A stretch of DNA of 64,000 bases from a bacterium (lineage in GTDB: Bacteria > UBP14 > UBA6098 > 4484-93): positions 47,684 to 111,683 of the forward strand of contig JAGGUN010000027.1 in the NCBI GenBank assembly GCA_021158465.1. Direction: 5' to 3'. Below, in pieces: positions 1-64,000 of the stretch; position 1 is the stretch's first letter, and each line of letters begins with the position of its first letter. The notes under the pieces were generated by a model. The model ran no database searches and had not been told where the DNA came from. It saw only the letters and a program-made list of their open reading frames with translations. The position numbers were made by a program, and so were the translations under genes.

Positions 1-646
1 GATTCATCAGCACCTCAAAGGAAAGAAGAGCTCGCATAGCACCTCTTGCCTCATCTAAATTCGCCGGGAAATGGGCAGAAAGATAGGCGGACTTCGGAGA
101 AAATCTATATCCCTCAAACTCAAATCTATCATCCGGGAGCAGAGCGAGCGCAGATTTTACTATGGACACAAACCGCTTTCTCCCAACAGAAGATAACCCG
201 TGAGGAAGAAAATATACCGGCTTAAGCCCTGCTTTTCTATCCTCTGGCGAGACAAGCGTTGGATGAGCAAAGCTCGGCTTGCCACGGACAATCTTCGCTC
301 TACCCAGGATACACACATTCTTCCCTTTACCAAAGATAGCCGAAAGATACGGTGCCCACCAAAAGAAGAGGATCTCCGCGGTCCCAGTATTATCCCTCAA
401 ACGGGCGCGAAAGAATTTCCTGCCAAAAAAGCTTGTGCCAACTATCTCACCGCAGACAAGGTATCGACCGTCAGCCTTTATATTTCCTATCGGTGTCTGT
501 CGCGGAACCTCCTCATACCGAGCAGGAAGAATATCGATTATATCACCGATTGTCTCTATCCCCGCGGAGGCAAACCGCTTCTGAAGCTTCGGTCCCACAC
601 CTTTAACCTTTATCGTGGAAAGGGATGCTGCTTGCCAGAAATCCAT
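1..646 (-). CDS. recG: ATP-dependent DNA helicase RecG, N-terminal part (cut by window edge)
   Basis: The first 215 codons of a minus-strand gene run off the left edge. RecG is a superfamily 2 helicase that remodels stalled replication forks and Holliday junctions. The visible part is its wedge/OB-fold region. It opens with a helix-hairpin-helix-like stretch (VKGVGPKLQKRF, then ILPARYEEVP), followed by OB strands (GRAKIVRGKPSFAHP) and a linker entering the helicase core (NLDEARGAMRALLSFEVLM, equivalent to the family's DEARRRLAFEEL). The motor motifs lie outside the window. The ATG at 646 has only AGG directly before it and no spaced Shine-Dalgarno; an in-frame GTG lies five codons upstream. 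A TATATT box ends 6 nt before the ATG, so the transcript may be leaderless. It is divergent from the DUF4837 gene. Confidence 0.88.
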   Translation of the reverse strand, partial: MDFWQAASLSTIKVKGVGPKLQKRFASAGIETIGDIIDILPARYEEVPRQTPIGNIKADGRYLVCGEIVGTSFFGRKFFRARLRDNTGTAEILFFWWAPYLSAIFGKGKNVCILGRAKIVRGKPSFAHPTLVSPEDRKAGLKPVYFLPHGLSSVGRKRFVSIVKSALALLPDDRFEFEGYRFSPKSAYLSAHFPANLDEARGAMRALLSFEVLMN

Positions 647-692
647 CCTATAAATATAATCCACAGCAAGAAATTTCAAAATGGGTTTCTTC

Positions 693-720
693 TTGCTAAC
701 AGAACACATTTTTGTATCTT
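693..720 (+). promoter_or_regulatory. candidate sigma-70-type promoter for the DUF4837 gene
   Basis: TTGCTA (693-698), a 16-nt spacer and TATCTT (715-720) precede the lipoprotein start at 735 by 14 nt. No Shine-Dalgarno sequence lies between. The boxes are imperfect, so this is a weak call. Confidence 0.35.
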
Positions 721-734
721 ATCTTCACTTAAGT

Positions 735-1754
735 ATGCGGGGAATAAGCCTCTTATCAATCCTCTCTTTTGCCCTTCTTGCGATCGGGTGCAGCGGGTAT
801 AAGCCCGACGCAATAGGGAGCTATAACGAACTTATAACCTTCGGCGACAGGGCAACGGTCGATTCTGTTAAGCCAGCCCTTATAGATGTCTGGTGCAGAA
901 CCATCCGAACACCGCAGGAGGAGAAGCTATACCGAATAATCTGCAAGAAGCCGGAGGAATTCAAACATTACAAGAAATATCGGAACCTGCTTTTAATAGG
1001 AAGAATTGGAGCTTATGACCCAATCTCCAGGATGGTGACAGAGGCACTTGATTCGGCAGCTCTCGAGGAGGCAAGGCTCGGCATCTCGTATATCTTCACC
1101 AAACAGGATATCTGGGCAAGGGGTCAGTTGGTTATATTTCTTGTCTCACCAGACGCAAATCTCCTGTCAGCAAACCTGATACACGATAGAAGAGAACTAT
1201 TCAGATATTTAGACCAATCGGTCAACGAGAGGCTGTCGGAATGGCTATACGACAAGGTCCAGGGAATGGGTGAGCAGTTTGAAATCGAGGACTCGTTGAA
1301 AAAACTTTTCGGCTACTCCATCCGCATACCGAGAAACTTCTACATAGAGACGCTGTCGGACAACTTTGTCTGGCTACGAGCACTATCCCCAGACAGGTGG
1401 GTGTTCATTTGGTTCACAGAGAAACCACCGGATAGCATGTCTATCAAGTGGTGGAGAGAAACAAGGGACAGCCTTTGTGCACTCTATTATGAGGGGGACA
1501 TCGTCGTTGCTGGAACAGAACAGCTGGAACAAACGGAGGGGTTAGGCGATAATCCTGTCTACAAGATAAGGTCGCTCTGGAAGAACCCGCATTCCCTTCT
1601 GGGAGGACCAATACTTTCTTACATCCTCCACGATGAGAGAACAGGTAGACTGTATATAATCGATTGTGCTTTATTCGCTGCCGGCACAAGGAAAGAACCG
1701 TACCTCAGGCATTTGCAGATAATAGCGGAAAGTTTCAGACCAGTTTCAGAATAG
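735..1754 (+). CDS. DUF4837 family lipoprotein
   Basis: A 339-residue predicted lipoprotein. The start at 735 puts a short basic n-region and hydrophobic core directly before the lipobox (LAIGC, Cys about residue 17); an upstream in-frame ATG at 681 would spoil the signal peptide. The rest matches the DUF4837 pattern: a mid-protein DIWARGQLVIF block, IRIPRNFYIE followed by FVWLRALSPDRWVFIWF, a WWRETRDSL helix, and a LGGPILSYI segment near the C-terminus. The family is found mainly in Bacteroidota/FCB genomes and has no established function. It probably sits on the periplasmic face of a membrane. Its end overlaps the convergent DUF72 gene by 9 bp. Confidence 0.85.
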   Translation: MRGISLLSILSFALLAIGCSGYKPDAIGSYNELITFGDRATVDSVKPALIDVWCRTIRTPQEEKLYRIICKKPEEFKHYKKYRNLLLIGRIGAYDPISRMVTEALDSAALEEARLGISYIFTKQDIWARGQLVIFLVSPDANLLSANLIHDRRELFRYLDQSVNERLSEWLYDKVQGMGEQFEIEDSLKKLFGYSIRIPRNFYIETLSDNFVWLRALSPDRWVFIWFTEKPPDSMSIKWWRETRDSLCALYYEGDIVVAGTEQLEQTEGLGDNPVYKIRSLWKNPHSLLGGPILSYILHDERTGRLYIIDCALFAAGTRKEPYLRHLQIIAESFRPVSE

Positions 1755-2549
1755 CCTATTCGGGAGCTTACCTGTCGCCTGACCGAGAAGACGCTTGAAC
1801 CTTAGCGCATCACCCGCCGCTTGACCATTGGTGCAGTTGTTGAAAAAAACAAAAAACTTCTCCGCCTTTTCCTCCAATCCGCCGATATCGGAGACAAAGA
1901 CAGCAAGCTCACTATCTGAGTATGAATAGTCATACCGCGCCTTTTCACCATCATACCAGTGGTTGCTTCTGCCGTGCAGTCTGAGGTACCCAAGATTCGA
2001 TGCTACCTTCGGTATGTACGGGAAAAGCCTTGGAAGCGGCGGCTCATCAACAATGCAGTAGCCTATGCCCTTATCCCTTAAAAATTCGAACGACCGCTCC
2101 TGCGCCCAGCTCGGGTTCCTGAACTCAACAACGAGAGGAAAAGGAGATAGTTTCTCTTTCAGAAGCTCGAGATAATCGAGCGACTTCTGCGAGAAGAAGA
2201 AATCCGGCGGCATCTGGGCAAGAAAGGCAGCGAGGCGTCCCGTCCCACCAAACGGCGAGAAAGAATCCTTGAACCTGTCAAGCTTCGGCTGAAGAGGACC
2301 AACAGTCCGCTCGTGTGTGAGACCCCTGTGGAGCTTGACAGTGAAGACAAAATCATCCGATGTCCGAGAAAGCATCGCCTCAAACGAACGAGGCGAGGGA
2401 ACAGAGTAGAACGTAAAGTTCAACTCCACACAGTCAAAACCAAGCACCTGCTCGTAATAGGTGAGAGCATCTTCACCCTTAATATCTGGTGGATAAACTA
2501 TCCCCTTCCAATCGGGGAACAGGAAACCGCTTGTGCCAACCCTTATCAT
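1746..2549 (-). CDS. DUF72 domain protein (YecE-like)
   Basis: A 267-residue protein of the YecE/DUF72 family, which has a TIM-barrel fold and no firmly established activity. Diagnostic segments are the N-terminal IRVGTSGFLFPDWKG, the VELNFTFYSVPSPRSF strand, FVFTVKLHRGLTH, PLVVEFRNPSW around residue 130, YLRLHGRSN and a C-terminal FVFFNNCTNGQAAGDALRF. No signal peptide is visible, so it is cytoplasmic. It is the last gene of the long minus-strand run. Its ATG overlaps the stop codon of the surface-protein gene by 4 nt (ATGA), so its translation is probably coupled. Confidence 0.88.
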   Translation of the reverse strand: MIRVGTSGFLFPDWKGIVYPPDIKGEDALTYYEQVLGFDCVELNFTFYSVPSPRSFEAMLSRTSDDFVFTVKLHRGLTHERTVGPLQPKLDRFKDSFSPFGGTGRLAAFLAQMPPDFFFSQKSLDYLELLKEKLSPFPLVVEFRNPSWAQERSFEFLRDKGIGYCIVDEPPLPRLFPYIPKVASNLGYLRLHGRSNHWYDGEKARYDYSYSDSELAVFVSDIGGLEEKAEKFFVFFNNCTNGQAAGDALRFKRLLGQATGKLPNRLF

Positions 2550-5242
2550 TTGAGAAGGAGAAGCCTCTTCACATCGGAAAAAGATCCTGCCCTCATACGG
2601 CAGAAATAGACCCCAGAAGGCAGATTACCTGCATCCCATAGAACGGCATATCTCCCCGGTGCGGAGGGAGTCTGTCTGATGTCGGCAACCTTCTTACCCA
2701 GAATATCGAATATCTCAAGATGAACAGGAACAGCACCGGCAACCGTATACTCAATCCTGCAGACGGAGTTAAACGGATTCGGGAAAGCATCTTTCAGAGC
2801 AAATTCATAAGGTATACTCTCACCTACACCAAGCAATCTAAAATCGAGAAGAATTGCCGCAGTATCATACGGTTGAACAAGCTCGGTCTCACTGAGATAG
2901 ACAAGCAGCGTCTCCGGCTCTGTATCTTCAACATAGACAACGGCACGCCCATCGGAGAACTCCGGGTCAGATGGAGTAAATCTTGCTGAACCGTCGGGGT
3001 TCCCCTCAAGCCAGTAAAGGTCAACAACACCATCATAAGGGAGAACCTCCTCACAGGATATATCCCTGATAGAGAAAACCAGAGAATCGAGTGTGCTGTC
3101 AACCGAACAGACAGCTGGAACCTCATCCGGATAGACGAGTCCCAAAGAGATAAGCTCTGCATCATAGAAGATAGGCGATGGCTCACCGTCAACAAGCGAG
3201 AAACTGATAGCGAGCGTCTCGGCATCGAGATTGGTGAACGCTATATGCCCGAAACCGGCTGTTATCGGAATGTAAGCCGTATCCATATACGGCACAAAGG
3301 AGCCGTTCGGGTTCGATTCTGTAACAGAGAGAGCAACCGCTCCGCTCCAGAAGCTGTTTATTCCATCGTAAGTCATAAGTGCAAGCGTCCCCTCGACAGT
3401 CTCCCCCGCGATAAACCGCCCAGGGAGATCAAATGACACAAGAACCCCAGCACTCTCAAGACCCAAAAATGTCAGGGTCACCGGAGAGCTTGGCAGAAGA
3501 GAGCCTGTGGCACAAACATCTACCTCCTCCGCGACATCGTCGGAGATATAGAACAGTCCCATCCCGTTGGTAAGTGCAACCACTCCATCAGGCGGGATGA
3601 CCTCGGCAGAGCCGGAAGCAGAGATGTTCACCAGCCCGGAGTAGGAGGTGTCTATCTCACCGGTCAGATTATTCACCGCACCAACGGCAAGAGTAACGTC
3701 ATCACCGACACGGAAGATACCCATACCGGACGAGAAAATCTTGTACTGATTCCCAGGCGACGACGACACACCGAAGAACTCAACCTCCCTCTCAACGGAC
3801 TCATTGATATATCCACCCCCGAATATTCCGACCTCTCTTCTGTCCTTCGCAACAAGCGTCACACTTTGGGGGGTATCGGTTGTTATGCCTACAAGACACT
3901 GCCCGTCCTCAAGCCAGATATATCCATCCGTCTCCTCATCGGAGTTGTGGTCGTAAAGTGTCAGGTCCACACCGTTCGCCTCGAGATAATACCAGCCGGA
4001 GGCAGAAGCATCTACATTCCCCGCATAGTCTAAAATTCTCACTGTTGCAGGCAATTCACCTCCCACATACCAGCCAGCAGGAACAGATAGTCCGAGCCTT
4101 ATTCCCCTTCCCTCAGGATAGAATGGTGAGCAGAAGATAAAAGGCGGGGCAAATGTTGAGTCGGAAAGCTCTATATCTACTATAACACCGGCTGAATCGG
4201 GTTCTGTATCCTCGACGGCAAAACCACCAAAACCGCCTTCAAGCGTGAGCCAGCCGGCAGGTGAAACGGTCGCCGACTCCGAACCGGTTATATCAGTAAT
4301 ATGTGGGAGGAAATCGAGCTCACCATCAAAATGAACAGGCTCATACTCGCCCGACACAGTGAAAACAACGAATCTGTTCGGATAACCGACTGTGCTCTGT
4401 GCACCGTAAGGAGAATATGCTGTAACGAGACACGGCTCATCGGGGGCGACGACGAGAACGGTAAACTCAGGAGAAGGAAGAAGCATATCCTCCGAATCAG
4501 ATACTGTCGAGTAAGCTTGAAGCCAGAGCGTCTCCGGTTCGCTGTCGGATATGGTAAAATAACCTGCACCTCCGAGCACCGTAACATCGACAGAATCACC
4601 AGACTCCCCGGAAAACAGGCTGGAAACAGCAGCAGAACCATCAGGATTGCTTTCCCTGAGAATCTTCACGGAGAAGATACCAGAAGCAAACCCCATCTCG
4701 CCCTCACGATAAGACGATGTAGGAACTCCCATAGCATCGACAGGCAAAACCCGATAGAAGGCAAAAGGCGAACCAGAAACAGGATACCTGTGTGAGCCAT
4801 CGATTACAAGAGAAGTGGCATCTCCACCAGATGATAAGAACCTAAACGGGAAATAAGTTGATGGGGTAATCCTACCCCTCAAGTCGTAAACACGCACAAG
4901 GATATACTCTGCCTCCGTGTCGCCCATAAAGAGAAACGCTTCTCCTTCATCGAGTGTAACCTCATCAACAGGCGTGGAGAAATCCGGTGGAACAAAGAAC
5001 TCAACACTGCCGTCAGGGTTCTCCTCTACTACATCGAAGGCAACACTGCCGGAGAAACTCGTATCCGTCTCTCCAGACAACCCCCTCGCAGAGACAATAA
5101 TTATCGCCATATCACCACAGACAACCCGCTGTGTGAGGCTCGTAAGCGTCAAGTAACTCGCAGAAACAGTATCCGGCGGAGCGGAAAAGGCAGAGGAAAG
5201 ATAAAAAAGCGACACAGAAAAAACCAGAAATACCTTCATCAT
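2546..5242 (-). CDS. large secreted repeat protein with Por/T9SS-type C-terminal domain
   Basis: An 898-residue surface protein. The start chosen is the ATG at 5242 (or the next ATG at 5239), preceded by AGGAGGT, which gives a clean signal peptide (MKVFLVFSVSLFYLSSAFSA). The mature part holds about seven loosely repeated beta-rich modules of 90-115 residues. Recurring signatures are NPDGS or NPNGS, a glycine/phenylalanine strand (GFGHIAF, GAGYF), and DTEPETL or DSEPETL. The last ~80 residues form a Por-type sorting-like domain: AFPNPFNSVCRIEY, then LEIFDILGKKV, LPSGVYFCRM and a terminal KRLLLLK. In Bacteroidota such domains direct type IX secretion. No T9SS machinery gene is in the window. 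It lies 10 nt after the last glycosyltransferase gene, so it may be displayed with, or modified by, the glycan. Confidence 0.8.
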   Translation of the reverse strand: MMKVFLVFSVSLFYLSSAFSAPPDTVSASYLTLTSLTQRVVCGDMAIIIVSARGLSGETDTSFSGSVAFDVVEENPDGSVEFFVPPDFSTPVDEVTLDEGEAFLFMGDTEAEYILVRVYDLRGRITPSTYFPFRFLSSGGDATSLVIDGSHRYPVSGSPFAFYRVLPVDAMGVPTSSYREGEMGFASGIFSVKILRESNPDGSAAVSSLFSGESGDSVDVTVLGGAGYFTISDSEPETLWLQAYSTVSDSEDMLLPSPEFTVLVVAPDEPCLVTAYSPYGAQSTVGYPNRFVVFTVSGEYEPVHFDGELDFLPHITDITGSESATVSPAGWLTLEGGFGGFAVEDTEPDSAGVIVDIELSDSTFAPPFIFCSPFYPEGRGIRLGLSVPAGWYVGGELPATVRILDYAGNVDASASGWYYLEANGVDLTLYDHNSDEETDGYIWLEDGQCLVGITTDTPQSVTLVAKDRREVGIFGGGYINESVEREVEFFGVSSSPGNQYKIFSSGMGIFRVGDDVTLAVGAVNNLTGEIDTSYSGLVNISASGSAEVIPPDGVVALTNGMGLFYISDDVAEEVDVCATGSLLPSSPVTLTFLGLESAGVLVSFDLPGRFIAGETVEGTLALMTYDGINSFWSGAVALSVTESNPNGSFVPYMDTAYIPITAGFGHIAFTNLDAETLAISFSLVDGEPSPIFYDAELISLGLVYPDEVPAVCSVDSTLDSLVFSIRDISCEEVLPYDGVVDLYWLEGNPDGSARFTPSDPEFSDGRAVVYVEDTEPETLLVYLSETELVQPYDTAAILLDFRLLGVGESIPYEFALKDAFPNPFNSVCRIEYTVAGAVPVHLEIFDILGKKVADIRQTPSAPGRYAVLWDAGNLPSGVYFCRMRAGSFSDVKRLLLLK

Positions 5243-5252
5243 AATATACCTC

Positions 5253-6377
5253 CTATCCATAGATTCTTGAGTACTCCTCGAGCGAATTTTCAACAAATAA
5301 GCGAACATTCTCGATGAAGTTTTTCTTGTCAAAACGGAGGACAGAGTTCCGCAAAAGCTCTGGCTCAAAGCTATACGGGTCAAAATTCCTTATAACATCA
5401 ACAATATCCTCTGTTCTTTGATGTGCAAAAAACTTGCCTGTTTTGCCAGGGAGAACGGTCTCAAGGACGCCTCCCTTCCCATATGCTATAACCGGTCTAC
5501 CAGTAGCCAACGCCTCCACAGCCGTTATCCCAAAGTCCTCCTCCTGCGGAAAGATAAGCGCCTTCGCACGAGAGATCACCCTATATTTCCCCTCATCAGA
5601 AAGCCAACCGGTGAACTCAACATTCGATGGCGCACAACGCCTAAGTTTCTTTTCCTCCTGACCCGAACCTATTATAACAAGCTTCTCATCAGGAAGATAC
5701 CGAAAAGCATCCAACACAAGGTCAACCTTCTTGTAAGGAACAAGCCTCGACACAAGCACATAATAGTCGTCGATACCATCGGAGAGAGGAATCCCGTCAA
5801 TATTCACAGGCGGATATATTACCTTGCTCTCCCTATTGTAGTATTTTTTTATCCTCCTTCTGACATTTTCGGAGTTTGCAATAAAGTAGTCGACCCGCTG
5901 GGCGGACAGATAGTCCCACATACGAAGATAATGAAATATATATGAGTAAGCAAGCTTCCTCGGAATATTCTTTGCATAAAACCCCTTATACTGGTAATAG
6001 AGTTCCCACGCCTGTCTCATAGGTGTATGGCAATAGCAGATATGGCAGGTCTCCTTCCGTGTCAAGACGCCCTTCGCCCAAAGGTATGAAGATGATATGA
6101 CAAGGTCATACTGCTCCAAGCGGAACTGTTCCACAGCAGCCGGATAAAGCAAAAGAAAATACTTATAGAGCCTTTTCTTGAACGGGATATACCTTGACCA
6201 ACCAAGCTCAGTTATCTTCCAACTCTTGAACTCATCTGGCAGATTCTCCGGAATATAGATTATGCTGTACACATCACTGTCTGGGAATATGTCGTGCAGA
6301 GCGAGAAGAACCCTCTCAGCTCCGCCATACTCAGTCAGAAAATCGTGTATTAAAGCAACCCTCATCGCGCTAAACAT
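5253..6377 (-). CDS. GT4-family glycosyltransferase
   Basis: A 374-residue GT-B retaining glycosyltransferase of the GT4 type. The acceptor half begins VALIHDFLTEYGGAERVL. The donor half contains VSRLVPYKKVDLVLDAF, and the EX7E signature lies in EEDFGITAVEALATGRPVIA, followed by GGVLETV. The start is taken at 6377, where ATG shares one base with the stop of the gene upstream (TAATG). The ATG at 6365 (MRVALIHDF) is the common family start and is equally possible; neither has a good ribosome site. It is the last of five glycosyltransferases in the operon. The YGGAER-type N-terminus resembles mannosyltransferase-like enzymes, but the sugar cannot be read from sequence. Confidence 0.88.
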   Translation of the reverse strand: MFSAMRVALIHDFLTEYGGAERVLLALHDIFPDSDVYSIIYIPENLPDEFKSWKITELGWSRYIPFKKRLYKYFLLLYPAAVEQFRLEQYDLVISSSYLWAKGVLTRKETCHICYCHTPMRQAWELYYQYKGFYAKNIPRKLAYSYIFHYLRMWDYLSAQRVDYFIANSENVRRRIKKYYNRESKVIYPPVNIDGIPLSDGIDDYYVLVSRLVPYKKVDLVLDAFRYLPDEKLVIIGSGQEEKKLRRCAPSNVEFTGWLSDEGKYRVISRAKALIFPQEEDFGITAVEALATGRPVIAYGKGGVLETVLPGKTGKFFAHQRTEDIVDVIRNFDPYSFEPELLRNSVLRFDKKNFIENVRLFVENSLEEYSRIYG

Positions 6378-7561
6378 TAAATATAATTCATCCGTCTTTC
6401 CTGTAAAGCATTTTCTATGACCTTGGAAATCTCTTCCAGACGCACTTCCCAAGAGTTCGCCTTTGCAAGAGCAATTCTCTTATTACTCTTATCGGGCAAC
6501 CTCTCCACAAGCGCTTCTCTTATATTCTCAACAAACTCATCGGAAGATCTACTTATATACACCAGATCCTGATAACCCTCAAGCGACGGCAGGGAAGTCG
6601 CCACCACAGGCTTACCAGACGAAAGATACTCGAAGAGCTTCATAGGAAAAACAGAGAGCGTGTAATTATTCACGAGAAACGGAATAAGACAAACATCAAA
6701 CAGGCGAAGATAGGATGGAAGAACAGAATAATCCCTTTTGCCCAGAAGATAGATGTTGGAGAGATTAAGCATTGTTCTTCCTTTTCCCTCATCTGTCAAC
6801 CCGACGGGTCCGATGAGGACAAAACTGACATCTGGGAGCCTCTCTGCCGCATACCGGACAAGAGAAAAATCGAATTTGTAGTCGTCCATTGCACCGAAGA
6901 AGCCTGCAATCGGGCGAGGAATACTCTTCATATCATCGGGTAGAGGCAAATCCTCCCGCGAACGCGAGAAATGGTGGTAATCCGCAACATTTGTCATAAG
7001 ATAGATCCTTGGAGAGTATCTCTTCTTTGCATCCAAAAGAGACGAGGATGTAACAATGGTTATATCCGCGGACGAGAGAAATTTCCTCTCCATTTCTGTT
7101 ATTCTATCCGATACTCCCGGGAATTGAGAGATGTCATCGACACAGTGGTAGAGCGTCAGCTTCTCGCCGAGCTTGCCACAGAGGAAGCAGCCGTTGGGCA
7201 GATAGCTCCAGAGGATCGGTGAAGAGAAGCGGAGCATTTGCTGGAGCAATTTTATATACATCATCAACAGCCAGTGATTTATCCGGTTTATCGCCGGACT
7301 ATCATAGTAAGGAAGAATAACAGGAGAAAAGACATATACATTCCTCTGTGGCTTTTGGACAACGCCAAAAAACCTAAGTAGCCTCCGTATTATTCTCCTT
7401 ATATCCCTTGAGGATGGAACAGGTCTCCTCAGACCAAGCGATTCGATATAGAGAACCCTGTTGCACTCAGCCAGCCGAGATGCAATATGCTGCTTGTTTG
7501 TCCACAATGTCGCATCCCAGTCCGCAGAGGAAAGGATAATTATGTTCTCTCCTCGTATCAT
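6377..7561 (-). CDS. glycosyltransferase, TuaH-like GT-B
   Basis: A 394-residue GT-B glycosyltransferase. Its N-terminus (NIIILSSADWDATLWTNKQ, then RVLYIESLG) resembles the TuaH/GT4 group. A GAMDDYKFDFSLVRY segment begins the donor half, and FEYLSSGKPVVATSLPSLE is the nucleotide-sugar loop near residue 315. The glutamate arrangement differs from the strict EX7E motif of its neighbours. Its ATG overlaps the stop of the preceding gene by 4 nt. It probably adds one sugar to the lipid-linked unit started at the membrane; donor and acceptor are unknown. Confidence 0.82.
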   Translation of the reverse strand: MIRGENIIILSSADWDATLWTNKQHIASRLAECNRVLYIESLGLRRPVPSSRDIRRIIRRLLRFFGVVQKPQRNVYVFSPVILPYYDSPAINRINHWLLMMYIKLLQQMLRFSSPILWSYLPNGCFLCGKLGEKLTLYHCVDDISQFPGVSDRITEMERKFLSSADITIVTSSSLLDAKKRYSPRIYLMTNVADYHHFSRSREDLPLPDDMKSIPRPIAGFFGAMDDYKFDFSLVRYAAERLPDVSFVLIGPVGLTDEGKGRTMLNLSNIYLLGKRDYSVLPSYLRLFDVCLIPFLVNNYTLSVFPMKLFEYLSSGKPVVATSLPSLEGYQDLVYISRSSDEFVENIREALVERLPDKSNKRIALAKANSWEVRLEEISKVIENALQERRMNYI

Positions 7562-8640
7562 TGTAGCACCTTCCCCCAGAAATAAGGGAAACTCTTCTCC
7601 GGCAGGAACTTCTCCTGATAGATCCTCCTCGCCCTGATGGAAAACTGCCGCCTTAAATAAGGATTACTTAGAAGAAGATATATCTTATTGTAAAGAGCTT
7701 CCTTATCCCCTACTGGGACAAGAAAACCTGACTTACCATCCACGACGACCTCGGATATTCCTCCAACATCCGTGGCAACAACCGGGATACCATATCCTGC
7801 TGCCTCAACAAGCGAAAGCGGGATCCCCTCCTGCAACGAGGGAAGCACCACAATCGTTGCAATAGCGTAAACATTTTGTATGTCTTCTACAAATCCAAGA
7901 AACTCGACATTCCTATCGAGATTAAGCTGGTTTACATACAGTTCAAGGAAATCTCTCCTGTCACCATCACCTGCAATAATAAGTTTTGTATCGGGGAAAG
8001 AGCGTATAATCAGTGGCAGAATATCAAGAACTACCTCTATGTTCTTTTCCTTCGACAGACGAGAAACAACTGCAATCGTTGGAAACCGCTCCTTCCTTTC
8101 AATCGGATGAAGTGCAACACCAACTGATGCAAGGGAAATCTTACCTCTCGATAGACCCAACGCTATAAACCTTCTCCTACTCCTGTCCGAGAAGGTTATA
8201 ACCCTCTTTGCTCGTGAAGCAGCTTTCCTATAAAGCATCATCGCAAAAGGGTTCTTTACGAATGCAGCAGGAGGAGGCGCATGCTCAACCCAGATAACCG
8301 GTACTCCAAGAGAAAAGGCGGGCAAAGATGCAAGAAGTTGCTCCTTCTTGTACTGCAAGATAACAATGTCAAACCCTTCTTCAAGCAGTCTCTTTATCCT
8401 CTTTTGGTAAAATCTCCACCCGATGATAAGGTCGAGAATTGTCTTTCTGCCAAGCTTCGGACCTATATCGAATATCCGCTTCTCAACAGGCACATTATCC
8501 GGGATAAGCGAAAGCAGATGCGGCTTTGCAGCAATGGTCAGTTTTCCTTTTTCCTGCGGGAAGAATCCGATAGATTCAATGACAAATTTCTCTGCCCCGC
8601 CAACGGTATCTGTATTCAATATCCAGATGATTCGTCTCAT
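7558..8640 (-). CDS. GT4-family glycosyltransferase
   Basis: A 360-residue GT4 enzyme. IIWILNTDTVGGAEKFVIES is the N-terminal acceptor-side motif. VVSRLSKEKNIEVVLDIL opens the donor domain near residue 190. The EX7E motif is in EGIPLSLVEAAGYGIPVVAT, followed by VGGISEVVVDG, the classical GT4 C-terminal signature. It overlaps both neighbours by 4 nt. Like the flanking enzymes it is cytoplasmic or membrane-peripheral, with no signal or membrane segments. Substrate is unknown. Confidence 0.9.
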   Translation of the reverse strand: MRRIIWILNTDTVGGAEKFVIESIGFFPQEKGKLTIAAKPHLLSLIPDNVPVEKRIFDIGPKLGRKTILDLIIGWRFYQKRIKRLLEEGFDIVILQYKKEQLLASLPAFSLGVPVIWVEHAPPPAAFVKNPFAMMLYRKAASRAKRVITFSDRSRRRFIALGLSRGKISLASVGVALHPIERKERFPTIAVVSRLSKEKNIEVVLDILPLIIRSFPDTKLIIAGDGDRRDFLELYVNQLNLDRNVEFLGFVEDIQNVYAIATIVVLPSLQEGIPLSLVEAAGYGIPVVATDVGGISEVVVDGKSGFLVPVGDKEALYNKIYLLLSNPYLRRQFSIRARRIYQEKFLPEKSFPYFWGKVLQ

Positions 8641-9815
8641 CTACCGCCCTCGATAAGGTAGCCCAATATATCGGCAAGACGCTTAGCCTGATTTTTCCTG
8701 TTAAATCTCTCGTATACTTTTGGGTCAGGGGAAAACTCACAGGATTCTATCATCTTTGATAACTTATCCGCAATATCGGCTACATCGCTACATCTTGCTA
8801 CGATGCCGAGGTTGTATCTCTCAATCAATTCCTTTGCCTCATTCTTTTCTGGCAAGAGAGCGAATATCGGTCGGCGTGCACCGATATACTCGAAGAGCTT
8901 CGATGGCAAGAGTTGACCACAGGACTGACAATCGGGCACCATAAGTAAAAAAGCGGAGGCTTGTTCCATCACACGGTATATTTCACTGTGCGGACGAGGA
9001 GAAAGCGATTTCACTATCTCTCCAAGATCTTCTTTCTTAACCAGCCTGCTAAATTCATCTGTTGTCTGCCCGACAAACAGAGCCTCAAAGTTATCTTTCG
9101 TTAATATTCCTTTTCTCTTGAGCTTGCTTACAGCAAGCAGGAGATTATCCGCTCTCATCGTCCGGGAAATTGTGCCTGTATAGAGCATAGAAAACTTACC
9201 CGATTGACCAAGCCTCTTATCGCCGAAATCATCGGGGTCAAACCCGTTCGGGATAAAGACAACCTTCTCAGCAATATTATACTTCGAGATAAAATAGTCC
9301 GCTATACCCCTCATCGCAGTCAGGATGACATCTGCATTCTCCGCGATAGATTGCTCGAGCCTGGCATCATATCTTCTCCTCCAGAACGGGGCAGAATAAA
9401 AAGGATGCGATAAGAACCCATCACGGAAGTCAGCTACCCAAGGAATACCAAACCTCTGTTTTAATTGTAGAGCGACCCAGTGAGCAGTCGGGAGTGGGTG
9501 AGTTGAAAAGATTATATCGATTCGGTTCTCCCTGAACGCCTTCTTCGCCAGACGAAGATATCTTAGGTTACGCAGGGGTTTCCCAATTGAGCTAATATTA
9601 TCAATCGATGGGGATAATCGATAAATTGTTGCCTCCCTCACGTCGTCAAGGAGGGATTCGTCGATATAGGCTCTCTTGAAGTAGCCCTTATCGAGTGAGA
9701 CAATAACAGGTTGGTAGCCGAACTCTGGCAGGTACTTTACGAACTTTGCCATCCTGATTGTTCCAGCACCTCCAACAGGCGGAGCAGAAGCAGATATAAC
9801 AAGTAGACCAAGCAT
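8637..9815 (-). CDS. WbuB-like GT4 glycosyltransferase
   Basis: A 392-residue GT-B glycosyltransferase. The start at 9815 is chosen because GAGGTG lies about 6 nt upstream and the protein then begins MLGLLVISASAPPVGGAG, the loop expected at a WbuB-type N-terminus. An in-frame ATG at 9848 would overlap asnB. IDIIFSTHPLPTAHW and WVADFRDGF are typical of the N-terminal half. LLYTGTISRTMRADNL opens the donor half, and LPSKLFEYIGARRPIFALLP is the nucleotide-sugar loop. It starts 8 nt after the asnB stop. WbuB-type enzymes often transfer an N-acetylated amino sugar, but that specificity cannot be assigned here. Confidence 0.86.
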   Translation of the reverse strand: MLGLLVISASAPPVGGAGTIRMAKFVKYLPEFGYQPVIVSLDKGYFKRAYIDESLLDDVREATIYRLSPSIDNISSIGKPLRNLRYLRLAKKAFRENRIDIIFSTHPLPTAHWVALQLKQRFGIPWVADFRDGFLSHPFYSAPFWRRRYDARLEQSIAENADVILTAMRGIADYFISKYNIAEKVVFIPNGFDPDDFGDKRLGQSGKFSMLYTGTISRTMRADNLLLAVSKLKRKGILTKDNFEALFVGQTTDEFSRLVKKEDLGEIVKSLSPRPHSEIYRVMEQASAFLLMVPDCQSCGQLLPSKLFEYIGARRPIFALLPEKNEAKELIERYNLGIVARCSDVADIADKLSKMIESCEFSPDPKVYERFNRKNQAKRLADILGYLIEGGR

Positions 9816-9823
9816 TTCCCACC

Positions 9824-11737
9824 TCAGCCGAAATACTGCCTCATCCACAGCTCAAGGTTGAACAGTCTCCAGATATTCCCGGAGGGAATGCGAGACCGCC
9901 CTTCAACAAACGCCTCATAATACCCTCTCAGCTCGTCCGGATACACAAATTCCGAAATCCTCAGGTTCTTATCCGAGAAGATGTCCCGTATCCAGTCCCT
10001 CAGCTCGTCCTTGAGCCATATCTCTTGGGGCGTAACAAACCCCATCTTGTCCTTTCTATTCCTTATAATATCGGGTAATATTCCTCTCATCGCCTCACGC
10101 AGGACATACTTCGTCCAGCCGTTGTTTATCTTGAATACTGCCGGGAGCGAAAACACAAACTCGACAAGCCTGTAGTCGAGGAAAGGGAGGCGGGATTCAA
10201 TAGAGTATGCCATCGAGCTTCTGTCCTCGAAACGGAGAAGTCTTGGCAAACTGTAAAAAAGTGTATCCTGCATAAGCTTCGTCTGAAGATTTCTTCTGTT
10301 CACCTGCTCGAGATAATGTCGGAAACGGATACTGTGCTTTCTTGCAAAATCCTCTCTGATGACCCCCGTAAGGCTTATCGGATTGAAGGCATCTCGTAGA
10401 AGGTTCTTCAGGGAGCTCGGCAGGAGGGTAAATCCTATAAATGCGAACTCGATATGAAGTTTCTTTTTGTTATTTTTTATATGTTCATAATAAAACGGGA
10501 ACTCGTGCAGAAACTTCCCTATATGGGCTTCCCTGATGAGCTGTATTATAAATGTTCGGTAGTATGGTGCATATCCTGCGAGCATCTCGTCGGAGCCCTG
10601 CCCATCGAGGACCACCTTGACGCCACATCTTCTGGCGAGCTTGAACACATTCCACTGGGCATACATACTCGTTCCACCTATCGGCTCATCCTGATGATAA
10701 ATAAGACGGTCCATTTCTTCCAGCAGTTCATCAGATTTCGGGAATATCCAGTTTCGCTCAGCCCCTGTTATCTTGATTACAACATTTGAGTATCTCCTCT
10801 CATCGAAGCGTGGGTCATCGAAGCAGGAGGAAAATGTTTTCAGATGTTCACCGACAAGCGATCTGTCGAGCAGATGCTCATCTATGAGCAGTTTGTTTGC
10901 CACCATAACTACCGTCGATGAGTCAACTCCACCGGAGAGGCAAGCACCAACAGGCACATCAGAGCGCAGACGAAGCCTGACAGAATCAAAAAAGAGCTCC
11001 CGCAACCGCTCGAATATCTCATCAGCATCAAGACCACCACAGATGGAACGAGAATTGTAGTCAAGCTCCCAGTATCTGTCAAAACTTATACCACTCGAGT
11101 CCAGCAGAAGGTTTGTCCCAGGAGAAAGCTTTTTTATCCCCTTAAAGAATGTCTCATCGTTGTAGTCCAATCCCGCCCAGACGAGATAGTCATATACTAT
11201 TCCACTGTTTATAACCTTCGGAACATTCGGATGAACGATAAGAGACTTAATCTCCGAGGCGAAGAGAAAAATCTTACCATCTCTAAAGAAATAGAAAAGC
11301 GGTTTTATCCCGAGGCGGTCTCTCGAGAGGAAAAGCGTTTTCGCATCCTTATCCCATATAGCAAAAGCCCACATACCGTTGAAACGCTTGACACAGTCCC
11401 TCCCCCACCTATCATATGCGGCAAGTATAACCTCTGTATCGGTTCTCGAGCGGAACTTATACCCCTCTTTCTCAAGCTCTTCCCGAAGCTCGATATAGTT
11501 GTATACCTCACCGTTGAGCACGATCGTGTATCTTCCATCGAGATACTGCATCGGCTGATGCCCGGCATCTGTCAGGTCGAGGATGGAAAGCCTCCTGTGT
11601 GCAAGACCGAGATTCTCGTCTATAAATATTCCGGCATCATCTGGTCCCCTGTGTATCAGGGTATCACGCATCCTGATAAGGAGCCTCCTGTCAACAGGAG
11701 AACCATCAAGATTAAATATACCTACTATTCCGCACAT
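9824..11737 (-). CDS. asnB: asparagine synthase (glutamine-hydrolysing)
   Basis: A 637-residue class II glutamine amidotransferase of the AsnB family. After Met removal Cys2 (MCGIVGIF) is the glutaminase nucleophile. RGPDDAG and LGLAHRRLSILDL are the expected glutamine-site segments. The synthetase domain carries the pyrophosphate loop CLSGGVDSSTV near residue 266 and VVLDGQGSDEMLAGY. Family members make asparagine from aspartate, ATP and glutamine. Paralogues inside polysaccharide loci are thought to amidate sugar acids instead. Sitting between glycosyltransferase genes (13-nt overlap upstream, 8-nt gap downstream), this copy may be one of those; sequence alone does not decide. Confidence 0.92.
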   Translation of the reverse strand: MCGIVGIFNLDGSPVDRRLLIRMRDTLIHRGPDDAGIFIDENLGLAHRRLSILDLTDAGHQPMQYLDGRYTIVLNGEVYNYIELREELEKEGYKFRSRTDTEVILAAYDRWGRDCVKRFNGMWAFAIWDKDAKTLFLSRDRLGIKPLFYFFRDGKIFLFASEIKSLIVHPNVPKVINSGIVYDYLVWAGLDYNDETFFKGIKKLSPGTNLLLDSSGISFDRYWELDYNSRSICGGLDADEIFERLRELFFDSVRLRLRSDVPVGACLSGGVDSSTVVMVANKLLIDEHLLDRSLVGEHLKTFSSCFDDPRFDERRYSNVVIKITGAERNWIFPKSDELLEEMDRLIYHQDEPIGGTSMYAQWNVFKLARRCGVKVVLDGQGSDEMLAGYAPYYRTFIIQLIREAHIGKFLHEFPFYYEHIKNNKKKLHIEFAFIGFTLLPSSLKNLLRDAFNPISLTGVIREDFARKHSIRFRHYLEQVNRRNLQTKLMQDTLFYSLPRLLRFEDRSSMAYSIESRLPFLDYRLVEFVFSLPAVFKINNGWTKYVLREAMRGILPDIIRNRKDKMGFVTPQEIWLKDELRDWIRDIFSDKNLRISEFVYPDELRGYYEAFVEGRSRIPSGNIWRLFNLELWMRQYFG

Positions 11738-12852
11738 CCGAGAACCCTTTCATATAGTTCAAGTAATTTCTTCTCCTCATTTTCCCAGCAGAAAAGATGC
11801 TTCTTCTCGTGCATATTCCTCTTAACAAGATTGTAGAAATTCCTATCGAAGGCAAGACGCTTTACAGCGGAGACGACAGCATCCGTATCGTTCGGGTCAA
11901 CGGCTGCTCCAAAGCCATATTTCTCAACAAATTTCTTCATCTCAGGGGCATCGGAAACGACCATAGGCAGTTCCGCAAGTATGAAATCGAAGAACTTGTT
12001 GGGCAGGCTAAAGTGTATATCAACATCGTTTGTATCGGGTAGATAAAATCCGATGTCCGCAGATGCTGTCGCCTCGAGAAGCTCATATTCCGGCTCGAGG
12101 AAACCGAGGTAAAACACATTTCCACCGGCAAACCTCTCAAGCATAGCAGGTCCAGCAAGAGCCAGAACAAAAGGCTTGCCAACAAGATGGGCAATCTTTA
12201 CCATCCTTTCAATCCCACGGGATGGGCTATATCCTCCCTGATGGAAGAGGATTATACTTTCATCCGGCAAGCCGAGTTGCTCCCTTATAAAGTCGCATTT
12301 CTTGACCTCCGTATATTCCCTCGTGTTCAAAATGGAAAGAGGAGTCCTCTCGAGACGATGCACCCTTTTTAGTTCCTGTGCCAGAAGACCGCTAACGGTA
12401 ATAACAGCATCTGCTTTCCCAATGTATTTTCTCTCACCCATTCTGGCGAAGGTATACGCAATATTGTATTTTAAGCTACGCTTTGTCCTCGGCTTGAAGA
12501 ATACATCGTGTGCATCGTAAATAAGCTTCGCATTATCCCTTTTTGCAAGCCTATATCCAAACGGCAGTGTCGGGGCGTCGTGGCAATGATACAAATCAAA
12601 ATGCTTATCCTTGAAAAAACGATACAATGTTTTTATCGCTGCAATCCTCTTGTGTGGATAAAGCGATGTTGGAAACGCGTCATCGAATATCCTGTATACT
12701 ATGAAATTTCCCTTATCCTCAAAACTCGATTGACTCTCCCTTTTACCCATAACAATCGTAACATCATATCTCTTCGAAAGGCTTCTTGCCTCCTTCCAGA
12801 CACGATAGTCTACATCCTCTCTGGAGAAAAGTAGCATAGCAACAGTCTTCAT
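11725..12852 (-). CDS. GT4-family glycosyltransferase
   Basis: A 375-residue GT-B glycosyltransferase. The start at 12852 is set by the 4-nt ATGA overlap with the PHP gene and gives MKTVAMLLFSREDVDYRVWKEA; the frame stays open far upstream but only inside the PHP gene. KLIYDAHDVF is a common acceptor-domain motif, ILFHQGGYSPSRGIERMV opens the donor domain, and LPNKFFDFILAELPMVVSDA is the nucleotide-sugar loop. The end overlaps asnB by 13 nt. Substrate is unknown. Confidence 0.86.
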   Translation of the reverse strand: MKTVAMLLFSREDVDYRVWKEARSLSKRYDVTIVMGKRESQSSFEDKGNFIVYRIFDDAFPTSLYPHKRIAAIKTLYRFFKDKHFDLYHCHDAPTLPFGYRLAKRDNAKLIYDAHDVFFKPRTKRSLKYNIAYTFARMGERKYIGKADAVITVSGLLAQELKRVHRLERTPLSILNTREYTEVKKCDFIREQLGLPDESIILFHQGGYSPSRGIERMVKIAHLVGKPFVLALAGPAMLERFAGGNVFYLGFLEPEYELLEATASADIGFYLPDTNDVDIHFSLPNKFFDFILAELPMVVSDAPEMKKFVEKYGFGAAVDPNDTDAVVSAVKRLAFDRNFYNLVKRNMHEKKHLFCWENEEKKLLELYERVLGCAE

Positions 12853-13550
12853 AAGTGCGACCTCTCCGCCGTCCTCATAACGGTTCGGGCAAACTTGAAC
12901 GGTGCCAGAATATCCCCTGTTTTCGCAATCTTGACAACAGCAGATAACGGAACATAAACCATTGAAGAACCCCTTGGTGTCAATATCCTCCTCGGAGAAC
13001 TCATAAGAGCATTTTTCAGGTTGCACTCGGTCATATCCCCGTCAAAATCAAGCTCAACAATTGTCCTGAATAACTCGCATTCGAAGTGAGCATCTATCCC
13101 GGAGAGCGCAGGTTTGCCAAACCTTCTTGCAAGATTATATGCCTTCCTGTTATCCGAGGGTAATACCCTTGCATTGTAAGTCTCGATCATATCGCAAGAC
13201 CTTACCAAATCTTCCGTCAAGATGTGCGCCCTATACGGGTGAGCAAGAAGCGTTATCCCACCCTGCTTATGCACCTCACAGATAAAATCCTCCCACCTCC
13301 GGCTCTTTATCTCATCCCTTATGAAGATCGCTATGATGTCACCCGCATCGGTCAGGTATTCCGCTGCAATCGGAATGATAATACCTGTGTCATTTATCTT
13401 GTTTGCCATAACGGAACCCGCTATCGTGTCGTGGTCGGAGATTATGAGTAGGTCAATCCGCTCTTCCTTTGCCCTTTTAAGAACCTCAACAATCGAGAGA
13501 TACGAGTCGTAGGAGAAATGCGTATGTATGTGCGATGCAACCCTTATCAT
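12849..13550 (-). CDS. PHP-domain metal-dependent hydrolase
   Basis: A 233-residue stand-alone PHP protein. The metal-binding motifs are in order: HIHTHFSYDS (motif I, His9-x-His11), ISDHDTIAG (motif II, about residues 37-45), AAEYLT (Glu near 64), LLAHPY (near 103) and SGIDAHF (near 152). Family members are trinuclear-metal phosphoesterases acting on nucleotides or sugar phosphates. It overlaps its neighbours by 4 nt on both sides, between the flippase and a glycosyltransferase. A role in processing a sugar phosphate or lipid-linked intermediate is possible but unproven. Confidence 0.85.
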   Translation of the reverse strand: MIRVASHIHTHFSYDSYLSIVEVLKRAKEERIDLLIISDHDTIAGSVMANKINDTGIIIPIAAEYLTDAGDIIAIFIRDEIKSRRWEDFICEVHKQGGITLLAHPYRAHILTEDLVRSCDMIETYNARVLPSDNRKAYNLARRFGKPALSGIDAHFECELFRTIVELDFDGDMTECNLKNALMSSPRRILTPRGSSMVYVPLSAVVKIAKTGDILAPFKFARTVMRTAERSHL

Positions 13551-14827
13551 CTTCCGATAAAGAACGAGAGTTTAACCTTATTTATCTTCAGAAATCCTAT
13601 AAAATATATAATAAATGTCGGGATAAATGAGATGCTCGATGCAACACCTGCACCGACGATGCCATATCTCGGTATCAAGAAAAAGTTCAAAGGGATGTTG
13701 AGAGCCAGCCCGACAACTGTTCCAACAGGATGATACCAAGGATACCCCTTCCCAGCGAGGTTCTCGGCAAGTGGTGATGTAACAGTCTGCAGTATCACCC
13801 TCGGTGTGAGCGCAAGTAGCGCAGGATAAGAGGCAATGAACCTCTCTCCAAACAGACCACCGATTAACCACTTAAAGAACCAAGGCAAAGCAAAGACGAG
13901 CATTCCAGTGACAACAGAGATAGAACCAAATACCCAGAAAAGCTTGCGGACAAGGAAAAGCGTCTTTCCCGTTTTATCCGATGATACCTTGGGGAAGAGA
14001 ACAATCCCTGCGTATTTGGGCAATCGTCCTGCCATCTCGATAAGGTTCACGGCAAGAGCATACAGTCCGACATCGTATGCCCCACCACCGAGATATGCGA
14101 TAAGATAAAAATCTGAACGGAGAAGCAGTAGACCAGCTAAGTTGGAGACGAGTGACCGTGAACCGGTGGAAAGCAACTGCCCAACAAACCATCTCGCTTC
14201 CCTGCCAAAATCCAAGACAATCTTGAACCCCTTCTGAAAAAGATAGAGGTTCGCAACAAAAACAACCACGAACGAGAGGACAGCAGAAGAAAGAGCGGTC
14301 GTCACGGTAAGCCTACCCGTGAAGTAGAGCAGAACTATCGCCGGAACATAGACAAAAAGAAGCCTAAACAGAGCAGAAAGGTTATATACAACAAACTCTT
14401 GCAAGCCGAGAAAGATTGTCCTTATGTTCGTATTCCAGATGGTAAGAAGCGTAAAGAAGAAAAGCAAAATCCGCCAGTAGGGGTGGATGACAATATCGCT
14501 TTTGGGGAAAAGAAGCCTGACAATTCCATTCCCCCAGAAACCGACGAGAAACGCCAAAACAGCAGCAGATACCAAACCTATCAAAACCGAAGCAGAGAAT
14601 ATCTGGGAGAGCTTCTCCCTATGTCCTCCGATGTGGACGACAAGCGAGCCCGAGAGCCCAAACCCCAAAACCAGCGCAAGAATTCCACCGGTCGAAAGTA
14701 TAAGCGACAACGCTCCCTTCCCGGCAGGACCGAGTGCACGAGCAACGAGAATAGATGCTACAAAGTTTAAGGCGAGTATCGCTACCTGCGTGCCGGTCGT
14801 CAAAAGAAAGGCATGGCGAAACCTCAA
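13547..14827 (-). CDS. Wzx-like polysaccharide flippase
   Basis: A 426-residue multi-pass inner-membrane protein with roughly 12 hydrophobic segments, of the MOP/Wzx superfamily. The N-terminus TTGTQVAILALNFVASILVA and following ARALGPAGKGALSLIL are typical of oligosaccharide flippases. SLVSNLAGLLLLRSDFYLIA and a late NIPLNFFLIPRYGIVGAGVA repeat the usual pattern of the two bundles. It would move an undecaprenyl-linked oligosaccharide to the periplasmic side. The enclosing operon also carries UppP, which recycles that lipid carrier, and five glycosyltransferases. Start and stop overlap neighbours by 4 nt. No Wzy polymerase is obvious in the operon. Confidence 0.86.
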   Translation of the reverse strand: MRFRHAFLLTTGTQVAILALNFVASILVARALGPAGKGALSLILSTGGILALVLGFGLSGSLVVHIGGHREKLSQIFSASVLIGLVSAAVLAFLVGFWGNGIVRLLFPKSDIVIHPYWRILLFFFTLLTIWNTNIRTIFLGLQEFVVYNLSALFRLLFVYVPAIVLLYFTGRLTVTTALSSAVLSFVVVFVANLYLFQKGFKIVLDFGREARWFVGQLLSTGSRSLVSNLAGLLLLRSDFYLIAYLGGGAYDVGLYALAVNLIEMAGRLPKYAGIVLFPKVSSDKTGKTLFLVRKLFWVFGSISVVTGMLVFALPWFFKWLIGGLFGERFIASYPALLALTPRVILQTVTSPLAENLAGKGYPWYHPVGTVVGLALNIPLNFFLIPRYGIVGAGVASSISFIPTFIIYFIGFLKINKVKLSFFIGR

Positions 14828-15540
14828 ACCTGCCCCCCAATAAGGTCATCCATAGTGTAATACCCCGGTGGCTTGCCTGCCAGAAACCGAACCGCACGGA
14901 GCGCACCATCGGCGAATACCCTCCGCGAAATAGCACGATGCGAAAGAGAAAGTAGCTCATTCCCGCAACCGAATATCACCCTGTGGTCACCAGGAACCTC
15001 ACCCAATCTGAGCGAGTGAACGGGAATCTGCTCTTTTTTCTTCTCCTCTATAACCTGCGCAAGCATCTTTGCCGTCCCACTCGGAGCATCCTTCTTGTGG
15101 ATATGATGAACCTCTTCTATCTCAATCTGAGAACCGGGAAGAAGTTCAGCCGCAACAGCAACCAACCTCATCAAGACCGCCACTCCAATGCTAAAATTAA
15201 ACGATTGAAAAACAGGAATCTCCTTTCCAGCCGTCCTAAACCGCTCAACTTCTTTATCCGTCAAGGATGTGGAACCCGACACAATCGGAAGATGGTTCCT
15301 CTCACAAAACGACAGCGCATACAATGCTCCCTCTCTGCCCGAAAAGTCGATAACCACATCAACATTAGGAACACTCAAGACATCAGGCAGGAAAACAGAG
15401 ACTCTCTCCCCAAGGAAAAAGACTGGAGAAGGCTTCCTGTCAATACCTGCAACAGGTTTTATATCCTGCGTAGCTTCCATCGCCCGCAATAGCTCATTCC
15501 CCATCCTACCAGATATCCCCCAGATTGCAACTCTTATCAT
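14824..15540 (-). CDS. dapB: 4-hydroxy-tetrahydrodipicolinate reductase
   Basis: A 238-residue DapB, the NAD(P)H-dependent reductase of the diaminopimelate/lysine pathway. The start at 15540 follows GGAGGG and yields MIRVAIWGISGRMGNELL with the nucleotide-binding GxxGxMG loop. Upstream in-frame starts would overlap the TMTC-like gene. The catalytic region is EVHHIHKKDAPSGTAKML around residue 140 (the family's HHxxKxDAPSGTA), and SLSHRAISRRVFADGAL ends the C-terminal domain. At 238 residues it is slightly shorter than many homologues (about 250-270). It is the only amino-acid biosynthesis gene of its kind here. Its product also feeds peptidoglycan precursors, which may explain its place beside uppP and the flippase. 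Confidence 0.94.
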   Translation of the reverse strand: MIRVAIWGISGRMGNELLRAMEATQDIKPVAGIDRKPSPVFFLGERVSVFLPDVLSVPNVDVVIDFSGREGALYALSFCERNHLPIVSGSTSLTDKEVERFRTAGKEIPVFQSFNFSIGVAVLMRLVAVAAELLPGSQIEIEEVHHIHKKDAPSGTAKMLAQVIEEKKKEQIPVHSLRLGEVPGDHRVIFGCGNELLSLSHRAISRRVFADGALRAVRFLAGKPPGYYTMDDLIGGQV

Positions 15541-15544
15541 ACCT

Positions 15545-17980
15545 TTACCCTCCATACCTATAAAGCCATCTCGAGGCATATCTTCTCCTTATGTCATCCT
15601 CCGGTGCAAGCTCCAGGAAACGCTGGAAGCTTCTTCTCGTCTTATCCAGCTCACCCAGCCTCGCATACACAACACCAAGGTAGAAGTGGCTCTCGGGGAA
15701 GTCAGGAGAGATACTCACAAGCTTAAGATAGATATTCCTCGCTGATTCGTAATCACCAAGAGCAGCATAGCAAGCTCCAAGAGCAGATAAGAACTCAGGT
15801 GATTTCCTGCCCTCAGATGCAAGCCTTTCCAGCAGTTTCTTCGCCTCGATATAGTTCCCGTTGTTAAAAAAATTTAGTCCTTTAACCCAGATATCTTCCA
15901 AGGTAACCTTCCGAGAGGCAACCTGCTGCTTCATAGAGTCAATCTTTTCAAGCAAACTATCGGAGCAAATCCTCTCTGCAGTGTCGATGAGGGCAATCTC
16001 CCTCTCTGGATAAACTTTCATACTGTCGAGGCATTCAATCAAGAGCAGAAGGTTATCGCAGTAAGGATTTTCAGTATACGATTTCTCAGCAAATACGGAT
16101 GCAAGGTAGAAATCCTTTCTGAAGAAGTATTCCTGCGCAAGCCCGAGATAAAGCGTATCAACAGGTGCTCCGATAAGAGTGAGCCTTTCAATCTGCCTTT
16201 CGGCAAGCCCAAGCTCACCACTGACAAGATGACGCCAGAAGAGATTGTTCAAAAACCGAACGACACCATTCTTATCAGAAAGATTATCGACGAGATGATA
16301 CATCCTGCACCAGGTCCAGTCGGAGGAAAATTCAGTCGACTTCAGCATCTGAGTATCGGGGGATTCACCAAGAAGCACAAGCGAAGAATAGAGCAGACAA
16401 GCAGCAGAATCGGAGGATGGAGAAAGAAAACAGACAAGCGAATCAAGCTTCCCCTGCCGGAAAAGGTTCTTCGCCCGCACAAACTCCGCATCCTTCTGAG
16501 GAACATAAGCAAGCAGATTCTCGGATGCCTCATACGAGCCAAGAACAGAATATATATCCGCCTTCTGGACAGCTACGAGAGAGGAATCCTCTGCCTCGGA
16601 TTCAATCTCAGAAAGCGAAGAGAGCGCCTTAAAATATTCACCACGGATGAGATAATCCCTCACAAGCAGGCGATGCAAACCAATATTCCACGGCAGAAAG
16701 GACAACGAGCGCTCACCGAACAGGACAGAAAGGTCATAGTTACCCGTGTTATAAAAATATGTGGCAAGCTGATGCAGGATATAAGGGTTCTCCGGATCCT
16801 CGCGGAGGCTATCAAGACAAAGCGTCCTGGTATCACGCCAGGCAAGCTGACGGCGGATATTCAAACCGCCCCAGAGAACAAGCACCAGAAGAAATACAGA
16901 AAACAACATCCTCTTCTCTCTGATGACAGAGACACCTCTAACAAGCAGAACAAGAAACCCAAGAAGTGGCAAATACAGGTATCTGTCAGCCTTCATCAAA
17001 AGCGGAACAATGTTAGAAACAGGAAGATATGTGATGAAGAAGAAGAGAACACCAAAAATAAGATACTTGTCCCTATTTTTCACACCCAGCCATAAAAGAA
17101 AGATACAAAATAGAAACGCAAACAACGGGAGAACAACCTTCCAGTCGAGTATGGTCATCGATAGCGGGACATCGTAGAAATGGGATAGCGGATACGGGAA
17201 GAAAAGAATTCTTATGTACTCTCCAAAGACGCGAATAGCCGTGAGAAGCGATATATACGGATTTCCATATCGAAAATGCGACGATAGAACCCCACTTCTG
17301 AACAGGACAAAAAATACAGGGAAAACTGTTATGAGAAAGAACGGAATAAGAAACAGAAGCCTCTCTTTCCTCTTTGCTCTATCAAGGAAAAAGGCAAGCA
17401 AAAGCAGAACAAACGGTAGGGTAACGGTCGTCTGCTTGGCAAGAACAGATAAAACAAAGGATATGAAAGAAAGGATATACTTCCACCAACCTTTTTTGCT
17501 CAGCCTGTCTCCACCTGTGATATAAAGCGCTATAGCAAGAAAAAAGAAGGCTCCAGATAGCACATCCTTCCTCGCAGACGCCCAGACGACGGACTCAATG
17601 TGGACAGGATGAATCGCAAACATCGCTGTCACCCAGAAAGCAAGCTCCTTCCGCTCGAAAAGCCTCATCAGTATAAGATACACCAAAAGGATGTTCACCA
17701 GATACAACAGAAGATTGTGGAGGTATATTACCGTATGCGATGTCCTTGCAACCGCATAGTCGATAGCATACGATATATCCCGCAGCGGTTGATACGACGC
17801 GCCAGAATGCGGAGTCATAATATTGAGAATACTGCCTACTGAGAGGCTTCTTATCCTCGGATTGTTGAGGATAAGGTCCGGGTCGTCGAAGGTTAGAAAG
17901 CTATTCCTGAAGCCAATTGAGAAGACAAAAACGGTCAGGAGAAATATAAGAATTATGTTCCTTCTGTCTATTCTATCCAT
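15545..17980 (-). CDS. TMTC-like GT-C protein with TPR tail
   Basis: An 811-residue protein in two halves. Residues about 1-375 form a polytopic membrane domain of GT-C type: an early FDDPDLILNNPRI loop with acidic residues after the first helix, and HPVHIESVVWASARKDVL near residue 122, both hallmarks of TMTC-like O-mannosyltransferase-related proteins. The C-terminal half is soluble and carries TPR units, clearest at the end (FLSALGACYAALGDYESARN, then FYLGVVYARLGELDKTRRSF). Such enzymes would use a polyprenyl-phosphate sugar to glycosylate exported protein, but no bacterial activity is established that I can cite. Start at 17980 is preceded by GGAGAAGGA and overlaps dnaE by 13 nt. Confidence 0.8.
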   Translation of the reverse strand: MDRIDRRNIILIFLLTVFVFSIGFRNSFLTFDDPDLILNNPRIRSLSVGSILNIMTPHSGASYQPLRDISYAIDYAVARTSHTVIYLHNLLLYLVNILLVYLILMRLFERKELAFWVTAMFAIHPVHIESVVWASARKDVLSGAFFFLAIALYITGGDRLSKKGWWKYILSFISFVLSVLAKQTTVTLPFVLLLLAFFLDRAKRKERLLFLIPFFLITVFPVFFVLFRSGVLSSHFRYGNPYISLLTAIRVFGEYIRILFFPYPLSHFYDVPLSMTILDWKVVLPLFAFLFCIFLLWLGVKNRDKYLIFGVLFFFITYLPVSNIVPLLMKADRYLYLPLLGFLVLLVRGVSVIREKRMLFSVFLLVLVLWGGLNIRRQLAWRDTRTLCLDSLREDPENPYILHQLATYFYNTGNYDLSVLFGERSLSFLPWNIGLHRLLVRDYLIRGEYFKALSSLSEIESEAEDSSLVAVQKADIYSVLGSYEASENLLAYVPQKDAEFVRAKNLFRQGKLDSLVCFLSPSSDSAACLLYSSLVLLGESPDTQMLKSTEFSSDWTWCRMYHLVDNLSDKNGVVRFLNNLFWRHLVSGELGLAERQIERLTLIGAPVDTLYLGLAQEYFFRKDFYLASVFAEKSYTENPYCDNLLLLIECLDSMKVYPEREIALIDTAERICSDSLLEKIDSMKQQVASRKVTLEDIWVKGLNFFNNGNYIEAKKLLERLASEGRKSPEFLSALGACYAALGDYESARNIYLKLVSISPDFPESHFYLGVVYARLGELDKTRRSFQRFLELAPEDDIRRRYASRWLYRYGG

Positions 17981-20900
17981 ACATTTTCCTTCTCCAATAC
18001 CTGCCTTAAGGCTTGAACAAGCTCAATGCTACCAGTGGTGGTATACTCATAGGAGATAAACCTATACCTCCTGTCCCCAGAAAGGATATTGAGAACCACA
18101 GGGATATTCCCCTTGTTCTGAGACAGAATCTCCTTGATCTTCTCCAAATCCTCCGTGAGAATCTGGTCTGCATCTATACTTATATGGAGATATTTCATCC
18201 TCTGTTCCCTGATGGTCTCAAGTGGGTAGACAGCATTCGCTATAACAGAGACGATGTCTGCACCCCTCAAGGAGACCTTCCCCTCGATGAAAACAAGCAT
18301 CGAATCGTGCAGGAGGCTTTTATACTTCTTAAGCACATCAGAGAAGAACACTACCTCTACTCCGCCTGTCGTATCCTCGACCCGGGATGTAACCATCGGC
18401 TTATTACTCCGAGCGGTCTTGAATTTGACCTGGCTCATAAGCCCACCAAACGAGACAGAAGTACCATCCTGATAAGCTTTAAGCCCGGCAATGTTCGTTG
18501 TGCCAAAAGCTTTCAGATCATCCTCATATTTAAGGAGCGGATGGCCAGAAACATAGAAACCGATGTATTCCTTCTCATAATTGAGCCTCTCCGAGGCAGG
18601 GAACTCGGACTCATCCTTTATGCTCGGGCGATCGAACCATGTATCGCTCGTATCACCAAAGAGAGACATCTGCCCTGTGGACCTGTCAAGCTGTTTAACA
18701 GCAGCCCAATCAAGCAGCACTGGCAGTGCATCTACCATCGCCTTTCTTGTGTACCCAAACGAGTCGAGCGCACCAGAGAGAGCAAGCGACTCGAACACCC
18801 GCTTGTTGAGAGCAGATTTTGGCACCTCCTTGAGGAACTCAAATATATCACTGAAGCTACCACCGAGACGCCTCCTTACCTCGACAATCGCTCTGGCAGA
18901 GCCTTCTCCAATATTCTTTATCTTCAGCAGACCAACACGGATACCATCTCTCCCCTCACAGCTGTAAAGGACATCACTCTTCTGCACATCCGGTGGGAGA
19001 ATCTTCAGACCAAGCCTCGCCGACTCATCGATAAGTAGAAGCGTCCTATCGTTACCAGACGAGCCTATTTCATTCGAAAGCGAACTCGCAATGAACTCAG
19101 CCGGATAGTGCGCCTTCAGGTATGCAGTCTGATAGGCAAGCATAGCGTATGCTGCTGCGTGCGATTTGTTAAAGGCATACTCCGCAAACCTCGCCATATT
19201 CTCGAAAAGCTCATTGGCAACCTTCTCAGATACACGGTTCTTCCTACACCCCTCTAAGAACCGCTCACGCTCACGCTCCATTATATCGAGCTTCTTCTTC
19301 CCCATAGCACGCCTCAGAATGTCTGCCTCACCCAGAGAAAAACCTGCGAGACGCTGGGCTATCTGCATTACCTGCTCCTGATAAACTATAATGCCGTAAG
19401 TCTCCTTCAGTATCGGCTCGAGCGACGGGTGCGGATAACTTATCTCCTCATCACCGTGCTTCCGCCTTATATACCTCGGTATCGACTCGATCGGTCCCGG
19501 ACGATAAAGGGCATTCATCGCTATGAGGTCAGAGATTGCATCCGGTTTGAGTTGCTTTAGGTAGGTCCGCATACCGGAACTCTCAAACTGGAATATCCCA
19601 GCTGTCTCCCCCCTGGCAAATATCTCGAATGTCTTCTTATCGTCGAGCGGTATATTATCGAGCTTGACTGTCTCACCGCAGTTCTTCTCTATACGCTTTA
19701 CCGTCGCATCGATGATACTCAATGTCCGAAGCCCCAAGAAATCTATTTTCAAAAGCCCTATCTTCTCCAGACTGTTCATATCAAACTGGGTGATTACCTC
19801 CTTATCCTTCGTCAGGTACAACGGAGTATAATCGGTAAGTTTGCCCGGCGCTATGACAACACCAGCTGCATGCTTTGATGCATGTCGCGGTAACCCCTCG
19901 AGCCGCCTGGCAACATCAAACAGACGCCCATACTCCTCACGGCTGTATATCTCACGAAGCTTGTCAGACTCCTGCAAAGCCCTCTCGATCGTCATATGAG
20001 GAACCTCAGGAACAAGCTTGGTCATAGCATCCATCTTAGCGTATGGGTATTCTAACACCCTACCAACATCCTTTATGACAGCACGAGCAGAAAGCGTCCC
20101 AAATGTGATTATCTGGCAGACCGAGTCTTTGCCGTACTTTTTGCTGACATATTCTAAGACCTTCTCTCGCCCCCAGTCGGCAAAGTCAATATCGAAGTCC
20201 GGCATCGTCACACGCTCTGGGTTCAAGAACCGCTCGAACAGAAGATTGTACTTGATCGGGTCGATATTGGTTATCCCGAGCGAGTATGCAATTATACTAC
20301 CTGTCCCTGAGCCTCTTCCCGGACCAACAGGAACCCCAAGCCTCCTCGCCGCCTCAACGAAATCATACACCACCGAATAGTAGCCAGCAAAACCGAGCTT
20401 ACATATAACATCAAGCTCATAGTTGAAACGCTCTACAGCCTCCTTCGGCGGGTTCTCCCCGTATCGACGGACAAATCCAACCTTCGCCTGTTTGCGCAGG
20501 AAATCCTCAACATCTGAATACTCATCAGAGACCTGAAAACTTGGCATATACTTCTTGGAAAAATCAAGATTAACCGAACACCGTTCCGCGATCCTAACGC
20601 TATTCTCAAGCGCCTCCGTGTAGTCAGCAAAGAGTTCATACATCTCCTCAGGAGACTTGAAGTAGAACTCCTCCGTCTTGAAGCTCATTCTGTTCTCGTC
20701 GCTTATCGTTTTCCCCGTCTGGACACAAAGCAAAACCTCATGGGCAAAATGGTCATCACGCTGGAGATAATGAACATCGTTGGTGGCGACAAGCTTCAAC
20801 CCCAATTCCTTACCGAGGCGAACAAGACCCTCTATCGCAATCTCCTCATCCTCCAGCCCGTGGTCCTGCAATTCGAGAAAGAAGTTCTCCTGCCCGAATA

Positions 20901-21378
20901 TATCCATATACTCCCTGGCAACGGATTTCGCCTTTTCATAGTCGCCTTGAATAATCCAGTAAGGCACCTCCCCCTTGATACAGGAGGAAAGGGCAATAAT
21001 CCCATCAGAATACTCCCTCAAAAGCCCCATATCGATTCTCGGCTTGTAGTAAAACCCCTCAAGATATGCAAGGGATGAGAGCTTATACAGGTTCTTCAAG
21101 CCGATATTGTTCTCCGCCAAAAGAATAAGATGGAAGTTTTTCCCCTCTCGCTTGAACCTGTCCTTTGCTATGTAAAACTCCTGCCCTATCACGGGGTTAA
21201 TACCCGCAGCCTTCGCCTTGATATAGAACTCGATTGCACCGAACAGAGCGCCATGGTCGGTGATGGCAACAGAACCCATATTGTAAGATGCAGCAAGCTT
21301 TACCACATCGTCTATACGGCAGGCTCCATCGAGAAGGCTATAGCCTGTGTGAAGATGAAGATGGACAAACTCCTTCAT
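17968..21378 (-). CDS. dnaE: DNA polymerase III subunit alpha
   Basis: An 1136-residue replicative polymerase of the DnaE type. It begins with a PHP domain (FVHLHLHTGYSLLDGA, AITDHGALFG, GQEFYIA), followed by the C-family polymerase core with GPGRGSGTGSII near residue 350 and the catalytic aspartates in MPDFDIDFADWGREKVLEY near 390. The fingers (GIIVYQEQVMQIAQ, then EADILRRAMGKKK) and helix-hairpin-helix region follow, and an OB fold (VSFGGLMSQVKFK) is near residue 1000. The PHP motifs look intact, so a metal-dependent proofreading role is possible. The start overlaps the uppP stop by 4 nt, which makes it the second gene of a polysaccharide operon. Confidence 0.97.
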   Translation of the reverse strand: MKEFVHLHLHTGYSLLDGACRIDDVVKLAASYNMGSVAITDHGALFGAIEFYIKAKAAGINPVIGQEFYIAKDRFKREGKNFHLILLAENNIGLKNLYKLSSLAYLEGFYYKPRIDMGLLREYSDGIIALSSCIKGEVPYWIIQGDYEKAKSVAREYMDIFGQENFFLELQDHGLEDEEIAIEGLVRLGKELGLKLVATNDVHYLQRDDHFAHEVLLCVQTGKTISDENRMSFKTEEFYFKSPEEMYELFADYTEALENSVRIAERCSVNLDFSKKYMPSFQVSDEYSDVEDFLRKQAKVGFVRRYGENPPKEAVERFNYELDVICKLGFAGYYSVVYDFVEAARRLGVPVGPGRGSGTGSIIAYSLGITNIDPIKYNLLFERFLNPERVTMPDFDIDFADWGREKVLEYVSKKYGKDSVCQIITFGTLSARAVIKDVGRVLEYPYAKMDAMTKLVPEVPHMTIERALQESDKLREIYSREEYGRLFDVARRLEGLPRHASKHAAGVVIAPGKLTDYTPLYLTKDKEVITQFDMNSLEKIGLLKIDFLGLRTLSIIDATVKRIEKNCGETVKLDNIPLDDKKTFEIFARGETAGIFQFESSGMRTYLKQLKPDAISDLIAMNALYRPGPIESIPRYIRRKHGDEEISYPHPSLEPILKETYGIIVYQEQVMQIAQRLAGFSLGEADILRRAMGKKKLDIMERERERFLEGCRKNRVSEKVANELFENMARFAEYAFNKSHAAAYAMLAYQTAYLKAHYPAEFIASSLSNEIGSSGNDRTLLLIDESARLGLKILPPDVQKSDVLYSCEGRDGIRVGLLKIKNIGEGSARAIVEVRRRLGGSFSDIFEFLKEVPKSALNKRVFESLALSGALDSFGYTRKAMVDALPVLLDWAAVKQLDRSTGQMSLFGDTSDTWFDRPSIKDESEFPASERLNYEKEYIGFYVSGHPLLKYEDDLKAFGTTNIAGLKAYQDGTSVSFGGLMSQVKFKTARSNKPMVTSRVEDTTGGVEVVFFSDVLKKYKSLLHDSMLVFIEGKVSLRGADIVSVIANAVYPLETIREQRMKYLHISIDADQILTEDLEKIKEILSQNKGNIPVVLNILSGDRRYRFISYEYTTTGSIELVQALRQVLEKENVWIE

Positions 21379-22130
21379 TTAACCCCTCCAAAATATAAGA
21401 TAGATGCCAATCCTGCAAGAACGCAGTATATACCGAAGAGATAAAATCTCCCGGACAAGAGAACAGCTTTAAGAACCTTCAGGGCAATATAACCAACAAC
21501 AAATGAGACGAGAATAGAAGAGAGGACACCGACCGAGAAAAAATCAGCTCCCATACCAGGAAGCTCGAGAACCGCCGCACCGAGGCAGGCAGGTATAAAG
21601 AGCAAAAACGCGAAATAGAGTGCATCATCCCTCTTCACGCCGAGGAAACCGGCGGTAGAGATGGTCATTCCAGAGCGTGAGACACCCGGTAAAATCGCAA
21701 CCGCCTGTCCAATTCCAACGAGAAGCGCAGAAATCGACCCGACACTCCTTGAGCCTTCCTTCACAAGCCGCGTAAGAAGGAGAACAATCCCTGTGAATAT
21801 AAGCAGAAGCGATGCAGAAAACGGTGAGGAGAAAAGAGCCTCTACCCTGCCCTTGAGGAGAAACCCAACAATCGCTGCCGGTATGCTGCCAACGATAAGA
21901 TACAAAATAAACCTTCTCTCAACAGTAAAAAGGCGCAAAAGCCTTCTGCGGAAGAATACGAGAACACTCAACAGCGTTCCGATATGCAGTGCCACCTCGA
22001 GTGATGCACCGGTGGAGGCAATCCCCAAAAGATGCTTGAATATCACCAGATGACCCGAGCTGGATATAGGCAGAAACTCCGTTATCCCCTGCAAAACGGC
22101 AAGAAGCAAAAGTTTTACTGTATCCACCAC
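21375..22130 (-). CDS. uppP: undecaprenyl-diphosphatase
   Basis: A 251-residue integral membrane protein of the UppP/BacA family, which dephosphorylates undecaprenyl pyrophosphate so the lipid carrier can be reused for peptidoglycan and surface glycans. Both family motifs are present: QGITEFLPISSSGHL (residues 14-28) and PGVSRSGMT (about 148). Seven to eight hydrophobic segments are visible. The frame opens with two successive GTG codons at 22130 and 22127; AGGGAG ends only 1 nt before the first, so the second is at least as likely. It heads the long minus-strand operon, with a promoter just upstream. Confidence 0.95.
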   Translation of the reverse strand: MVDTVKLLLLAVLQGITEFLPISSSGHLVIFKHLLGIASTGASLEVALHIGTLLSVLVFFRRRLLRLFTVERRFILYLIVGSIPAAIVGFLLKGRVEALFSSPFSASLLLIFTGIVLLLTRLVKEGSRSVGSISALLVGIGQAVAILPGVSRSGMTISTAGFLGVKRDDALYFAFLLFIPACLGAAVLELPGMGADFFSVGVLSSILVSFVVGYIALKVLKAVLLSGRFYLFGIYCVLAGLASILYFGGVK

Positions 22131-22150
22131 TCTCCCTGCTTGAATTTTTC

Positions 22151-22178
22151 AATATAAGTTTTTTACACGAGAAATCAA
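22151..22178 (-). promoter_or_regulatory. candidate sigma-70-type promoter for the uppP-dnaE-polysaccharide operon
   Basis: On the minus strand TTGATT (22173-22178), a 16-nt spacer and TATATT (22151-22156) lie 20 nt before the first GTG of uppP. It is the only good promoter seen ahead of this gene run. The 98-bp gap shows no terminator hairpin for the upstream HsdR-N gene, so some readthrough is possible. Confidence 0.55.
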
Positions 22179-22228
22179 GGAGGGAAAACGAGCAAGGATT
22201 AAGTATAACCAAAAAGTAGCGAATTATC

Positions 22229-23293
22229 TTATTCTCTCACACCATGCCTCGATACCACAAGCTCATAAGCCAATCTCATGGCTGGCAAAATCTCATCAAT
22301 CTGCTCCGGTGAGTAAATATGGGCAATGGTTACCTTTTCTTTCCACCCCGAATAGCCTTCAGGCATCGGAGGCGATTGCAGAATCTCCGGCGGGTTCTGT
22401 AGTTCCTTATAGGGATACCATATATATAATCTTAGCCCTTTCCTCCTGCGATGAAAATCCGCAAACATCCAACGCCACCGACCAGTAGGATTAATACCAA
22501 ATGCATAATAATTTTTCACAGCCCAGCTTATTATGCCTGGTCCTATCTCGCTCAGGCGGCTTTTCAGGGCATCGATGATTGCTTTCTGGTTATCGTCGAG
22601 GCGGTCGAGTATAGTCGGCTTGGTCTCCTTTTCAGCCTCAACCTCCACAGGCTGCTCAGGTGCCGGGAAACTTATCTCCATCTCATCCAGAAGGCGAGAT
22701 ATAGTCTCCTTGTTCAATTTCGTGTCCTTGGAGTGTATCTCCTCGACAAACCGAGGTTTATTATCATCTAAGTAACGGCTTATCGCCTGTGCGGTATAAC
22801 TGTCCTCGCCAGTTTTTTGCAACACTCCTGTCCGCACAGATTCTCGGGATAGAAGCTTGATCTTATTGAGGGAGCTACCAGGCTTTGAAAGGTCGAAGCG
22901 GAAGAACTCCTCCTTATAATCTGCATTGCTTACTATCCAGAGCTTGCCATTTGTCAATATAGCCCAGGGAATGTTGCCGTAAAATGCGTATTTCATCACC
23001 TGAATCGATTCTGCCTCTCCAAGTCGCGTATTCAAGGGTTTGCATTCCACTATTATTCTGGGCTTCCCATCCAACAAAAGTGCATAATCGACACTTATTG
23101 TAGATTTCTCTGTCTTGAGGGGAAACTCCATACTCACCTCGCCGTTCTCGATGTGCCAACCAAGAAGCTCCAACACCTTCTGAATGACCACCGCCTTCGT
23201 ATTCGCTTCATTGAAGGCAAGAGCTTTTTTACCCTGCAGTTCCATAGCGTTTGCCCATATCTTGTTTAAACCTTCTAACATTTTATCGTTCAT
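22229..23293 (-). CDS. orphan HsdR N-terminal-domain protein (PD-(D/E)XK nuclease fold)
   Basis: A 354-residue protein whose first ~180 residues match the type I restriction HsdR N-terminal domain. The nuclease motif is visible as VDYALLLDGKPRIIVECKPL (Asp, then Glu-x-Lys), followed by a conserved glutamine helix (ESIQVMKYAFY) and WAILTNGKLWIV. The second half, with acidic linkers and a WRWMFADFHRRRKGLRLYIW segment, I do not recognise. There is no helicase motor, and no HsdM or HsdS gene is nearby, so it is not a complete restriction system. Shine-Dalgarno AGGAGGAG precedes the ATG at 23293. Such solitary proteins are widespread and uncharacterised; it might be a nuclease of defence or repair type. 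Confidence 0.75.
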   Translation of the reverse strand: MNDKMLEGLNKIWANAMELQGKKALAFNEANTKAVVIQKVLELLGWHIENGEVSMEFPLKTEKSTISVDYALLLDGKPRIIVECKPLNTRLGEAESIQVMKYAFYGNIPWAILTNGKLWIVSNADYKEEFFRFDLSKPGSSLNKIKLLSRESVRTGVLQKTGEDSYTAQAISRYLDDNKPRFVEEIHSKDTKLNKETISRLLDEMEISFPAPEQPVEVEAEKETKPTILDRLDDNQKAIIDALKSRLSEIGPGIISWAVKNYYAFGINPTGRWRWMFADFHRRRKGLRLYIWYPYKELQNPPEILQSPPMPEGYSGWKEKVTIAHIYSPEQIDEILPAMRLAYELVVSRHGVRE

Positions 23294-23331
23294 ACTCTCC
23301 TCCTTAAATATACCAGTCCAACCTCCGTTAC

Positions 23332-23360
23332 AATCTAATTTCCATCCAGTTGAAAGTCAA
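23332..23360 (-). promoter_or_regulatory. candidate sigma-70-type promoter for the HsdR-N gene
   Basis: Minus-strand TTGACT (23355-23360), a 17-nt spacer and TAGATT (23332-23337). It would start transcription about 32 nt before the ATG. It overlaps the -35 of the divergent promoter. Confidence 0.5.
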
Positions 23361-23379
23361 GACAAAAGCCTGCTTAAAT
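23350..23379 (+). promoter_or_regulatory. candidate sigma-70-type promoter for the orphan sigma-54 activator
   Basis: Plus-strand TTGAAA (23350-23355), an 18-nt spacer and TTAAAT (23374-23379), 38 nt before the start codon at 23418. Its -35 box shares bases with the divergent minus-strand promoter. Confidence 0.4.
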
Positions 23380-23417
23380 AAAAACGGGTAAAGCCGATAA
23401 CAGTTCTCGGAGGGCAA

Positions 23418-24764
23418 ATGAGAGCAAAGATACTCGTTGTCGATGACTGTAAGGAAACACGGGAAATAATAGGCGAGCTCTTCAGTCGGCAGAATGCGAA
23501 GGTAGCAGTTGCCGAGGATGGGATGGAATGCCTCAAGAAGGTTGAGGAGTTCTCCCCTGATGTGATTATCCTCGACCTTATGATGCCCGGTATGGACGGT
23601 CTGGAGGTTATGGAGGAGATGAAAGCAATGGGAAAGATGCCAACAATCATCGTGCTATCCGCACGGCAAGGTATGGAATCAACGGTCAAAGCGATGAAAC
23701 TGGGTGCATTCGACTACATTACAAAACCGTTCGAGCTGTCGCATCTGAGGGATACCGTAAGGAAGGCTCTGAGGATAAACTACCTCAAGAAGAAACAGGA
23801 TAAGTTCGAAGATATAGAATCACTGGGCGATACATTCGTCGGAAACTCACCACAGATCCGCGAAATATATAAACAGATAGGGATCATAACGAGAACGGAC
23901 AATTCGTCATCAGTGCTCATTACAGGCGAAAGCGGAACAGGGAAAGAGCTGGTGGCGAGGATAATACACGAGAACTCACGCCCTGACAAGCCGTTCGTCG
24001 TCATCGACTGCAACCTCATCCCGGAGAACCTGTTAGAGAGTGAGCTGTTCGGCTACGAGAAAGGAGCATTCACAGGAGCGGACAGCCCACGAGCAGGGAA
24101 GTTCGAGATGGCTCACAACGGAACTATCTTCCTCGATGAGATCGGTGATATGACACCATACCTCCAGCAAAAACTGCTGCGCGTACTCCAGAATAGAGAG
24201 TTCGAGAGAATCGGCGGAAGGAAAACCCTACATACAAACGCAAGATTCATATTCGCCACCAACAAGGACATAAGAAAACTTGTCGATGAGAAGCGGTTTA
24301 GAGAAGACCTGTTCTACAGAATAAATGTATTCCACATCCACCTACCACCACTGCGTGAGCGCGACGGAGATACGAAACTGCTTATCCATCACTTTATCAA
24401 ACAGTTTACCACACGCTTCGGACTGAAAAGGATACTACTATCCCCAGAGGCAGAAAGGATGCTCCTTGAATATGACTATCCCGGCAATGTCCGCGAGCTG
24501 GAACATATCATCGAGCGCGCAGTCGGACTGGCAAAAGAAGGCATAATCCTCCCAGAACACCTGCCAGATATGCCCCAAAAGCCCAGAATAAACCGCAAAA
24601 CCACCCTTCAAAAGGTCGACAAAAAGCTTCTGATACAGATACTCAAGCGCCACAACGGAAATATCACCCACTCAGCCCGCGAGCTCGGAATGTACAGACA
24701 AAGCCTCCAACGCATTATAAAAAGATATAACATCGACCCGCAGAGGTTCAGAAAGGCATCATAG
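23418..24764 (+). CDS. orphan NtrC-family sigma-54-dependent response regulator
   Basis: A 448-residue three-domain regulator. The receiver (residues 1-120) has acidic pair DD9-10, phospho-acceptor Asp53 (VIILDLMMPGMDG) and Lys in YITKPF. The AAA+ domain has Walker A GESGTGKE, the sigma-54 contact loop GAFTGA (EKGAFTGADS), Walker B FLDEIGDM and RFREDLFYRINVF. A Fis-type helix-turn-helix ends the protein (HNGNITHSARELGMYRQSL). It would activate sigma-54 promoters when phosphorylated. No kinase gene is adjacent. Immediately downstream, in the same direction, lies a sigma-54-like promoter ahead of a receiver-like gene and the C25 peptidase, which makes those genes natural candidate targets. Shine-Dalgarno GGAGGG precedes the start. 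Confidence 0.93.
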   Translation: MRAKILVVDDCKETREIIGELFSRQNAKVAVAEDGMECLKKVEEFSPDVIILDLMMPGMDGLEVMEEMKAMGKMPTIIVLSARQGMESTVKAMKLGAFDYITKPFELSHLRDTVRKALRINYLKKKQDKFEDIESLGDTFVGNSPQIREIYKQIGIITRTDNSSSVLITGESGTGKELVARIIHENSRPDKPFVVIDCNLIPENLLESELFGYEKGAFTGADSPRAGKFEMAHNGTIFLDEIGDMTPYLQQKLLRVLQNREFERIGGRKTLHTNARFIFATNKDIRKLVDEKRFREDLFYRINVFHIHLPPLRERDGDTKLLIHHFIKQFTTRFGLKRILLSPEAERMLLEYDYPGNVRELEHIIERAVGLAKEGIILPEHLPDMPQKPRINRKTTLQKVDKKLLIQILKRHNGNITHSARELGMYRQSLQRIIKRYNIDPQRFRKAS

Positions 24765-24765
24765 C

Positions 24766-24798
24766 GCAACAGTTCCGCTGCATCTCTCATCGTGTTGC
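24766..24798. repeat. inverted repeat between activator gene and sigma-54-like promoter
   Basis: GCAACA (24766-24771) and TGTTGC (24793-24798) are separated by 21 nt. The repeat begins 1 nt after the activator's stop codon and ends about 94 nt before the -24 box. No T-run follows, so it is not a standard terminator. The distance suits an enhancer for an NtrC-type protein, which is inference. Confidence 0.3.
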
Positions 24799-24891
24799 AC
24801 CCCCAAAATAAACCATAAAATTGCTCATTCCCTCCCTGTATCAACCTGCAAAATAGAGAATTATCACTACTACATCTTGTATTAAAGATCC

Positions 24892-24907
24892 TGGCATACC
24901 CTTTGTC
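24892..24907 (+). promoter_or_regulatory. candidate sigma-54 (-24/-12) promoter
   Basis: TGGCATACCCTTTGTC matches the consensus TGGCACG-N4-TTGCW with the GG and the -12 G at correct spacing, but with GT in place of GC at -12. A start about 12 nt downstream (near 24917) leaves a ~20-nt leader holding AGGAGG (24925-24930) before the ATG at 24938. It would drive the receiver-like gene and the C25 peptidase. Confidence 0.5.
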
Positions 24908-24937
24908 CTATACCCTGTGGAAACAGGAGGCGTGAAT

Positions 24938-25249
24938 ATGAGAAGGGTGCTTATTCTGACGGAGGACTTCAAGGTAAAGAAGGTAACCGACAGATACCCT
25001 GATATGAGCAAGTTCTCTGTTGTTGGAATCTGCCAGAGATTTGTCCAGTGGGATACCAACATCCCGCACTGGGGACTGAAACTGGATTTAGCCATCCCGA
25101 TTGAGAAAGGGTTCGACATAATCAATTACCTCGAGAAGCAGGAGACAAACATACCCGTGATCCTCCTTGTACCTAAGGGGAAAAAGAAAAAGAAGGTATG
25201 GAAGAGGTATCTCTACTATGAACTCAAACCGTCAAAGGAGAGAAAATGA
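24938..25249 (+). CDS. small degenerate receiver-like protein
   Basis: A 103-residue cytoplasmic protein without signal peptide. The ATG at 24938 follows AGGAGG with 7-nt spacing. I know no named family, but the layout resembles a response-regulator receiver: a first strand RRVLILTEDF where the acidic pair would sit, then LDLAIPIEKGFDIINYLEKQ (compare the usual DLVLLD..MPGMDGLEVL), IPVILLVPKG for strand 4, and a late ELKP like the conserved Lys-Pro. The phospho-acceptor segment appears shortened and its Asp missing, so it would be a pseudo-receiver. Its stop overlaps the start of the C25 peptidase gene by 4 nt, so the two are co-translated. The family call is inference. Confidence 0.6.
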   Translation: MRRVLILTEDFKVKKVTDRYPDMSKFSVVGICQRFVQWDTNIPHWGLKLDLAIPIEKGFDIINYLEKQETNIPVILLVPKGKKKKKVWKRYLYYELKPSKERK

Positions 25250-28200
25250 CGCGGAAACTATTCGTCATTCTCTTAGGTTTGGGTATACTACTTGTTCTTG
25301 GGACAAGCAGTTATGCTGATTTCCGATTCACATTCAACTTTTCGGAGGATGAGGTGAGCTTTTCCAAGGATGGGAAGCTTCCGCTATACCCCGGCGGCTT
25401 CTTTGCAAACCCTGAAGGTGAGCCAAATCTTCCTGTTGTGGTAAGAACATTAGTCCTCCCTCCCGGGACCCGGGTTGTGAGTGCAAGAGCGGAATACACA
25501 CGAGTTCTCATCGAGCAGAACTGGGAGCCGTCGATTTCGAAGGGTGCGATGACAACAAACGGTGAATATATATCATACAACGCGTCGGAGGAGATTGTTT
25601 ACAGGGACGGACAGCTTGGCGGTTACCATCTTTGTTCTCTTCTTATCCGCCCTTTCTTTTACGACTCTCTCCAGAAGGCGCTCTTCCTCAACAAGAAGAT
25701 AGACATCTTCCTCGAGACAGAGAACCTCCAAGAGTTCGCCCCTGTCGTCTCCCCGGTGCCATCTGTTCAGCGGAGGCTCCGCTGTTTCCTTGAGGAAACT
25801 GTATCCAATCCACAGGAGATCGAGAAGTTTGCTCCAGATATCCCGGCAGTCGCGATGGGGGTATCCTCTGCGCTTTGGGGAGCACCAGAGTTTATCATAA
25901 TAACAACGGAGGAGTTTGCCCCCGCCCTTGCCAGCTTCGCGGAGTTCAAGAACCTAACTGGGAGAAGTTGTCGGATTGTAACATTATCGCAGATAGAAGC
26001 AACCCAATCAGGGACGGACACCCCAGAGAAAATTCGCAACTTCATCCGGGAGGCTTACATAACCTGGGGAACGGAGTATTTCCTCATAGCAGGGGATATC
26101 AGACATATACCCGCAAGGTTTGTCAATGTTCATGCTGTATGCTATCCGCACTTTAAGTTCTTCTCCGACTTCTACTACCGCGCCTTAGACGGAACCTGGG
26201 ATTCCGATTCCGATGGCGAGTTCGGCGACGAGATAACAGACGACGAGTATGCTGAGGTCATTGTCGGTCGGATACCGTTCAGGACAGCGGAGGAAATAAC
26301 ACCCGTGGTGAACAAGATTATAGCCTACGAGACAGGCGACATTCTATACGGTGGTAATGGGATTATGGCAGCATCCGGTGTCCTCTCTTCACTGGATATC
26401 GGCAACAACTGTGCAGAGCGCACCGAGAACATACTGCGCCAAATATATATGGATGGTGAACGCCTCCGGCTGTACGGAAGAGCATACAGCTGTGGTGGAG
26501 ATACCGAACTAACATCAGACAGCTTTCTGGAAGCGTTTGAGGAAGGATACATTGTTGTCAACCATATAGACCATTCAAGTTTTAACCTGCTCGGCACAGG
26601 AATGTTGACGGGAGGAGGTTCTCTCCCTTCCGATGAGCTTTTTGCCGCTCACTCCTCCATCTATCCGATAGTGGTCTCGTTTGGATGCCAGGTGAATAAT
26701 ATGGAGCACTTTTCACCGGGAGCAGCTATTATGCTCGATCCAAACGGTGCTGCAGCGTTCATCGGGGGAAACACAGATATGTTCGTTCATCATATAGCAG
26801 CTGATTCTATACTGCTTATCGACATCTGCAACAATGAAGACCCGATCGGCGATGCACTGTGGAGACTCGACAACCTTTGGGCATTCGATATGCACCTCAC
26901 CTCAGCACTCTCACTCACAGGAGATCCGACCATAAAGAGATTCTCCTCCGATAGGAGAAAACTCAACATCTCGCTCCTGCCAGAGGGTATACTACCAGGG
27001 GAGAATAGCATCAGTGTCCATATAACCGATGAATCAGGAGAAGATGTTTCAGGAGCTTATGTAAAGATATTTGGAAACGGGGAAGAGTTATCATCTGGTA
27101 CCACCGGGGAGAACGGTAGATTCTGTGTCACCCTCAATGTTCCCTCGGGTAGGCTTTCCGTCGGTGCATACAGTAACGGAGCATTCCCTGCCATAATCGA
27201 GAGCCAGATACCGAACTCAACACCGAACGTCCGGATAACAGGCATATCCTTTATCGATAGAGGAGGGGACAGGGATGGTGTTCCTGATCCATACGAGGTT
27301 ATCCAGTTTGATGTGACGGTGGAGAACACGAACTCAGAGCCATCAGAAAGCCTCACACTTTCTCTCTCCACCAGTGATAATGTAGAGATAATAGATTCCG
27401 TTGAACTATTTCCTTCACTTGCTCCAGCAGAGAGAAGAACCCTTACCAACGCATTTTCAATCCGTATTCCTGGCGTCATCGGTGACCGAGATATGGTAAC
27501 GGTAAGAGTCAGGGTAAGAGGGTATGGAACTGCTTTCTCAAAAGAGCTGAATCTGGTCTGCGGCAGACCTGTTCCCGTCATATTCGACCTTACCTGTGAC
27601 ACAACCTCAAGAGAAAGCAGCGGGCATATCTCGTTTGCAATCCTCAACTCCGGTGGGGATAGGCTTGAGTCCGCTTCGGCATCCATCGAACCTATCGGCG
27701 GATTCTTTTCCGTCGCCTCCGGCTCGGTATACATAGGAGATGTAGCCGAGGGAGAGGTTATTAGACTCGATTCCGCATTCGTCGTTGAAAGAGTCTCTAA
27801 TTATCCCCCGAACGCTACCGCCTTTCTCCTCACCATCGCCGATGCAAGAGGGCTATCCTGGGAGAAAAGAATTGACCTCACACCACCTTCCTCCGCTATC
27901 ACGGTTTCGAGAGATAACCTTTACAACAAGCTTGTTGTGCGCTGGGGAAGCTCCCCTCCTGATGATTTCCTGGGGTATCTCGTCTTCCGGCGAGCGGAAG
28001 GAGACAGCGAATATTCTCTTCTAACAAGCCATCCAACCGTTCTCAACTGTTACATAGACGATACCCCGGGTAACGAGGTTTTCTACGAGTATCGGATTGC
28101 AATGCTCGACTCCTCCGGGAATACCATCTATTCTGATGGAGTGGATGTCCCATCGTTTCTCGGAGCGCAGACAGGGTTTCCTGTGGGGGTGTCAGGCAAA

Positions 28201-29724
28201 GTGGTAGGAAGCCCGGCGGTGTTTGATATAGACGGAGATAGCGCCAACGAAATAATCATCGGCACGCTCGACGACAGGGTATACATATTCAACGGTGACG
28301 GGACTCCCTTTTCCGCCTTACCGTTTGTGGAATTTCCATCGGAGGCCAGACCGGTGGGAATCTGGGCGTCACCAGCAGTAGCCGACCTAACAGGAGACGG
28401 AGAGCCGGAAATCCTTATCGTGTCTGGCACGCCATCCTGCGGCGTCTATCTCATCTCTCCTTCCGGAAGCATCATTTTTCATAAGGCTGTCGGCAAAACG
28501 TTCATCGGAACACCAGCGGTCTTCGACCTCAATGGAGATGGAGTTTCCGAGATTATCACAGCTTCCACCGATAGGCAGGTCTATATCTGGAGCGCAACAG
28601 GCGAGGGGTTCACGGCAACCGATGGTCACTTCGCAGGATGCAACAGAGACGACGAAGGATACCTCATCTCCTCTCCTGTGGTCGGTGATATAGACGGCGA
28701 CGGCGAACCCGAGATAATCCTCGCTGGGGGAAGAAACTCCTCCACCGGCAAGGGGCATCTCTATGTCTGGGACAGATTCGGCAACCCAAAGCCCGGCTTT
28801 CCTGTGGAACTTGAAAACATCCCAAACTCCACACCGCTACTCGCAGACCTGGATGACGATCCGAGAACACTCGAGATCATCGTTGCTGACAACTCCAGAT
28901 GGGTTTACAAGATAAGCCACACCGGGGAGATCTCCGTGTGGGGACAGGTAGGTAGATGGTCCGAATACGGACTAAACTCGTTCTCCGCAGCAGACATCAC
29001 AGGAGACGGACAAATAGAGGTCGTGGCGGATGCCATCAACAGGATATATATCTGGCACCCTGACGGAACACCATTCCCTGGTTCTCCCATCATCAAGCCG
29101 TTCTCATCCGGAAACACATACTATCCTGTCCTCGCAGATATCGATTCCGACAGCAGAAAGGAGATCATCGTAGGTAGCGATGACGGATATATCTACGCAT
29201 TCAACAGCGATGGTTCTCTCTGCGATTTCTTCCCCGTGAAATCCGGCGTTACCAACAGCCAGCTAACTGTAGATGATACGGATGGCGACGGGAAACTGGA
29301 GATCGTCGCTGGTTCCTGGGACGACTCACTCTTCATCTGGAAAATCACAGGTTCCACCATCTCCAGCGGCGACAATCTAACATTTAAAGGGAATTACCAA
29401 AGAACAGGTAGCTACAGAAGCGAACTTGCAGTCTCGATAGGGAAACAGGAAGATATTGCCCCGATATTCGAGATAACAGGATGCTATCCGAACCCGTTCA
29501 ACTCGCAGGCTACTATAAGATTCACAGCGGATAAAAACAGTCTATACTACTTCGAGCTTTATAATATCCTCGGGGAAAAGCTCGAATCAAGAAAGCTCGG
29601 GAAACTGGGAGAAGGTGAGCATTCCATCCATATAGACGGCGACAAACTGCCCTCAGGTGTCTATCTCTACAGGATTAGCCGGGAAAACGATTCCCGCCCA
29701 GGGAAACTACTCCTCACCAAATAA
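25246..29724 (+). CDS. gingipain-like C25 peptidase with FG-GAP repeats and Por/T9SS C-terminal domain
   Basis: A 1492-residue exported protein. A signal peptide (LFVILLGLGILLVLGTSSYA) and a gingipain-type propeptide (about 25-200) precede a Peptidase_C25 domain (about 212-570). That domain has FLIAGDIRHIPARF, the predicted catalytic His in VNHIDHSSF (His443) and the predicted Cys in VVSFGCQVNN (Cys481). Ig-like modules follow (about 575-960). Then come FG-GAP/VCBS-type propeller repeats (about 965-1395), each with DxDGDGxxEI calcium-type loops such as DIDGDGEPEII and DLNGDGVSEII. The end is CYPNPFNSQATIRF, LPSGVYLYRIS and a terminal LLLTK, a Por-type sorting domain. It is probably cell-surface or released. 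Its expression is probably tied to the upstream sigma-54-like promoter. Confidence 0.88.
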   Translation: MTRKLFVILLGLGILLVLGTSSYADFRFTFNFSEDEVSFSKDGKLPLYPGGFFANPEGEPNLPVVVRTLVLPPGTRVVSARAEYTRVLIEQNWEPSISKGAMTTNGEYISYNASEEIVYRDGQLGGYHLCSLLIRPFFYDSLQKALFLNKKIDIFLETENLQEFAPVVSPVPSVQRRLRCFLEETVSNPQEIEKFAPDIPAVAMGVSSALWGAPEFIIITTEEFAPALASFAEFKNLTGRSCRIVTLSQIEATQSGTDTPEKIRNFIREAYITWGTEYFLIAGDIRHIPARFVNVHAVCYPHFKFFSDFYYRALDGTWDSDSDGEFGDEITDDEYAEVIVGRIPFRTAEEITPVVNKIIAYETGDILYGGNGIMAASGVLSSLDIGNNCAERTENILRQIYMDGERLRLYGRAYSCGGDTELTSDSFLEAFEEGYIVVNHIDHSSFNLLGTGMLTGGGSLPSDELFAAHSSIYPIVVSFGCQVNNMEHFSPGAAIMLDPNGAAAFIGGNTDMFVHHIAADSILLIDICNNEDPIGDALWRLDNLWAFDMHLTSALSLTGDPTIKRFSSDRRKLNISLLPEGILPGENSISVHITDESGEDVSGAYVKIFGNGEELSSGTTGENGRFCVTLNVPSGRLSVGAYSNGAFPAIIESQIPNSTPNVRITGISFIDRGGDRDGVPDPYEVIQFDVTVENTNSEPSESLTLSLSTSDNVEIIDSVELFPSLAPAERRTLTNAFSIRIPGVIGDRDMVTVRVRVRGYGTAFSKELNLVCGRPVPVIFDLTCDTTSRESSGHISFAILNSGGDRLESASASIEPIGGFFSVASGSVYIGDVAEGEVIRLDSAFVVERVSNYPPNATAFLLTIADARGLSWEKRIDLTPPSSAITVSRDNLYNKLVVRWGSSPPDDFLGYLVFRRAEGDSEYSLLTSHPTVLNCYIDDTPGNEVFYEYRIAMLDSSGNTIYSDGVDVPSFLGAQTGFPVGVSGKVVGSPAVFDIDGDSANEIIIGTLDDRVYIFNGDGTPFSALPFVEFPSEARPVGIWASPAVADLTGDGEPEILIVSGTPSCGVYLISPSGSIIFHKAVGKTFIGTPAVFDLNGDGVSEIITASTDRQVYIWSATGEGFTATDGHFAGCNRDDEGYLISSPVVGDIDGDGEPEIILAGGRNSSTGKGHLYVWDRFGNPKPGFPVELENIPNSTPLLADLDDDPRTLEIIVADNSRWVYKISHTGEISVWGQVGRWSEYGLNSFSAADITGDGQIEVVADAINRIYIWHPDGTPFPGSPIIKPFSSGNTYYPVLADIDSDSRKEIIVGSDDGYIYAFNSDGSLCDFFPVKSGVTNSQLTVDDTDGDGKLEIVAGSWDDSLFIWKITGSTISSGDNLTFKGNYQRTGSYRSELAVSIGKQEDIAPIFEITGCYPNPFNSQATIRFTADKNSLYYFELYNILGEKLESRKLGKLGEGEHSIHIDGDKLPSGVYLYRISRENDSRPGKLLLTK

Positions 29725-29760
29725 ATCTTACACTGAGACCGAAACAACCTACAATATGCC

Positions 29761-29788
29761 TTGATTTATCACCCAGATTTTGTATATT
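29761..29788 (+). promoter_or_regulatory. candidate sigma-70-type promoter, possibly leaderless, for the HisJ-alaS-rsmD operon
   Basis: TTGATT (29761-29766), a 16-nt spacer and TATATT (29783-29788). The ATG at 29798 is only 9 nt beyond the -10 box, so the transcript would begin at or a few bases before the start codon. No Shine-Dalgarno sequence is present. Confidence 0.5.
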
Positions 29789-29797
29789 GGACTTCCT

Positions 29798-30625
29798 ATG
29801 GAGCTTGTCGACTATCATATTCATCCTGATTTCTCACAGGATGCAACAGGCAGTATCTTCGAGTTCGTGAAAAGTGCAATAGATAAAGGACTATCATCTA
29901 TCGCCTTCACAACACACATAGACCTGAATCCGAAGAGGATAGCACTCGACCGCTTCATAAGAACAAACGGAAGGCTTTCATTCCTATCCGAGGAAAGCTT
30001 CCAACAATATATAGACAAAGTAGAGGAAGCCCGTGTTCGCTTTTCCGACAGAATCGATATAATGATAGGGGCAGAGCTTAGCTACGGCAAGAGCTTCGAG
30101 AACGAGATTGCAAACTTCCTATCCCGGTTCCGACTTGACCTTGTCATCGGCTCTGTCCATTGCCTCGAGAATATCGCGGTAACATCATCGTTTGAGGCAC
30201 CGATATACTTTGCTACCCACACACTAACTGAGCTTGCCGATGGTTATTTTCAAGCACTCTACGGGCTCGTTGATTCTGGTCTTTTTGACACCGTCGGACA
30301 CATCGACGGCTACAAAAAATACGCAACCTCATACTACGGGAAATCCGTCTCAAAGATACACAAAGGGCACATCGAGGGTATACTTTCGCTTATGAAAGAG
30401 AAAGGAATCGGCATAGAGATAAATAGCTCTGCCTACCGCAGGGGACTGGGCGAATTCTACCCATCCGAGGATATCCTTGCCCTCGCCGGAGGGTTGGGAG
30501 TGCTTGTCAACTCGTTCGGCTCAGATGCTCACAACCCCTCCGATGTTGGCTTTATGGTCAAAGACGCTATGAGGTTAGCAAAAAAGCATAAACTAAACAT
30601 AAAAATACACAGGAGGCGGATATGA
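29798..30625 (+). CDS. HisJ-family PHP phosphatase (histidinol-phosphatase-like)
   Basis: A 275-residue PHP protein of the HisJ type. Metal-ligand motifs are in order: VDYHIHPDFSQDA (residues 4-16), FTTHIDLN, GAELSYG near 99, IGSVHCLE near 122, GHIDGYKKY near 172, and FGSDAHNPSDVG near the C-terminus. HisJ enzymes remove phosphate from histidinol phosphate. With no other histidine genes nearby, the substrate here could be different. The ATG at 29798 is preferred over an upstream TTG because the PHP motif starts a few residues later. It overlaps the next gene by 4 nt. Confidence 0.87.
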   Translation: MELVDYHIHPDFSQDATGSIFEFVKSAIDKGLSSIAFTTHIDLNPKRIALDRFIRTNGRLSFLSEESFQQYIDKVEEARVRFSDRIDIMIGAELSYGKSFENEIANFLSRFRLDLVIGSVHCLENIAVTSSFEAPIYFATHTLTELADGYFQALYGLVDSGLFDTVGHIDGYKKYATSYYGKSVSKIHKGHIEGILSLMKEKGIGIEINSSAYRRGLGEFYPSEDILALAGGLGVLVNSFGSDAHNPSDVGFMVKDAMRLAKKHKLNIKIHRRRI

Positions 30626-31845
30626 AAAAGGGTATCGCTCTTGCTGTTCTCTTTCTGGGATTGATAAGCGTCAGCTGTGCCACAGGACCAACACCAGAGG
30701 AGCTGGAGGCACAAAGAAAGGCGCAACAGGAAGAAGAAGCAAAGAGAAAAGCAGAAATAAAACAGCAAGTCCTGATAAACCTCTCCATCGGAAACGAACA
30801 CTACAAGAACAGGGAATATAGGGATGCAATAAACTCCTTCTTGAGGATAGTTCGCGAACTCGACCCAACGGAGAAGCGGGCTTGGAGGTACCTGGCAGAT
30901 TCATACTACCAGCTTGGTAAGATTGACTCAGCCAAGGCAATTTACAAGGAAGCGATATCGCTCTTCCCAGATGAGTCCACATTCCACTACGGGCTTGGAT
31001 ATATGATGGAGCTGGAGAAGCAGGATTCTTTGGCTGTGGAACATTACAGAAAAGCGGTGACGCTCGATTCGACCAATTATGTCGCTGCAGAGGCACTGGG
31101 AAGGACACACCTGAGGGCAGGTGCAATAGACTCTGTAATATACTGGTATGAGAAGGCATCCCACTTAGATTCCACAAATCTTGGACTGTGGAAGGACTTA
31201 GTGAAGCTGTATAAATCTCGTGCAAGGTGGGAAGATGCTGCCCAAGCAAACAAGATGGTCTGTCGCCTCGAGCCGGATAACATCAAAAATCAACTTGACC
31301 TCGCTCAATGCCAAGCCCGGGCAGGAAATTACGATGAGGCTATCTCAAAACTCGAACAGATGATAGCAAAAACCCCCGAAGACCCGGAGGTGAACCATAT
31401 CCTTGGTATCGCCTATATGGAAAAGGGAGACCACTCCTCCGCTCTCAAATATATGAACAAAGCAAAGAAACTGAACCCTGACAACCCTAAAATATATTGC
31501 GATATCGCAATGGCATATCTGAAACAGAAGAACTATGCGAAAGCGGAGAAATTCGCCAATACCGCTTTATCCAAGAAATCAGGGTACGGGTATGCTTATA
31601 TCATCCTTGGTGAGGTAAAGGAGGCAAAAGCCCGTGAAGCCGCAGGTCCAAAAGGAGAACTAACATACGATGTAAAGCTTATCTTCGAGGAAGCTTACAA
31701 CCTCTATAGAAGGGCTCTATCTGACCCAGATTGGCATGAACAGGCAAAGCTAAAAATAAAATATATCAAGGATTACCTCCCAACAGAAGAGGAAAAACGA
31801 ACATATGAGTTTCTCAAAAAGGGTAGAATGGATACAGGAGAATAA
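30622..31845 (+). CDS. TPR-repeat lipoprotein
   Basis: A 407-residue predicted lipoprotein. Signal MKKGIALAVLFLGLISVSC ends in the lipobox with Cys19. A charged Glu/Lys/Gln/Ala stretch (about 24-50) is probably coiled-coil. From about 55 to 390 there are eight or so TPR units (for example GNEHYKNREYRDAINSFL, AWRYLADSYYQLGKIDSAKA, NHILGIAYMEKGDHSSALKY). TPR lipoproteins usually scaffold outer-membrane or secretion complexes. Its partner here is not known. It overlaps the HisJ gene by 4 nt and the next TPR gene by 41 nt. Confidence 0.85.
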   Translation: MKKGIALAVLFLGLISVSCATGPTPEELEAQRKAQQEEEAKRKAEIKQQVLINLSIGNEHYKNREYRDAINSFLRIVRELDPTEKRAWRYLADSYYQLGKIDSAKAIYKEAISLFPDESTFHYGLGYMMELEKQDSLAVEHYRKAVTLDSTNYVAAEALGRTHLRAGAIDSVIYWYEKASHLDSTNLGLWKDLVKLYKSRARWEDAAQANKMVCRLEPDNIKNQLDLAQCQARAGNYDEAISKLEQMIAKTPEDPEVNHILGIAYMEKGDHSSALKYMNKAKKLNPDNPKIYCDIAMAYLKQKNYAKAEKFANTALSKKSGYGYAYIILGEVKEAKAREAAGPKGELTYDVKLIFEEAYNLYRRALSDPDWHEQAKLKIKYIKDYLPTEEEKRTYEFLKKGRMDTGE

Positions 31846-32584
31846 TTTTAGAGGGAAACTATACCTTCTTGCCATACTTCTTCTGCTTGCTGGGTGCTGG
31901 AGTTCGGAGGAAGACAAACTCCTCCGGGACGCCAAACCGTTCTACGACGCAGCAAATACCGCGTACCGGGAGAACCAAATCGAGGAGGCGCTCACAAACG
32001 TTCGCAAGGCGATCGAAATCTATCCAAACTATGTAAAGGCTCATATACTTTACCAGGAGCTTATGCTCAAGGAGAACTCCCCACGCCAGCTTATAAGCGA
32101 GTACCACGCTCTCCTTGCGAAAAACCTCCAAAGCCCACTTTATCACTACCTATATGGAAGACTCCTATCCGACCTCGATATGCAGTATGAGGAATACAAA
32201 AAGGCAGAAGACCTCGATGCAAACTTCCCTTGGGCACATTACGGACTCGGATGGGCATATTTCAAGAGGAAGCAGTTCGATGAGGCGATCCAAGAGTTCG
32301 AGGAAGCAATCCGCATAGACCCGACCAACGCAATGTTTTACAATAACCTCGGTGCAGTCTATTTTTTTAAGGGGCAGTATGACGAGGCAATTCAGGAGCT
32401 TAAGAAAAGTGTCGAACTCGATCCAGATTATGCCACTCCATACAACAATCTTGCCTGGGCATACTACAAAAAGGGCGACTTCAAGATGGCAGAGGATATG
32501 CTCGAAAGGTTCATAAACAGGGCGCCGGCTGGCTCCACAAAGGAGATCGCAAAGGAAAAACTGCTCCAGCTCAGAGGAAGATAA
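31805..32584 (+). CDS. second TPR-repeat lipoprotein
   Basis: A 259-residue protein with a long basic n-region and a lipobox (YLLAILLLLAGC, Cys about 31). The start at 31805 lies inside the upstream TPR gene with a distant AGAGG; no better start exists before the signal core. A first helical repeat (residues 40-80) is followed by three clear TPRs in series: AHYGLGWAYFKRKQFDEAIQ, FYNNLGAVYFFKGQYDEAIQ and PYNNLAWAYYKKGDFKMAE. It probably acts with the neighbouring lipoprotein in the periplasm. The sensor kinase gene starts 3 nt after its stop. Confidence 0.82.
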   Translation: MSFSKRVEWIQENNFRGKLYLLAILLLLAGCWSSEEDKLLRDAKPFYDAANTAYRENQIEEALTNVRKAIEIYPNYVKAHILYQELMLKENSPRQLISEYHALLAKNLQSPLYHYLYGRLLSDLDMQYEEYKKAEDLDANFPWAHYGLGWAYFKRKQFDEAIQEFEEAIRIDPTNAMFYNNLGAVYFFKGQYDEAIQELKKSVELDPDYATPYNNLAWAYYKKGDFKMAEDMLERFINRAPAGSTKEIAKEKLLQLRGR

Positions 32585-32587
32585 GAT

Positions 32588-33895
32588 ATGCGGAAAAAAT
32601 ACCAGAATATCCTCGTTGCCTGGGTGATGTTGTATCTCCTTATCGTCTTTCTCTTGTTCAACATATTCTTCCACTCACTGTACAAGAAAATGTCCTCAAC
32701 GGTGGAGCAGGAGCTGTCATATAACCTCGCAACCATCGCAAGGGTGCTATCCTCGGACATAGACGGCGAGATATTCCAGTACGGAGCAGATATATACGAC
32801 TATCTCATCCCGAAGGAGAGGATAAAAACAGTGCTTGAAACATCAGGAGTGGAGCAGATATTCATCCTTGACACGACAGGAGTAACCATTTTCTCCACCG
32901 ACTCCACTCAAGAGATAGGAACTGTCAATCCGCTCGTCATACTGAACAGCGATGAATTCTCCTCTGCCCTGCTCGGGAAGACCAGCTCAAGTCCGCTATA
33001 CCGCTCAGGTGGGGAATATCTGATAAGCGTGTTTACCCCTGTTGTTAACCAGTTCGGCACACCAACAGCCGTCCTCGGTGTCGAGGGAGGATCAGGCTTC
33101 TTCGCTCTGCTCGGCAAGATTGAGCTATGGGGTAAGTATCTTTCCATCCTGAGTATTCTCGGAATCGGACTACTTGCCCTCTCCGGGTTCCTCGTGCTTG
33201 AGATAGCCAGAAAAACAGAACGCTCACTACGACAGGCCGCCGTTATGACAACTATGGGTGAGATGGCATCGATTATGGCTCACGAGATAAGAAACCCTCT
33301 GGCAATCCTGAGAGGAGCATCCGACTATCTAAAAAGGAAGTTCCCGAGCGAAAAGGAGGCAACAAGGTTCATCGACGAAGAGATAGAACGCCTGAACTCA
33401 ATCGTCGAAAGCTACCTCTCAATCACACGGGAATCGAAGGAGGCAATCAAACCTGAGAGGGTATTCCTTGGTGAGACAGTAAAATCTGTCGTGGAAAAAT
33501 TAACCCCAGAGTTTTCCAAGAACGGAATCGAGATAGATTTCGAGATGGGAACCATTCCTGCAGTCAGAATATCGCGTGGAGGACTACTTCAGATACTGTT
33601 CAATCTGCTCCTAAACGCGAAAGAAGCCATCGGAAAAGACGGGAAGATAGATATAAAAACATCATTGGACGGCGAGTTCGCTGTACTCGAGATAAAAGAT
33701 ACCGGAAAGGGCATACCAAAGAAGGAAATAAAACGCATATTCGACCCGTTCTTCTCAACAAAGGAAAAAGGTAGTGGACTTGGACTATACATCGTCAAAC
33801 GGATAGTGGAAAATGCAGGTGGAAAGATAGGGGTAGAAAGCAAATTAGGCAGTGGAACGACAGTAACCGTCAAGCTACCGGTGGATAAGATATGA
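32588..33895 (+). CDS. membrane sensor histidine kinase
   Basis: A 435-residue sensor kinase. Helices at about 8-30 and 176-200 flank a ~145-residue periplasmic sensor of Cache-like appearance (QIFILDTTGVTIFSTDS, then YLISVFTPVVNQFGTP). The cytoplasmic part has the H-box MASIMAHEIRNPLAILRG with phospho-acceptor His232. The ATP-binding motifs are N-box LLNAKEAIG, G1 EIKDTGKGIP, F-box IFDPFFSTKEKGSGLGL, and a final GGKIGVES. The next gene overlaps by 4 nt and encodes its likely partner, an NtrC-family regulator, so the pair should control sigma-54 promoters. It lacks the six-helix N-terminus of typical PilS. Confidence 0.93.
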   Translation: MRKKYQNILVAWVMLYLLIVFLLFNIFFHSLYKKMSSTVEQELSYNLATIARVLSSDIDGEIFQYGADIYDYLIPKERIKTVLETSGVEQIFILDTTGVTIFSTDSTQEIGTVNPLVILNSDEFSSALLGKTSSSPLYRSGGEYLISVFTPVVNQFGTPTAVLGVEGGSGFFALLGKIELWGKYLSILSILGIGLLALSGFLVLEIARKTERSLRQAAVMTTMGEMASIMAHEIRNPLAILRGASDYLKRKFPSEKEATRFIDEEIERLNSIVESYLSITRESKEAIKPERVFLGETVKSVVEKLTPEFSKNGIEIDFEMGTIPAVRISRGGLLQILFNLLLNAKEAIGKDGKIDIKTSLDGEFAVLEIKDTGKGIPKKEIKRIFDPFFSTKEKGSGLGLYIVKRIVENAGGKIGVESKLGSGTTVTVKLPVDKI

Positions 33896-35208
33896 GGGTT
33901 CTGGTTGTCGACGATGAACCAAAGATATGCTTCCTCCTCAAGGGGACCTTAGAAGATGAGAATACCTCCGTCGACACAACATCATCACCTACGGAAGCGC
34001 TTACCCTCGCCGAAAAGTTCCAATACGATATTATCCTAACCGACCTGCGGATGGCACCGTTCGATGGTATCGAGTTCATCAGGCGCCTCCGCGGAAAGGA
34101 GATAACAACCCCAGTTATTGTTATGACAGCTTATGCCTCAGTCCAGACAGCGGTGGAAGCGATGAAGAAGGGAGCATACGACTACATCATCAAGCCGTTC
34201 GATATCGAGGAGTTAAAACTTCTCATAAGCCGAGCGGTTAAGGAGAAGAGGCTCGAGAGAGAAAACAAACTGCTCAAGCAAAGGGTCCTCTCAGAGGACA
34301 AGATTATCGGCGAATCAGCTGCAATACGCCGGGTTCTATCCGACATAGAGAAGGTCGCTCCGACAGATGCCTCTGTGTTGGTTATTGGTGAATCGGGCGT
34401 CGGAAAAGAACTGGTGGCAAAAAGGATACATAACCTCTCACACAGGAGGGATGGACCGTTTGTCCCGATAAACTGCGCTGCAATAACAGAAACGCTCCTC
34501 GAAAGCGAGTTGTTCGGATACGAGAAAGGTGCTTTCACCGGGGCAAACTCGAGAAAGATCGGATACCTCGAGGCTGCAAACGGCGGAACCGTTTTCTTAG
34601 ACGAGATAGGCGACATCCCACCCACTGTCCAGGTGAAACTATTAAGGATCATCCAAGAGAAGAAACTTGTCCGTGTCGGCGGGATAACACCCATAGATAT
34701 CGATGTCAGGTTCATATCAGCAACAAACAAGAACCTCGAAAAACTCATAGATGAAGGAAGCTTCCGAGAGGACCTATACTTCCGCATAGCGGTATTCCCA
34801 ATAAGGGTACCTCCTCTAAGAGAAAGAAGAGAAGATATACCGCTTCTTATAAAGCACTTCCTCTCGCAGAGGGGAGAATCCGAAGATAAGCTGTCGCCTG
34901 AGGTAATGAAGAAACTTGTCTCATACCACTGGCGGGGGAATATCCGTGAGCTGATGAATGTGCTTGAGAGGGCATTGATACTCTCAGGGGATGGAAAGAT
35001 TACACTCGAGCACATCCCAGAGGATATAAGAGAAAACAAATCAAAGGGGATCTTGCCCCTATCTCTTGAAGATATTGAAAAAAAGCATATATTAGAAGTT
35101 TTGGAGAAGACAAACGGAAACAAATCAGAAGCAGCAAGATTGCTCGGCATAACCAGGAGAAGGCTTTATTCAATAATGGAGAGACTTGGCATAGGGAAAG
35201 AGAAATGA
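33892..35208 (+). CDS. NtrC-family sigma-54-dependent response regulator
   Basis: A 438-residue activator partnered with the kinase before it. The receiver has DD7-8, phospho-acceptor Asp51 (IILTDLRMAPFDG) and the conserved YIIKPFD. The AAA+ domain has Walker A GESGVGKE, the GAFTGA loop (EKGAFTGANS), Walker B FLDEIGDIP and FREDLYFRIAVF. The Fis-type DNA-binding end is NGNKSEAARLLGITRRRL. One attractive target is the major pilin promoter at 42477-42493, a perfect sigma-54 site in the same window. That link is inference. It overlaps both the kinase gene and alaS by 4 nt. Confidence 0.94.
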   Translation: MRVLVVDDEPKICFLLKGTLEDENTSVDTTSSPTEALTLAEKFQYDIILTDLRMAPFDGIEFIRRLRGKEITTPVIVMTAYASVQTAVEAMKKGAYDYIIKPFDIEELKLLISRAVKEKRLERENKLLKQRVLSEDKIIGESAAIRRVLSDIEKVAPTDASVLVIGESGVGKELVAKRIHNLSHRRDGPFVPINCAAITETLLESELFGYEKGAFTGANSRKIGYLEAANGGTVFLDEIGDIPPTVQVKLLRIIQEKKLVRVGGITPIDIDVRFISATNKNLEKLIDEGSFREDLYFRIAVFPIRVPPLRERREDIPLLIKHFLSQRGESEDKLSPEVMKKLVSYHWRGNIRELMNVLERALILSGDGKITLEHIPEDIRENKSKGILPLSLEDIEKKHILEVLEKTNGNKSEAARLLGITRRRLYSIMERLGIGKEK

Positions 35209-37811
35209 CCTCAAAAGAAGCCAGAGAAACATTCATAAAGTATTTCGCAGCCAGAGGACACAAGGTAGTCAAAAGCTCTCCTGTCATTCCGCAGGGCGAT
35301 CCAACTCTCCTCTTTACCAACGCTGGTATGAACCAGTTTAAGGATATCTTCCTTGGTAAAAGGGAGCGACCATATCTGAGAGCAACCTCCTGCCAAAAAT
35401 GCATCCGTGTGTCCGGAAAACATAACGACCTCGAAGAGGTGGGCATAGACGGACACCATCACACCTTTTTCGAGATGCTCGGCAATTGGTCGTTCGGAGA
35501 CTATTTCAAAGAGGAGGCAATACAGTTCGCATGGGAACTCATCACCGAGGTCTACCAGCTCCCGAAGGATAGAATCTATGTATCTGTGTTCACCGATGAC
35601 ATCGAGAGTGAGAGGATATGGAGCAAGTTTTTGCCCCAGAACCGCGTTCTCAAGTTCGGGATGAAGCATAACTTCTGGGAGATGGGCGAGACAGGACCAT
35701 GCGGCCCCTGCACGGAGATACACTACGACAGGGGAGAAGAGTTTGGTAGGATAGAGGATGGTTGCTTTATCAACTCCAGCTGTGAGCGGTTCGTCGAGCT
35801 ATGGAACATCGTCTTTATTCAGTATTTCCGGGACGAGAACGGAAACCTGCTCAACCTCCCGATGAAAAGCGTCGACACAGGACTCGGGCTCGAGCGACTC
35901 GCCGCTATCCTGCAAAATGTCAAAACAGACTACGATACTGACTTACTCCTCCCTATCATACGCAGGATAGAAGAACTGTCTGGGATCGAATACACAGAAA
36001 AAACAGCAACACCGTTCAGGGTGATATCCGACCATATAAGAATGATCGCTTTCTCCATTGCAGATGGCGGAATACCATCCAACGATGGTCGAGGCTATGT
36101 CATCCGACGGATACTCAGGCGTGCCGCAAGATACAGCAGAATGCTCAATATAAAAGAACCTATCCTATACCGCCTCGTTCCTGAATTGACAAAGATTATG
36201 GGCGATGTCTACCCTGAGCTTCAGCAGCGCGAGCAACATATAATAGGCGTGATAAAGAGCGAGGAAGAACAGTTTAACGAGACATTGGACCGCGGACTCG
36301 AGATATTCAACGAACTGGCAAGCAAGGCGGAAGAGGACGGTTCACGAACAATATGGGGCGAGGATGTCTTCCGACTATACGATACCTACGGCTTCCCTGT
36401 CGACCTGACACGGATCATGGCAGACGAGAGAGGGCTTATCGTCGATATGCAGGGGTTCAACAGGGAGATGGAAAAACAAAGAGCACGAGCAAGGGGAGCA
36501 TCAAGCTTCGAGGTAACTCATATCCCTACATCCGACTGGAAAACGGTAAAAGAGACAGATACCGATTCAGTCTTCGTTGGATACGAGAATGTCGCAGTGG
36601 AGGCAAATGTGGTCAAGTACGTGCAGGATGGTGAGTTCTATCTGCTTGTCCTCGACAAAACTCCGTTCTATCCAACATCCGGTGGGCAGGTAAGCGACAA
36701 AGGCTGGATAACAGGGAAAGAGATGCGCTTCTCAGTGAAAGAGGTGTTCCGAGATGGAGACACAATAATCCATAAAGGGAAACTAATATCGGGAGAGATA
36801 GAGGAAAATGCGGTTGCCAAGATAGATGTGAACCGCCGAATTGCCACAGCTCGCAACCATACAGCAACACATCTGCTCCAGGCAGCACTGCGAGAACTCC
36901 TCGGAGAACATTGCCACCAGTCCGGCTCGCTCGTCGAACCGGGAAGACTGAGATTCGACTTCTCACACTTCAAACCCCTGACAGACGAAGAGCTGCTCGA
37001 GATCGAACGGCTCGTCAACGACTCCATACTATCCGATATCCCAGTGAACACATACGAATGCCCATACGAGGAAGCAATAGAAAACGGCGCAATAGCACTC
37101 TTCAGCGAGAAGTACGACGAGATTGTCCGCGTGGTCGAGGTACCAGGCGTAAGTAAAGAGCTTTGCGGCGGAACACATATAAACCGCACAGGCGAAATAG
37201 GGATATTTATCATAACATCCGAGACCGGAATCGCTTCCGGCGTCAGACGAATCGAAGCAATAACAGGAACATCTGCACTCGAATATATCCAGCATCAGCG
37301 AAACATAATGTCTGAGATCTCATCCCTACTCAATTGCCCAAAAGAGAAAGTAGTGGAGAGAATAGAAGCCCTCTTGGAACAGGTAAAAGCCCTGAAAAAG
37401 GAAAACGAACAACTTACACTTGCTGCGTCGAGTGCCAACATCTCCAAAATAATAGAAGATGCCCCACAGGTGGAGAACTCCCGGCTTATCGTCCACAGAT
37501 TCGATGAGATGACAAGAGAGACCCTCTTCAAACAGCTGGATATAATCAAACCGAACCTGCCATCCGGGATAGCGGTTCTCTTCTCAAAAACACCCGATAA
37601 TAAGGTAGCAATCATTGCTTATGTTACAGAAGATTTGAGACTAAAACATAGCATCTCAGCAAAAGAGATCATCGTGGAGATAGCCAATGTTGTCTCCGGG
37701 AGCGGTGGAGGCAGAGACGATATCGCCCAGGCAGGTGGAAAGGATATAGATAAGATAGACGAGGCGGTAAAGAAGGCAAAACAGCTCCTTGCAAGGCTTA
37801 TAATCAGATGA
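35205..37811 (+). CDS. alaS: alanine-tRNA ligase
   Basis: An 868-residue class II synthetase that charges tRNA-Ala. The catalytic core begins REVF-like (REARETFIKYFAARGH in outline), with LLFTNAGMNQFKDIFLG and CQKCIRVSGKHNDLEEVG as motif 2-type segments, and GLGLERLAAI and GRGYVIRRILRRA further on. The editing domain has its zinc ligands in NHTATHLLQAALRELLG (HxxxH) and LCGGTHINRTGEIG. The C-Ala domain ends with SGSGGGRDDIAQAGG. Length is normal for the family. Its ATG overlaps the regulator's stop by 4 nt, so this essential gene is expressed within a signalling operon. Confidence 0.97.
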   Translation: MTSKEARETFIKYFAARGHKVVKSSPVIPQGDPTLLFTNAGMNQFKDIFLGKRERPYLRATSCQKCIRVSGKHNDLEEVGIDGHHHTFFEMLGNWSFGDYFKEEAIQFAWELITEVYQLPKDRIYVSVFTDDIESERIWSKFLPQNRVLKFGMKHNFWEMGETGPCGPCTEIHYDRGEEFGRIEDGCFINSSCERFVELWNIVFIQYFRDENGNLLNLPMKSVDTGLGLERLAAILQNVKTDYDTDLLLPIIRRIEELSGIEYTEKTATPFRVISDHIRMIAFSIADGGIPSNDGRGYVIRRILRRAARYSRMLNIKEPILYRLVPELTKIMGDVYPELQQREQHIIGVIKSEEEQFNETLDRGLEIFNELASKAEEDGSRTIWGEDVFRLYDTYGFPVDLTRIMADERGLIVDMQGFNREMEKQRARARGASSFEVTHIPTSDWKTVKETDTDSVFVGYENVAVEANVVKYVQDGEFYLLVLDKTPFYPTSGGQVSDKGWITGKEMRFSVKEVFRDGDTIIHKGKLISGEIEENAVAKIDVNRRIATARNHTATHLLQAALRELLGEHCHQSGSLVEPGRLRFDFSHFKPLTDEELLEIERLVNDSILSDIPVNTYECPYEEAIENGAIALFSEKYDEIVRVVEVPGVSKELCGGTHINRTGEIGIFIITSETGIASGVRRIEAITGTSALEYIQHQRNIMSEISSLLNCPKEKVVERIEALLEQVKALKKENEQLTLAASSANISKIIEDAPQVENSRLIVHRFDEMTRETLFKQLDIIKPNLPSGIAVLFSKTPDNKVAIIAYVTEDLRLKHSISAKEIIVEIANVVSGSGGGRDDIAQAGGKDIDKIDEAVKKAKQLLARLIIR

Positions 37812-38440
37812 GAGGACTCTTTATCACATTCGAGGGGATAGACGGAAGCGGCAAGAGCACACAAATCGGGCGCCTACGAGACCACCTTGTAGACAAAGGG
37901 TATAAAGTTGTCTTAACAAGGGAACCCGGAGGCACATCCATAGGAGAGAAGATAAGGAAACTTCTGCTCGACAGAGAAAACAGCGGTATGCACCCTCTAA
38001 CAGAGCTATTCCTCTACCTTGCATCGAGGGTACAACATACATCCGAGTTCATAATCCCACACCTTGAACAGGGGGTTACCGTTATATCCGACAGGTTCCA
38101 CGACTCATCAGTTGCATATCAAGGAGGTGGAAGAGGGATTGGGGTAGAAGCCGTTGAAAAACTGAGGAATTTTGCCACTCTGGGGCTTGAACCTGACATT
38201 ACATTCTACCTCGACATCGATCCAACCCTCGCAAGAGAAAGGATGGTAAGCCGCATGTTCGATAGGCTCGAAGCAGAAAAGCTCGATTTCTATCAAAGGA
38301 TACGAAACGCCTATAACAAGCTTCTAAGGATATATCCCAATAGGATAAAACTAATAGACGCATCCGGAACCCCAGATGATGTCTGGAAAAGGATAGAACG
38401 CCACATAGAGCATCTTTGGAAAGACAGGAGGTCGAGATGA
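37808..38440 (+). CDS. tmk: thymidylate kinase
   Basis: A 210-residue dTMP kinase, making dTDP for DNA synthesis. The P-loop is ITFEGIDGSGKSTQIG (residues 5-20). The substrate-binding segments are VLTREPGGTSIGEKIR, DRFHDSSVAYQGGGRGIG near residue 98, and the LID region around RMFDRLEAEKLDF. It overlaps alaS and the protease gene by 4 nt each. Confidence 0.96.
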   Translation: MRGLFITFEGIDGSGKSTQIGRLRDHLVDKGYKVVLTREPGGTSIGEKIRKLLLDRENSGMHPLTELFLYLASRVQHTSEFIIPHLEQGVTVISDRFHDSSVAYQGGGRGIGVEAVEKLRNFATLGLEPDITFYLDIDPTLARERMVSRMFDRLEAEKLDFYQRIRNAYNKLLRIYPNRIKLIDASGTPDDVWKRIERHIEHLWKDRRSR

Positions 38441-40128
38441 AGAAATTCCTTATTCCTATATTGCTTGCGGCACTGGTTCTTCTTTCCATCGGGTCGGTAT
38501 TTGCACTAAGGGACGAGGAGAACCTGTATTCAAGCATACGGCTTGTTGGCAGGATAATCACCGAGACCTATACAAAGTATGTGGACGATTTTGACCTAAA
38601 AAAGGCTATCAAGGCAGGAATAAGTGGAATGCTCTCGACCCTCGACCCGCACACCGTTTATTTCGAGGAGAAAGAATACGAAGATCTTAAGGTGGATACT
38701 CGCGGGAAGTTCGAGGGGCTCGGCATCGTCATCGGCATAAGAGATAATGTACTGACCGTTATCTCCCCGATAGAAGGAACTCCTGCATATCGTATGGGGA
38801 TTCGAGCGGGCGATCAGATAGTAAAAATAGACGGAAAAAGCACCGAAGGAATAATAATAGAACAGGCTGTGAGGAAGCTCAGGGGACCAAGAGGAACAAA
38901 GGTCACCATAACGATAAGACGTCCAGGTGAGCCAAAGCTCTTAGACTACACCATTACTCGTGATGTAATTGAGATAAAAAGCGTACCGTTCTACGGAATG
39001 ATAAACGATGAAATTGGCTATATAAGACTCACCCGCTTTTCTCAGGAGGCATCCAAAGAGATCGCAGACGCCTTAAGATCGCTAAAGGATGAAGGAGCGA
39101 AAAGCCTCATCCTTGACCTACGGAGTAATCCAGGCGGGCTCCTCCGTCAGGCGGTAGAGGTGGCGGGACTGTTTCTACCTCAGAACTCACTCATCGTCTC
39201 CACGAAAGGGAGAAAAAGCTATCAATCGCAAGAGTTCCGTTCCTTTGCCCCGCCTGAATTTGATGAAGGGAAACTTGTTGTTCTTGTCGACCCAGGATCA
39301 GCCTCAGCATCGGAAATCGTCGCAGGCGCTATCCAGGACAATGACCGCGGACTCATACTCGGGCAAAAAACATTCGGAAAAGGACTCGTCCAATCCGTAA
39401 TCGACCTCGGAAACAATACTGCTCTCAAGATTACAACCGCAAAATACTATATCCCAAGCGGAAGATGCATCCAGAAAGAGAATTACCTCAAGCGGAAGGA
39501 AACCGCTATCTACTCCAAATACTACACGGGCGAGGAGGAAGAAACAGAGGAAGAGGAAGAAGAGGAAGACACAACCAGAGAACTCTTCTACACGCTCGGC
39601 GGAAGAGTAGTATACGGCGGAGGAGGAATAACCCCAGATGTCGAGACCGAACAGCGGAAACTCAATCGATTGGAGATGGAGCTGGAAAGAAGGTCTATGT
39701 TCTTCGGCTTCGCCATCGAATACACAAAAAATCATAAGGACCTCTCACCAGATTTTGAGGTCACAGATGAGATGGTGAATGAGTTCAAGGAGTACCTCGC
39801 ACGGTCCGACTTCGAGTTCAACACAAGACCAGAGGAAGAACTCGAAAACCTAAAGAAGATACTCGAGGAATCAGAGGCAGATTCCTCCGTATATGAGGCG
39901 CTTATCCCGTTTGAAGAGGTGCTCGAGAAGAAAAAGGAAGAAGAATTCGCCGAGAGCATCGACTACATAAAGCGGAGCATCAAACGCGAGATAGTGTCCG
40001 CTCTGTGGGGCGAGAAGGAAAGGTATCGGCAGATAGTGCTAAAATACGACCCTGAGATAAAGAAGGCTGTGGAGATACTTACTACCCCCGGAGAATATGA
40101 GGAATATCTCGCCCTCACCAAAAAGTAA
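38437..40128 (+). CDS. S41-family C-terminal processing protease (CtpA-like)
   Basis: A 563-residue exported serine protease. The start at 38437 follows AGGAGGT and overlaps the tmk stop (ATGA), giving a signal or anchor MKKFLIPILLAALVLLS. A first conserved segment is STLDPHTVYFEEKE. The PDZ domain (about 90-175) is followed by the S41 domain with LDLRSNPGGLLRQAV, the catalytic Ser in DPGSASASEIVAGA and the catalytic Lys in KTFGKGLVQ. An unusually acidic insert (a Glu/Asp run near residue 370) precedes TPDVETE. The ~180-residue helical tail is longer than in minimal CtpA proteins. It probably trims or clears periplasmic proteins. Confidence 0.92.
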   Translation: MKKFLIPILLAALVLLSIGSVFALRDEENLYSSIRLVGRIITETYTKYVDDFDLKKAIKAGISGMLSTLDPHTVYFEEKEYEDLKVDTRGKFEGLGIVIGIRDNVLTVISPIEGTPAYRMGIRAGDQIVKIDGKSTEGIIIEQAVRKLRGPRGTKVTITIRRPGEPKLLDYTITRDVIEIKSVPFYGMINDEIGYIRLTRFSQEASKEIADALRSLKDEGAKSLILDLRSNPGGLLRQAVEVAGLFLPQNSLIVSTKGRKSYQSQEFRSFAPPEFDEGKLVVLVDPGSASASEIVAGAIQDNDRGLILGQKTFGKGLVQSVIDLGNNTALKITTAKYYIPSGRCIQKENYLKRKETAIYSKYYTGEEEETEEEEEEEDTTRELFYTLGGRVVYGGGGITPDVETEQRKLNRLEMELERRSMFFGFAIEYTKNHKDLSPDFEVTDEMVNEFKEYLARSDFEFNTRPEEELENLKKILEESEADSSVYEALIPFEEVLEKKKEEEFAESIDYIKRSIKREIVSALWGEKERYRQIVLKYDPEIKKAVEILTTPGEYEEYLALTKK

Positions 40129-40129
40129 A

Positions 40130-40657
40130 ATGCGCATAACGGGCGGGAAACTGCACGGAAAACCTCTCTTTCTCAAGCGGAACCGCCTCCGTCCCATTCA
40201 GGAAAAGGCAAGACTCGCTATCTTCAACCTTCTGAAAGATGTAGACAGCAAATCCTTTGCTGATCTATTCTCTGGAACAGGGATTATGGGCATAGAAGCT
40301 TACTCACGCGGAGCACACCCCGTATTCCTCGTTGATATCGATGTGTCAAACATCATCGCAAACATCGAGCAACTCTCTCTGTCAACTGTATCGGACCTCA
40401 TTGTGAAGAAAAGGGATGCTATCCGATTTATAGCGTCATCAAACCGAAGATTCGATATAATATTCGCAGGACCACCATTTATCGAAAGCTTCTACCAAAG
40501 AATAAAAGAAAGCCTAACAGAGATAAAGAAACACCTAACAAAGGACGGAATATTCATTCTACAGGTTGGGAAGAGGTTCCTCAGCAAGGATATATTCCCT
40601 CCCCCAGACGATAAGCGGATATATGGTGACTCGGTTTTCCTATTCTACCACCATTAG
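40130..40657 (+). CDS. rsmD: RsmD-like 16S rRNA guanine-N2 methyltransferase with altered catalytic motif
   Basis: A 175-residue class I methyltransferase. It starts MRITGGKLHGKPL, like RsmD (MRIIAGKxxGR). PIQEKARLAIFNLL is the conserved RP-x-x-x-x-RE helix, and FADLFSGTGIMGIEAYSRGA is the AdoMet loop. RsmD methylates G966 of 16S rRNA. The catalytic motif, normally (D/N)PP(Y/F), reads GPPF here (FDIIFAGPPF), losing the acidic residue. The start at 40130 lies 1 nt after the protease stop without a ribosome site; an upstream in-frame ATG at 40097 follows GGAG and may be used. It ends 1 nt from the convergent peptidase gene. Confidence 0.82.
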   Translation: MRITGGKLHGKPLFLKRNRLRPIQEKARLAIFNLLKDVDSKSFADLFSGTGIMGIEAYSRGAHPVFLVDIDVSNIIANIEQLSLSTVSDLIVKKRDAIRFIASSNRRFDIIFAGPPFIESFYQRIKESLTEIKKHLTKDGIFILQVGKRFLSKDIFPPPDDKRIYGDSVFLFYHH

Positions 40658-40658
40658 G

Positions 40659-41444
40659 TTAAGCGGGAAAGAAGCTGTTTATATAGAAATCTATCACAAC
40701 CTGTCCATAGAAATAAGCAATAACAGCAGCCAACGATATATACGGACCAAACGGAATATAATGGTCAGATAGCTTTCTCCTCCTCGATTTGATAATAAGC
40801 AGACCGCCCCCAAGTAAGACAGCGAAAAATGCAGCAAGTATTACCACAAGAATTGACCTTTGCCAGCCGAGAAATGCGCCGATAAAAGCCATAAGCTCCA
40901 CATCACCGAAACCCATACTCTCCTTCTTAAACATCACACCGCCGATAAAACCAAAGCAAAGCAGCATTCCTCCACCAACGAAGACACCGATGAAGGAATC
41001 TAATACATTGTGTTCAAAAAAAGAAAACAGCAATCCAACAGCAATCCCTGGCAGGGTAACTACCTCAGGAATTACCCTCTTGTCAATGTCTATAAAGGAG
41101 ATTGTAACAAGCGATGAGAAGAGATATATTGACTTAAAAAACCCCAGTGAGAACGAGAAACCAGAACACCAGAAGGCAAACAGAAACCCCAAAGCACATA
41201 AACTCTCCACAAGGAGGTATCGGATCGATATACGCTCCCCACAGTGCCTACATCTACCACCCAGGATAATGTAGCTCACAATAGGGATATTGTCGTAAAA
41301 AGCAATTGGATGATTGCATCTGGGGCAATGTGAGCCAGGGGAAACGATCGACTCACCCCTCGGGAGACGCCAGATAAGAACATTGAGAAAACTGCCTATA
41401 ATCGAACCAAAGATGAATACAAAAACCGACGCGAGATACCTCAC
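40659..41444 (-). CDS. pilD: prepilin peptidase / N-methyltransferase
   Basis: A 261-residue polytopic aspartic protease that cleaves type IV prepilin leaders and methylates the new N-terminus. The cytoplasmic loop carries two Cys pairs (HCPRCNHP and RCRHCGER), preceded by GSFLNVLIWRLPRGES. The catalytic aspartates are in SFIDIDKRVIPEVVT and MGFGDVELMAFIGAFLG (GxGD motif). Seven to eight membrane segments are visible. The start is GTG at 41444, supported by GGAGG with 5-nt spacing. It lies 32 nt downstream of the minor pilin gene, whose product it should process. Confidence 0.95.
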   Translation of the reverse strand: MRYLASVFVFIFGSIIGSFLNVLIWRLPRGESIVSPGSHCPRCNHPIAFYDNIPIVSYIILGGRCRHCGERISIRYLLVESLCALGFLFAFWCSGFSFSLGFFKSIYLFSSLVTISFIDIDKRVIPEVVTLPGIAVGLLFSFFEHNVLDSFIGVFVGGGMLLCFGFIGGVMFKKESMGFGDVELMAFIGAFLGWQRSILVVILAAFFAVLLGGGLLIIKSRRRKLSDHYIPFGPYISLAAVIAYFYGQVVIDFYINSFFPA

Positions 41445-41476
41445 TTACTCCTCCATCTCACCCACAACGGCTACCC

Positions 41477-41881
41477 CTACATATCTCCGTAAAAAACCCC
41501 ATCTTCATCTACCCTTATCTGCTCAAATCCATTTCCATCGAGATCTGCATCACCCTTCTCTGTAGCAACAATCCATACACTCGTCCTTATGTCACCTGTT
41601 TTACCTGCACAGGCAGTGTAGTCGTATCTACGCGTCTCGCTGGGAAGCATCCAGCTCTTCATAGGAAACACATTCGGCGACAGGGAAGCAGCATATGTTC
41701 CATACTCCTCATAATAGGAAAGCTCAAGCTCATATAGCTGTTTCAACACCATAAAAGCCTCGCTCCTCCGCGAGTTGCCGATAGCAGCTCGATAACGGGT
41801 AACCGCAAGACCAACCAGGATACCGATAAGAACAACCACTATCATCAACTCTATCAAGGTAAACCCTTCTCGGAATCTCAT
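41477..41881 (-). CDS. type IV pilin-like protein (minor pilin or pseudopilin)
   Basis: A 134-residue prepilin. A short basic leader MRFREG is followed by the cleavage motif G/FTLIELMIVVVLIGILVG with Glu5 of the mature protein. The soluble part has the alpha1 extension (SRRSEAFMVLKQLYELELSYY) and a C-terminal DADLDGNGFEQIRVDEDG loop, like the calcium-type loops of GspG-like pseudopilins. The start at 41881 is chosen for its AAGG site and leader length. It lies about 50 nt beyond the terminator that ends the major pilin transcript, so it is probably expressed at a lower level by readthrough. Confidence 0.9.
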   Translation of the reverse strand: MRFREGFTLIELMIVVVLIGILVGLAVTRYRAAIGNSRRSEAFMVLKQLYELELSYYEEYGTYAASLSPNVFPMKSWMLPSETRRYDYTACAGKTGDIRTSVWIVATEKGDADLDGNGFEQIRVDEDGVFYGDM

Positions 41882-41929
41882 ACCTTCCACCTCAGTCAAC
41901 AATATAACATCACCTCGTAAAACAGACAA

Positions 41930-41964
41930 TAAAAAAAGGCAGGAAGAAATACTCTCCCTGCCTT
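41930..41964 (-). terminator. rho-independent terminator after the major pilin gene
   Basis: On the minus strand an 8-bp perfect stem AAGGCAGG/CCTGCCTT (41957-41964 with 41936-41943) and a 13-nt loop are followed by a T-run (41937-41930). It lies 21 nt after the pilin stop codon. Confidence 0.88.
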
Positions 41965-41985
41965 ATACCTCTCTCCTCAAAGAGC

Positions 41986-42414
41986 TCACGGAATTACTCC
42001 ACCGGAGATGTTCCCATCAGCATCGATGACAACATCAGTGACACCGGCAAGCGATGCATCAACATCTGTGTTGACTACTGCCTTGGCACCACCGCCGTCC
42101 GTCAGGTAGTAGTTGAACCTCGGTTTCCCAGAAGGAAGCGAGAACCCCATCTGAGCAGCAAGCTTACTAGCAGCAGTACTTGCCCAATCATCTCCATCTG
42201 TCATCTGGAAGTCAGCATCTACCGGGTAGTAACCATACTCTTCATAGTAGGTCTGCGAGAGCGTCCACAGCTGCTTCACAACGCCCTTCGCCTCAGAGAT
42301 CTTCGCCTTCTTCGAAGCCGCCATAAAACGCGGAATGGCAAGCGCTGCCAAGATTCCGATGATGACCACAACGATCATCAACTCAATGAGGGTGAAACCT
42401 TTCCTGTTCCTCAT
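41986..42414 (-). CDS. pilA: major type IV pilin
   Basis: A 142-residue prepilin. Leader MRNRKG, cleavage before FTLIELMIVVVIIGILAALA with Glu5, then AIPRFMAASKKAKISEAKGVV, the classic alpha1 helix. The globular part (about 50-142) contains DGDDWASTAASKLAAQMGF and ends in a short acidic DADGNISGG loop. No disulphide-forming cysteines are present, unlike PilA of Pseudomonas. A strong AGGAGG site, a perfect sigma-54 promoter upstream and a private terminator downstream all suggest a highly expressed structural subunit. GspG-like pseudopilin is the alternative reading, since both families share these features. Confidence 0.92.
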   Translation of the reverse strand: MRNRKGFTLIELMIVVVIIGILAALAIPRFMAASKKAKISEAKGVVKQLWTLSQTYYEEYGYYPVDADFQMTDGDDWASTAASKLAAQMGFSLPSGKPRFNYYLTDGGGAKAVVNTDVDASLAGVTDVVIDADGNISGGVIP

Positions 42415-42476
42415 CTTGCACCTCCTTTAAGGTTTTGAGTTAAAATTCTTCACTTTTCAAGCCCCGCTTTCTTAAT

Positions 42477-42493
42477 TTGCAACTATCGTGCCA
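42477..42493 (-). promoter_or_regulatory. sigma-54 (-24/-12) promoter of the major pilin gene
   Basis: The minus strand reads TGGCACGATAGTTGCAA, a full match to TGGCACG-N4-TTGCA. Transcription would start near 42467, leaving a ~53-nt leader ending in AGGAGG before the pilin ATG. Sigma-54 control of pilA by an NtrC-type PilR is known in Pseudomonas, Myxococcus and Geobacter. Confidence 0.88.
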
Positions 42494-42516
42494 AACTACC
42501 AACATGCCCTACCTTC

Positions 42517-42540
42517 GCACAGCAGGCAGGATTGCACAGC
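42517..42540 (-). repeat. direct repeats upstream of the pilin sigma-54 promoter
   Basis: GCTGTGC occurs twice on the minus strand (42534-42540 and 42517-42523), 17 nt apart, 24-47 bp upstream of the -24 box. The position fits activator-binding half-sites, but chance is not excluded. Confidence 0.3.
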
Positions 42541-42560
42541 GTTTATCGTAGGAAAGAGAA

Positions 42561-42576
42561 AAGAGAAGGTTCTCTT
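42561..42576 (-). terminator. weak candidate terminator after the S4 gene
   Basis: On the minus strand AAGAGA-ACCT-TCTCTT folds into a 6-bp hairpin followed by a pyrimidine-rich, not pure T, tract. It lies 22 nt after the S4 stop codon. Confidence 0.3.
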
Positions 42577-42598
42577 GAGCATTGCATTTTGCAAAATC

Positions 42599-42856
42599 CT
42601 AATCTTTCTCATCCGAGAGGATATCATATAGGAGGTGTGCTTCCTTTTTGGGCAGATTCCCTACCGAAAGCTGCCTAACAACGATACTCAGTGTATGCCC
42701 TGGATACCTAATCGTTATCTTATCCCCCACGGATATATTCTTAGATCCTTTAGCTACCTTTCCATTCACGAGAATAAGACCTTCGTCTGCTGCTTTTTTT
42801 GCGAGGTTGCGCCGCTTTATAAGCCGGGAAACCGAGAGAAACTTGTCCAATCTCAT
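42599..42856 (-). CDS. S4-domain RNA-binding protein (RqcP/Hsp15-like)
   Basis: An 85-residue protein made almost entirely of one S4 domain: MRLDKFLSVSRLIKRRNLAK, then EGLILVNGKVAKGSKNISVGD and KITIRYPG. Small S4 proteins of this type (RqcP, Hsp15) bind the large ribosomal subunit carrying stalled peptidyl-tRNA. Its start overlaps the SurA-like gene by 4 nt. A valS-chaperone-S4 order suggests a protein synthesis and quality-control operon. Confidence 0.88.
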   Translation of the reverse strand: MRLDKFLSVSRLIKRRNLAKKAADEGLILVNGKVAKGSKNISVGDKITIRYPGHTLSIVVRQLSVGNLPKKEAHLLYDILSDEKD

Positions 42857-44145
42857 ATTCTAATATCGATATAGACGGTTTTCCTGAACCTTTCCAGCCA
42901 GCTATCTATCTGTTTCCCAACCTTGTGATTGCGGGCAATGTTCCGGACGATATCGAAATCGGTTTCAAGCGTCAGTTTCCTGCCCGGAGTAAATGAGACA
43001 ACCTTAAATATCTGGAACCCTTCGTCTGTCTCGATTATCGGTAGAATATCTCCTGTGGTTGCCCCCTTCACATATTCCTTCAACGGTGGTAGTAGGTCAT
43101 CAACATAGAACTTGCCAAGGTAGCCTGAGGTGTTATGTGTTGCGGCGTCGTTCGAGAACTCTCTCGCAAGCTCGCCGAAATCGCACAGCGTATCCTGAGC
43201 AAGTGTGCGGACACTATCTGCAAGGGAGATAAGCTGTTGGTATCGCTCGGGCGTAATGGGTGTCTTGACAAGTATATGAGCAACCTCGACTGTCTCATTG
43301 CTCTTCGAAAGGAGCTTCAAGATCTCAAACCCCTTTCGGCTCCGGACAGGCTCAGAAAATTTTCCTACTTCGAGCGAAAAGACAACAGAATCCAGCGGTG
43401 CCGCCAGGTCACCTCGCTTGAACCTGCCAAGTATCCCCCCTTTCTTCGCGGTTGCATCATCCTCCGAGTACCTCTTAGCACAAACCTCAAAGCTACTCCC
43501 TTTCACAAGCTCCTCGTATACCTTTTCAATCTTCTCTCTTGCCCTCCTTACCGTTTCACTATCGGGGGATGCTTCTATGAGTATAGCGGCAAGCTCGACC
43601 GATGCTGGGATATCGGGAAGCGAATCCTTGAACTCCTCGTAGAAACTTTTAACATCCTCATCAGAGAGCTCAACCATTGTGAATTTCCTTTGCAAGAACC
43701 GCTCTTTCAAGAGTGAGTTCCTTATATCACGTTTCATCTTTTCCCTGAATGTCTTGACACTGAATCCGAAGCTCGCAAGCTCTTGCTCGAACTCCTCCGC
43801 AGATGGATATTTTTCTTTCATCCTTTCCCAGCGCTCGTTCCAGATTGAGTCCACCTCGTCCTCCGAGACTTGGATGCTTTCCCTCTCCGCCGCCACAAGA
43901 ACAAGGCTCTCTTCTACTAAACGCTCCAGAACATCCTCCATTACACGCCTTTTGCCCTCTTCTGTTCCGAGCTCATCTCCAGAGATTAGACCCTGCTGAA
44001 CGAGAGTTGCTACGGCAAAGTTGAGCTCTGACTCCAGTATCGGATCATCTCCAACGACAGCTACTATCCTGTCCTCGGAAATCTGAGAAAAAACAAAAAG
44101 TGGGAAAAGGATAAAAAGGAGGCTAAATACTGTCTTCCACCGCAT
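42853..44145 (-). CDS. surA: SurA-like periplasmic peptidyl-prolyl isomerase/chaperone
   Basis: A 430-residue exported protein. After the signal peptide (VFSLLFILFPLFVFS) comes a SurA-type N-terminal domain (IVAVVGDDPILESELNFAVA, then VLERLVEESLVLVAAERESI). Two parvulin domains follow: one near 180-275 (CAKRYSEDDATAKKGGILG, FSEPVRSRKGFEILKLL) and one near 286-390 (EVAHILVKTPIT, ARE-FSNDAATHNTSGYLG, GFQIFKVV). SurA escorts outer-membrane beta-barrel proteins. A GAGGAG site precedes the ATG, and the gene overlaps the previous isomerase gene by 23 nt. Confidence 0.92.
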   Translation of the reverse strand: MRWKTVFSLLFILFPLFVFSQISEDRIVAVVGDDPILESELNFAVATLVQQGLISGDELGTEEGKRRVMEDVLERLVEESLVLVAAERESIQVSEDEVDSIWNERWERMKEKYPSAEEFEQELASFGFSVKTFREKMKRDIRNSLLKERFLQRKFTMVELSDEDVKSFYEEFKDSLPDIPASVELAAILIEASPDSETVRRAREKIEKVYEELVKGSSFEVCAKRYSEDDATAKKGGILGRFKRGDLAAPLDSVVFSLEVGKFSEPVRSRKGFEILKLLSKSNETVEVAHILVKTPITPERYQQLISLADSVRTLAQDTLCDFGELAREFSNDAATHNTSGYLGKFYVDDLLPPLKEYVKGATTGDILPIIETDEGFQIFKVVSFTPGRKLTLETDFDIVRNIARNHKVGKQIDSWLERFRKTVYIDIRI

Positions 44146-44953
44146 CCGTCGTCTCCTCGTATAACGGATTTATCCAGATAGAATGCTCTCTCCGAAGGGA
44201 GTCTATGAAAGAGTTAATCCTATCCGAACTTCTGCGTGAGTAGAGTATGTAATGAATGTCATCACGAACCGCCTCGAACGGGAGGATTGTTCCCTGGCTA
44301 ACAGAGGAAATCCTCTTGACAATAAAGTAACCGAAATCCGTTTCTATCGGCTCTGATAGCTCACCATCCTCCATCGAGAATGCAACCTTTGCAACCTCCT
44401 TTGGTAGCTCATCTCTTGCGAAAAAGTTACCCGTCGAGTCCGAGAGATACAGGAAGGGCTCGAACCGCTCAATCGGAACACCGCTTGTAATCCTTTCATA
44501 AACAGACCTTGCGGTATCGGCATCCTCGACATTCAGGAGAACGAGCCTGACCATATCGCTCTGGGCGGTATACAGAGAACTGTTGCGATTGTAATACTCC
44601 AGCAAAGAGTCCTCATCTATTTCAATTCCATCCAGCACCACCTCCTGGATGAGATGTTCCGTCAGTATATACCGCCTATAGTTCTCGATCTCCCGCCTGA
44701 TATCCTCACGCTTCTCAAGCTTCCTTTTCATAGCCTCCCGATACAGGAGCTCCTGGTCAATCCAGCTGTTCACAACATCCTTCACATAGCCCGAAGAGAG
44801 TATCTCCGATGAATATCCAGCTACCTGTGCCAGTTCATCTTTGGTAAGCACGGTTCCATCCACACGAGCAACAGGCTCCTCCTTATTCGAACAGGAAAGG
44901 AGCAACAAGAATAATATCCAAATATACTTTACATACCTTTTCATAGGTTTCAT
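44123..44953 (-). CDS. PpiC-type peptidyl-prolyl isomerase lipoprotein
   Basis: A 276-residue predicted lipoprotein. The start is uncertain: ATG at 44953 or 44944 gives a signal (YVKYIWILFLLLLSC) with lipobox Cys, while an in-frame GTG at 44986 lies inside a hairpin. VARVDGTVLTKDELAQVAG and a helical chaperone segment precede one degenerate parvulin domain (GNFFARDELPKEVAKVAF, then SEPIETDFGYFIVKRI). Catalytic-pocket residues are less well kept than in its neighbours, so it may be mostly a chaperone. It is the middle member of three consecutive parvulin genes. Confidence 0.8.
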   Translation of the reverse strand: MKPMKRYVKYIWILFLLLLSCSNKEEPVARVDGTVLTKDELAQVAGYSSEILSSGYVKDVVNSWIDQELLYREAMKRKLEKREDIRREIENYRRYILTEHLIQEVVLDGIEIDEDSLLEYYNRNSSLYTAQSDMVRLVLLNVEDADTARSVYERITSGVPIERFEPFLYLSDSTGNFFARDELPKEVAKVAFSMEDGELSEPIETDFGYFIVKRISSVSQGTILPFEAVRDDIHYILYSRRSSDRINSFIDSLRREHSIWINPLYEETTDAVEDSI

Positions 44954-44968
44954 AAGGAAAGCAGTTGT

Positions 44969-44995
44969 GACCCCGATGTCACTCACACCGGGGTC
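44969..44995 (-). other. hairpin between two isomerase genes
   Basis: GACCCCG and CGGGGTC (7-bp GC-rich stem, 13-nt loop) lie 11 nt after the upstream stop codon and 15 nt before the ATG at 44953. No T-run follows. It could stabilise the upstream message or lower downstream translation. Confidence 0.45.
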
Positions 44996-45006
44996 GGTTC
45001 AGGGTT

Positions 45007-46695
45007 CTACATGGTCGAGGATGTATCGGGAGATTTCTCGTACTTGGACCTATCGATACTGTTGGCAAGCCTATCCTCGAAAATCCTAACCTTTACCTTC
45101 TTTTTCTGCTCTTCAACCCACTTTTTCAGTACCTCTTCCTTCTTCTGGCGGAGTAGCTTGTTTTCTATTCTCTTCTTTACAAGATTAAACTGCTTAACCT
45201 CTGGCTTCTTTCTCTCGATGAGCTGGATGACAGAGTATTTTCCACCGGCTGGAATAGGGTCTGAGATATCACCCGGCTTCATATTCTTCGCTGCCCGAAA
45301 GAGCTCAGGATATCTTGCCTCGGTGAAGAAACCCAACTCTCCCCCACGGGATTTTGCTGATGTTCTCAGTGTGTGCTCCTCAGCCAGCTTTGCAAAATCT
45401 GCACCTGCCTTTGCCTGCTTGGCAAGTTTCTTTGCCTCAGCAGCAGTTGCTACCTGTATCTCCCTGACATTCACCTGCTCAGGTGTCATAAACTCGTCCT
45501 GATGCTCATCGTAGTATTTCCTCACCTCATCCTCGGTCACCTTAGCTTTAGAGTAAATCTCATCATTCTTGAACTTTCTCAGCATCTCACGCTCAATCGT
45601 CTCGGTCAGCTTCTTCTTGTATTCTGGGCTGTCTTCAACCCCATGCTCCTCAGCATATTTCACGAGAAGCTCCTGAATAAGCGCATCCTTACAGTAACCG
45701 AGGAGATCAGCCTCAGAGGAGAATTTGGGTCTACGGTAAGGGGGAAGCCTCTTCAACCCTTCGATAAGATCGCTCACAGTCCAGGAGCCATATTTGTAGC
45801 TCATAAGGGTTTTGGAGCTTTCTTCATCAGAGAATAGAGGTAACCCTGTTTTGCTTGTATCCTGTGCAAATTTGTTGATAACAAGCTTCGCTGTCTCTGG
45901 GTTGAGCTGAACTCCTGCATTCTCCTTGACCTTCTCGACAAATGCATTAGCGAGCTCCTGCTGACGAATCCGCTTGAGCTGTTGACGAAGTTTATCTTTC
46001 TGCTGCTCAAACGGTGGTTGCTCCCTTTTCCGCCTCTCCTCCAACTTTATTATGTGCCACCCAAACTGCGTCTTGACTGGCTTAGAAACCTCGCCAACAT
46101 CGAGTGCGAACGCGGTATTCTCGAACTCCTTGACCATCCTTCCACGTGTAAAGAAACCAAGGTCTCCACCCTTCTTCTTGCTACCAGGGTCTTCAGAGAA
46201 CTTCTCCGCAAGCTCAGCAAAATCTGCCCCAGATTGTATTGCCTTATACAGGCTATCCGCAAGCGACTTATCCTTCACAAGGATATGCCTGGCCCGAACC
46301 TCCTCACCAAGCGACTTATAGTAGTCCATAAGATCATCATCGGTGATGCTAACCTTATCTACAACCTCTTGCTGATACAGAACATTCAAGATGAGATTAT
46401 CCTTGCTCTTTCCAACAGTAGCAAGCACGGTTGAGTCCTTGTCGAGCCCAGCATCGTATGCACCAGTAAGTATCAGTTTATCCTCCACCAGCTGCTCCAA
46501 TTTCTTCTTCTTCTTCTCCAACTCATCCTCAAACGAGGTGAAACGGGTCCACCTCGGGTCGAACTTCGAGTTCACATCATCGATGGTGATGTAGCTCTTC
46601 CCAACCTTCGCCACAACATCCTTGGGCGCCTTCTGGCAACCAGCAATAGCCAGAACAACCCCACCCGACAGCAACAGCATCAAAAACCGTTTCAT
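45007..46695 (-). CDS. PpiD/PrsA-like lipoprotein with two parvulin domains
   Basis: A 562-residue predicted lipoprotein. The start at 46695 follows AAGGAGGT and gives signal MKRFLMLLLSGGVVLAIAGC with lipobox Cys20. An N-terminal chaperone segment (VVAKVGKSYITIDDV) is followed by a first parvulin domain (about 135-230: VRARHILVKDKSLAD, DFAELAEKFSEDPGSKKKGG, TQFGWHIIKLEER). A helical linker then leads to a second (about 395-495: NVREIQVATAAEAKKL, SRGGELGFFTEARYPELF, KYSVIQLIERK). A Lys/Glu-rich C-terminal helix ends the protein. It should help fold exported proteins at the periplasmic membrane surface. It starts 14 nt after valS. Confidence 0.9.
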   Translation of the reverse strand: MKRFLMLLLSGGVVLAIAGCQKAPKDVVAKVGKSYITIDDVNSKFDPRWTRFTSFEDELEKKKKKLEQLVEDKLILTGAYDAGLDKDSTVLATVGKSKDNLILNVLYQQEVVDKVSITDDDLMDYYKSLGEEVRARHILVKDKSLADSLYKAIQSGADFAELAEKFSEDPGSKKKGGDLGFFTRGRMVKEFENTAFALDVGEVSKPVKTQFGWHIIKLEERRKREQPPFEQQKDKLRQQLKRIRQQELANAFVEKVKENAGVQLNPETAKLVINKFAQDTSKTGLPLFSDEESSKTLMSYKYGSWTVSDLIEGLKRLPPYRRPKFSSEADLLGYCKDALIQELLVKYAEEHGVEDSPEYKKKLTETIEREMLRKFKNDEIYSKAKVTEDEVRKYYDEHQDEFMTPEQVNVREIQVATAAEAKKLAKQAKAGADFAKLAEEHTLRTSAKSRGGELGFFTEARYPELFRAAKNMKPGDISDPIPAGGKYSVIQLIERKKPEVKQFNLVKKRIENKLLRQKKEEVLKKWVEEQKKKVKVRIFEDRLANSIDRSKYEKSPDTSSTM

Positions 46696-46709
46696 ACACA
46701 CCTCCTTGT

Positions 46710-49373
46710 TCAAATGGATGTTAATTCGCTCAATGTCCTATTCAACTTATCTATCTTTGCCCTTAACTCATCAACCTTTTTTCTCTCCCTATCCACAACC
46801 TCCTCAGGAGCCTTCTTGGTGAAATTAGCGTCTGAAAGACGCCTCTGAGTCGATGACAATATCCCGCTCAGCCTTTCTATCTCTTTCCTTATTCGTCTGA
46901 CCTCCGACTCTATATCAACCAGCCCCGCAAGCGGAATATACAGTTCCACATCACCCATAATGGCAGAGCCAACAGCACCATCAGGCTTCCTGTCCACAAT
47001 CTTCACATCGGAGAGTTCAGCAAGAAACAAAAGCAGAGAATTATTTCTCTCAAGTATGGGAATCAGGGATTTATCTCGTAAAACGAAGAACGCCTCTGCC
47101 TTTTTCCCCCTCGGTATTGAAAGCTCACCACGAATATTCCTTATCGCGTACACAATCTGCTTGGTGAGTTCAAACTCCCTTTCGGCGTCCTCGTCGATGT
47201 AGAAATCATATGGGTCCGGCCAATCAGCGACGATAAGATGCTTACTCTCCATACCACCTACATAGTTCTCCTTAAGCTTCTGCCAGAGTTCCTCGGTGAC
47301 AAACGGTATAATAGGATGATACAGTCGGAGGATATTATCGATCGTATAAAGGAGCGTCTTTTCAATCTCAGGTTTTGTCTCCTGTTTTGCCAGAACCGGC
47401 TTTATCCCCTCGAGGTACCAATCACAGAACTCGTTCCAGAAGAACTGATAGAGCCTCCTGCTCGCCTCGCCAACCCTGAAATCGGAAAGCGAATTTGAGA
47501 TCTCTGCCTTTGCTTTCTCGAGCCGAGAAAGTATCCAACGGTTTACCAAGAGGGTGGGCGATATATCCTGAATCTCGTACCAGTTATACTGCCCATCGAT
47601 ATTGAGGAACGCAAATCTAACAGCGTTCCAGAGCTTGTTGACAAAGTTCCGCCCCAGCTCGAAATCACGCACAGAAATAAAAAGGTCCTGCCCCTGCGTA
47701 GACTGCGATATGAGCGTATACCGGAGCGCATCCTTGCCATATTTCTCAATTACCTCAACAGGGTCTATCCCGTTGCCAAGCGACTTACTCATCTTCCTGC
47801 CAAGCTTATCCCTGACCGTCCCATGGATGAGAACATCGAAGAACGGCACCTGACCTGTAAAATGTATCCCTGCCATTATCATCCTGGCAACCCAGAAAAA
47901 TATTATCTCTGGCGCGGTAACGAGAATATCTGTTGGGTAGAAATACTGCAAATCGTCTGTGATGGCTGGCCAGCCCATAGTAGAGAAGGGCCAAAGCCAC
48001 GAAGAGAACCATGTATCAAGGACATCGCTATCCTGATGAAGCCTGTTGGAACCACAATGAGAGCAAACCTTCGGCTCGTCCACTGCCACAGTGAACCCAC
48101 CACACTCATCGCACCACCAAACAGGTATCCTGTGTCCCCACCATATCTGACGAGAAATACACCAGTCCTTGATGTTGTGCATCCATTCAAGATATACCTT
48201 CTTCCATCTCGGCGGATGAAAACGGACAATACCCCTCTCAACAACGGCAATCGCCGGCTCACTCAACGGCTTCATCCTGACAAACCATTGGTCGGAAAGA
48301 TATGGCTCAACCTCCGTGTGACAGCGATAACAGTGCCCGACAGAATGGGTATAATCTTCGATCCTCTCAATCAGACCGAGGGATTTCATCCTCTCGACGA
48401 TCTTCTCCCTGGCATCGTATCTATCAAGCCCAGCAAAATCACCCGCATTCTCATTCATCAAAGCATTCTCATCCATAACAACAACCGACGGCAGTCCATG
48501 CTTCTTTCCTATCTCGAAGTCGTTCGGGTCGTGAGCAGGGGTTACCTTCACCGCACCAGTGCCGAACTCCGGGTCAACCATCTCATCTGCAATAACAGGG
48601 ATCTCTCTCCCGATAATCGGGAGAACAAGCGTTTCACCGATCATACCCTTGTAGCGGTCATCGCTGGGATTCACAGCAACAGCAGTATCACCGAGCATAG
48701 TCTCAGGACGCGTTGTCGCAACGACAACATAATCCCCTCTCCTACCTTTGAACGGGTATCTAAGATACCAAAGGTGTCCTTTCTGTTCCTTATGCGTCAC
48801 CTCATCATCGGAAAGAGCAGTAAGGCACTTGGGACACCAGTTGATAATGTACTTCCCCCGATAGATGAGCCCCTCATTGTAGAGCCTAACAAACACCTCC
48901 CTCACGGCACGGGACAGCATCTCATCCATTGTGAACCGCTCACGCTCCCAGTCACAGGAAGAACCCATCAGCTTCAGCTGCTCAACGATCCGTCCACCTT
49001 TTCTTCTCTTCCAATCCCATAGAAGCTCAACAAACTTCTCCCTGCCGATATCCTCCTTCGTTTTCCCCTCAGAGCGAAGCCCCTCAACGACCATATGCTG
49101 CGTAGCAATCCCTGCATGGTCAGTCCCCGGAAGCCAGAGGGTATTATACCCCTCCATCCTCTTCCAGCGGATAAAGAGGTCCTGAAGGGTGTTATTCAAC
49201 GCATGACCAAGATGGAGAACATCGGTAATATTGGGAGGCGGGATAACAATAGAGAAGGGAACCCTATCCGCATCAGCCACAGGATGAAAATAGCCGTTCT
49301 CCAGCCAGACATTATACCACTTACCTTCATACCGCTCAGGGTCGCACCTTGTATCGAGAGTAATCCTGCCCAT
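46710..49373 (-). CDS. valS: valine-tRNA ligase
   Basis: An 887-residue class I synthetase charging tRNA-Val. The HIGH motif appears as PPPNITDVLHLGHALNNTLQ (Asp replaces the usual Gly after NIT). LPGTDHAGIATQ, the CP1 editing insert (TTRPETMLGDTAVAVNP), a zinc-type WWCDECGGFTV segment and the KMSKS motif in KLGRKMSKSLGNGIDP follow. A C-terminal coiled coil (from about 810) carries the tRNA-binding arm. It heads an operon with three parvulins and the S4 protein. Confidence 0.97.
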   Translation of the reverse strand: MGRITLDTRCDPERYEGKWYNVWLENGYFHPVADADRVPFSIVIPPPNITDVLHLGHALNNTLQDLFIRWKRMEGYNTLWLPGTDHAGIATQHMVVEGLRSEGKTKEDIGREKFVELLWDWKRRKGGRIVEQLKLMGSSCDWERERFTMDEMLSRAVREVFVRLYNEGLIYRGKYIINWCPKCLTALSDDEVTHKEQKGHLWYLRYPFKGRRGDYVVVATTRPETMLGDTAVAVNPSDDRYKGMIGETLVLPIIGREIPVIADEMVDPEFGTGAVKVTPAHDPNDFEIGKKHGLPSVVVMDENALMNENAGDFAGLDRYDAREKIVERMKSLGLIERIEDYTHSVGHCYRCHTEVEPYLSDQWFVRMKPLSEPAIAVVERGIVRFHPPRWKKVYLEWMHNIKDWCISRQIWWGHRIPVWWCDECGGFTVAVDEPKVCSHCGSNRLHQDSDVLDTWFSSWLWPFSTMGWPAITDDLQYFYPTDILVTAPEIIFFWVARMIMAGIHFTGQVPFFDVLIHGTVRDKLGRKMSKSLGNGIDPVEVIEKYGKDALRYTLISQSTQGQDLFISVRDFELGRNFVNKLWNAVRFAFLNIDGQYNWYEIQDISPTLLVNRWILSRLEKAKAEISNSLSDFRVGEASRRLYQFFWNEFCDWYLEGIKPVLAKQETKPEIEKTLLYTIDNILRLYHPIIPFVTEELWQKLKENYVGGMESKHLIVADWPDPYDFYIDEDAEREFELTKQIVYAIRNIRGELSIPRGKKAEAFFVLRDKSLIPILERNNSLLLFLAELSDVKIVDRKPDGAVGSAIMGDVELYIPLAGLVDIESEVRRIRKEIERLSGILSSTQRRLSDANFTKKAPEEVVDRERKKVDELRAKIDKLNRTLSELTSI

Positions 49374-49385
49374 ATCTTATTTCAG

Positions 49386-49404
49386 TTAAATTTAGTAAAT
49401 TTAA
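49386..49404. promoter_or_regulatory. 19-bp perfect palindrome ahead of valS (operator-like)
   Basis: TTAAATTTAGTAAATTTAA is a perfect inverted repeat with a single central base. It lies 13-31 nt upstream of the valS ATG and overlaps the candidate -10 box at 49398-49403. A repressor site is possible, but low sequence complexity weakens the case. Confidence 0.4.
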
Positions 49405-49425
49405 GGTATCATTTCAAAAAGTCAA
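49398..49425 (-). promoter_or_regulatory. candidate sigma-70-type promoter of the valS operon
   Basis: Minus-strand TTGACT (49420-49425), a 16-nt spacer and TAAATT (49398-49403). The expected start near 49391 gives an ~18-nt leader without a clear ribosome site. No T-box leader fits in this space. Confidence 0.42.
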
Positions 49426-49546
49426 TATAAATTATCTGTTTGTGAATTTTAAGGTCTGGAATATTCCCAAAACAACTGGGGCGTGTTTCTCGAGCCAAGA
49501 GGACGGAAGTAATCAACAAGGGACGAGGGAAAATTTAAAAAAATGC

Positions 49547-49575
49547 TTGACAATCCTGCCGGCAATATTTATAAT
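49547..49575 (+). promoter_or_regulatory. consensus sigma-70-type promoter of the structured RNA
   Basis: TTGACA (49547-49552), a 17-nt spacer and TATAAT (49570-49575). Both boxes and the spacing are ideal, the best promoter in the window. The 49426-49546 stretch upstream holds nothing I can name. Confidence 0.88.
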
Positions 49576-49581
49576 GTAGGT

Positions 49582-49691
49582 GGCTGAAGATAAGGGGGGC
49601 ATTTCCCCGGGTCATCAGAGCCTTCGGGCAATTCGTTTTAATAGGTCCGCTGGTGAATAGACACCAGACCCCGCTACTTCAGCCATTTTTT
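49582..49691 (+). ncRNA. structured small RNA of unknown family with intrinsic terminator
   Basis: About 110 nt between the ideal promoter and a T-run. TGGCTGAAG (49581-49589) pairs perfectly with CTTCAGCCA (49677-49685), enclosing three hairpins. These are GGGG/CCCC (49594-49608); a GCC-UUCG-GGC stem with the stable cUUCGg loop (49620-49629); and CTGGTG/CACCAG with an AATAGA loop (49650-49667), extended by GGT/ACC across a bulge. The closing stem followed by TTTTTT (49686-49691) doubles as the terminator. No start codon with a ribosome site or reasonable reading frame is present. It lacks the hallmark sequences of 4.5S, tmRNA, RNase P, 5S and the common riboswitches. A short 6S-type RNA is possible. 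Its 3' end overlaps the last 13 bp of the convergent DUF3800 gene. Confidence 0.72.
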
Positions 49692-50524
49692 ATTCTCCAA
49701 CCAACTTTACGCTTTTCTGGGAACTTTTTTATTCCAAAACCCTGAATCTGACCACCCGGACCTTTATGGAGCTTGCCAACTATCTCTCGAAAAAACGGAT
49801 ACATCCTAAGATACCTCTCGGTCGGTTCCTCCCATTCACCGCCATAGTCTCTAAACTGCCGCATCACATTATAGGCACAGAAGTCCGCCACTTGCAAAAG
49901 ATTGGATGTATCAGAACTCTTAAAGGAGGGCATTCCTTTTACCCTGTCTACAATCACCTTTTGCAAAGTGCTTCCATCTTTCTGCATTTTTACATGCACT
50001 CTTTTAATCAATTTCATATAAGGATAGCGACCCCAAGGCTTTTTGCCACTTATCTTATCTACTATTACATCTCCTTCACCACCAACCCTCTGTAGAAAAT
50101 ACTGATAACGCTCTATCAAAAGCTCATATCCCCAACTACTGGGACTATAAGCCTTTTCCCCATATTTCTCCCGCATCTCGCGCTTGTCAATAACCGAGGC
50201 TAAGAGAGTAATTGGTGAACTCTTTATTACCCTGTATATCTCTCCTGTCATCTCACGGAGAATGGTGTTTGTGATGTTAAATGGTATAAGGTAATGTTTT
50301 TTTCTCTCTTTCGGAATTCGGAACCAATTAGATTTGAACTCGACCTGCTCAGTGCCAAGATATGCCCTCTTAATTCTTTTAAACTCCTGTTCGATACTTG
50401 ACACATTCTTCTTCTCAACAACACAACCAAGATAAACAAAATAGAGGCTGGTGCGTGGAGCATATTCTCGCTCGCCACTCTCATCCACAAACATACGATA
50501 TTCGTTCACATTCTTCTCGCTCAA
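49679..50524 (-). CDS. DUF3800 domain protein
   Basis: A 281-residue protein of the DUF3800 family. Diagnostic parts are the N-terminal RMFVDESGEREYAPRTSLYF (the family's FxDESG), a strand VYLGCVVEKKNV, VDKISGKKP mid-protein, and DTSNLLQVADFCAYNVMRQF (the conserved LLQxADxxA). The acidic residues suggest an RNase-H-like metal-binding fold, but no activity is established. The start is TTG at 50524, overlapping the DUF3108 stop by 4 nt. ATG at 50494, just before FVDESG, is an alternative. It is the last gene of the pil-manC run. Its basic C-terminus ends opposite the small RNA terminator. Confidence 0.83.
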   Translation of the reverse strand: MSEKNVNEYRMFVDESGEREYAPRTSLYFVYLGCVVEKKNVSSIEQEFKRIKRAYLGTEQVEFKSNWFRIPKERKKHYLIPFNITNTILREMTGEIYRVIKSSPITLLASVIDKREMREKYGEKAYSPSSWGYELLIERYQYFLQRVGGEGDVIVDKISGKKPWGRYPYMKLIKRVHVKMQKDGSTLQKVIVDRVKGMPSFKSSDTSNLLQVADFCAYNVMRQFRDYGGEWEEPTERYLRMYPFFREIVGKLHKGPGGQIQGFGIKKFPEKRKVGWRIKNG

Positions 50525-51303
50525 TTACTGTTCTCTACGGAGTATGGCTTACCGAGTTTGAAATCGACGAGCACAGCATCGATCGAGCCGATGACTATTT
50601 TACTCTTCATCATAACGGGTAGCTTGCGTGTATCGTCGGTGAGCCAGACCCACATTCTACCCTTCTGCTGGAATATTCCCTCTCCGACAAGGATCGGCTC
50701 CACCATAAATGTGGAAAATTTTCCCGCCGGCACCTCGACGGTATCCCTTTTATGCACCACCATAGCAAGCGGATAGTTTTTCCCATCGGTGTGGTTCGGG
50801 ATAGCGACCGTATCACCGACATCAAATTCCACCAGCCTGGCGAAATACAGAGATGATAAGACATCCTGAGTTCTCGGGGGTATCTGCATAACATATTTCT
50901 TCGTTTTGACGATATGCTCATCTTGATAGAAGGCAAACGATTTGTCAGCTTTGAACCTCCCTTCCCTGAGGTGCTTCTTGAACAAGAGAGAATATAACTC
51001 TTCTACATCCATAAACGATTCCACACGGTCCCTGACAGGAAAGAAGAGTGAGAACCCACTGTTTGTCCAGGCTTTCGATATGATGTGGTAGCAAAGCCTT
51101 CCCCGAAGCTCCACAATTCCATCGATGGAGAGGAGTGCATACCCTGCGTTGACAAATCCGTAATTGACGGCGAAGAAAAGTGATTCTCCCACTCCAAACG
51201 ATTCGTTCTCCGGTGGCTCGGTTATATAGCGGATCTCAGAACTCCCTTTGCACGGTAAACAGAGAGAAAGGGCAAGGATTATAAGAGCGATTCTTCTTCC
51301 CAT
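50521..51303 (-). CDS. DUF3108 family exported protein
   Basis: A 260-residue protein with an N-terminal export signal (IALIILALSLCLPCKGS). It is beta-rich and matches DUF3108: ESLFFAVNYGFVNAGYALLS near the start, SGFSLFFPVRDRVESFMD, a MVVHKRDTVEVPAGKFSTF segment and a final WVWLTDDTRKLPVMMKSKI. DUF3108 proteins are periplasmic or outer-membrane associated and of unknown function. A GGTGGAG site precedes the ATG, which lies 25 nt inside the upstream phosphatase gene. Confidence 0.87.
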   Translation of the reverse strand: MGRRIALIILALSLCLPCKGSSEIRYITEPPENESFGVGESLFFAVNYGFVNAGYALLSIDGIVELRGRLCYHIISKAWTNSGFSLFFPVRDRVESFMDVEELYSLLFKKHLREGRFKADKSFAFYQDEHIVKTKKYVMQIPPRTQDVLSSLYFARLVEFDVGDTVAIPNHTDGKNYPLAMVVHKRDTVEVPAGKFSTFMVEPILVGEGIFQQKGRMWVWLTDDTRKLPVMMKSKIVIGSIDAVLVDFKLGKPYSVENSN

Positions 51304-51767
51304 CGCTCCACCATTTCACGGATACAGGTCTCAAGTATGGTAAATGTTCTTTCGTAAGAGGAGATACCTCCCCCAAGAGGATCATCGATATCACCCTCCA
51401 CTGATGAGCAGAAATCAGTCAATAGATGCACCTTTCCCATGTACTCAGGGTAATGTGTTCTGAGCATATCGATGTGGAGCTGCTCCATCACAAGGACAAT
51501 GTCAGTAGAACTGATTGCTTCCCGAGAAACCTGTTTAGAACGCTTTTTCCCAAGCTCTATTCCGTGCTCCCGGCAGACTGTTTTAGCGTTCACCGTAGCT
51601 GGAGTTCTTTTAAGGTTCACAATCCCACGCGATTCCACCTTAACATCGGCTTTCCCTCTTTTTTTCAGGATCTGCTTGAGGATAGCTTCTGCCATCGGGC
51701 TTCTGCAGGTGTTCCCGGTACAAATAAAGAGAACACGCCTAAGCTTTTTCGACCCTAACCCCTCCAA
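51279..51767 (-). CDS. low-molecular-weight protein phosphatase, arginine-phosphatase (YwlE) type
   Basis: A 162-residue phosphatase. The catalytic loop FICTGNTCRSPMAEAIL holds Cys16 and Arg22. The Thr at position 20 of CTGNTCR corresponds to Thr11 of Bacillus YwlE, which favours phosphoarginine over phosphotyrosine; classical tyrosine phosphatases have Ile there. The general acid lies in DIDDPLGGGISSYE. The start is TTG at 51767, supported by AAGGAG with 5-nt spacing. It overlaps tsaC by 29 nt. In polysaccharide loci related enzymes reset tyrosine autokinases, which is the alternative role. No kinase of either type is in the window. Confidence 0.9.
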   Translation of the reverse strand: MEGLGSKKLRRVLFICTGNTCRSPMAEAILKQILKKRGKADVKVESRGIVNLKRTPATVNAKTVCREHGIELGKKRSKQVSREAISSTDIVLVMEQLHIDMLRTHYPEYMGKVHLLTDFCSSVEGDIDDPLGGGISSYERTFTILETCIREMVERWEEESLL

Positions 51768-52383
51768 GTAAACTCCTTAAAAATTCCAGGCTAACCTGCC
51801 CCTCACGGACAACAGCTATCCGCCTTGGGAAATCCGTTATATCAACTACAGTCGATGGAACTGCGCCTAACCTTCCTGCATCGAGCGCTATATCCACACC
51901 GGGAAATCTCGACCAGTCCACGCTATCTATAACCGTTATGGGGGGCTCTCCAGAGATATTGAAACTGGTAGAAACAAGCGGAGAGTTTATTCTCGATATA
52001 ATCTGCTCTACCAGAGGCAGCTGGGAAACCCGAACACCAAGCTTTCCGGCATCGCTCAGCACAATCTGAGGAAGATCAACCGCCGGTCTCACGACAAAAC
52101 TAACAGCCTTACCAGCAAGCATAGAGAGAATACCAGATAACCTTTCATAACCTTTAACAATATAAGGTAAATGCTCGAGCTTCACAAGCAAAATAACAGG
52201 AGAGCGGCTCTTTTTTTTGATAGAGAATATACTCTCAACCGAGCATGGAAAGCTTGGAATACAACCCATCCCATATACTGTCTCTGTGGGATAGACAATT
52301 ATCCCACCAGAAAGTAGACAATCTGCCACCTCTTTTAGCTGATTCTCCGTAAGGAGGGTAGCTACCTTGAGAACCTTTGTCAT
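51739..52383 (-). CDS. tsaC: L-threonylcarbamoyladenylate synthase
   Basis: A 214-residue Sua5/YrdC-fold enzyme that makes threonylcarbamoyl-AMP for the t6A37 modification of tRNAs. GGIIVYPTETVYGMGC, FSIKKKSRSPVILL (the KxR-S-P type substrate loop), LVSTSFNISGEPP and PSTVVDITDFPRRIAVVREG are the family segments. It is the short form without the extra Sua5 C-terminal domain. It overlaps the SPOR gene by 4 nt. Confidence 0.93.
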   Translation of the reverse strand: MTKVLKVATLLTENQLKEVADCLLSGGIIVYPTETVYGMGCIPSFPCSVESIFSIKKKSRSPVILLVKLEHLPYIVKGYERLSGILSMLAGKAVSFVVRPAVDLPQIVLSDAGKLGVRVSQLPLVEQIISRINSPLVSTSFNISGEPPITVIDSVDWSRFPGVDIALDAGRLGAVPSTVVDITDFPRRIAVVREGQVSLEFLRSLLGGVRVEKA

Positions 52384-52847
52384 TGAGGAATAATTCTGTC
52401 CCTTACGATAAAGGCATCGGAGAACCCTTGGGCTTTTACCTTTTCAAGTAGTTCCATAGCCTCTTCATATGTGCGACAGTTGCCAACACGAAGTTTGTAA
52501 TGTGGCGAGGAATAGATAAGATACACCTCCTGCCCGAGCATCTGCTTCGCCTCAACCATTCTGGCTTCTGCCTCCGTCTGCTCTGTGGTTATGAGTAGCT
52601 GTACGCGCCAACCGTAGTTCTCATCCATATCTTCGACAATCTTCTCACCACCATGGCGAGCCACCGGCTTCCTCTCGGCTGGCGGCTCCTTCTGTGGAAC
52701 CACAATAGCCGGCTCGTCAATTATCGACTCCGGAGAATAATCCTCCTTATCCGTCTTCTCCCTGTGCAGAGGATGCTCAAAGGCACACCCAAGCGGAAAA
52801 AGCGCCAGAAAAAGAAAACTAAAGATATTTATCAGTACCCTCTTCAT
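52380..52847 (-). CDS. SPOR-domain lipoprotein
   Basis: A 155-residue predicted lipoprotein: signal MKRVLINIFSFLFLALFPLGC with lipobox Cys21. A charged, proline-containing linker (about 30-75) leads to a C-terminal SPOR domain (about 78-152: WRVQLLITTEQTEAEARMVE, YKLRVGNCRTYEEAMELLEK, AFIVRDRI). SPOR domains bind denuded peptidoglycan glycans, often at the division site. It overlaps manC by 29 nt. Confidence 0.9.
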   Translation of the reverse strand: MKRVLINIFSFLFLALFPLGCAFEHPLHREKTDKEDYSPESIIDEPAIVVPQKEPPAERKPVARHGGEKIVEDMDENYGWRVQLLITTEQTEAEARMVEAKQMLGQEVYLIYSSPHYKLRVGNCRTYEEAMELLEKVKAQGFSDAFIVRDRIIPQ

Positions 52848-53895
52848 TCTTTATCCTTTCAACATATTCACGCATCTTCCCGAGCTTCTCCCTCCCCACA
52901 ATGAACGCAACATCGTCGGTATTGACCAGAAGCAGATCGTCAACACCAGCAACAACAACAAGCTTCTCTTTGTCTATATTTATTACAGTAACATCGTTGG
53001 AATCGATGGTCAAGAAATTGCTTGAAAGCCTCTCCTTTTCTTTCTCTCCAAGCGTAGAGTACAGCCGTTCAATTGCGGCGAAGGTTCCGATATCATCCCA
53101 GTTGAATGTCCCCTTAACCACAACAACCTTATCATATCTCTCAAGGATCGCCTTATCGAACGACACCTGTCGGCAGCGACCGAATAGCTTTTTCGCCCTA
53201 CTCTCATCTTCCTCTCTTAAAGCCTGCTTGATATTCTCACACATATCTGGTTCCAGTTTCCCCAGTATATCGGCGATAAGCCTTGCCTGAAAGATAAACA
53301 TCCCACTGTTCCAGAGGTACAAACCGCTCTTTATCATCTCGTCGGCACGCTTTAAGGACGGCTTCTCAACAAACTGCTCAACATCCATACAGAATCTGTC
53401 ATCGAGGCGGCAGGAACCGCAGCGGATGTATCCAAACCCTGTCTCCGGGCGAGTTGGAGATATACCGACAAGTGAGATATACTCCGGGTGGGATTCAACA
53501 AAATTCACCCCTCGGGTAAGCACCTGTTGGAACTGCTCCAGCGGAGATATCTTGTGGTCAGAAGAGAGCACAACCAAAAGAGCTTCCGGGTCAGATGCGA
53601 ATAATTTGAAAGCAGCATAGCAGATGGCTGGTGCGGTGTTGCGAGGAACCGGTTCTACAATGAAAAGTGAATCTCCAAGATAAGGAAGCCTCTGCTGGAT
53701 CTCAGATTTCAGCTCTGAGGAAGTAACTATTCTTATCCTGTTCGGTTCAACTATACCGCCGAACCGCTCAAGTGTCTCCTCGAGCATTGTCTTCTCCGAG
53801 CCGATCTTGAGTAGTTGCTTTGGAAAGTTCTTCCTCGATAGGGGCCACAACCTTTCACCTGCTCCACCTGCGAGAACAAGCCCGTACCGGCTCAT
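52819..53895 (-). CDS. manC: mannose-1-phosphate guanylyltransferase
   Basis: A 358-residue nucleotidyltransferase making GDP-mannose from mannose-1-phosphate and GTP. The signature is LAGGAGERLWPLSRKNFPKQ (residues 8-27). PVPRNTAPAICYAA, VVLSSDHKI, GFGYIRCG, VEKPSLKRADEMI and LWNSGMFIFQA follow in the order usual for ManC. It lacks the C-terminal isomerase domain of fused ManC/AlgA enzymes. GDP-mannose could supply the glycosyltransferases encoded at 5253-12852. It overlaps the secretin gene by 4 nt. Confidence 0.94.
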   Translation of the reverse strand: MSRYGLVLAGGAGERLWPLSRKNFPKQLLKIGSEKTMLEETLERFGGIVEPNRIRIVTSSELKSEIQQRLPYLGDSLFIVEPVPRNTAPAICYAAFKLFASDPEALLVVLSSDHKISPLEQFQQVLTRGVNFVESHPEYISLVGISPTRPETGFGYIRCGSCRLDDRFCMDVEQFVEKPSLKRADEMIKSGLYLWNSGMFIFQARLIADILGKLEPDMCENIKQALREEDESRAKKLFGRCRQVSFDKAILERYDKVVVVKGTFNWDDIGTFAAIERLYSTLGEKEKERLSSNFLTIDSNDVTVINIDKEKLVVVAGVDDLLLVNTDDVAFIVGREKLGKMREYVERIKNEEGTDKYL

Positions 53896-55175
53896 TTGTC
53901 GCCCCCTTGTATCTTTAGTCTGGTTTCGGTCGCCTCCTTAACAATAGTCGGAGTAACGAAGATTATGAGGTCAGACGAGGTATTTATCCTCCTGGTTTTT
54001 TTGAAAATCGGTCCTATAAGCGGCAGGTCTTTAAGCAACGGGACCCCAGCTTCCTCAACCTTTTCCTCCTCACCCGTCAGACCACCGATGACGGCGGTGC
54101 CTCCATCGTCAACAATCATCTGTGTGGAGGCACTTCTTGTTAGCACGGTAACAACCCCACCTCCAGCTGCCGACGCCTCGCTTCCTGCCTCCGCTGTCCG
54201 TTCAACCGAGAGAGTGAGCATAATCCTATCCTCTGCCGTCACATGCGGTGTCACAGTGAGCCTCGTCCCTGCCCGAATAGTCTGTGTCGCACCAGAAGCA
54301 CCAACCCCGCCAGGGATTGTTATCGTTATCTCCTTCCCGCTGAATATTTCCGCCTCCCTGTTGTCGAGCGTTGTTATCTCAGGATGATCAACGATCGTCC
54401 CCTTACCAGAGGTTATCGCTGCTGCAAGCATAGCCGATAAATCGTACTCACCAGATATCGTCCCCCATGTGAATGTTCCGATAAGTTCACCCAGACCTGG
54501 CGTGAGAGAAGCGATTGTCTTTTCCTCTTCTGTCCCCGTTTTCTTCTTCGCTGACCACTGTATTCCCAACTCCCTCGTGTAATCGGCATCTATCAATACT
54601 ATCTTCGCATTTATCCTTATCTGTCTTGCCTCAACATCGAGTTCGCGAATCATCTCCTCTATCACAGGGAAGTTGTCCTCTACCTCCGTTACCAGAAGCG
54701 AGTTCGTCCTTGCATCCACCTGTACCTTCCCACGCCTGGTGAGAACCGCCGATAGCGCCTCTGCCATCTCTTCGGCAGAGGCATACTGTATCGAATATAT
54801 CCTCGTCACAGGCTCTATCAAGTCAATGCGCCTTTTCTCGTATTCCCTCTTCTTTATATCCATGTCCATATACTCGCTCTCGGTCATAACCCTTATACAG
54901 CCAGGCTCTTCTATCTTCTTGAGGTTGTATGTAGCCAGAACAATATTGAAAGCCTCCTCCCAGGTAACATCGACAAGCTCCATCGTGACCGTTCCTGTGA
55001 CATTCGGGTTCAAGACGATATTCACATTTCCTTCCCTGGCAAGGAATTGGAATACTGCCTGAACTGAAGCTCCCTGAAATACTATATGCTCAAACCTCTT
55101 CTGCACCTGGGAAACACCAGAGAGGGCAAAAACAAAGAGAAGCAAAAAACATAGCATCCAAAACCTTTTCATCAT
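53892..55175 (-). CDS. pilQ: type IV pilus secretin (short PilQ)
   Basis: A 427-residue outer-membrane secretin. After the signal peptide (FWMLCFLLLFVFALSGVS) comes an STN-type domain (about 28-85: HIVFQGASVQAVFQFLAR, MELVDVTWEEAFNIVL), then one secretin_N module (RIYSIQYASAEEMAEAL, VDARTNSLLVTEVEDNF). The beta-barrel follows, with IVDHPEITTLDNREAEIFSG and the C-terminal VPLLKDLPLIGPIFKK. It is shorter than many PilQ proteins and has no AMIN domain; an AMIN-like domain instead sits on the protein encoded just upstream. It overlaps neighbours by 4 nt. Confidence 0.93.
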   Translation of the reverse strand: MMKRFWMLCFLLLFVFALSGVSQVQKRFEHIVFQGASVQAVFQFLAREGNVNIVLNPNVTGTVTMELVDVTWEEAFNIVLATYNLKKIEEPGCIRVMTESEYMDMDIKKREYEKRRIDLIEPVTRIYSIQYASAEEMAEALSAVLTRRGKVQVDARTNSLLVTEVEDNFPVIEEMIRELDVEARQIRINAKIVLIDADYTRELGIQWSAKKKTGTEEEKTIASLTPGLGELIGTFTWGTISGEYDLSAMLAAAITSGKGTIVDHPEITTLDNREAEIFSGKEITITIPGGVGASGATQTIRAGTRLTVTPHVTAEDRIMLTLSVERTAEAGSEASAAGGGVVTVLTRSASTQMIVDDGGTAVIGGLTGEEEKVEEAGVPLLKDLPLIGPIFKKTRRINTSSDLIIFVTPTIVKEATETRLKIQGGDK

Positions 55176-56050
55176 CTCTCCTTGGGAAGGCTAATCTTTA
55201 CCCTTCTCACTATTCCAAACTCTTCCAGCGTGACATAAACCGTGGTGGAATCTATCTTCTCAACCCGACCGTTCAACACCTTGCTACCCTTTCTTAACAG
55301 ATAGCCAAACCCTTTCTCATCCTCGCTCAGGGCAGCATAACCGTCCTTGTCTCTTATTATCCCCACAAGCTTGAGACGCTCAACATTTGGGGCTTTCTCT
55401 CTTCCAATGACCATCTGTTCCGTCGGGAGAACTACCAGCGCAGGGTCCCTGAGCCCGCGAGCATTGTAGACAATTTTCTTTCGAATATACTTTATCGTAT
55501 CGCCCACCCCGATCCTGCCAGTATCCAACACAGCAACTGATTCAGGCACAATAGGAGTCACCTTTACCGTTCCTATAACCGCCTCCCTGGGCGGCGGGAG
55601 AGGAGAAGGCGGAACCTTAGGAATAGCCTTTTTCCTCGCTACATACCTTTCCATCGACGGATACCCAGAGGCGATTATCCTGACAAACACCACGCTATCC
55701 TTCGGGAAGATATTATACTTAATCTTTTCCTTCTCCACTTCAACTACAACCCTTGTAATAGGCACAGGCTTTGTCTGAAACTGGCTTGTTCTTATGACCT
55801 TCACAACGCCCGCAGGCAGGTCATCAAAAACCTTCGACGGAAGATTGTGATATGCGTCAAATATATCCACAACAAGCCTTCTGGTACCAGAAAGGAACGC
55901 ATGCTTTTCGGTTACCTTCCCTGTGGATACAACCTTAACAACGGTGGTATCCCCTGCCTTTTCCATCTCCAAAGAGCTGACATAGACAGGAGCAGCCCGA
56001 AGAGAGAAAACCAACAGCAGTGTCATAACTGTGCATATAACGCCTCTCAT
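55172..56050 (-). CDS. pilP: AMIN-PilP fusion protein of the pilus alignment complex
   Basis: A 292-residue exported protein. A signal peptide (VICTVMTLLLVFSLRA) is followed by an AMIN-like domain (about 20-125: VYVSSLEMEKAGDTTVVKVV, RRLVVDIFDAYHNLPS, VVVEVEKEKIKYNI). A proline-rich linker (about 145-155) leads to a PilP-like domain (about 195-290: NARGLRDPALVV, ERLKLVGIIRDKDGYAAL, GYLLRKGSKVLNGRVEKID). PilP links the inner-membrane PilNO complex to the secretin. AMIN domains bind peptidoglycan and normally belong to PilQ. It overlaps pilO and pilQ by 4 nt. Confidence 0.86.
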   Translation of the reverse strand: MRGVICTVMTLLLVFSLRAAPVYVSSLEMEKAGDTTVVKVVSTGKVTEKHAFLSGTRRLVVDIFDAYHNLPSKVFDDLPAGVVKVIRTSQFQTKPVPITRVVVEVEKEKIKYNIFPKDSVVFVRIIASGYPSMERYVARKKAIPKVPPSPLPPPREAVIGTVKVTPIVPESVAVLDTGRIGVGDTIKYIRKKIVYNARGLRDPALVVLPTEQMVIGREKAPNVERLKLVGIIRDKDGYAALSEDEKGFGYLLRKGSKVLNGRVEKIDSTTVYVTLEEFGIVRRVKISLPKER

Positions 56051-56643
56051 TCCGGTAACTCCTCGAGATGTGGTGGCAGCATCCTTTGGGATTCGGTGAT
56101 ATTGTATGTGTAGAGCGTAAGGTCAACATTTATCGACAGGTCCTCGGTAGCAGAGGGGATAGCGGTTATATTCATTCCACCCGCATTCACAATAAACGGG
56201 AAGTTTGCAACATCTGCCAGAAAACCGCCAAGCCCGTGATATGTAGTTGAAATCTTCAACGAATAAGGGCTAACAAAGTAAAAATCAACTTGCTTTGTCG
56301 GTTCAGGAGTCAAGGACGATAGGTAGACCATATTGTTTTTCGCCGCGACATAGAAATGGTTCAGGAAGTCAGGGACACTTCTGGTCAACGGCAGAAGGCT
56401 CTCGAGTGCCCGATACTTATAGTAGGAAGCCATAACCTCCCGTTTCAACTCTTCATAGGTTTCTACCTTTAACTTTGCCTCGTGGATCTTGAGCCTTAAA
56501 TCCTCCAGCTGGTTCTCCTTTCTTTTTATCTCCTCCAGTTTCGGAGAATACATCCTAAAATACCATATAGCAGTGACAAGAACGATCAAAACCCCAACAA
56601 CCACATACCGCTGAACCCTGGGGTCGGTTAGAGAGGCGGCCAT
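56047..56643 (-). CDS. pilO: type IV pilus assembly protein PilO
   Basis: A 198-residue inner-membrane protein: one transmembrane helix (VVVGVLIVLVTAIWYFRMY, about 14-32), a coiled coil (about 35-75) and a ferredoxin-like periplasmic domain (LPLTRSVPDFLNHFYVAA, then YFVSPYSLKISTTYHGLGGF). It pairs with PilN. The gene begins 1 nt after pilN and overlaps pilP by 4 nt. Confidence 0.93.
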   Translation of the reverse strand: MAASLTDPRVQRYVVVGVLIVLVTAIWYFRMYSPKLEEIKRKENQLEDLRLKIHEAKLKVETYEELKREVMASYYKYRALESLLPLTRSVPDFLNHFYVAAKNNMVYLSSLTPEPTKQVDFYFVSPYSLKISTTYHGLGGFLADVANFPFIVNAGGMNITAIPSATEDLSINVDLTLYTYNITESQRMLPPHLEELPE

Positions 56644-56644
56644 A

Positions 56645-57361
56645 TTATCTAAGCCCCTCCATCATCCTTCTGGCTCTCTCCTTATCAACACCGAGAGCCT
56701 CTTTCCCCTTCTTGATAAGCATCTTACCAGCAGGAACACCAGGACGCCTCTCTCTCTTGGGCTTAAACTCCTCAGGAATGGAGAACTCACCAGCCTCAGT
56801 AATCCCCGCCTCCTTGATGAGGTCAAAGTCAAATTTATATGAGAACGTCTTCGGACTGCTTCCTGCCTCCTCACGAATGAAACTCAAGCTAACATTCCGC
56901 AGTATCGGAGAGGATATCAGCCTCTTCATAAAAACCTCTATGTTCTTCAAAGAATACCCTTTCCCCGAGAGCGAGATATGCCCATCCTCAGATATGGAAA
57001 TATTTGTCAACCAAGAATAATCTGGAAGAAGAGTGGCTATCTCTTCCAGAATCTTCACCTGAATTGCTCTGGTCGCCTCTAACATCTGAATTGCTTTCAT
57101 CTTGGAGCTTATCTCATCCTTTATCTGCTGTATTTTCTGAATGGCTGCAACCTTCTTCTCCAGCTTCTCCATCTGCCTTTGGGCTACTAACAGCTCTCTA
57201 TCCAAAGATTCAATGCGAGCGTTCTGCGAGGCGTTCGTAAAATAAAAAAAACCTATCAGAATAAAAAGAGCAAGCAACTCATATATAAGGATTCTGTCGG
57301 GTCCTCTTCTTACTCGCCTGATCCGCCTGAGTTCCGTGGGTAAGAGGTTTATCTTGAGCAT
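56645..57361 (-). CDS. pilN: type IV pilus assembly protein PilN
   Basis: A 238-residue inner-membrane protein. The cytoplasmic tail carries the PilM-binding motif (MLKINLLPTELRRIRR), followed by a transmembrane helix (ILIYELLALFILIGFFYF) and a coiled coil (about 48-95). The periplasmic fold contains PDYSWLTNISISEDGHISLS. A basic C-terminal extension of about 45 residues (KPKRERRPGVPAGKMLIKKG) is unusual. It starts 6 nt after pilM. Confidence 0.92.
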   Translation of the reverse strand: MLKINLLPTELRRIRRVRRGPDRILIYELLALFILIGFFYFTNASQNARIESLDRELLVAQRQMEKLEKKVAAIQKIQQIKDEISSKMKAIQMLEATRAIQVKILEEIATLLPDYSWLTNISISEDGHISLSGKGYSLKNIEVFMKRLISSPILRNVSLSFIREEAGSSPKTFSYKFDFDLIKEAGITEAGEFSIPEEFKPKRERRPGVPAGKMLIKKGKEALGVDKERARRMMEGLR

Positions 57362-57367
57362 CTTACC

Positions 57368-58435
57368 TTATCCTTGCCTGAGAGCCAATCCCGTGGCGAT
57401 AGCATAGAGAGGAGCAACCTCGTCTTTCTTCTTTTCCCCAAAGAAGAACGGCTCGCAGATAATCTTCTGAAAAGGGTCCAAGATCTCCACCTCGGTAGGG
57501 AGCTTTTCCTTCATCGCCTCCATAAAGAACGGTATAAGTGAGCCTCCCCCAGAGAAGTAATATTTATCAACACCTCTACCTTCAAGGCTCTTCTCAAGAA
57601 AGCTATACACCATATCAAGCCCGACCTTCACATCATCCGAGGCGATGAATATCGCTCCTCTAAGCGATGTCTCGTCCAACCAGCCGGTCTCACCAGAGAT
57701 TATCCTCGAAACCTCCTCATTCGAGAGGCGCAGTTCAGACTGAATCCTGCTCCAGATGTCCTTCGCACCCATAGAGATGTCCCTGACAGTAAAAAGCTTC
57801 TGGTCAACTATGATAGCTATATTGGTCAGCTCATACCCAACATTCACAAGAAAATATATCCCCTTCTCAGGAACCTCATAGTTGTAAGTGAATACATTGT
57901 AAAGGGCAAAATAATCTACATCGATGATAATAGGAGTAAGCCCGGCACCATCCAACAGGTCAACATAACTTTCCACATAATCACCCTTGGCAGCAGTCAA
58001 AAGAATCCTTAACCTTCTTCCTTCATCTATCTCCTCCAGAACCTCATAACTCAGCGAAACCCCATCAGTTCCTGTCGGGATGTGAGATTCTGCCTCGGTT
58101 AGCACAAGCTCATCCAGCTTTACCTTCCCCTTTGGACGTGTCACCATGAAGATGTCCGTCATAACCTTATGCCCAGAAATCGAGGCAATCACCTCAGTTA
58201 TCTCCGGGTCAACAGCGTCAACCAGCTCCTGAATAACCCCTATAAGTACCTCCCGTTCCCTTATCTCTTTGTCAGATATCGATCTGGACGGGTAGCGACG
58301 AACCGCAAGCCCCTCAACCGTCGGCTCACCTTTGGGAGGAAACTCAATCTTGACAAGCTTTGAAGAAAAACTGCCGATGTCAATACCAACAGAGGTAACC
58401 ATCTTCTTTCCGAATATCGAATCGAAAAGCCCCAT
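57368..58435 (-). CDS. pilM: type IV pilus assembly protein PilM
   Basis: A 355-residue actin/FtsA-fold ATPase. TSVGIDIGSFSSKLVKIEF is the phosphate-1 loop; YFLVNVGYELTNIAII and YYFSGGGSLIPFFMEAM are the later nucleotide-binding loops. It ends with the usual ATGLALRQG. PilM sits on the cytoplasmic face bound to PilN. It heads the pilMNOPQ-manC run with a strong promoter; GGGAGAAAG precedes the ATG. Confidence 0.95.
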   Translation of the reverse strand: MGLFDSIFGKKMVTSVGIDIGSFSSKLVKIEFPPKGEPTVEGLAVRRYPSRSISDKEIREREVLIGVIQELVDAVDPEITEVIASISGHKVMTDIFMVTRPKGKVKLDELVLTEAESHIPTGTDGVSLSYEVLEEIDEGRRLRILLTAAKGDYVESYVDLLDGAGLTPIIIDVDYFALYNVFTYNYEVPEKGIYFLVNVGYELTNIAIIVDQKLFTVRDISMGAKDIWSRIQSELRLSNEEVSRIISGETGWLDETSLRGAIFIASDDVKVGLDMVYSFLEKSLEGRGVDKYYFSGGGSLIPFFMEAMKEKLPTEVEILDPFQKIICEPFFFGEKKKDEVAPLYAIATGLALRQG

Positions 58436-58469
58436 CTTTCTCCCGTAATAGTTTATTTTTTCTGAAGAT

Positions 58470-58498
58470 AGTATATATTATCTTAACTAAGTTGTCAA
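58470..58498 (-). promoter_or_regulatory. sigma-70-type promoter of the pilM operon
   Basis: Minus-strand TTGACA (58493-58498), a 17-nt spacer and TATACT (58470-58475), one mismatch from consensus. The expected start near 58463 leaves a ~28-nt leader before the pilM ATG. Confidence 0.8.
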
Positions 58499-58554
58499 GC
58501 TAAAAATAAAAGTTCCAAAGCAAACCTAAAATACCACATAGGAAAAAATAACAT

Positions 58555-58582
58555 TTGACTTTTCACTTACGGGGGTTAACTT
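58555..58582 (+). promoter_or_regulatory. candidate sigma-70-type promoter of the PATAN-purF operon
   Basis: TTGACT (58555-58560), a 16-nt spacer and TAACTT (58577-58582), 32 nt before the start codon at 58615. It is divergent from the pilM promoter. Confidence 0.5.
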
Positions 58583-58614
58583 TCCTGTGAGGTTTAATCT
58601 GGAAAGGAGAGAGT

Positions 58615-59781
58615 ATGGGGTTCCAAGGAAATCTTAAGACGCTTAAGTTCCCTGACCTCCTTCAGCTTCTCACCATAGGAAGCAAAACCGGAACCCTCCA
58701 TATCAAAAAGAAGGATGTCGTTAAGCAGATCTATTTCAAGAACGGAATGATAATCCATGCCGATTCCTCAACAGATAAGGACAGGCTGGAGAACATCCTC
58801 CTGCGGTTAGGGAAACTAAACCGAGACGATATCATGAGGGCAAAAGAGGTTAAGAAGCTCACAGGAAAGGAACTCCCGTCAACTATAATCTACCTAAACC
58901 TTATGAGCAAGGATGAGCTCGCCGACATCATCAGAATGCAGATAGAGGATATAATATTCGACATCTTCTCATGGGAGGATGGTGAGTTCATCTTCGATGA
59001 GAATGTCTTGCCCGACACCGATGTCATCATCAGCTCTATAAATACAATGAATATACTGATGGAGGGAACTCGCAGAATAGATGAATGGAACAGGATAAAG
59101 GATGCTCTTCCTCCAGAGAACACCGTTTTGAGGGTTGCACCAGCGGATTTTATCGGGAAGCAGGAGGTGTCGTTATCTCCAGAAGAGGTGCAGGTATTAA
59201 GCCTCGTGGACGGTGAACGAAGCATTGAGGAGATACTTGACATCACCCCGACAAATAGGCTTGGGACAATGAAGGCGATATACAACCTCATTATGTCTGG
59301 TGTCATCCAAAAGGTAGGTGCAAAAAAGACCAGAAGGGTCCGGATAAAGGAAACGGATGAGGTAGTGGCGATTGTGGTAAAGATTTACGACTCCTTCCTT
59401 CGTGGAATAACAGATGTCATACTGTCGAAGTTTGGCAGGGGCGGAGAAAAGATAATTACCAAGCTGTTTGGCTCATTAAAGGAGAAATACCCTATTCTGA
59501 AGAACCTTCACCTCTCGGACGACTGCAGATTCGACTTTTCCAACTTCGCAGAACTATCTCGCAAGATCCCTCCTGAGTCGAGGGTTCATAAGGTGTCAAC
59601 GGCTCTTTCTGCACTCTTAGAAGCGTTTATCGATAAGATTAACTCATCGCTTGGACCAAAAGGGAGGAAAGAAGTAGTATCAGGCATCCTTGGGGCAACA
59701 GAGGAAACGCTGAAAGAGAACAGGGAGCTCCTTGCAAGATACGGAGTCTGGTCAGACATCACGAGGGTTCTCGAGAGATAA
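58615..59781 (+). CDS. DUF4388 (PATAN-like) domain protein
   Basis: A 388-residue cytoplasmic protein. The first ~100 residues match DUF4388/PATAN: GNLKTLKFPDLLQLLTIGSK, GTLHIKKKDVVKQIYFKNG and AKEVKKLTGKELPSTII, followed by IEDIIFDIFSWEDGEFIFDE. The middle (about 195-240) reads like a winged helix (GERSIEEILDITPTNRLGTM). The last ~130 residues are helical and unrecognised. Such proteins often regulate motility or pili, which suits the divergent pilM operon. GGAAAGGAGAG precedes the ATG. Confidence 0.85.
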   Translation: MGFQGNLKTLKFPDLLQLLTIGSKTGTLHIKKKDVVKQIYFKNGMIIHADSSTDKDRLENILLRLGKLNRDDIMRAKEVKKLTGKELPSTIIYLNLMSKDELADIIRMQIEDIIFDIFSWEDGEFIFDENVLPDTDVIISSINTMNILMEGTRRIDEWNRIKDALPPENTVLRVAPADFIGKQEVSLSPEEVQVLSLVDGERSIEEILDITPTNRLGTMKAIYNLIMSGVIQKVGAKKTRRVRIKETDEVVAIVVKIYDSFLRGITDVILSKFGRGGEKIITKLFGSLKEKYPILKNLHLSDDCRFDFSNFAELSRKIPPESRVHKVSTALSALLEAFIDKINSSLGPKGRKEVVSGILGATEETLKENRELLARYGVWSDITRVLER

Positions 59782-59790
59782 GGAGGAAAG

Positions 59791-60162
59791 ATGCACAAAC
59801 TTTTCAAAACAGGAGCGATTATCACACTCGTTTTTTTCATCTGGCTACCGCTTTACGCACAGACAGAATCCACCAACGACAGCGGGCTAAATATCGCCTT
59901 AGATACACTGACGCTTTTTTTTCTACTTTTGGCGATGTTTTTCGCCCTTCAGCTTCAGTCCTATCTCAAGGGTGGTGAGATGATGGTCTCCTGGCGGTGG
60001 CTGTCTGGTGCAGCGATATTCTTTGCCCTCGCCAAGCTGCTGGAAATTGCAAACCTATCAGCATCGGTTGTGCTTGTCCCTTGGCTTGTTAGGGCGGTGT
60101 ATTTCTTTGCTGCTATTTTCCTTGCTATGGGTTTTTACCAGCAGAAAAAGGTCATCAGCTAA
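59791..60162 (+). CDS. small membrane protein of unknown function
   Basis: A 123-residue protein. A possible signal peptide (IITLVFFIWLPLYAQ) is followed by three hydrophobic helices (about 37-54, 66-88 and 92-114). I do not recognise the family. AAGGAGG precedes the ATG, 9 nt after the PATAN gene. Its stop shares a base with the purF ATG (TAATG), so translation is coupled. Confidence 0.72.
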   Translation: MHKLFKTGAIITLVFFIWLPLYAQTESTNDSGLNIALDTLTLFFLLLAMFFALQLQSYLKGGEMMVSWRWLSGAAIFFALAKLLEIANLSASVVLVPWLVRAVYFFAAIFLAMGFYQQKKVIS

Positions 60163-61514
60163 TGTTCAAGGAAGGGTGTGGTGTTATAGGCATCTGGGGA
60201 AATAGCGATGCTTCCCGGCTTGCCTACTTCGGTCTGTACGCACTCCAGCATCGTGGACAAGAAGGATGCGGAATTGTAACGACCAGCAGTAACAAACTGC
60301 ATATCGTCAAGGGGAAAGGGCTCGTATCCGATGTATTCTGCGATGACAAGATATTTGACAGGCTCCCCGGCAGTGTTGCTATCGGACACAACCGCTACTC
60401 TACAACAGGCGAAAAAGGCTATAGGAACGTCCAGCCAATCCTGATAAGGTTCCGAGGTGGAGAGATAGCCTGCGTCCACAACGGCAACCTGGTGAATTCT
60501 GCCTCACTCCGAAAGTATCTCACAGATACAGGCTCGGTCCTGCGCGGCGATTCCGACACAGAACTCATTATGCACCTCATCGCCCGCTCGGGAAAGCCAA
60601 CCGTCCCCGAGATGCTCGAGGATGCGCTTTCCAAGCTCCAGGGAGCATACTCCATCATATTTATCACTCCAGATTACCTCATAGCAGCAAGGGACCCTCA
60701 CGGCTTCCGACCACTTGAGTTAGGAAAACTTGGGCACGGGTATATAATCGCAAGCGAGACCTGCGCATTCGACATAGTCGAAGCAGAATACATCAGGGAG
60801 ATAAAACCTGGTGAGATACTCGTTATAGACAAGGATGGCAAAATAAATTCCCACTTCCCACTTGAAAAAAGGAGAGAAGCTTTCTGCATATTCGAGCTTA
60901 TCTATTTTTCTCGACCGGATAGCAAGATATTCGATGTGAATGTCGACAAGGTTCGCCGTGACCTCGGCAGGAGACTTGCCGTTGAATCCCCTGTGGATGC
61001 CGATATAGTGATATCTGTCCCTGATTCCTCAAACTCCGCCGCGCTGGGATACGCTCAGGAAACAGGCATTCCGTTCGAGATAGGCTTCATCAGAAACCAT
61101 TATATCGGAAGGACATTCATCAAGCCCGGGCAACTGGAGCGGGATATAGATGCGAAGATAAAATATAACCCCGTCAAGGGCGTGATAAAGAAGAAGAGGG
61201 TCGTGATTGTGGACGATTCCATTGTCCGTGGAACGACAATCAGCAAGCTCGTTAGGATGATAAAATCTGCAGGGGCAAAGGAGGTTCATCTGCGGATAAG
61301 CTCGCCACCCATTCGCTTCCCTTGCTTCTATGGAGTGGACACACCGACAAAGGAAGAACTCATAGCATCGTCCAAATCACCAGATGAGATATGCAAATTA
61401 ACCGGCGCTGATTCCTTAAAATATCTATCACTTGAGGGCATGCTCTCACTATCCACACTCCCCGAACATAGCTGGTGCACAGCCTGCTTCGATGGGAAAT
61501 ACCCTGTGTTGTGA
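60162..61514 (+). CDS. purF: amidophosphoribosyltransferase
   Basis: A 450-residue PurF, catalysing the first committed step of purine synthesis (PRPP plus glutamine). A five-residue propeptide (MFKEG) precedes the nucleophile Cys6 (CGVIGIWG). LQHRGQEGCGIV and GHNRYSTTGEKG are the glutaminase segments. The PRPP site is VVIVDDSIVRGTTISKLV near residue 350. Cysteines in FCIFELIYFSRPDS, RFPCFYGVDTP and SWCTACFDG fit the iron-sulphur cluster of Bacillus-type PurF. Confidence 0.96.
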   Translation: MFKEGCGVIGIWGNSDASRLAYFGLYALQHRGQEGCGIVTTSSNKLHIVKGKGLVSDVFCDDKIFDRLPGSVAIGHNRYSTTGEKGYRNVQPILIRFRGGEIACVHNGNLVNSASLRKYLTDTGSVLRGDSDTELIMHLIARSGKPTVPEMLEDALSKLQGAYSIIFITPDYLIAARDPHGFRPLELGKLGHGYIIASETCAFDIVEAEYIREIKPGEILVIDKDGKINSHFPLEKRREAFCIFELIYFSRPDSKIFDVNVDKVRRDLGRRLAVESPVDADIVISVPDSSNSAALGYAQETGIPFEIGFIRNHYIGRTFIKPGQLERDIDAKIKYNPVKGVIKKKRVVIVDDSIVRGTTISKLVRMIKSAGAKEVHLRISSPPIRFPCFYGVDTPTKEELIASSKSPDEICKLTGADSLKYLSLEGMLSLSTLPEHSWCTACFDGKYPVL

Positions 61515-61538
61515 AACGCTTCCAGACACAGAGCGTTT
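61514..61538 (+). terminator. weak candidate terminator after purF
   Basis: AAACGCT (61514-61520) and AGCGTTT (61532-61538) form a 7-bp stem with an 11-nt loop at the purF stop codon. Only a T pair and then A residues follow, so it is not a canonical terminator. Confidence 0.35.
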
Positions 61539-61894
61539 TAAAAGCGAGAAATAGTTGTTTTTCTACCTGTGTTATTCAATCCCGATAGCGGGGAGCAAAC
61601 TTCATATAAGAGATGTCCCGTATGCACTAAACATAGCAAAGATACAGAGATTCTTTGGGGATGGACATTTTGTTTCAGTTGGCGAGCATTTCGGTCGCGA
61701 TGACGACCCTCTCTCTAAAACATCATATCGGGGAACTTGCTCGAGAAAAAGCAGAAATACATAATCAATAAGCGAGGGTAGCCGGCAAATCTGTATTGCT
61801 CTCGTGCCACTGTTCTTTTTGCGGATAAACTCCTGCTGCCAAGGATATCCTGTCATAAGCGGTTTGCAGTCTGTCGAGAACCGATTGCGGATGG
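61515..61894. other. 380-bp gap without a supported gene
   Basis: Apart from the hairpin at its left end, I see no RNA gene, promoter or repeat. Short open frames occur on both strands (61555-61764 +, 61602-61856 -), but neither has a ribosome site or recognisable domain. It may hold a decayed gene. Confidence 0.5.
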
Positions 61895-63634
61895 CTATCC
61901 TTTGCCTCTGATGGATTTGAAGATTCGTGCGACATCATCAGCCGAGCGTGTGTTCAGAATATTATCTTTCTCGAGCCAACCCTTGCGCGCAGCATAGATG
62001 CCATACCTCACAAGACCAATAGTCCCAAGGTTATGCGTGTCAGGGTTGATGGAGATGAGAACGCCCTTTTCCTTTGCATACCTCAGCATCCGCCAGTCGA
62101 TATCAAGCCTGTGGGGGTCGGCATTCAACTCGATTACCTTATTCAATCCTGCCGCCTCATCAATGACCGCTTTCATGTCCACTGGATACCCCTCACGAGC
62201 AAGAAGTAACCTACCTGTCGGGTGCCCGAGCATCGTCAGATAAGGATTTCGCAGCGCATTGATAAGCCTCTCGGTCGCCTCGGTCTCCGTCATATTGAAA
62301 CGGGTGTGGACCGAACCCAAAACGAAGTCGAAACGAGCAAGAACATCATCAGAATAATCGAGCGAGCCATCCGGCAGTATGTCCGACTCAATCCCCTTAA
62401 AAATGCGAATAGCAGGATATTTTCTCTGTATATTATCTATCTCCTCCCACTGGGCAAATACTCGCTCCTCTGTCAAGCCGTTCGCATAATGAGCGGACTT
62501 CGAGTGGTCGGAGATGCCGATATACTGGTAGCCAAGCTCGATAGCCACCCTCACATATTCCTCAATTGAATCCACACCATCAGACCAGTTGGTGTGAAGG
62601 TGAAAGAGCCCCTTTATATCGGATAGCTCGACGAGATGCGGCAAAGCTTTCCCCGATAATGCGAGCTCGACCTCTCCCCTGTCCTCACGCATCTCCGGTG
62701 GAATGAACGGAAGCCCGAGTTGATTATACATACATTTCTCGTTATTACAGGAATCAACCCTTTCACCATCAATGGAAAAAAGCCCATATTCGTTTAATTT
62801 GAGATTTCTTTCCTTTGCAAGCTGCCTCAAGCGGATGTTGTGCTCCTTCGAGCCTGTGAAATGGAGCAATGCCGGTCCCCAGGCATCATCAGCGATAAAC
62901 CTAACATCGACCTGCATTCCAGATTTCGCTATGAACGATAATTTCTCCTCACCTGTCGAGATTGTCTGCTCTATCTCTGGATATTCTCGGAGGTGCTCAA
63001 GCAGTTTTTCCCTGTTCTCATTCTTCACGGCGACGAGGATATCGACATCCTTGACAATCTCCTTTCTCCGTCGGATACTTCCAGCGACCTCTGCCTTACT
63101 GGCGATTTCTGATGAGCGTATAAATTCGAGGACATCCTCTGCTGTCTGCTCTCCATCAGGTAGGAGGTGGTGTTTGCTGAACCTTTTGAGAAGTTCAATC
63201 CCGGATAAGATTTTCTCCTGTGTCCTTGCACCGAACCCTTTGAGTGACAGCAGCCTGTTCTCGCGGCAGGCGTATTCCAGTTCGCCGATGTTAGTTATGT
63301 TAAGTTTCTTCCAGAGGACAGAAATCTTCTTGGGACCGAGCCCCTGGACACGAAGCATCCCGACAACAGACTCCGGGACACTGGATTTCAGCTTCTCATA
63401 ATATTCGAGCCTGCCCGTTGTAACAAGCTCCGTGACCTTTCTGACGAGGGCATCGCCGAAACCCTTTATATCACCGAGGCGACCTTCTCTGACGAGCGTC
63501 TCGACAGATTCGGGGATTGCCTCCAGTTTTCTTGCGGCGTTGTAGTAGGCAATAGCCTTGAACGGGTTCTCACCCTTGATATCGAGGATGTTGCCTATCT
63601 CCTCGAGGATTTTTGCCACATCCTTGTTGGTCAT
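61895..63634 (-). CDS. polX: PolX-family DNA polymerase with PHP domain
   Basis: A 579-residue bacterial PolX. The N-terminal helix-hairpin-helix region (ENPFKAIAYYNAARKLEAI, IKGFGDALVRKV, VQGLGPKKISVLW) is followed by the family X palm: AGSIRRRKEIVKDVDILVAV (GS...DVD metal site) and VDVRFI as the third acidic position. The C-terminal PHP phosphoesterase begins LFHLHTNWSDGVDSIEEYV and contains GISDHSKSAHYANGL, GIESDIL, LGSVHTRF, HPTGRLL and INPDTHN. These enzymes fill gaps in base-excision repair and have 3'-5' exonuclease activity in the PHP part. No ribosome site precedes the ATG. Confidence 0.95.
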   Translation of the reverse strand: MTNKDVAKILEEIGNILDIKGENPFKAIAYYNAARKLEAIPESVETLVREGRLGDIKGFGDALVRKVTELVTTGRLEYYEKLKSSVPESVVGMLRVQGLGPKKISVLWKKLNITNIGELEYACRENRLLSLKGFGARTQEKILSGIELLKRFSKHHLLPDGEQTAEDVLEFIRSSEIASKAEVAGSIRRRKEIVKDVDILVAVKNENREKLLEHLREYPEIEQTISTGEEKLSFIAKSGMQVDVRFIADDAWGPALLHFTGSKEHNIRLRQLAKERNLKLNEYGLFSIDGERVDSCNNEKCMYNQLGLPFIPPEMREDRGEVELALSGKALPHLVELSDIKGLFHLHTNWSDGVDSIEEYVRVAIELGYQYIGISDHSKSAHYANGLTEERVFAQWEEIDNIQRKYPAIRIFKGIESDILPDGSLDYSDDVLARFDFVLGSVHTRFNMTETEATERLINALRNPYLTMLGHPTGRLLLAREGYPVDMKAVIDEAAGLNKVIELNADPHRLDIDWRMLRYAKEKGVLISINPDTHNLGTIGLVRYGIYAARKGWLEKDNILNTRSADDVARIFKSIRGKG

Positions 63635-63643
63635 AGCAATACA

Positions 63644-63672
63644 AAGTTAACCATATTCGCTTGATTAGTCAA
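63644..63672 (-). promoter_or_regulatory. candidate sigma-70-type promoter of polX, possibly leaderless
   Basis: Minus-strand TTGACT (63667-63672), a 17-nt spacer and TAACTT (63644-63649). The ATG at 63634 lies 9 nt beyond the -10 box, so the message would start at or next to the start codon. Confidence 0.5.
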
Positions 63673-63688
63673 ATAATTTTGGTATAAT
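63661..63688 (+). promoter_or_regulatory. candidate sigma-70-type promoter of the LVIVD gene
   Basis: TTGATT (63661-63666), a 16-nt spacer and TATAAT (63683-63688). A second pair (TTGCAA 63692-63697, TATGAT 63714-63719) lies nearer the gene. The -35 region adjoins that of the divergent polX promoter. Confidence 0.5.
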
Positions 63689-63737
63689 ATGTTGCAAAAT
63701 ACGGCAAAATTGGTATGATTATTAAAAGGTAATCATT

Positions 63738-64000
63738 ATGAAGAAAGCTATATTGGTTTTCTATTTTATTCTCTCTGCTTCGGCTCTCTTTGCACAGGAC
63801 TCGCTGGGTATCAGGTTTATTAGCTCCGCTGGTGGAGAGTGCCGTGCGATTTTCATAGCAGACTCTTTCGCCTATGTTGGTGAAGGCGCAAATCTTGTGA
63901 TATATGATATCTCCGAGCCTATTAATCCGCTCGAAATAGGACGATGCTTCACAGGATTCGGGTCAAGTTTAGGAGGAATAGTCATTAATGGTGATTATGC
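63738..64000 (+). CDS. secreted LVIVD-repeat protein, N-terminal part (cut by window edge)
   Basis: The first 87 codons of an exported protein that runs off the right edge. A signal peptide (KKAILVFYFILSASALFAQ) is followed by the start of a beta-propeller: FIADSFAYVGEGANLVIYDI and SEPINPLEIG are a typical LVIVD repeat (AYVxxGxxLxIxDxSxPxxP). Such proteins are extracellular, often large, and in FCB bacteria commonly end in a sorting domain, not visible here. AAAAGGT lies 6 nt upstream of the ATG. Confidence 0.8.
   Translation, partial: MKKAILVFYFILSASALFAQDSLGIRFISSAGGECRAIFIADSFAYVGEGANLVIYDISEPINPLEIGRCFTGFGSSLGGIVINGDY

Follow-up and report, generated by a model that had tools for sequence, protein, structure and literature searches.

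The DUF3800 domain (PF12686) was earlier found associated with putative non-coding RNAs, and an RNase H fold has been reported for it in a paper on rare CRISPR systems (PMC10910872). The domain is also present in some CRISPR loci (PMC10910872, PMC12669027), and two of the Rfam families named after it, DUF3800-I and DUF3800-IX, gained covarying pairs at revision (PMC11701678). RNAs of the DUF3800-V, -VII and -IX families (RF02964, RF02967 and RF02968) are short, structured and convergent with the DUF3800 gene at its 3' end. The DUF3800-VI family (RF02915) is likewise DUF3800-associated, but its Rfam type is cis-regulatory and it lies on the same strand near the DUF3800 5' end. Structured RNAs that restrain a nuclease encoded next to them occur in type III toxin-antitoxin systems of the ToxIN kind, where the RNA is an array of tandem repeats located upstream on the strand of the toxin.

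The window (the whole stretch of 64,000 nucleotides analysed here) contains, at 49547-49691, what looks like a real stand-alone small-RNA gene, judged from its signals. A sigma-70 type promoter (TTGACA-17-TATAAT, 49547..49575, forward strand) matches the consensus at 12/12 positions, as a reading of the sequence alone had claimed. It is the sole such site in the 11 kb scanned around it, where the runners-up reach 10/12. The promoter is followed by a predicted RNA of ~110 nt (about 49582..49691, forward strand), recognised by its fold, its promoter and a T-run, with its limits inferred as a start ~7 nt past the -10 box and an end at the T-run. The ends are joined by a closing helix of 9-10 bp, in which the 5' arm TGGCTGAAG (49581..49589, pair probability about 0.94-1.0) and the 3' arm CTTCAGCCA (49677..49685) are perfect complements over 9 bp. 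Directly after the helix comes a terminator-like run of six T (49686..49691), so that the ~110-nt stretch with 9-bp paired ends and a six-T stop described in the sequence-only reading is borne out. There is also, as that reading had it, no same-strand gene downstream: valS (46710-49373, reverse strand) is directed away from the RNA and a DUF3800 gene points towards it. The promoter and the terminator-like end agree with the earlier assignment to an independent structured small-RNA gene rather than a riboswitch.

The predicted structure has a minimum free energy of -44.1 kcal/mol against a shuffle mean of -30.6 (z -3.94), and 0/200 shuffles equal the RNA in stability. Both the closing helix and a hairpin at 49650..49667 (CUGGUG-AAUAGA-CACCAG, pair probability 0.97-0.99) are near-certain in the ensemble, and an inner G-run at 49594..49599 is predicted to pair with 49669-49674 at a probability of about 0.6. 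A three-hairpin fold had been proposed earlier, which scores -34.8 against the -44.1 kcal/mol of the optimum. Its end helix and its CUGGUG/CACCAG hairpin stand; its cUUCGg and GGGG/CCCC hairpins are outcompeted by other pairings in the ensemble. The overall predicted shape is branched, not a rod with a central bubble. This fold is a model of one sequence, for which no homologue was found that could supply covariation. Folding of the minus strand, as an alternative, gave a slightly weaker structure that has no T-run.

The RNA is convergent with the DUF3800 gene (49679..50524, reverse strand, 281 codons, Pfam E=1e-16) and overlaps it by 13 nt. The closing helix contains the DUF3800 stop codon in its 3' arm, and the T-run coincides with the last DUF3800 codons. 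The label 'orphan' given to the RNA earlier is thus not supported; the RNA belongs with this gene. The five residues that are invariant among the 22 DUF3800 proteins compared (D14, G184, Q211, D214 and G264) are all kept in the window protein, which is a candidate nuclease-like partner of the RNA. No match to the protein was found among the defence models of PADLOC, in the PDB by sequence or in NCBIfam, and no close homologue in an exact-peptide scan or a scan of viral contigs. AlphaFold2, run on a four-sequence alignment, returned a pLDDT of 35, too low for the model to be used. The DUF3800 frame begins with a TTG (50521-50524) that overlaps the stop codon of DUF3108, the gene upstream. This overlap suggests translational coupling to DUF3108, although the real start is uncertain.

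In the window the DUF3800 gene and the RNA stand between DUF3108 and valS. The gene order SPOR-Sua5-phosphatase-DUF3108 is found complete in six other genomes of the class, with three of the genes in one more, and no relative of the window DUF3800 gene was found in the fetched flanks of these genomes. Because the order is conserved elsewhere without such a relative alongside, the gene and its RNA look like an inserted accessory module. On the far side of valS, the window contains three successive minus-strand genes resembling peptidyl-prolyl isomerases (42853-46713), the third of which (45007-46713) matches Rotamase families.

No sequence relative of the RNA was found. A covariance search against Rfam, which the sequence-only reading had proposed as a check, gave zero matches, both at the gathering score and at E<=10; a search for tRNA and tmRNA was empty as well, in line with the earlier remark that no hallmark of tmRNA could be recognised. 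When a covariance model was built from the RNA and run on 61 genomes, the other 16 of the class among them, and on 83 sources, it returned nothing but the RNA itself. DNA searches of 41 genomes, plasmids and phages gave chance-level matches or none, and no RNA was recognised in the region upstream of valS in 12 genomes of the class. Since no relative was found, the RNA is assigned by its position, its promoter, its terminator-like end and the stability of its fold. As it adjoins a DUF3800 gene, is convergent with it and has its own promoter, it is counted as a DUF3800-associated small RNA, previously unlisted and outside all Rfam families.

The surroundings of other DUF3800 genes were surveyed for comparable RNAs. 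A search for PF12686 covered 386 genomes, 74 of which have it; a search of the class was added, and the 3' regions were collected. The promoter test comprised 92 usable DUF3800 genes and counted convergent promoters matching at least 10/12 consensus positions, with the end of the -10 box 40-165 nt past the DUF3800 stop. Such promoters occur at 28/92 DUF3800 genes (30%; Fisher p 8e-9), whereas the opposite strand yields 4/92, further ORFs from these loci 8/180 and dinucleotide shuffles 1.8%. At 11/12 or better the counts are 15/92 for DUF3800, 2/92 for the other strand, 2/180 for other ORFs and 0.2% for shuffles, and no 12/12 site occurs in the 180 control ORFs or in 1840 shuffles. The remaining 70% of DUF3800 genes have no strong convergent promoter by this test.

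The sequences behind the convergent promoters are mainly short hairpin RNAs, with the T-run usually at or just inside the DUF3800 gene. A fold z-score below -2 was obtained for 22/28 promoter-bearing 3' regions and 27/160 control ORFs, in a set of 28 that differs slightly from that of the promoter test, because a wider distance range was used, and that excludes two A+T-rich loci (L130 and L152) judged false by eye. A run of five T near the stop is present in 20/28 promoter-bearing regions and 43/160 control ORFs. In this fixed-stretch test the window's own locus scores z -1.66, with the 5' arm of the closing helix clipped, compared with -3.94 for the full RNA.

Known families are among the RNAs recovered. 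In a scan with Rfam models that covered roughly three in four DUF3800 loci, sRNA-type matches were obtained to DUF3800-V (L103), DUF3800-VII (L119 and L120) and DUF3800-IX (L125). All 4/4 have the convergent layout and lie between 83 nt past the DUF3800 stop and 23 nt inside the gene. DUF3800-V and one DUF3800-VII example have a strong sigma-70-like promoter, as does the window RNA. However, neither sequence nor covariance links the window RNA to these three families at E<=10 and, unlike them, it is enclosed by a closing helix around the whole RNA with a T-run directly after it. The model of DUF3800-I had no match in 290 genomes; its control was likewise without a match.

The closest relatives of the window protein were collected with a profile of that protein and its nearest relative in the class. 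Of the three closest relatives found, two (L172, from a Desulfobacterales MAG, and L173, from a Desulfohalobiaceae MAG) each have a TTGACA promoter directed towards the stop of DUF3800; the closest relative within the class (L074/L171, genome G008) has no convergent promoter. The two share an RNA in which GTCCGG and CCGGAC enclose two hairpins and are followed by a terminator hairpin. As in the window RNA, the TTGACA promoter is convergent, a helix closes the structure and a T-run falls at the DUF3800 stop, and the proteins have an ExKSNW motif in common with the window protein. The RNAs themselves differ, in that the closed core of the L172/L173 type is shorter and its terminator hairpin separate, and there is no convincing sequence alignment of this type with the window RNA.

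Another RNA family, A5, occurs at three DUF3800 genes of the window's class (L076, L079 and L085, in G010, G004 and G008) and has the core UAUAUGGUUYGCCCAGC. It has no Rfam match. Among its three sequences, 8/27 predicted pairs are changed on both sides in a compensatory manner. In 386 genomes the family was found at the three DUF3800 genes and in one weak match (E 0.08), which lies in a genome without a listed DUF3800 gene. Further recurrent convergent types were seen at L077/L078, L084/L097/L112, L092/L147, L137/L149, L148/L166 and, as described, L172/L173. These types, grouped by eye and without a Rfam match at the gathering score, are candidates for new families. No recognition motif common to all DUF3800 RNAs was found besides terminator words.

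Some of the RNA-bearing DUF3800 genes adjoin restriction-modification genes (Eco57I, N6/N4 methylase, HsdS and ResIII) and others have housekeeping surroundings, the restriction-gene neighbours having been chosen partly for that look and serving as an illustration, not a rate. At one locus (L092, genome G101, 1444-2232) a DUF3800 gene and its convergent RNA are flanked by the mod gene and the res gene of a type III restriction-modification system. Taken together, it is well supported that the pairing of a convergent RNA with DUF3800 recurs in many bacterial families, with RNAs that are built differently.

Based on these observations, the RNA and DUF3800 are probably a two-gene accessory module in which the RNA is the dedicated partner that controls the protein. 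The RNA would be transcribed constitutively and in excess, and would fold into a compact closed structure. The DUF3800 protein, with its reported RNase H fold, would bind this dedicated partner, and the bound RNA would most likely restrain the nuclease or set its specificity. Such a complex may be compared to a defence or toxin-antitoxin-like ribonucleoprotein. An RNA in excess that restrains a nuclease is favoured because the promoter is near consensus, the RNA folds are compact and the inserted unit lies partly in defence neighbourhoods. A likeness to type III toxin-antitoxin systems is proposed in this sense, although the window RNA is a single non-repeated copy and convergent, unlike the RNAs of those systems. 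More broadly, and more tentatively, DUF3800 genes and their convergent RNAs may constitute widespread and diverse RNA-protein modules, in which a rapidly changing RNA controls or directs each RNase H-fold nuclease for defence or in a toxin-antitoxin-like role, the window RNA being a type not seen before.

The layout of the locus could also reflect antisense action or transcription interference. Here the RNA and its strong promoter would lower DUF3800 expression, either because the RNA pairs with the mRNA at its 3' end or in its read-through part or because polymerases collide, and the fold would serve mainly stability and termination. The window RNA does converge on DUF3800 with a 13-nt overlap, the DUF3800 strand shows no T-run terminator ahead of the RNA gene, and some type I toxin-antitoxin pairs use convergent antisense RNAs. 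However, a conserved structure is not needed for this role, yet compensatory changes are present in the A5 family and covarying pairs were gained by DUF3800-I and DUF3800-IX (PMC11701678). In addition, some of the RNAs stop short of the gene altogether, as does that of DUF3800-V, which lies 83 nt past it. An antisense function is therefore considered unlikely.

The RNA could instead act as a guide or scaffold, through which the DUF3800 nuclease would find nucleic-acid targets as RuvC-type nucleases do with guide RNAs. The RNase H fold and the fact that some CRISPR loci contain DUF3800 (PMC10910872, PMC12669027) are compatible with such a function, as is the position of the RNA gene next to the 3' end of DUF3800. 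On the other hand, most of the RNAs behind the convergent promoters are largely folded and end near the terminator, leaving no evident unpaired variable segment, and an unsystematic look around the window RNA recognised no CRISPR array or transposon feature. A guiding role is accordingly improbable, and restraint of an antitoxin-like kind is preferred over it because the RNAs are tightly folded, are mostly 60-150 nt long and have no evident guide segment.

A 6S-type RNA, here a divergent one with RNA polymerase as its binding partner, was the main alternative named in the sequence-only reading. Like 6S RNA (RF00013), the window RNA is small and stand-alone with closed ends, and it has a strong promoter. 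Nor is a true 6S RNA recognised in the class: the RF00013 model, run on 41 genomes, had no match within the class and was silent in 17/17 of its genomes. The 6S RNA of the class is thus either lost or too divergent for this model, whose silence speaks neither for nor against a divergent 6S RNA. However, 6S RNA is expected to be conserved, whereas the window RNA's own covariance model brought up no second copy in 61 genomes, the rest of the class and the genus included. The RNA also sits in an inserted DUF3800 module instead of a conserved locus, and its predicted branched fold is not the rod with a central bubble of 6S. This alternative is therefore very improbable and loses the place it had been given. 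A chance combination of promoter-like and hairpin sequence that yields no transcript would fit a predicted RNA for which no homologue was found, but deserves hardly any credence, since the 12/12 promoter stands where DUF3800 genes are promoter-enriched and the fold has a z-score of -3.9.

With DUF3800 as its probable partner, an apparently isolated RNA becomes one half of a recurring pair. The locus also provides a rule for finding others, namely a consensus promoter aimed at the 3' end of a DUF3800 gene, which recovers two known Rfam families and several types of RNA without a Rfam match. The link between DUF3800 and non-coding RNAs, so far unexplained, thereby becomes directly testable. If the RNA does restrain or guide the protein, these pairs would represent a new and broad class of nucleases under RNA control.
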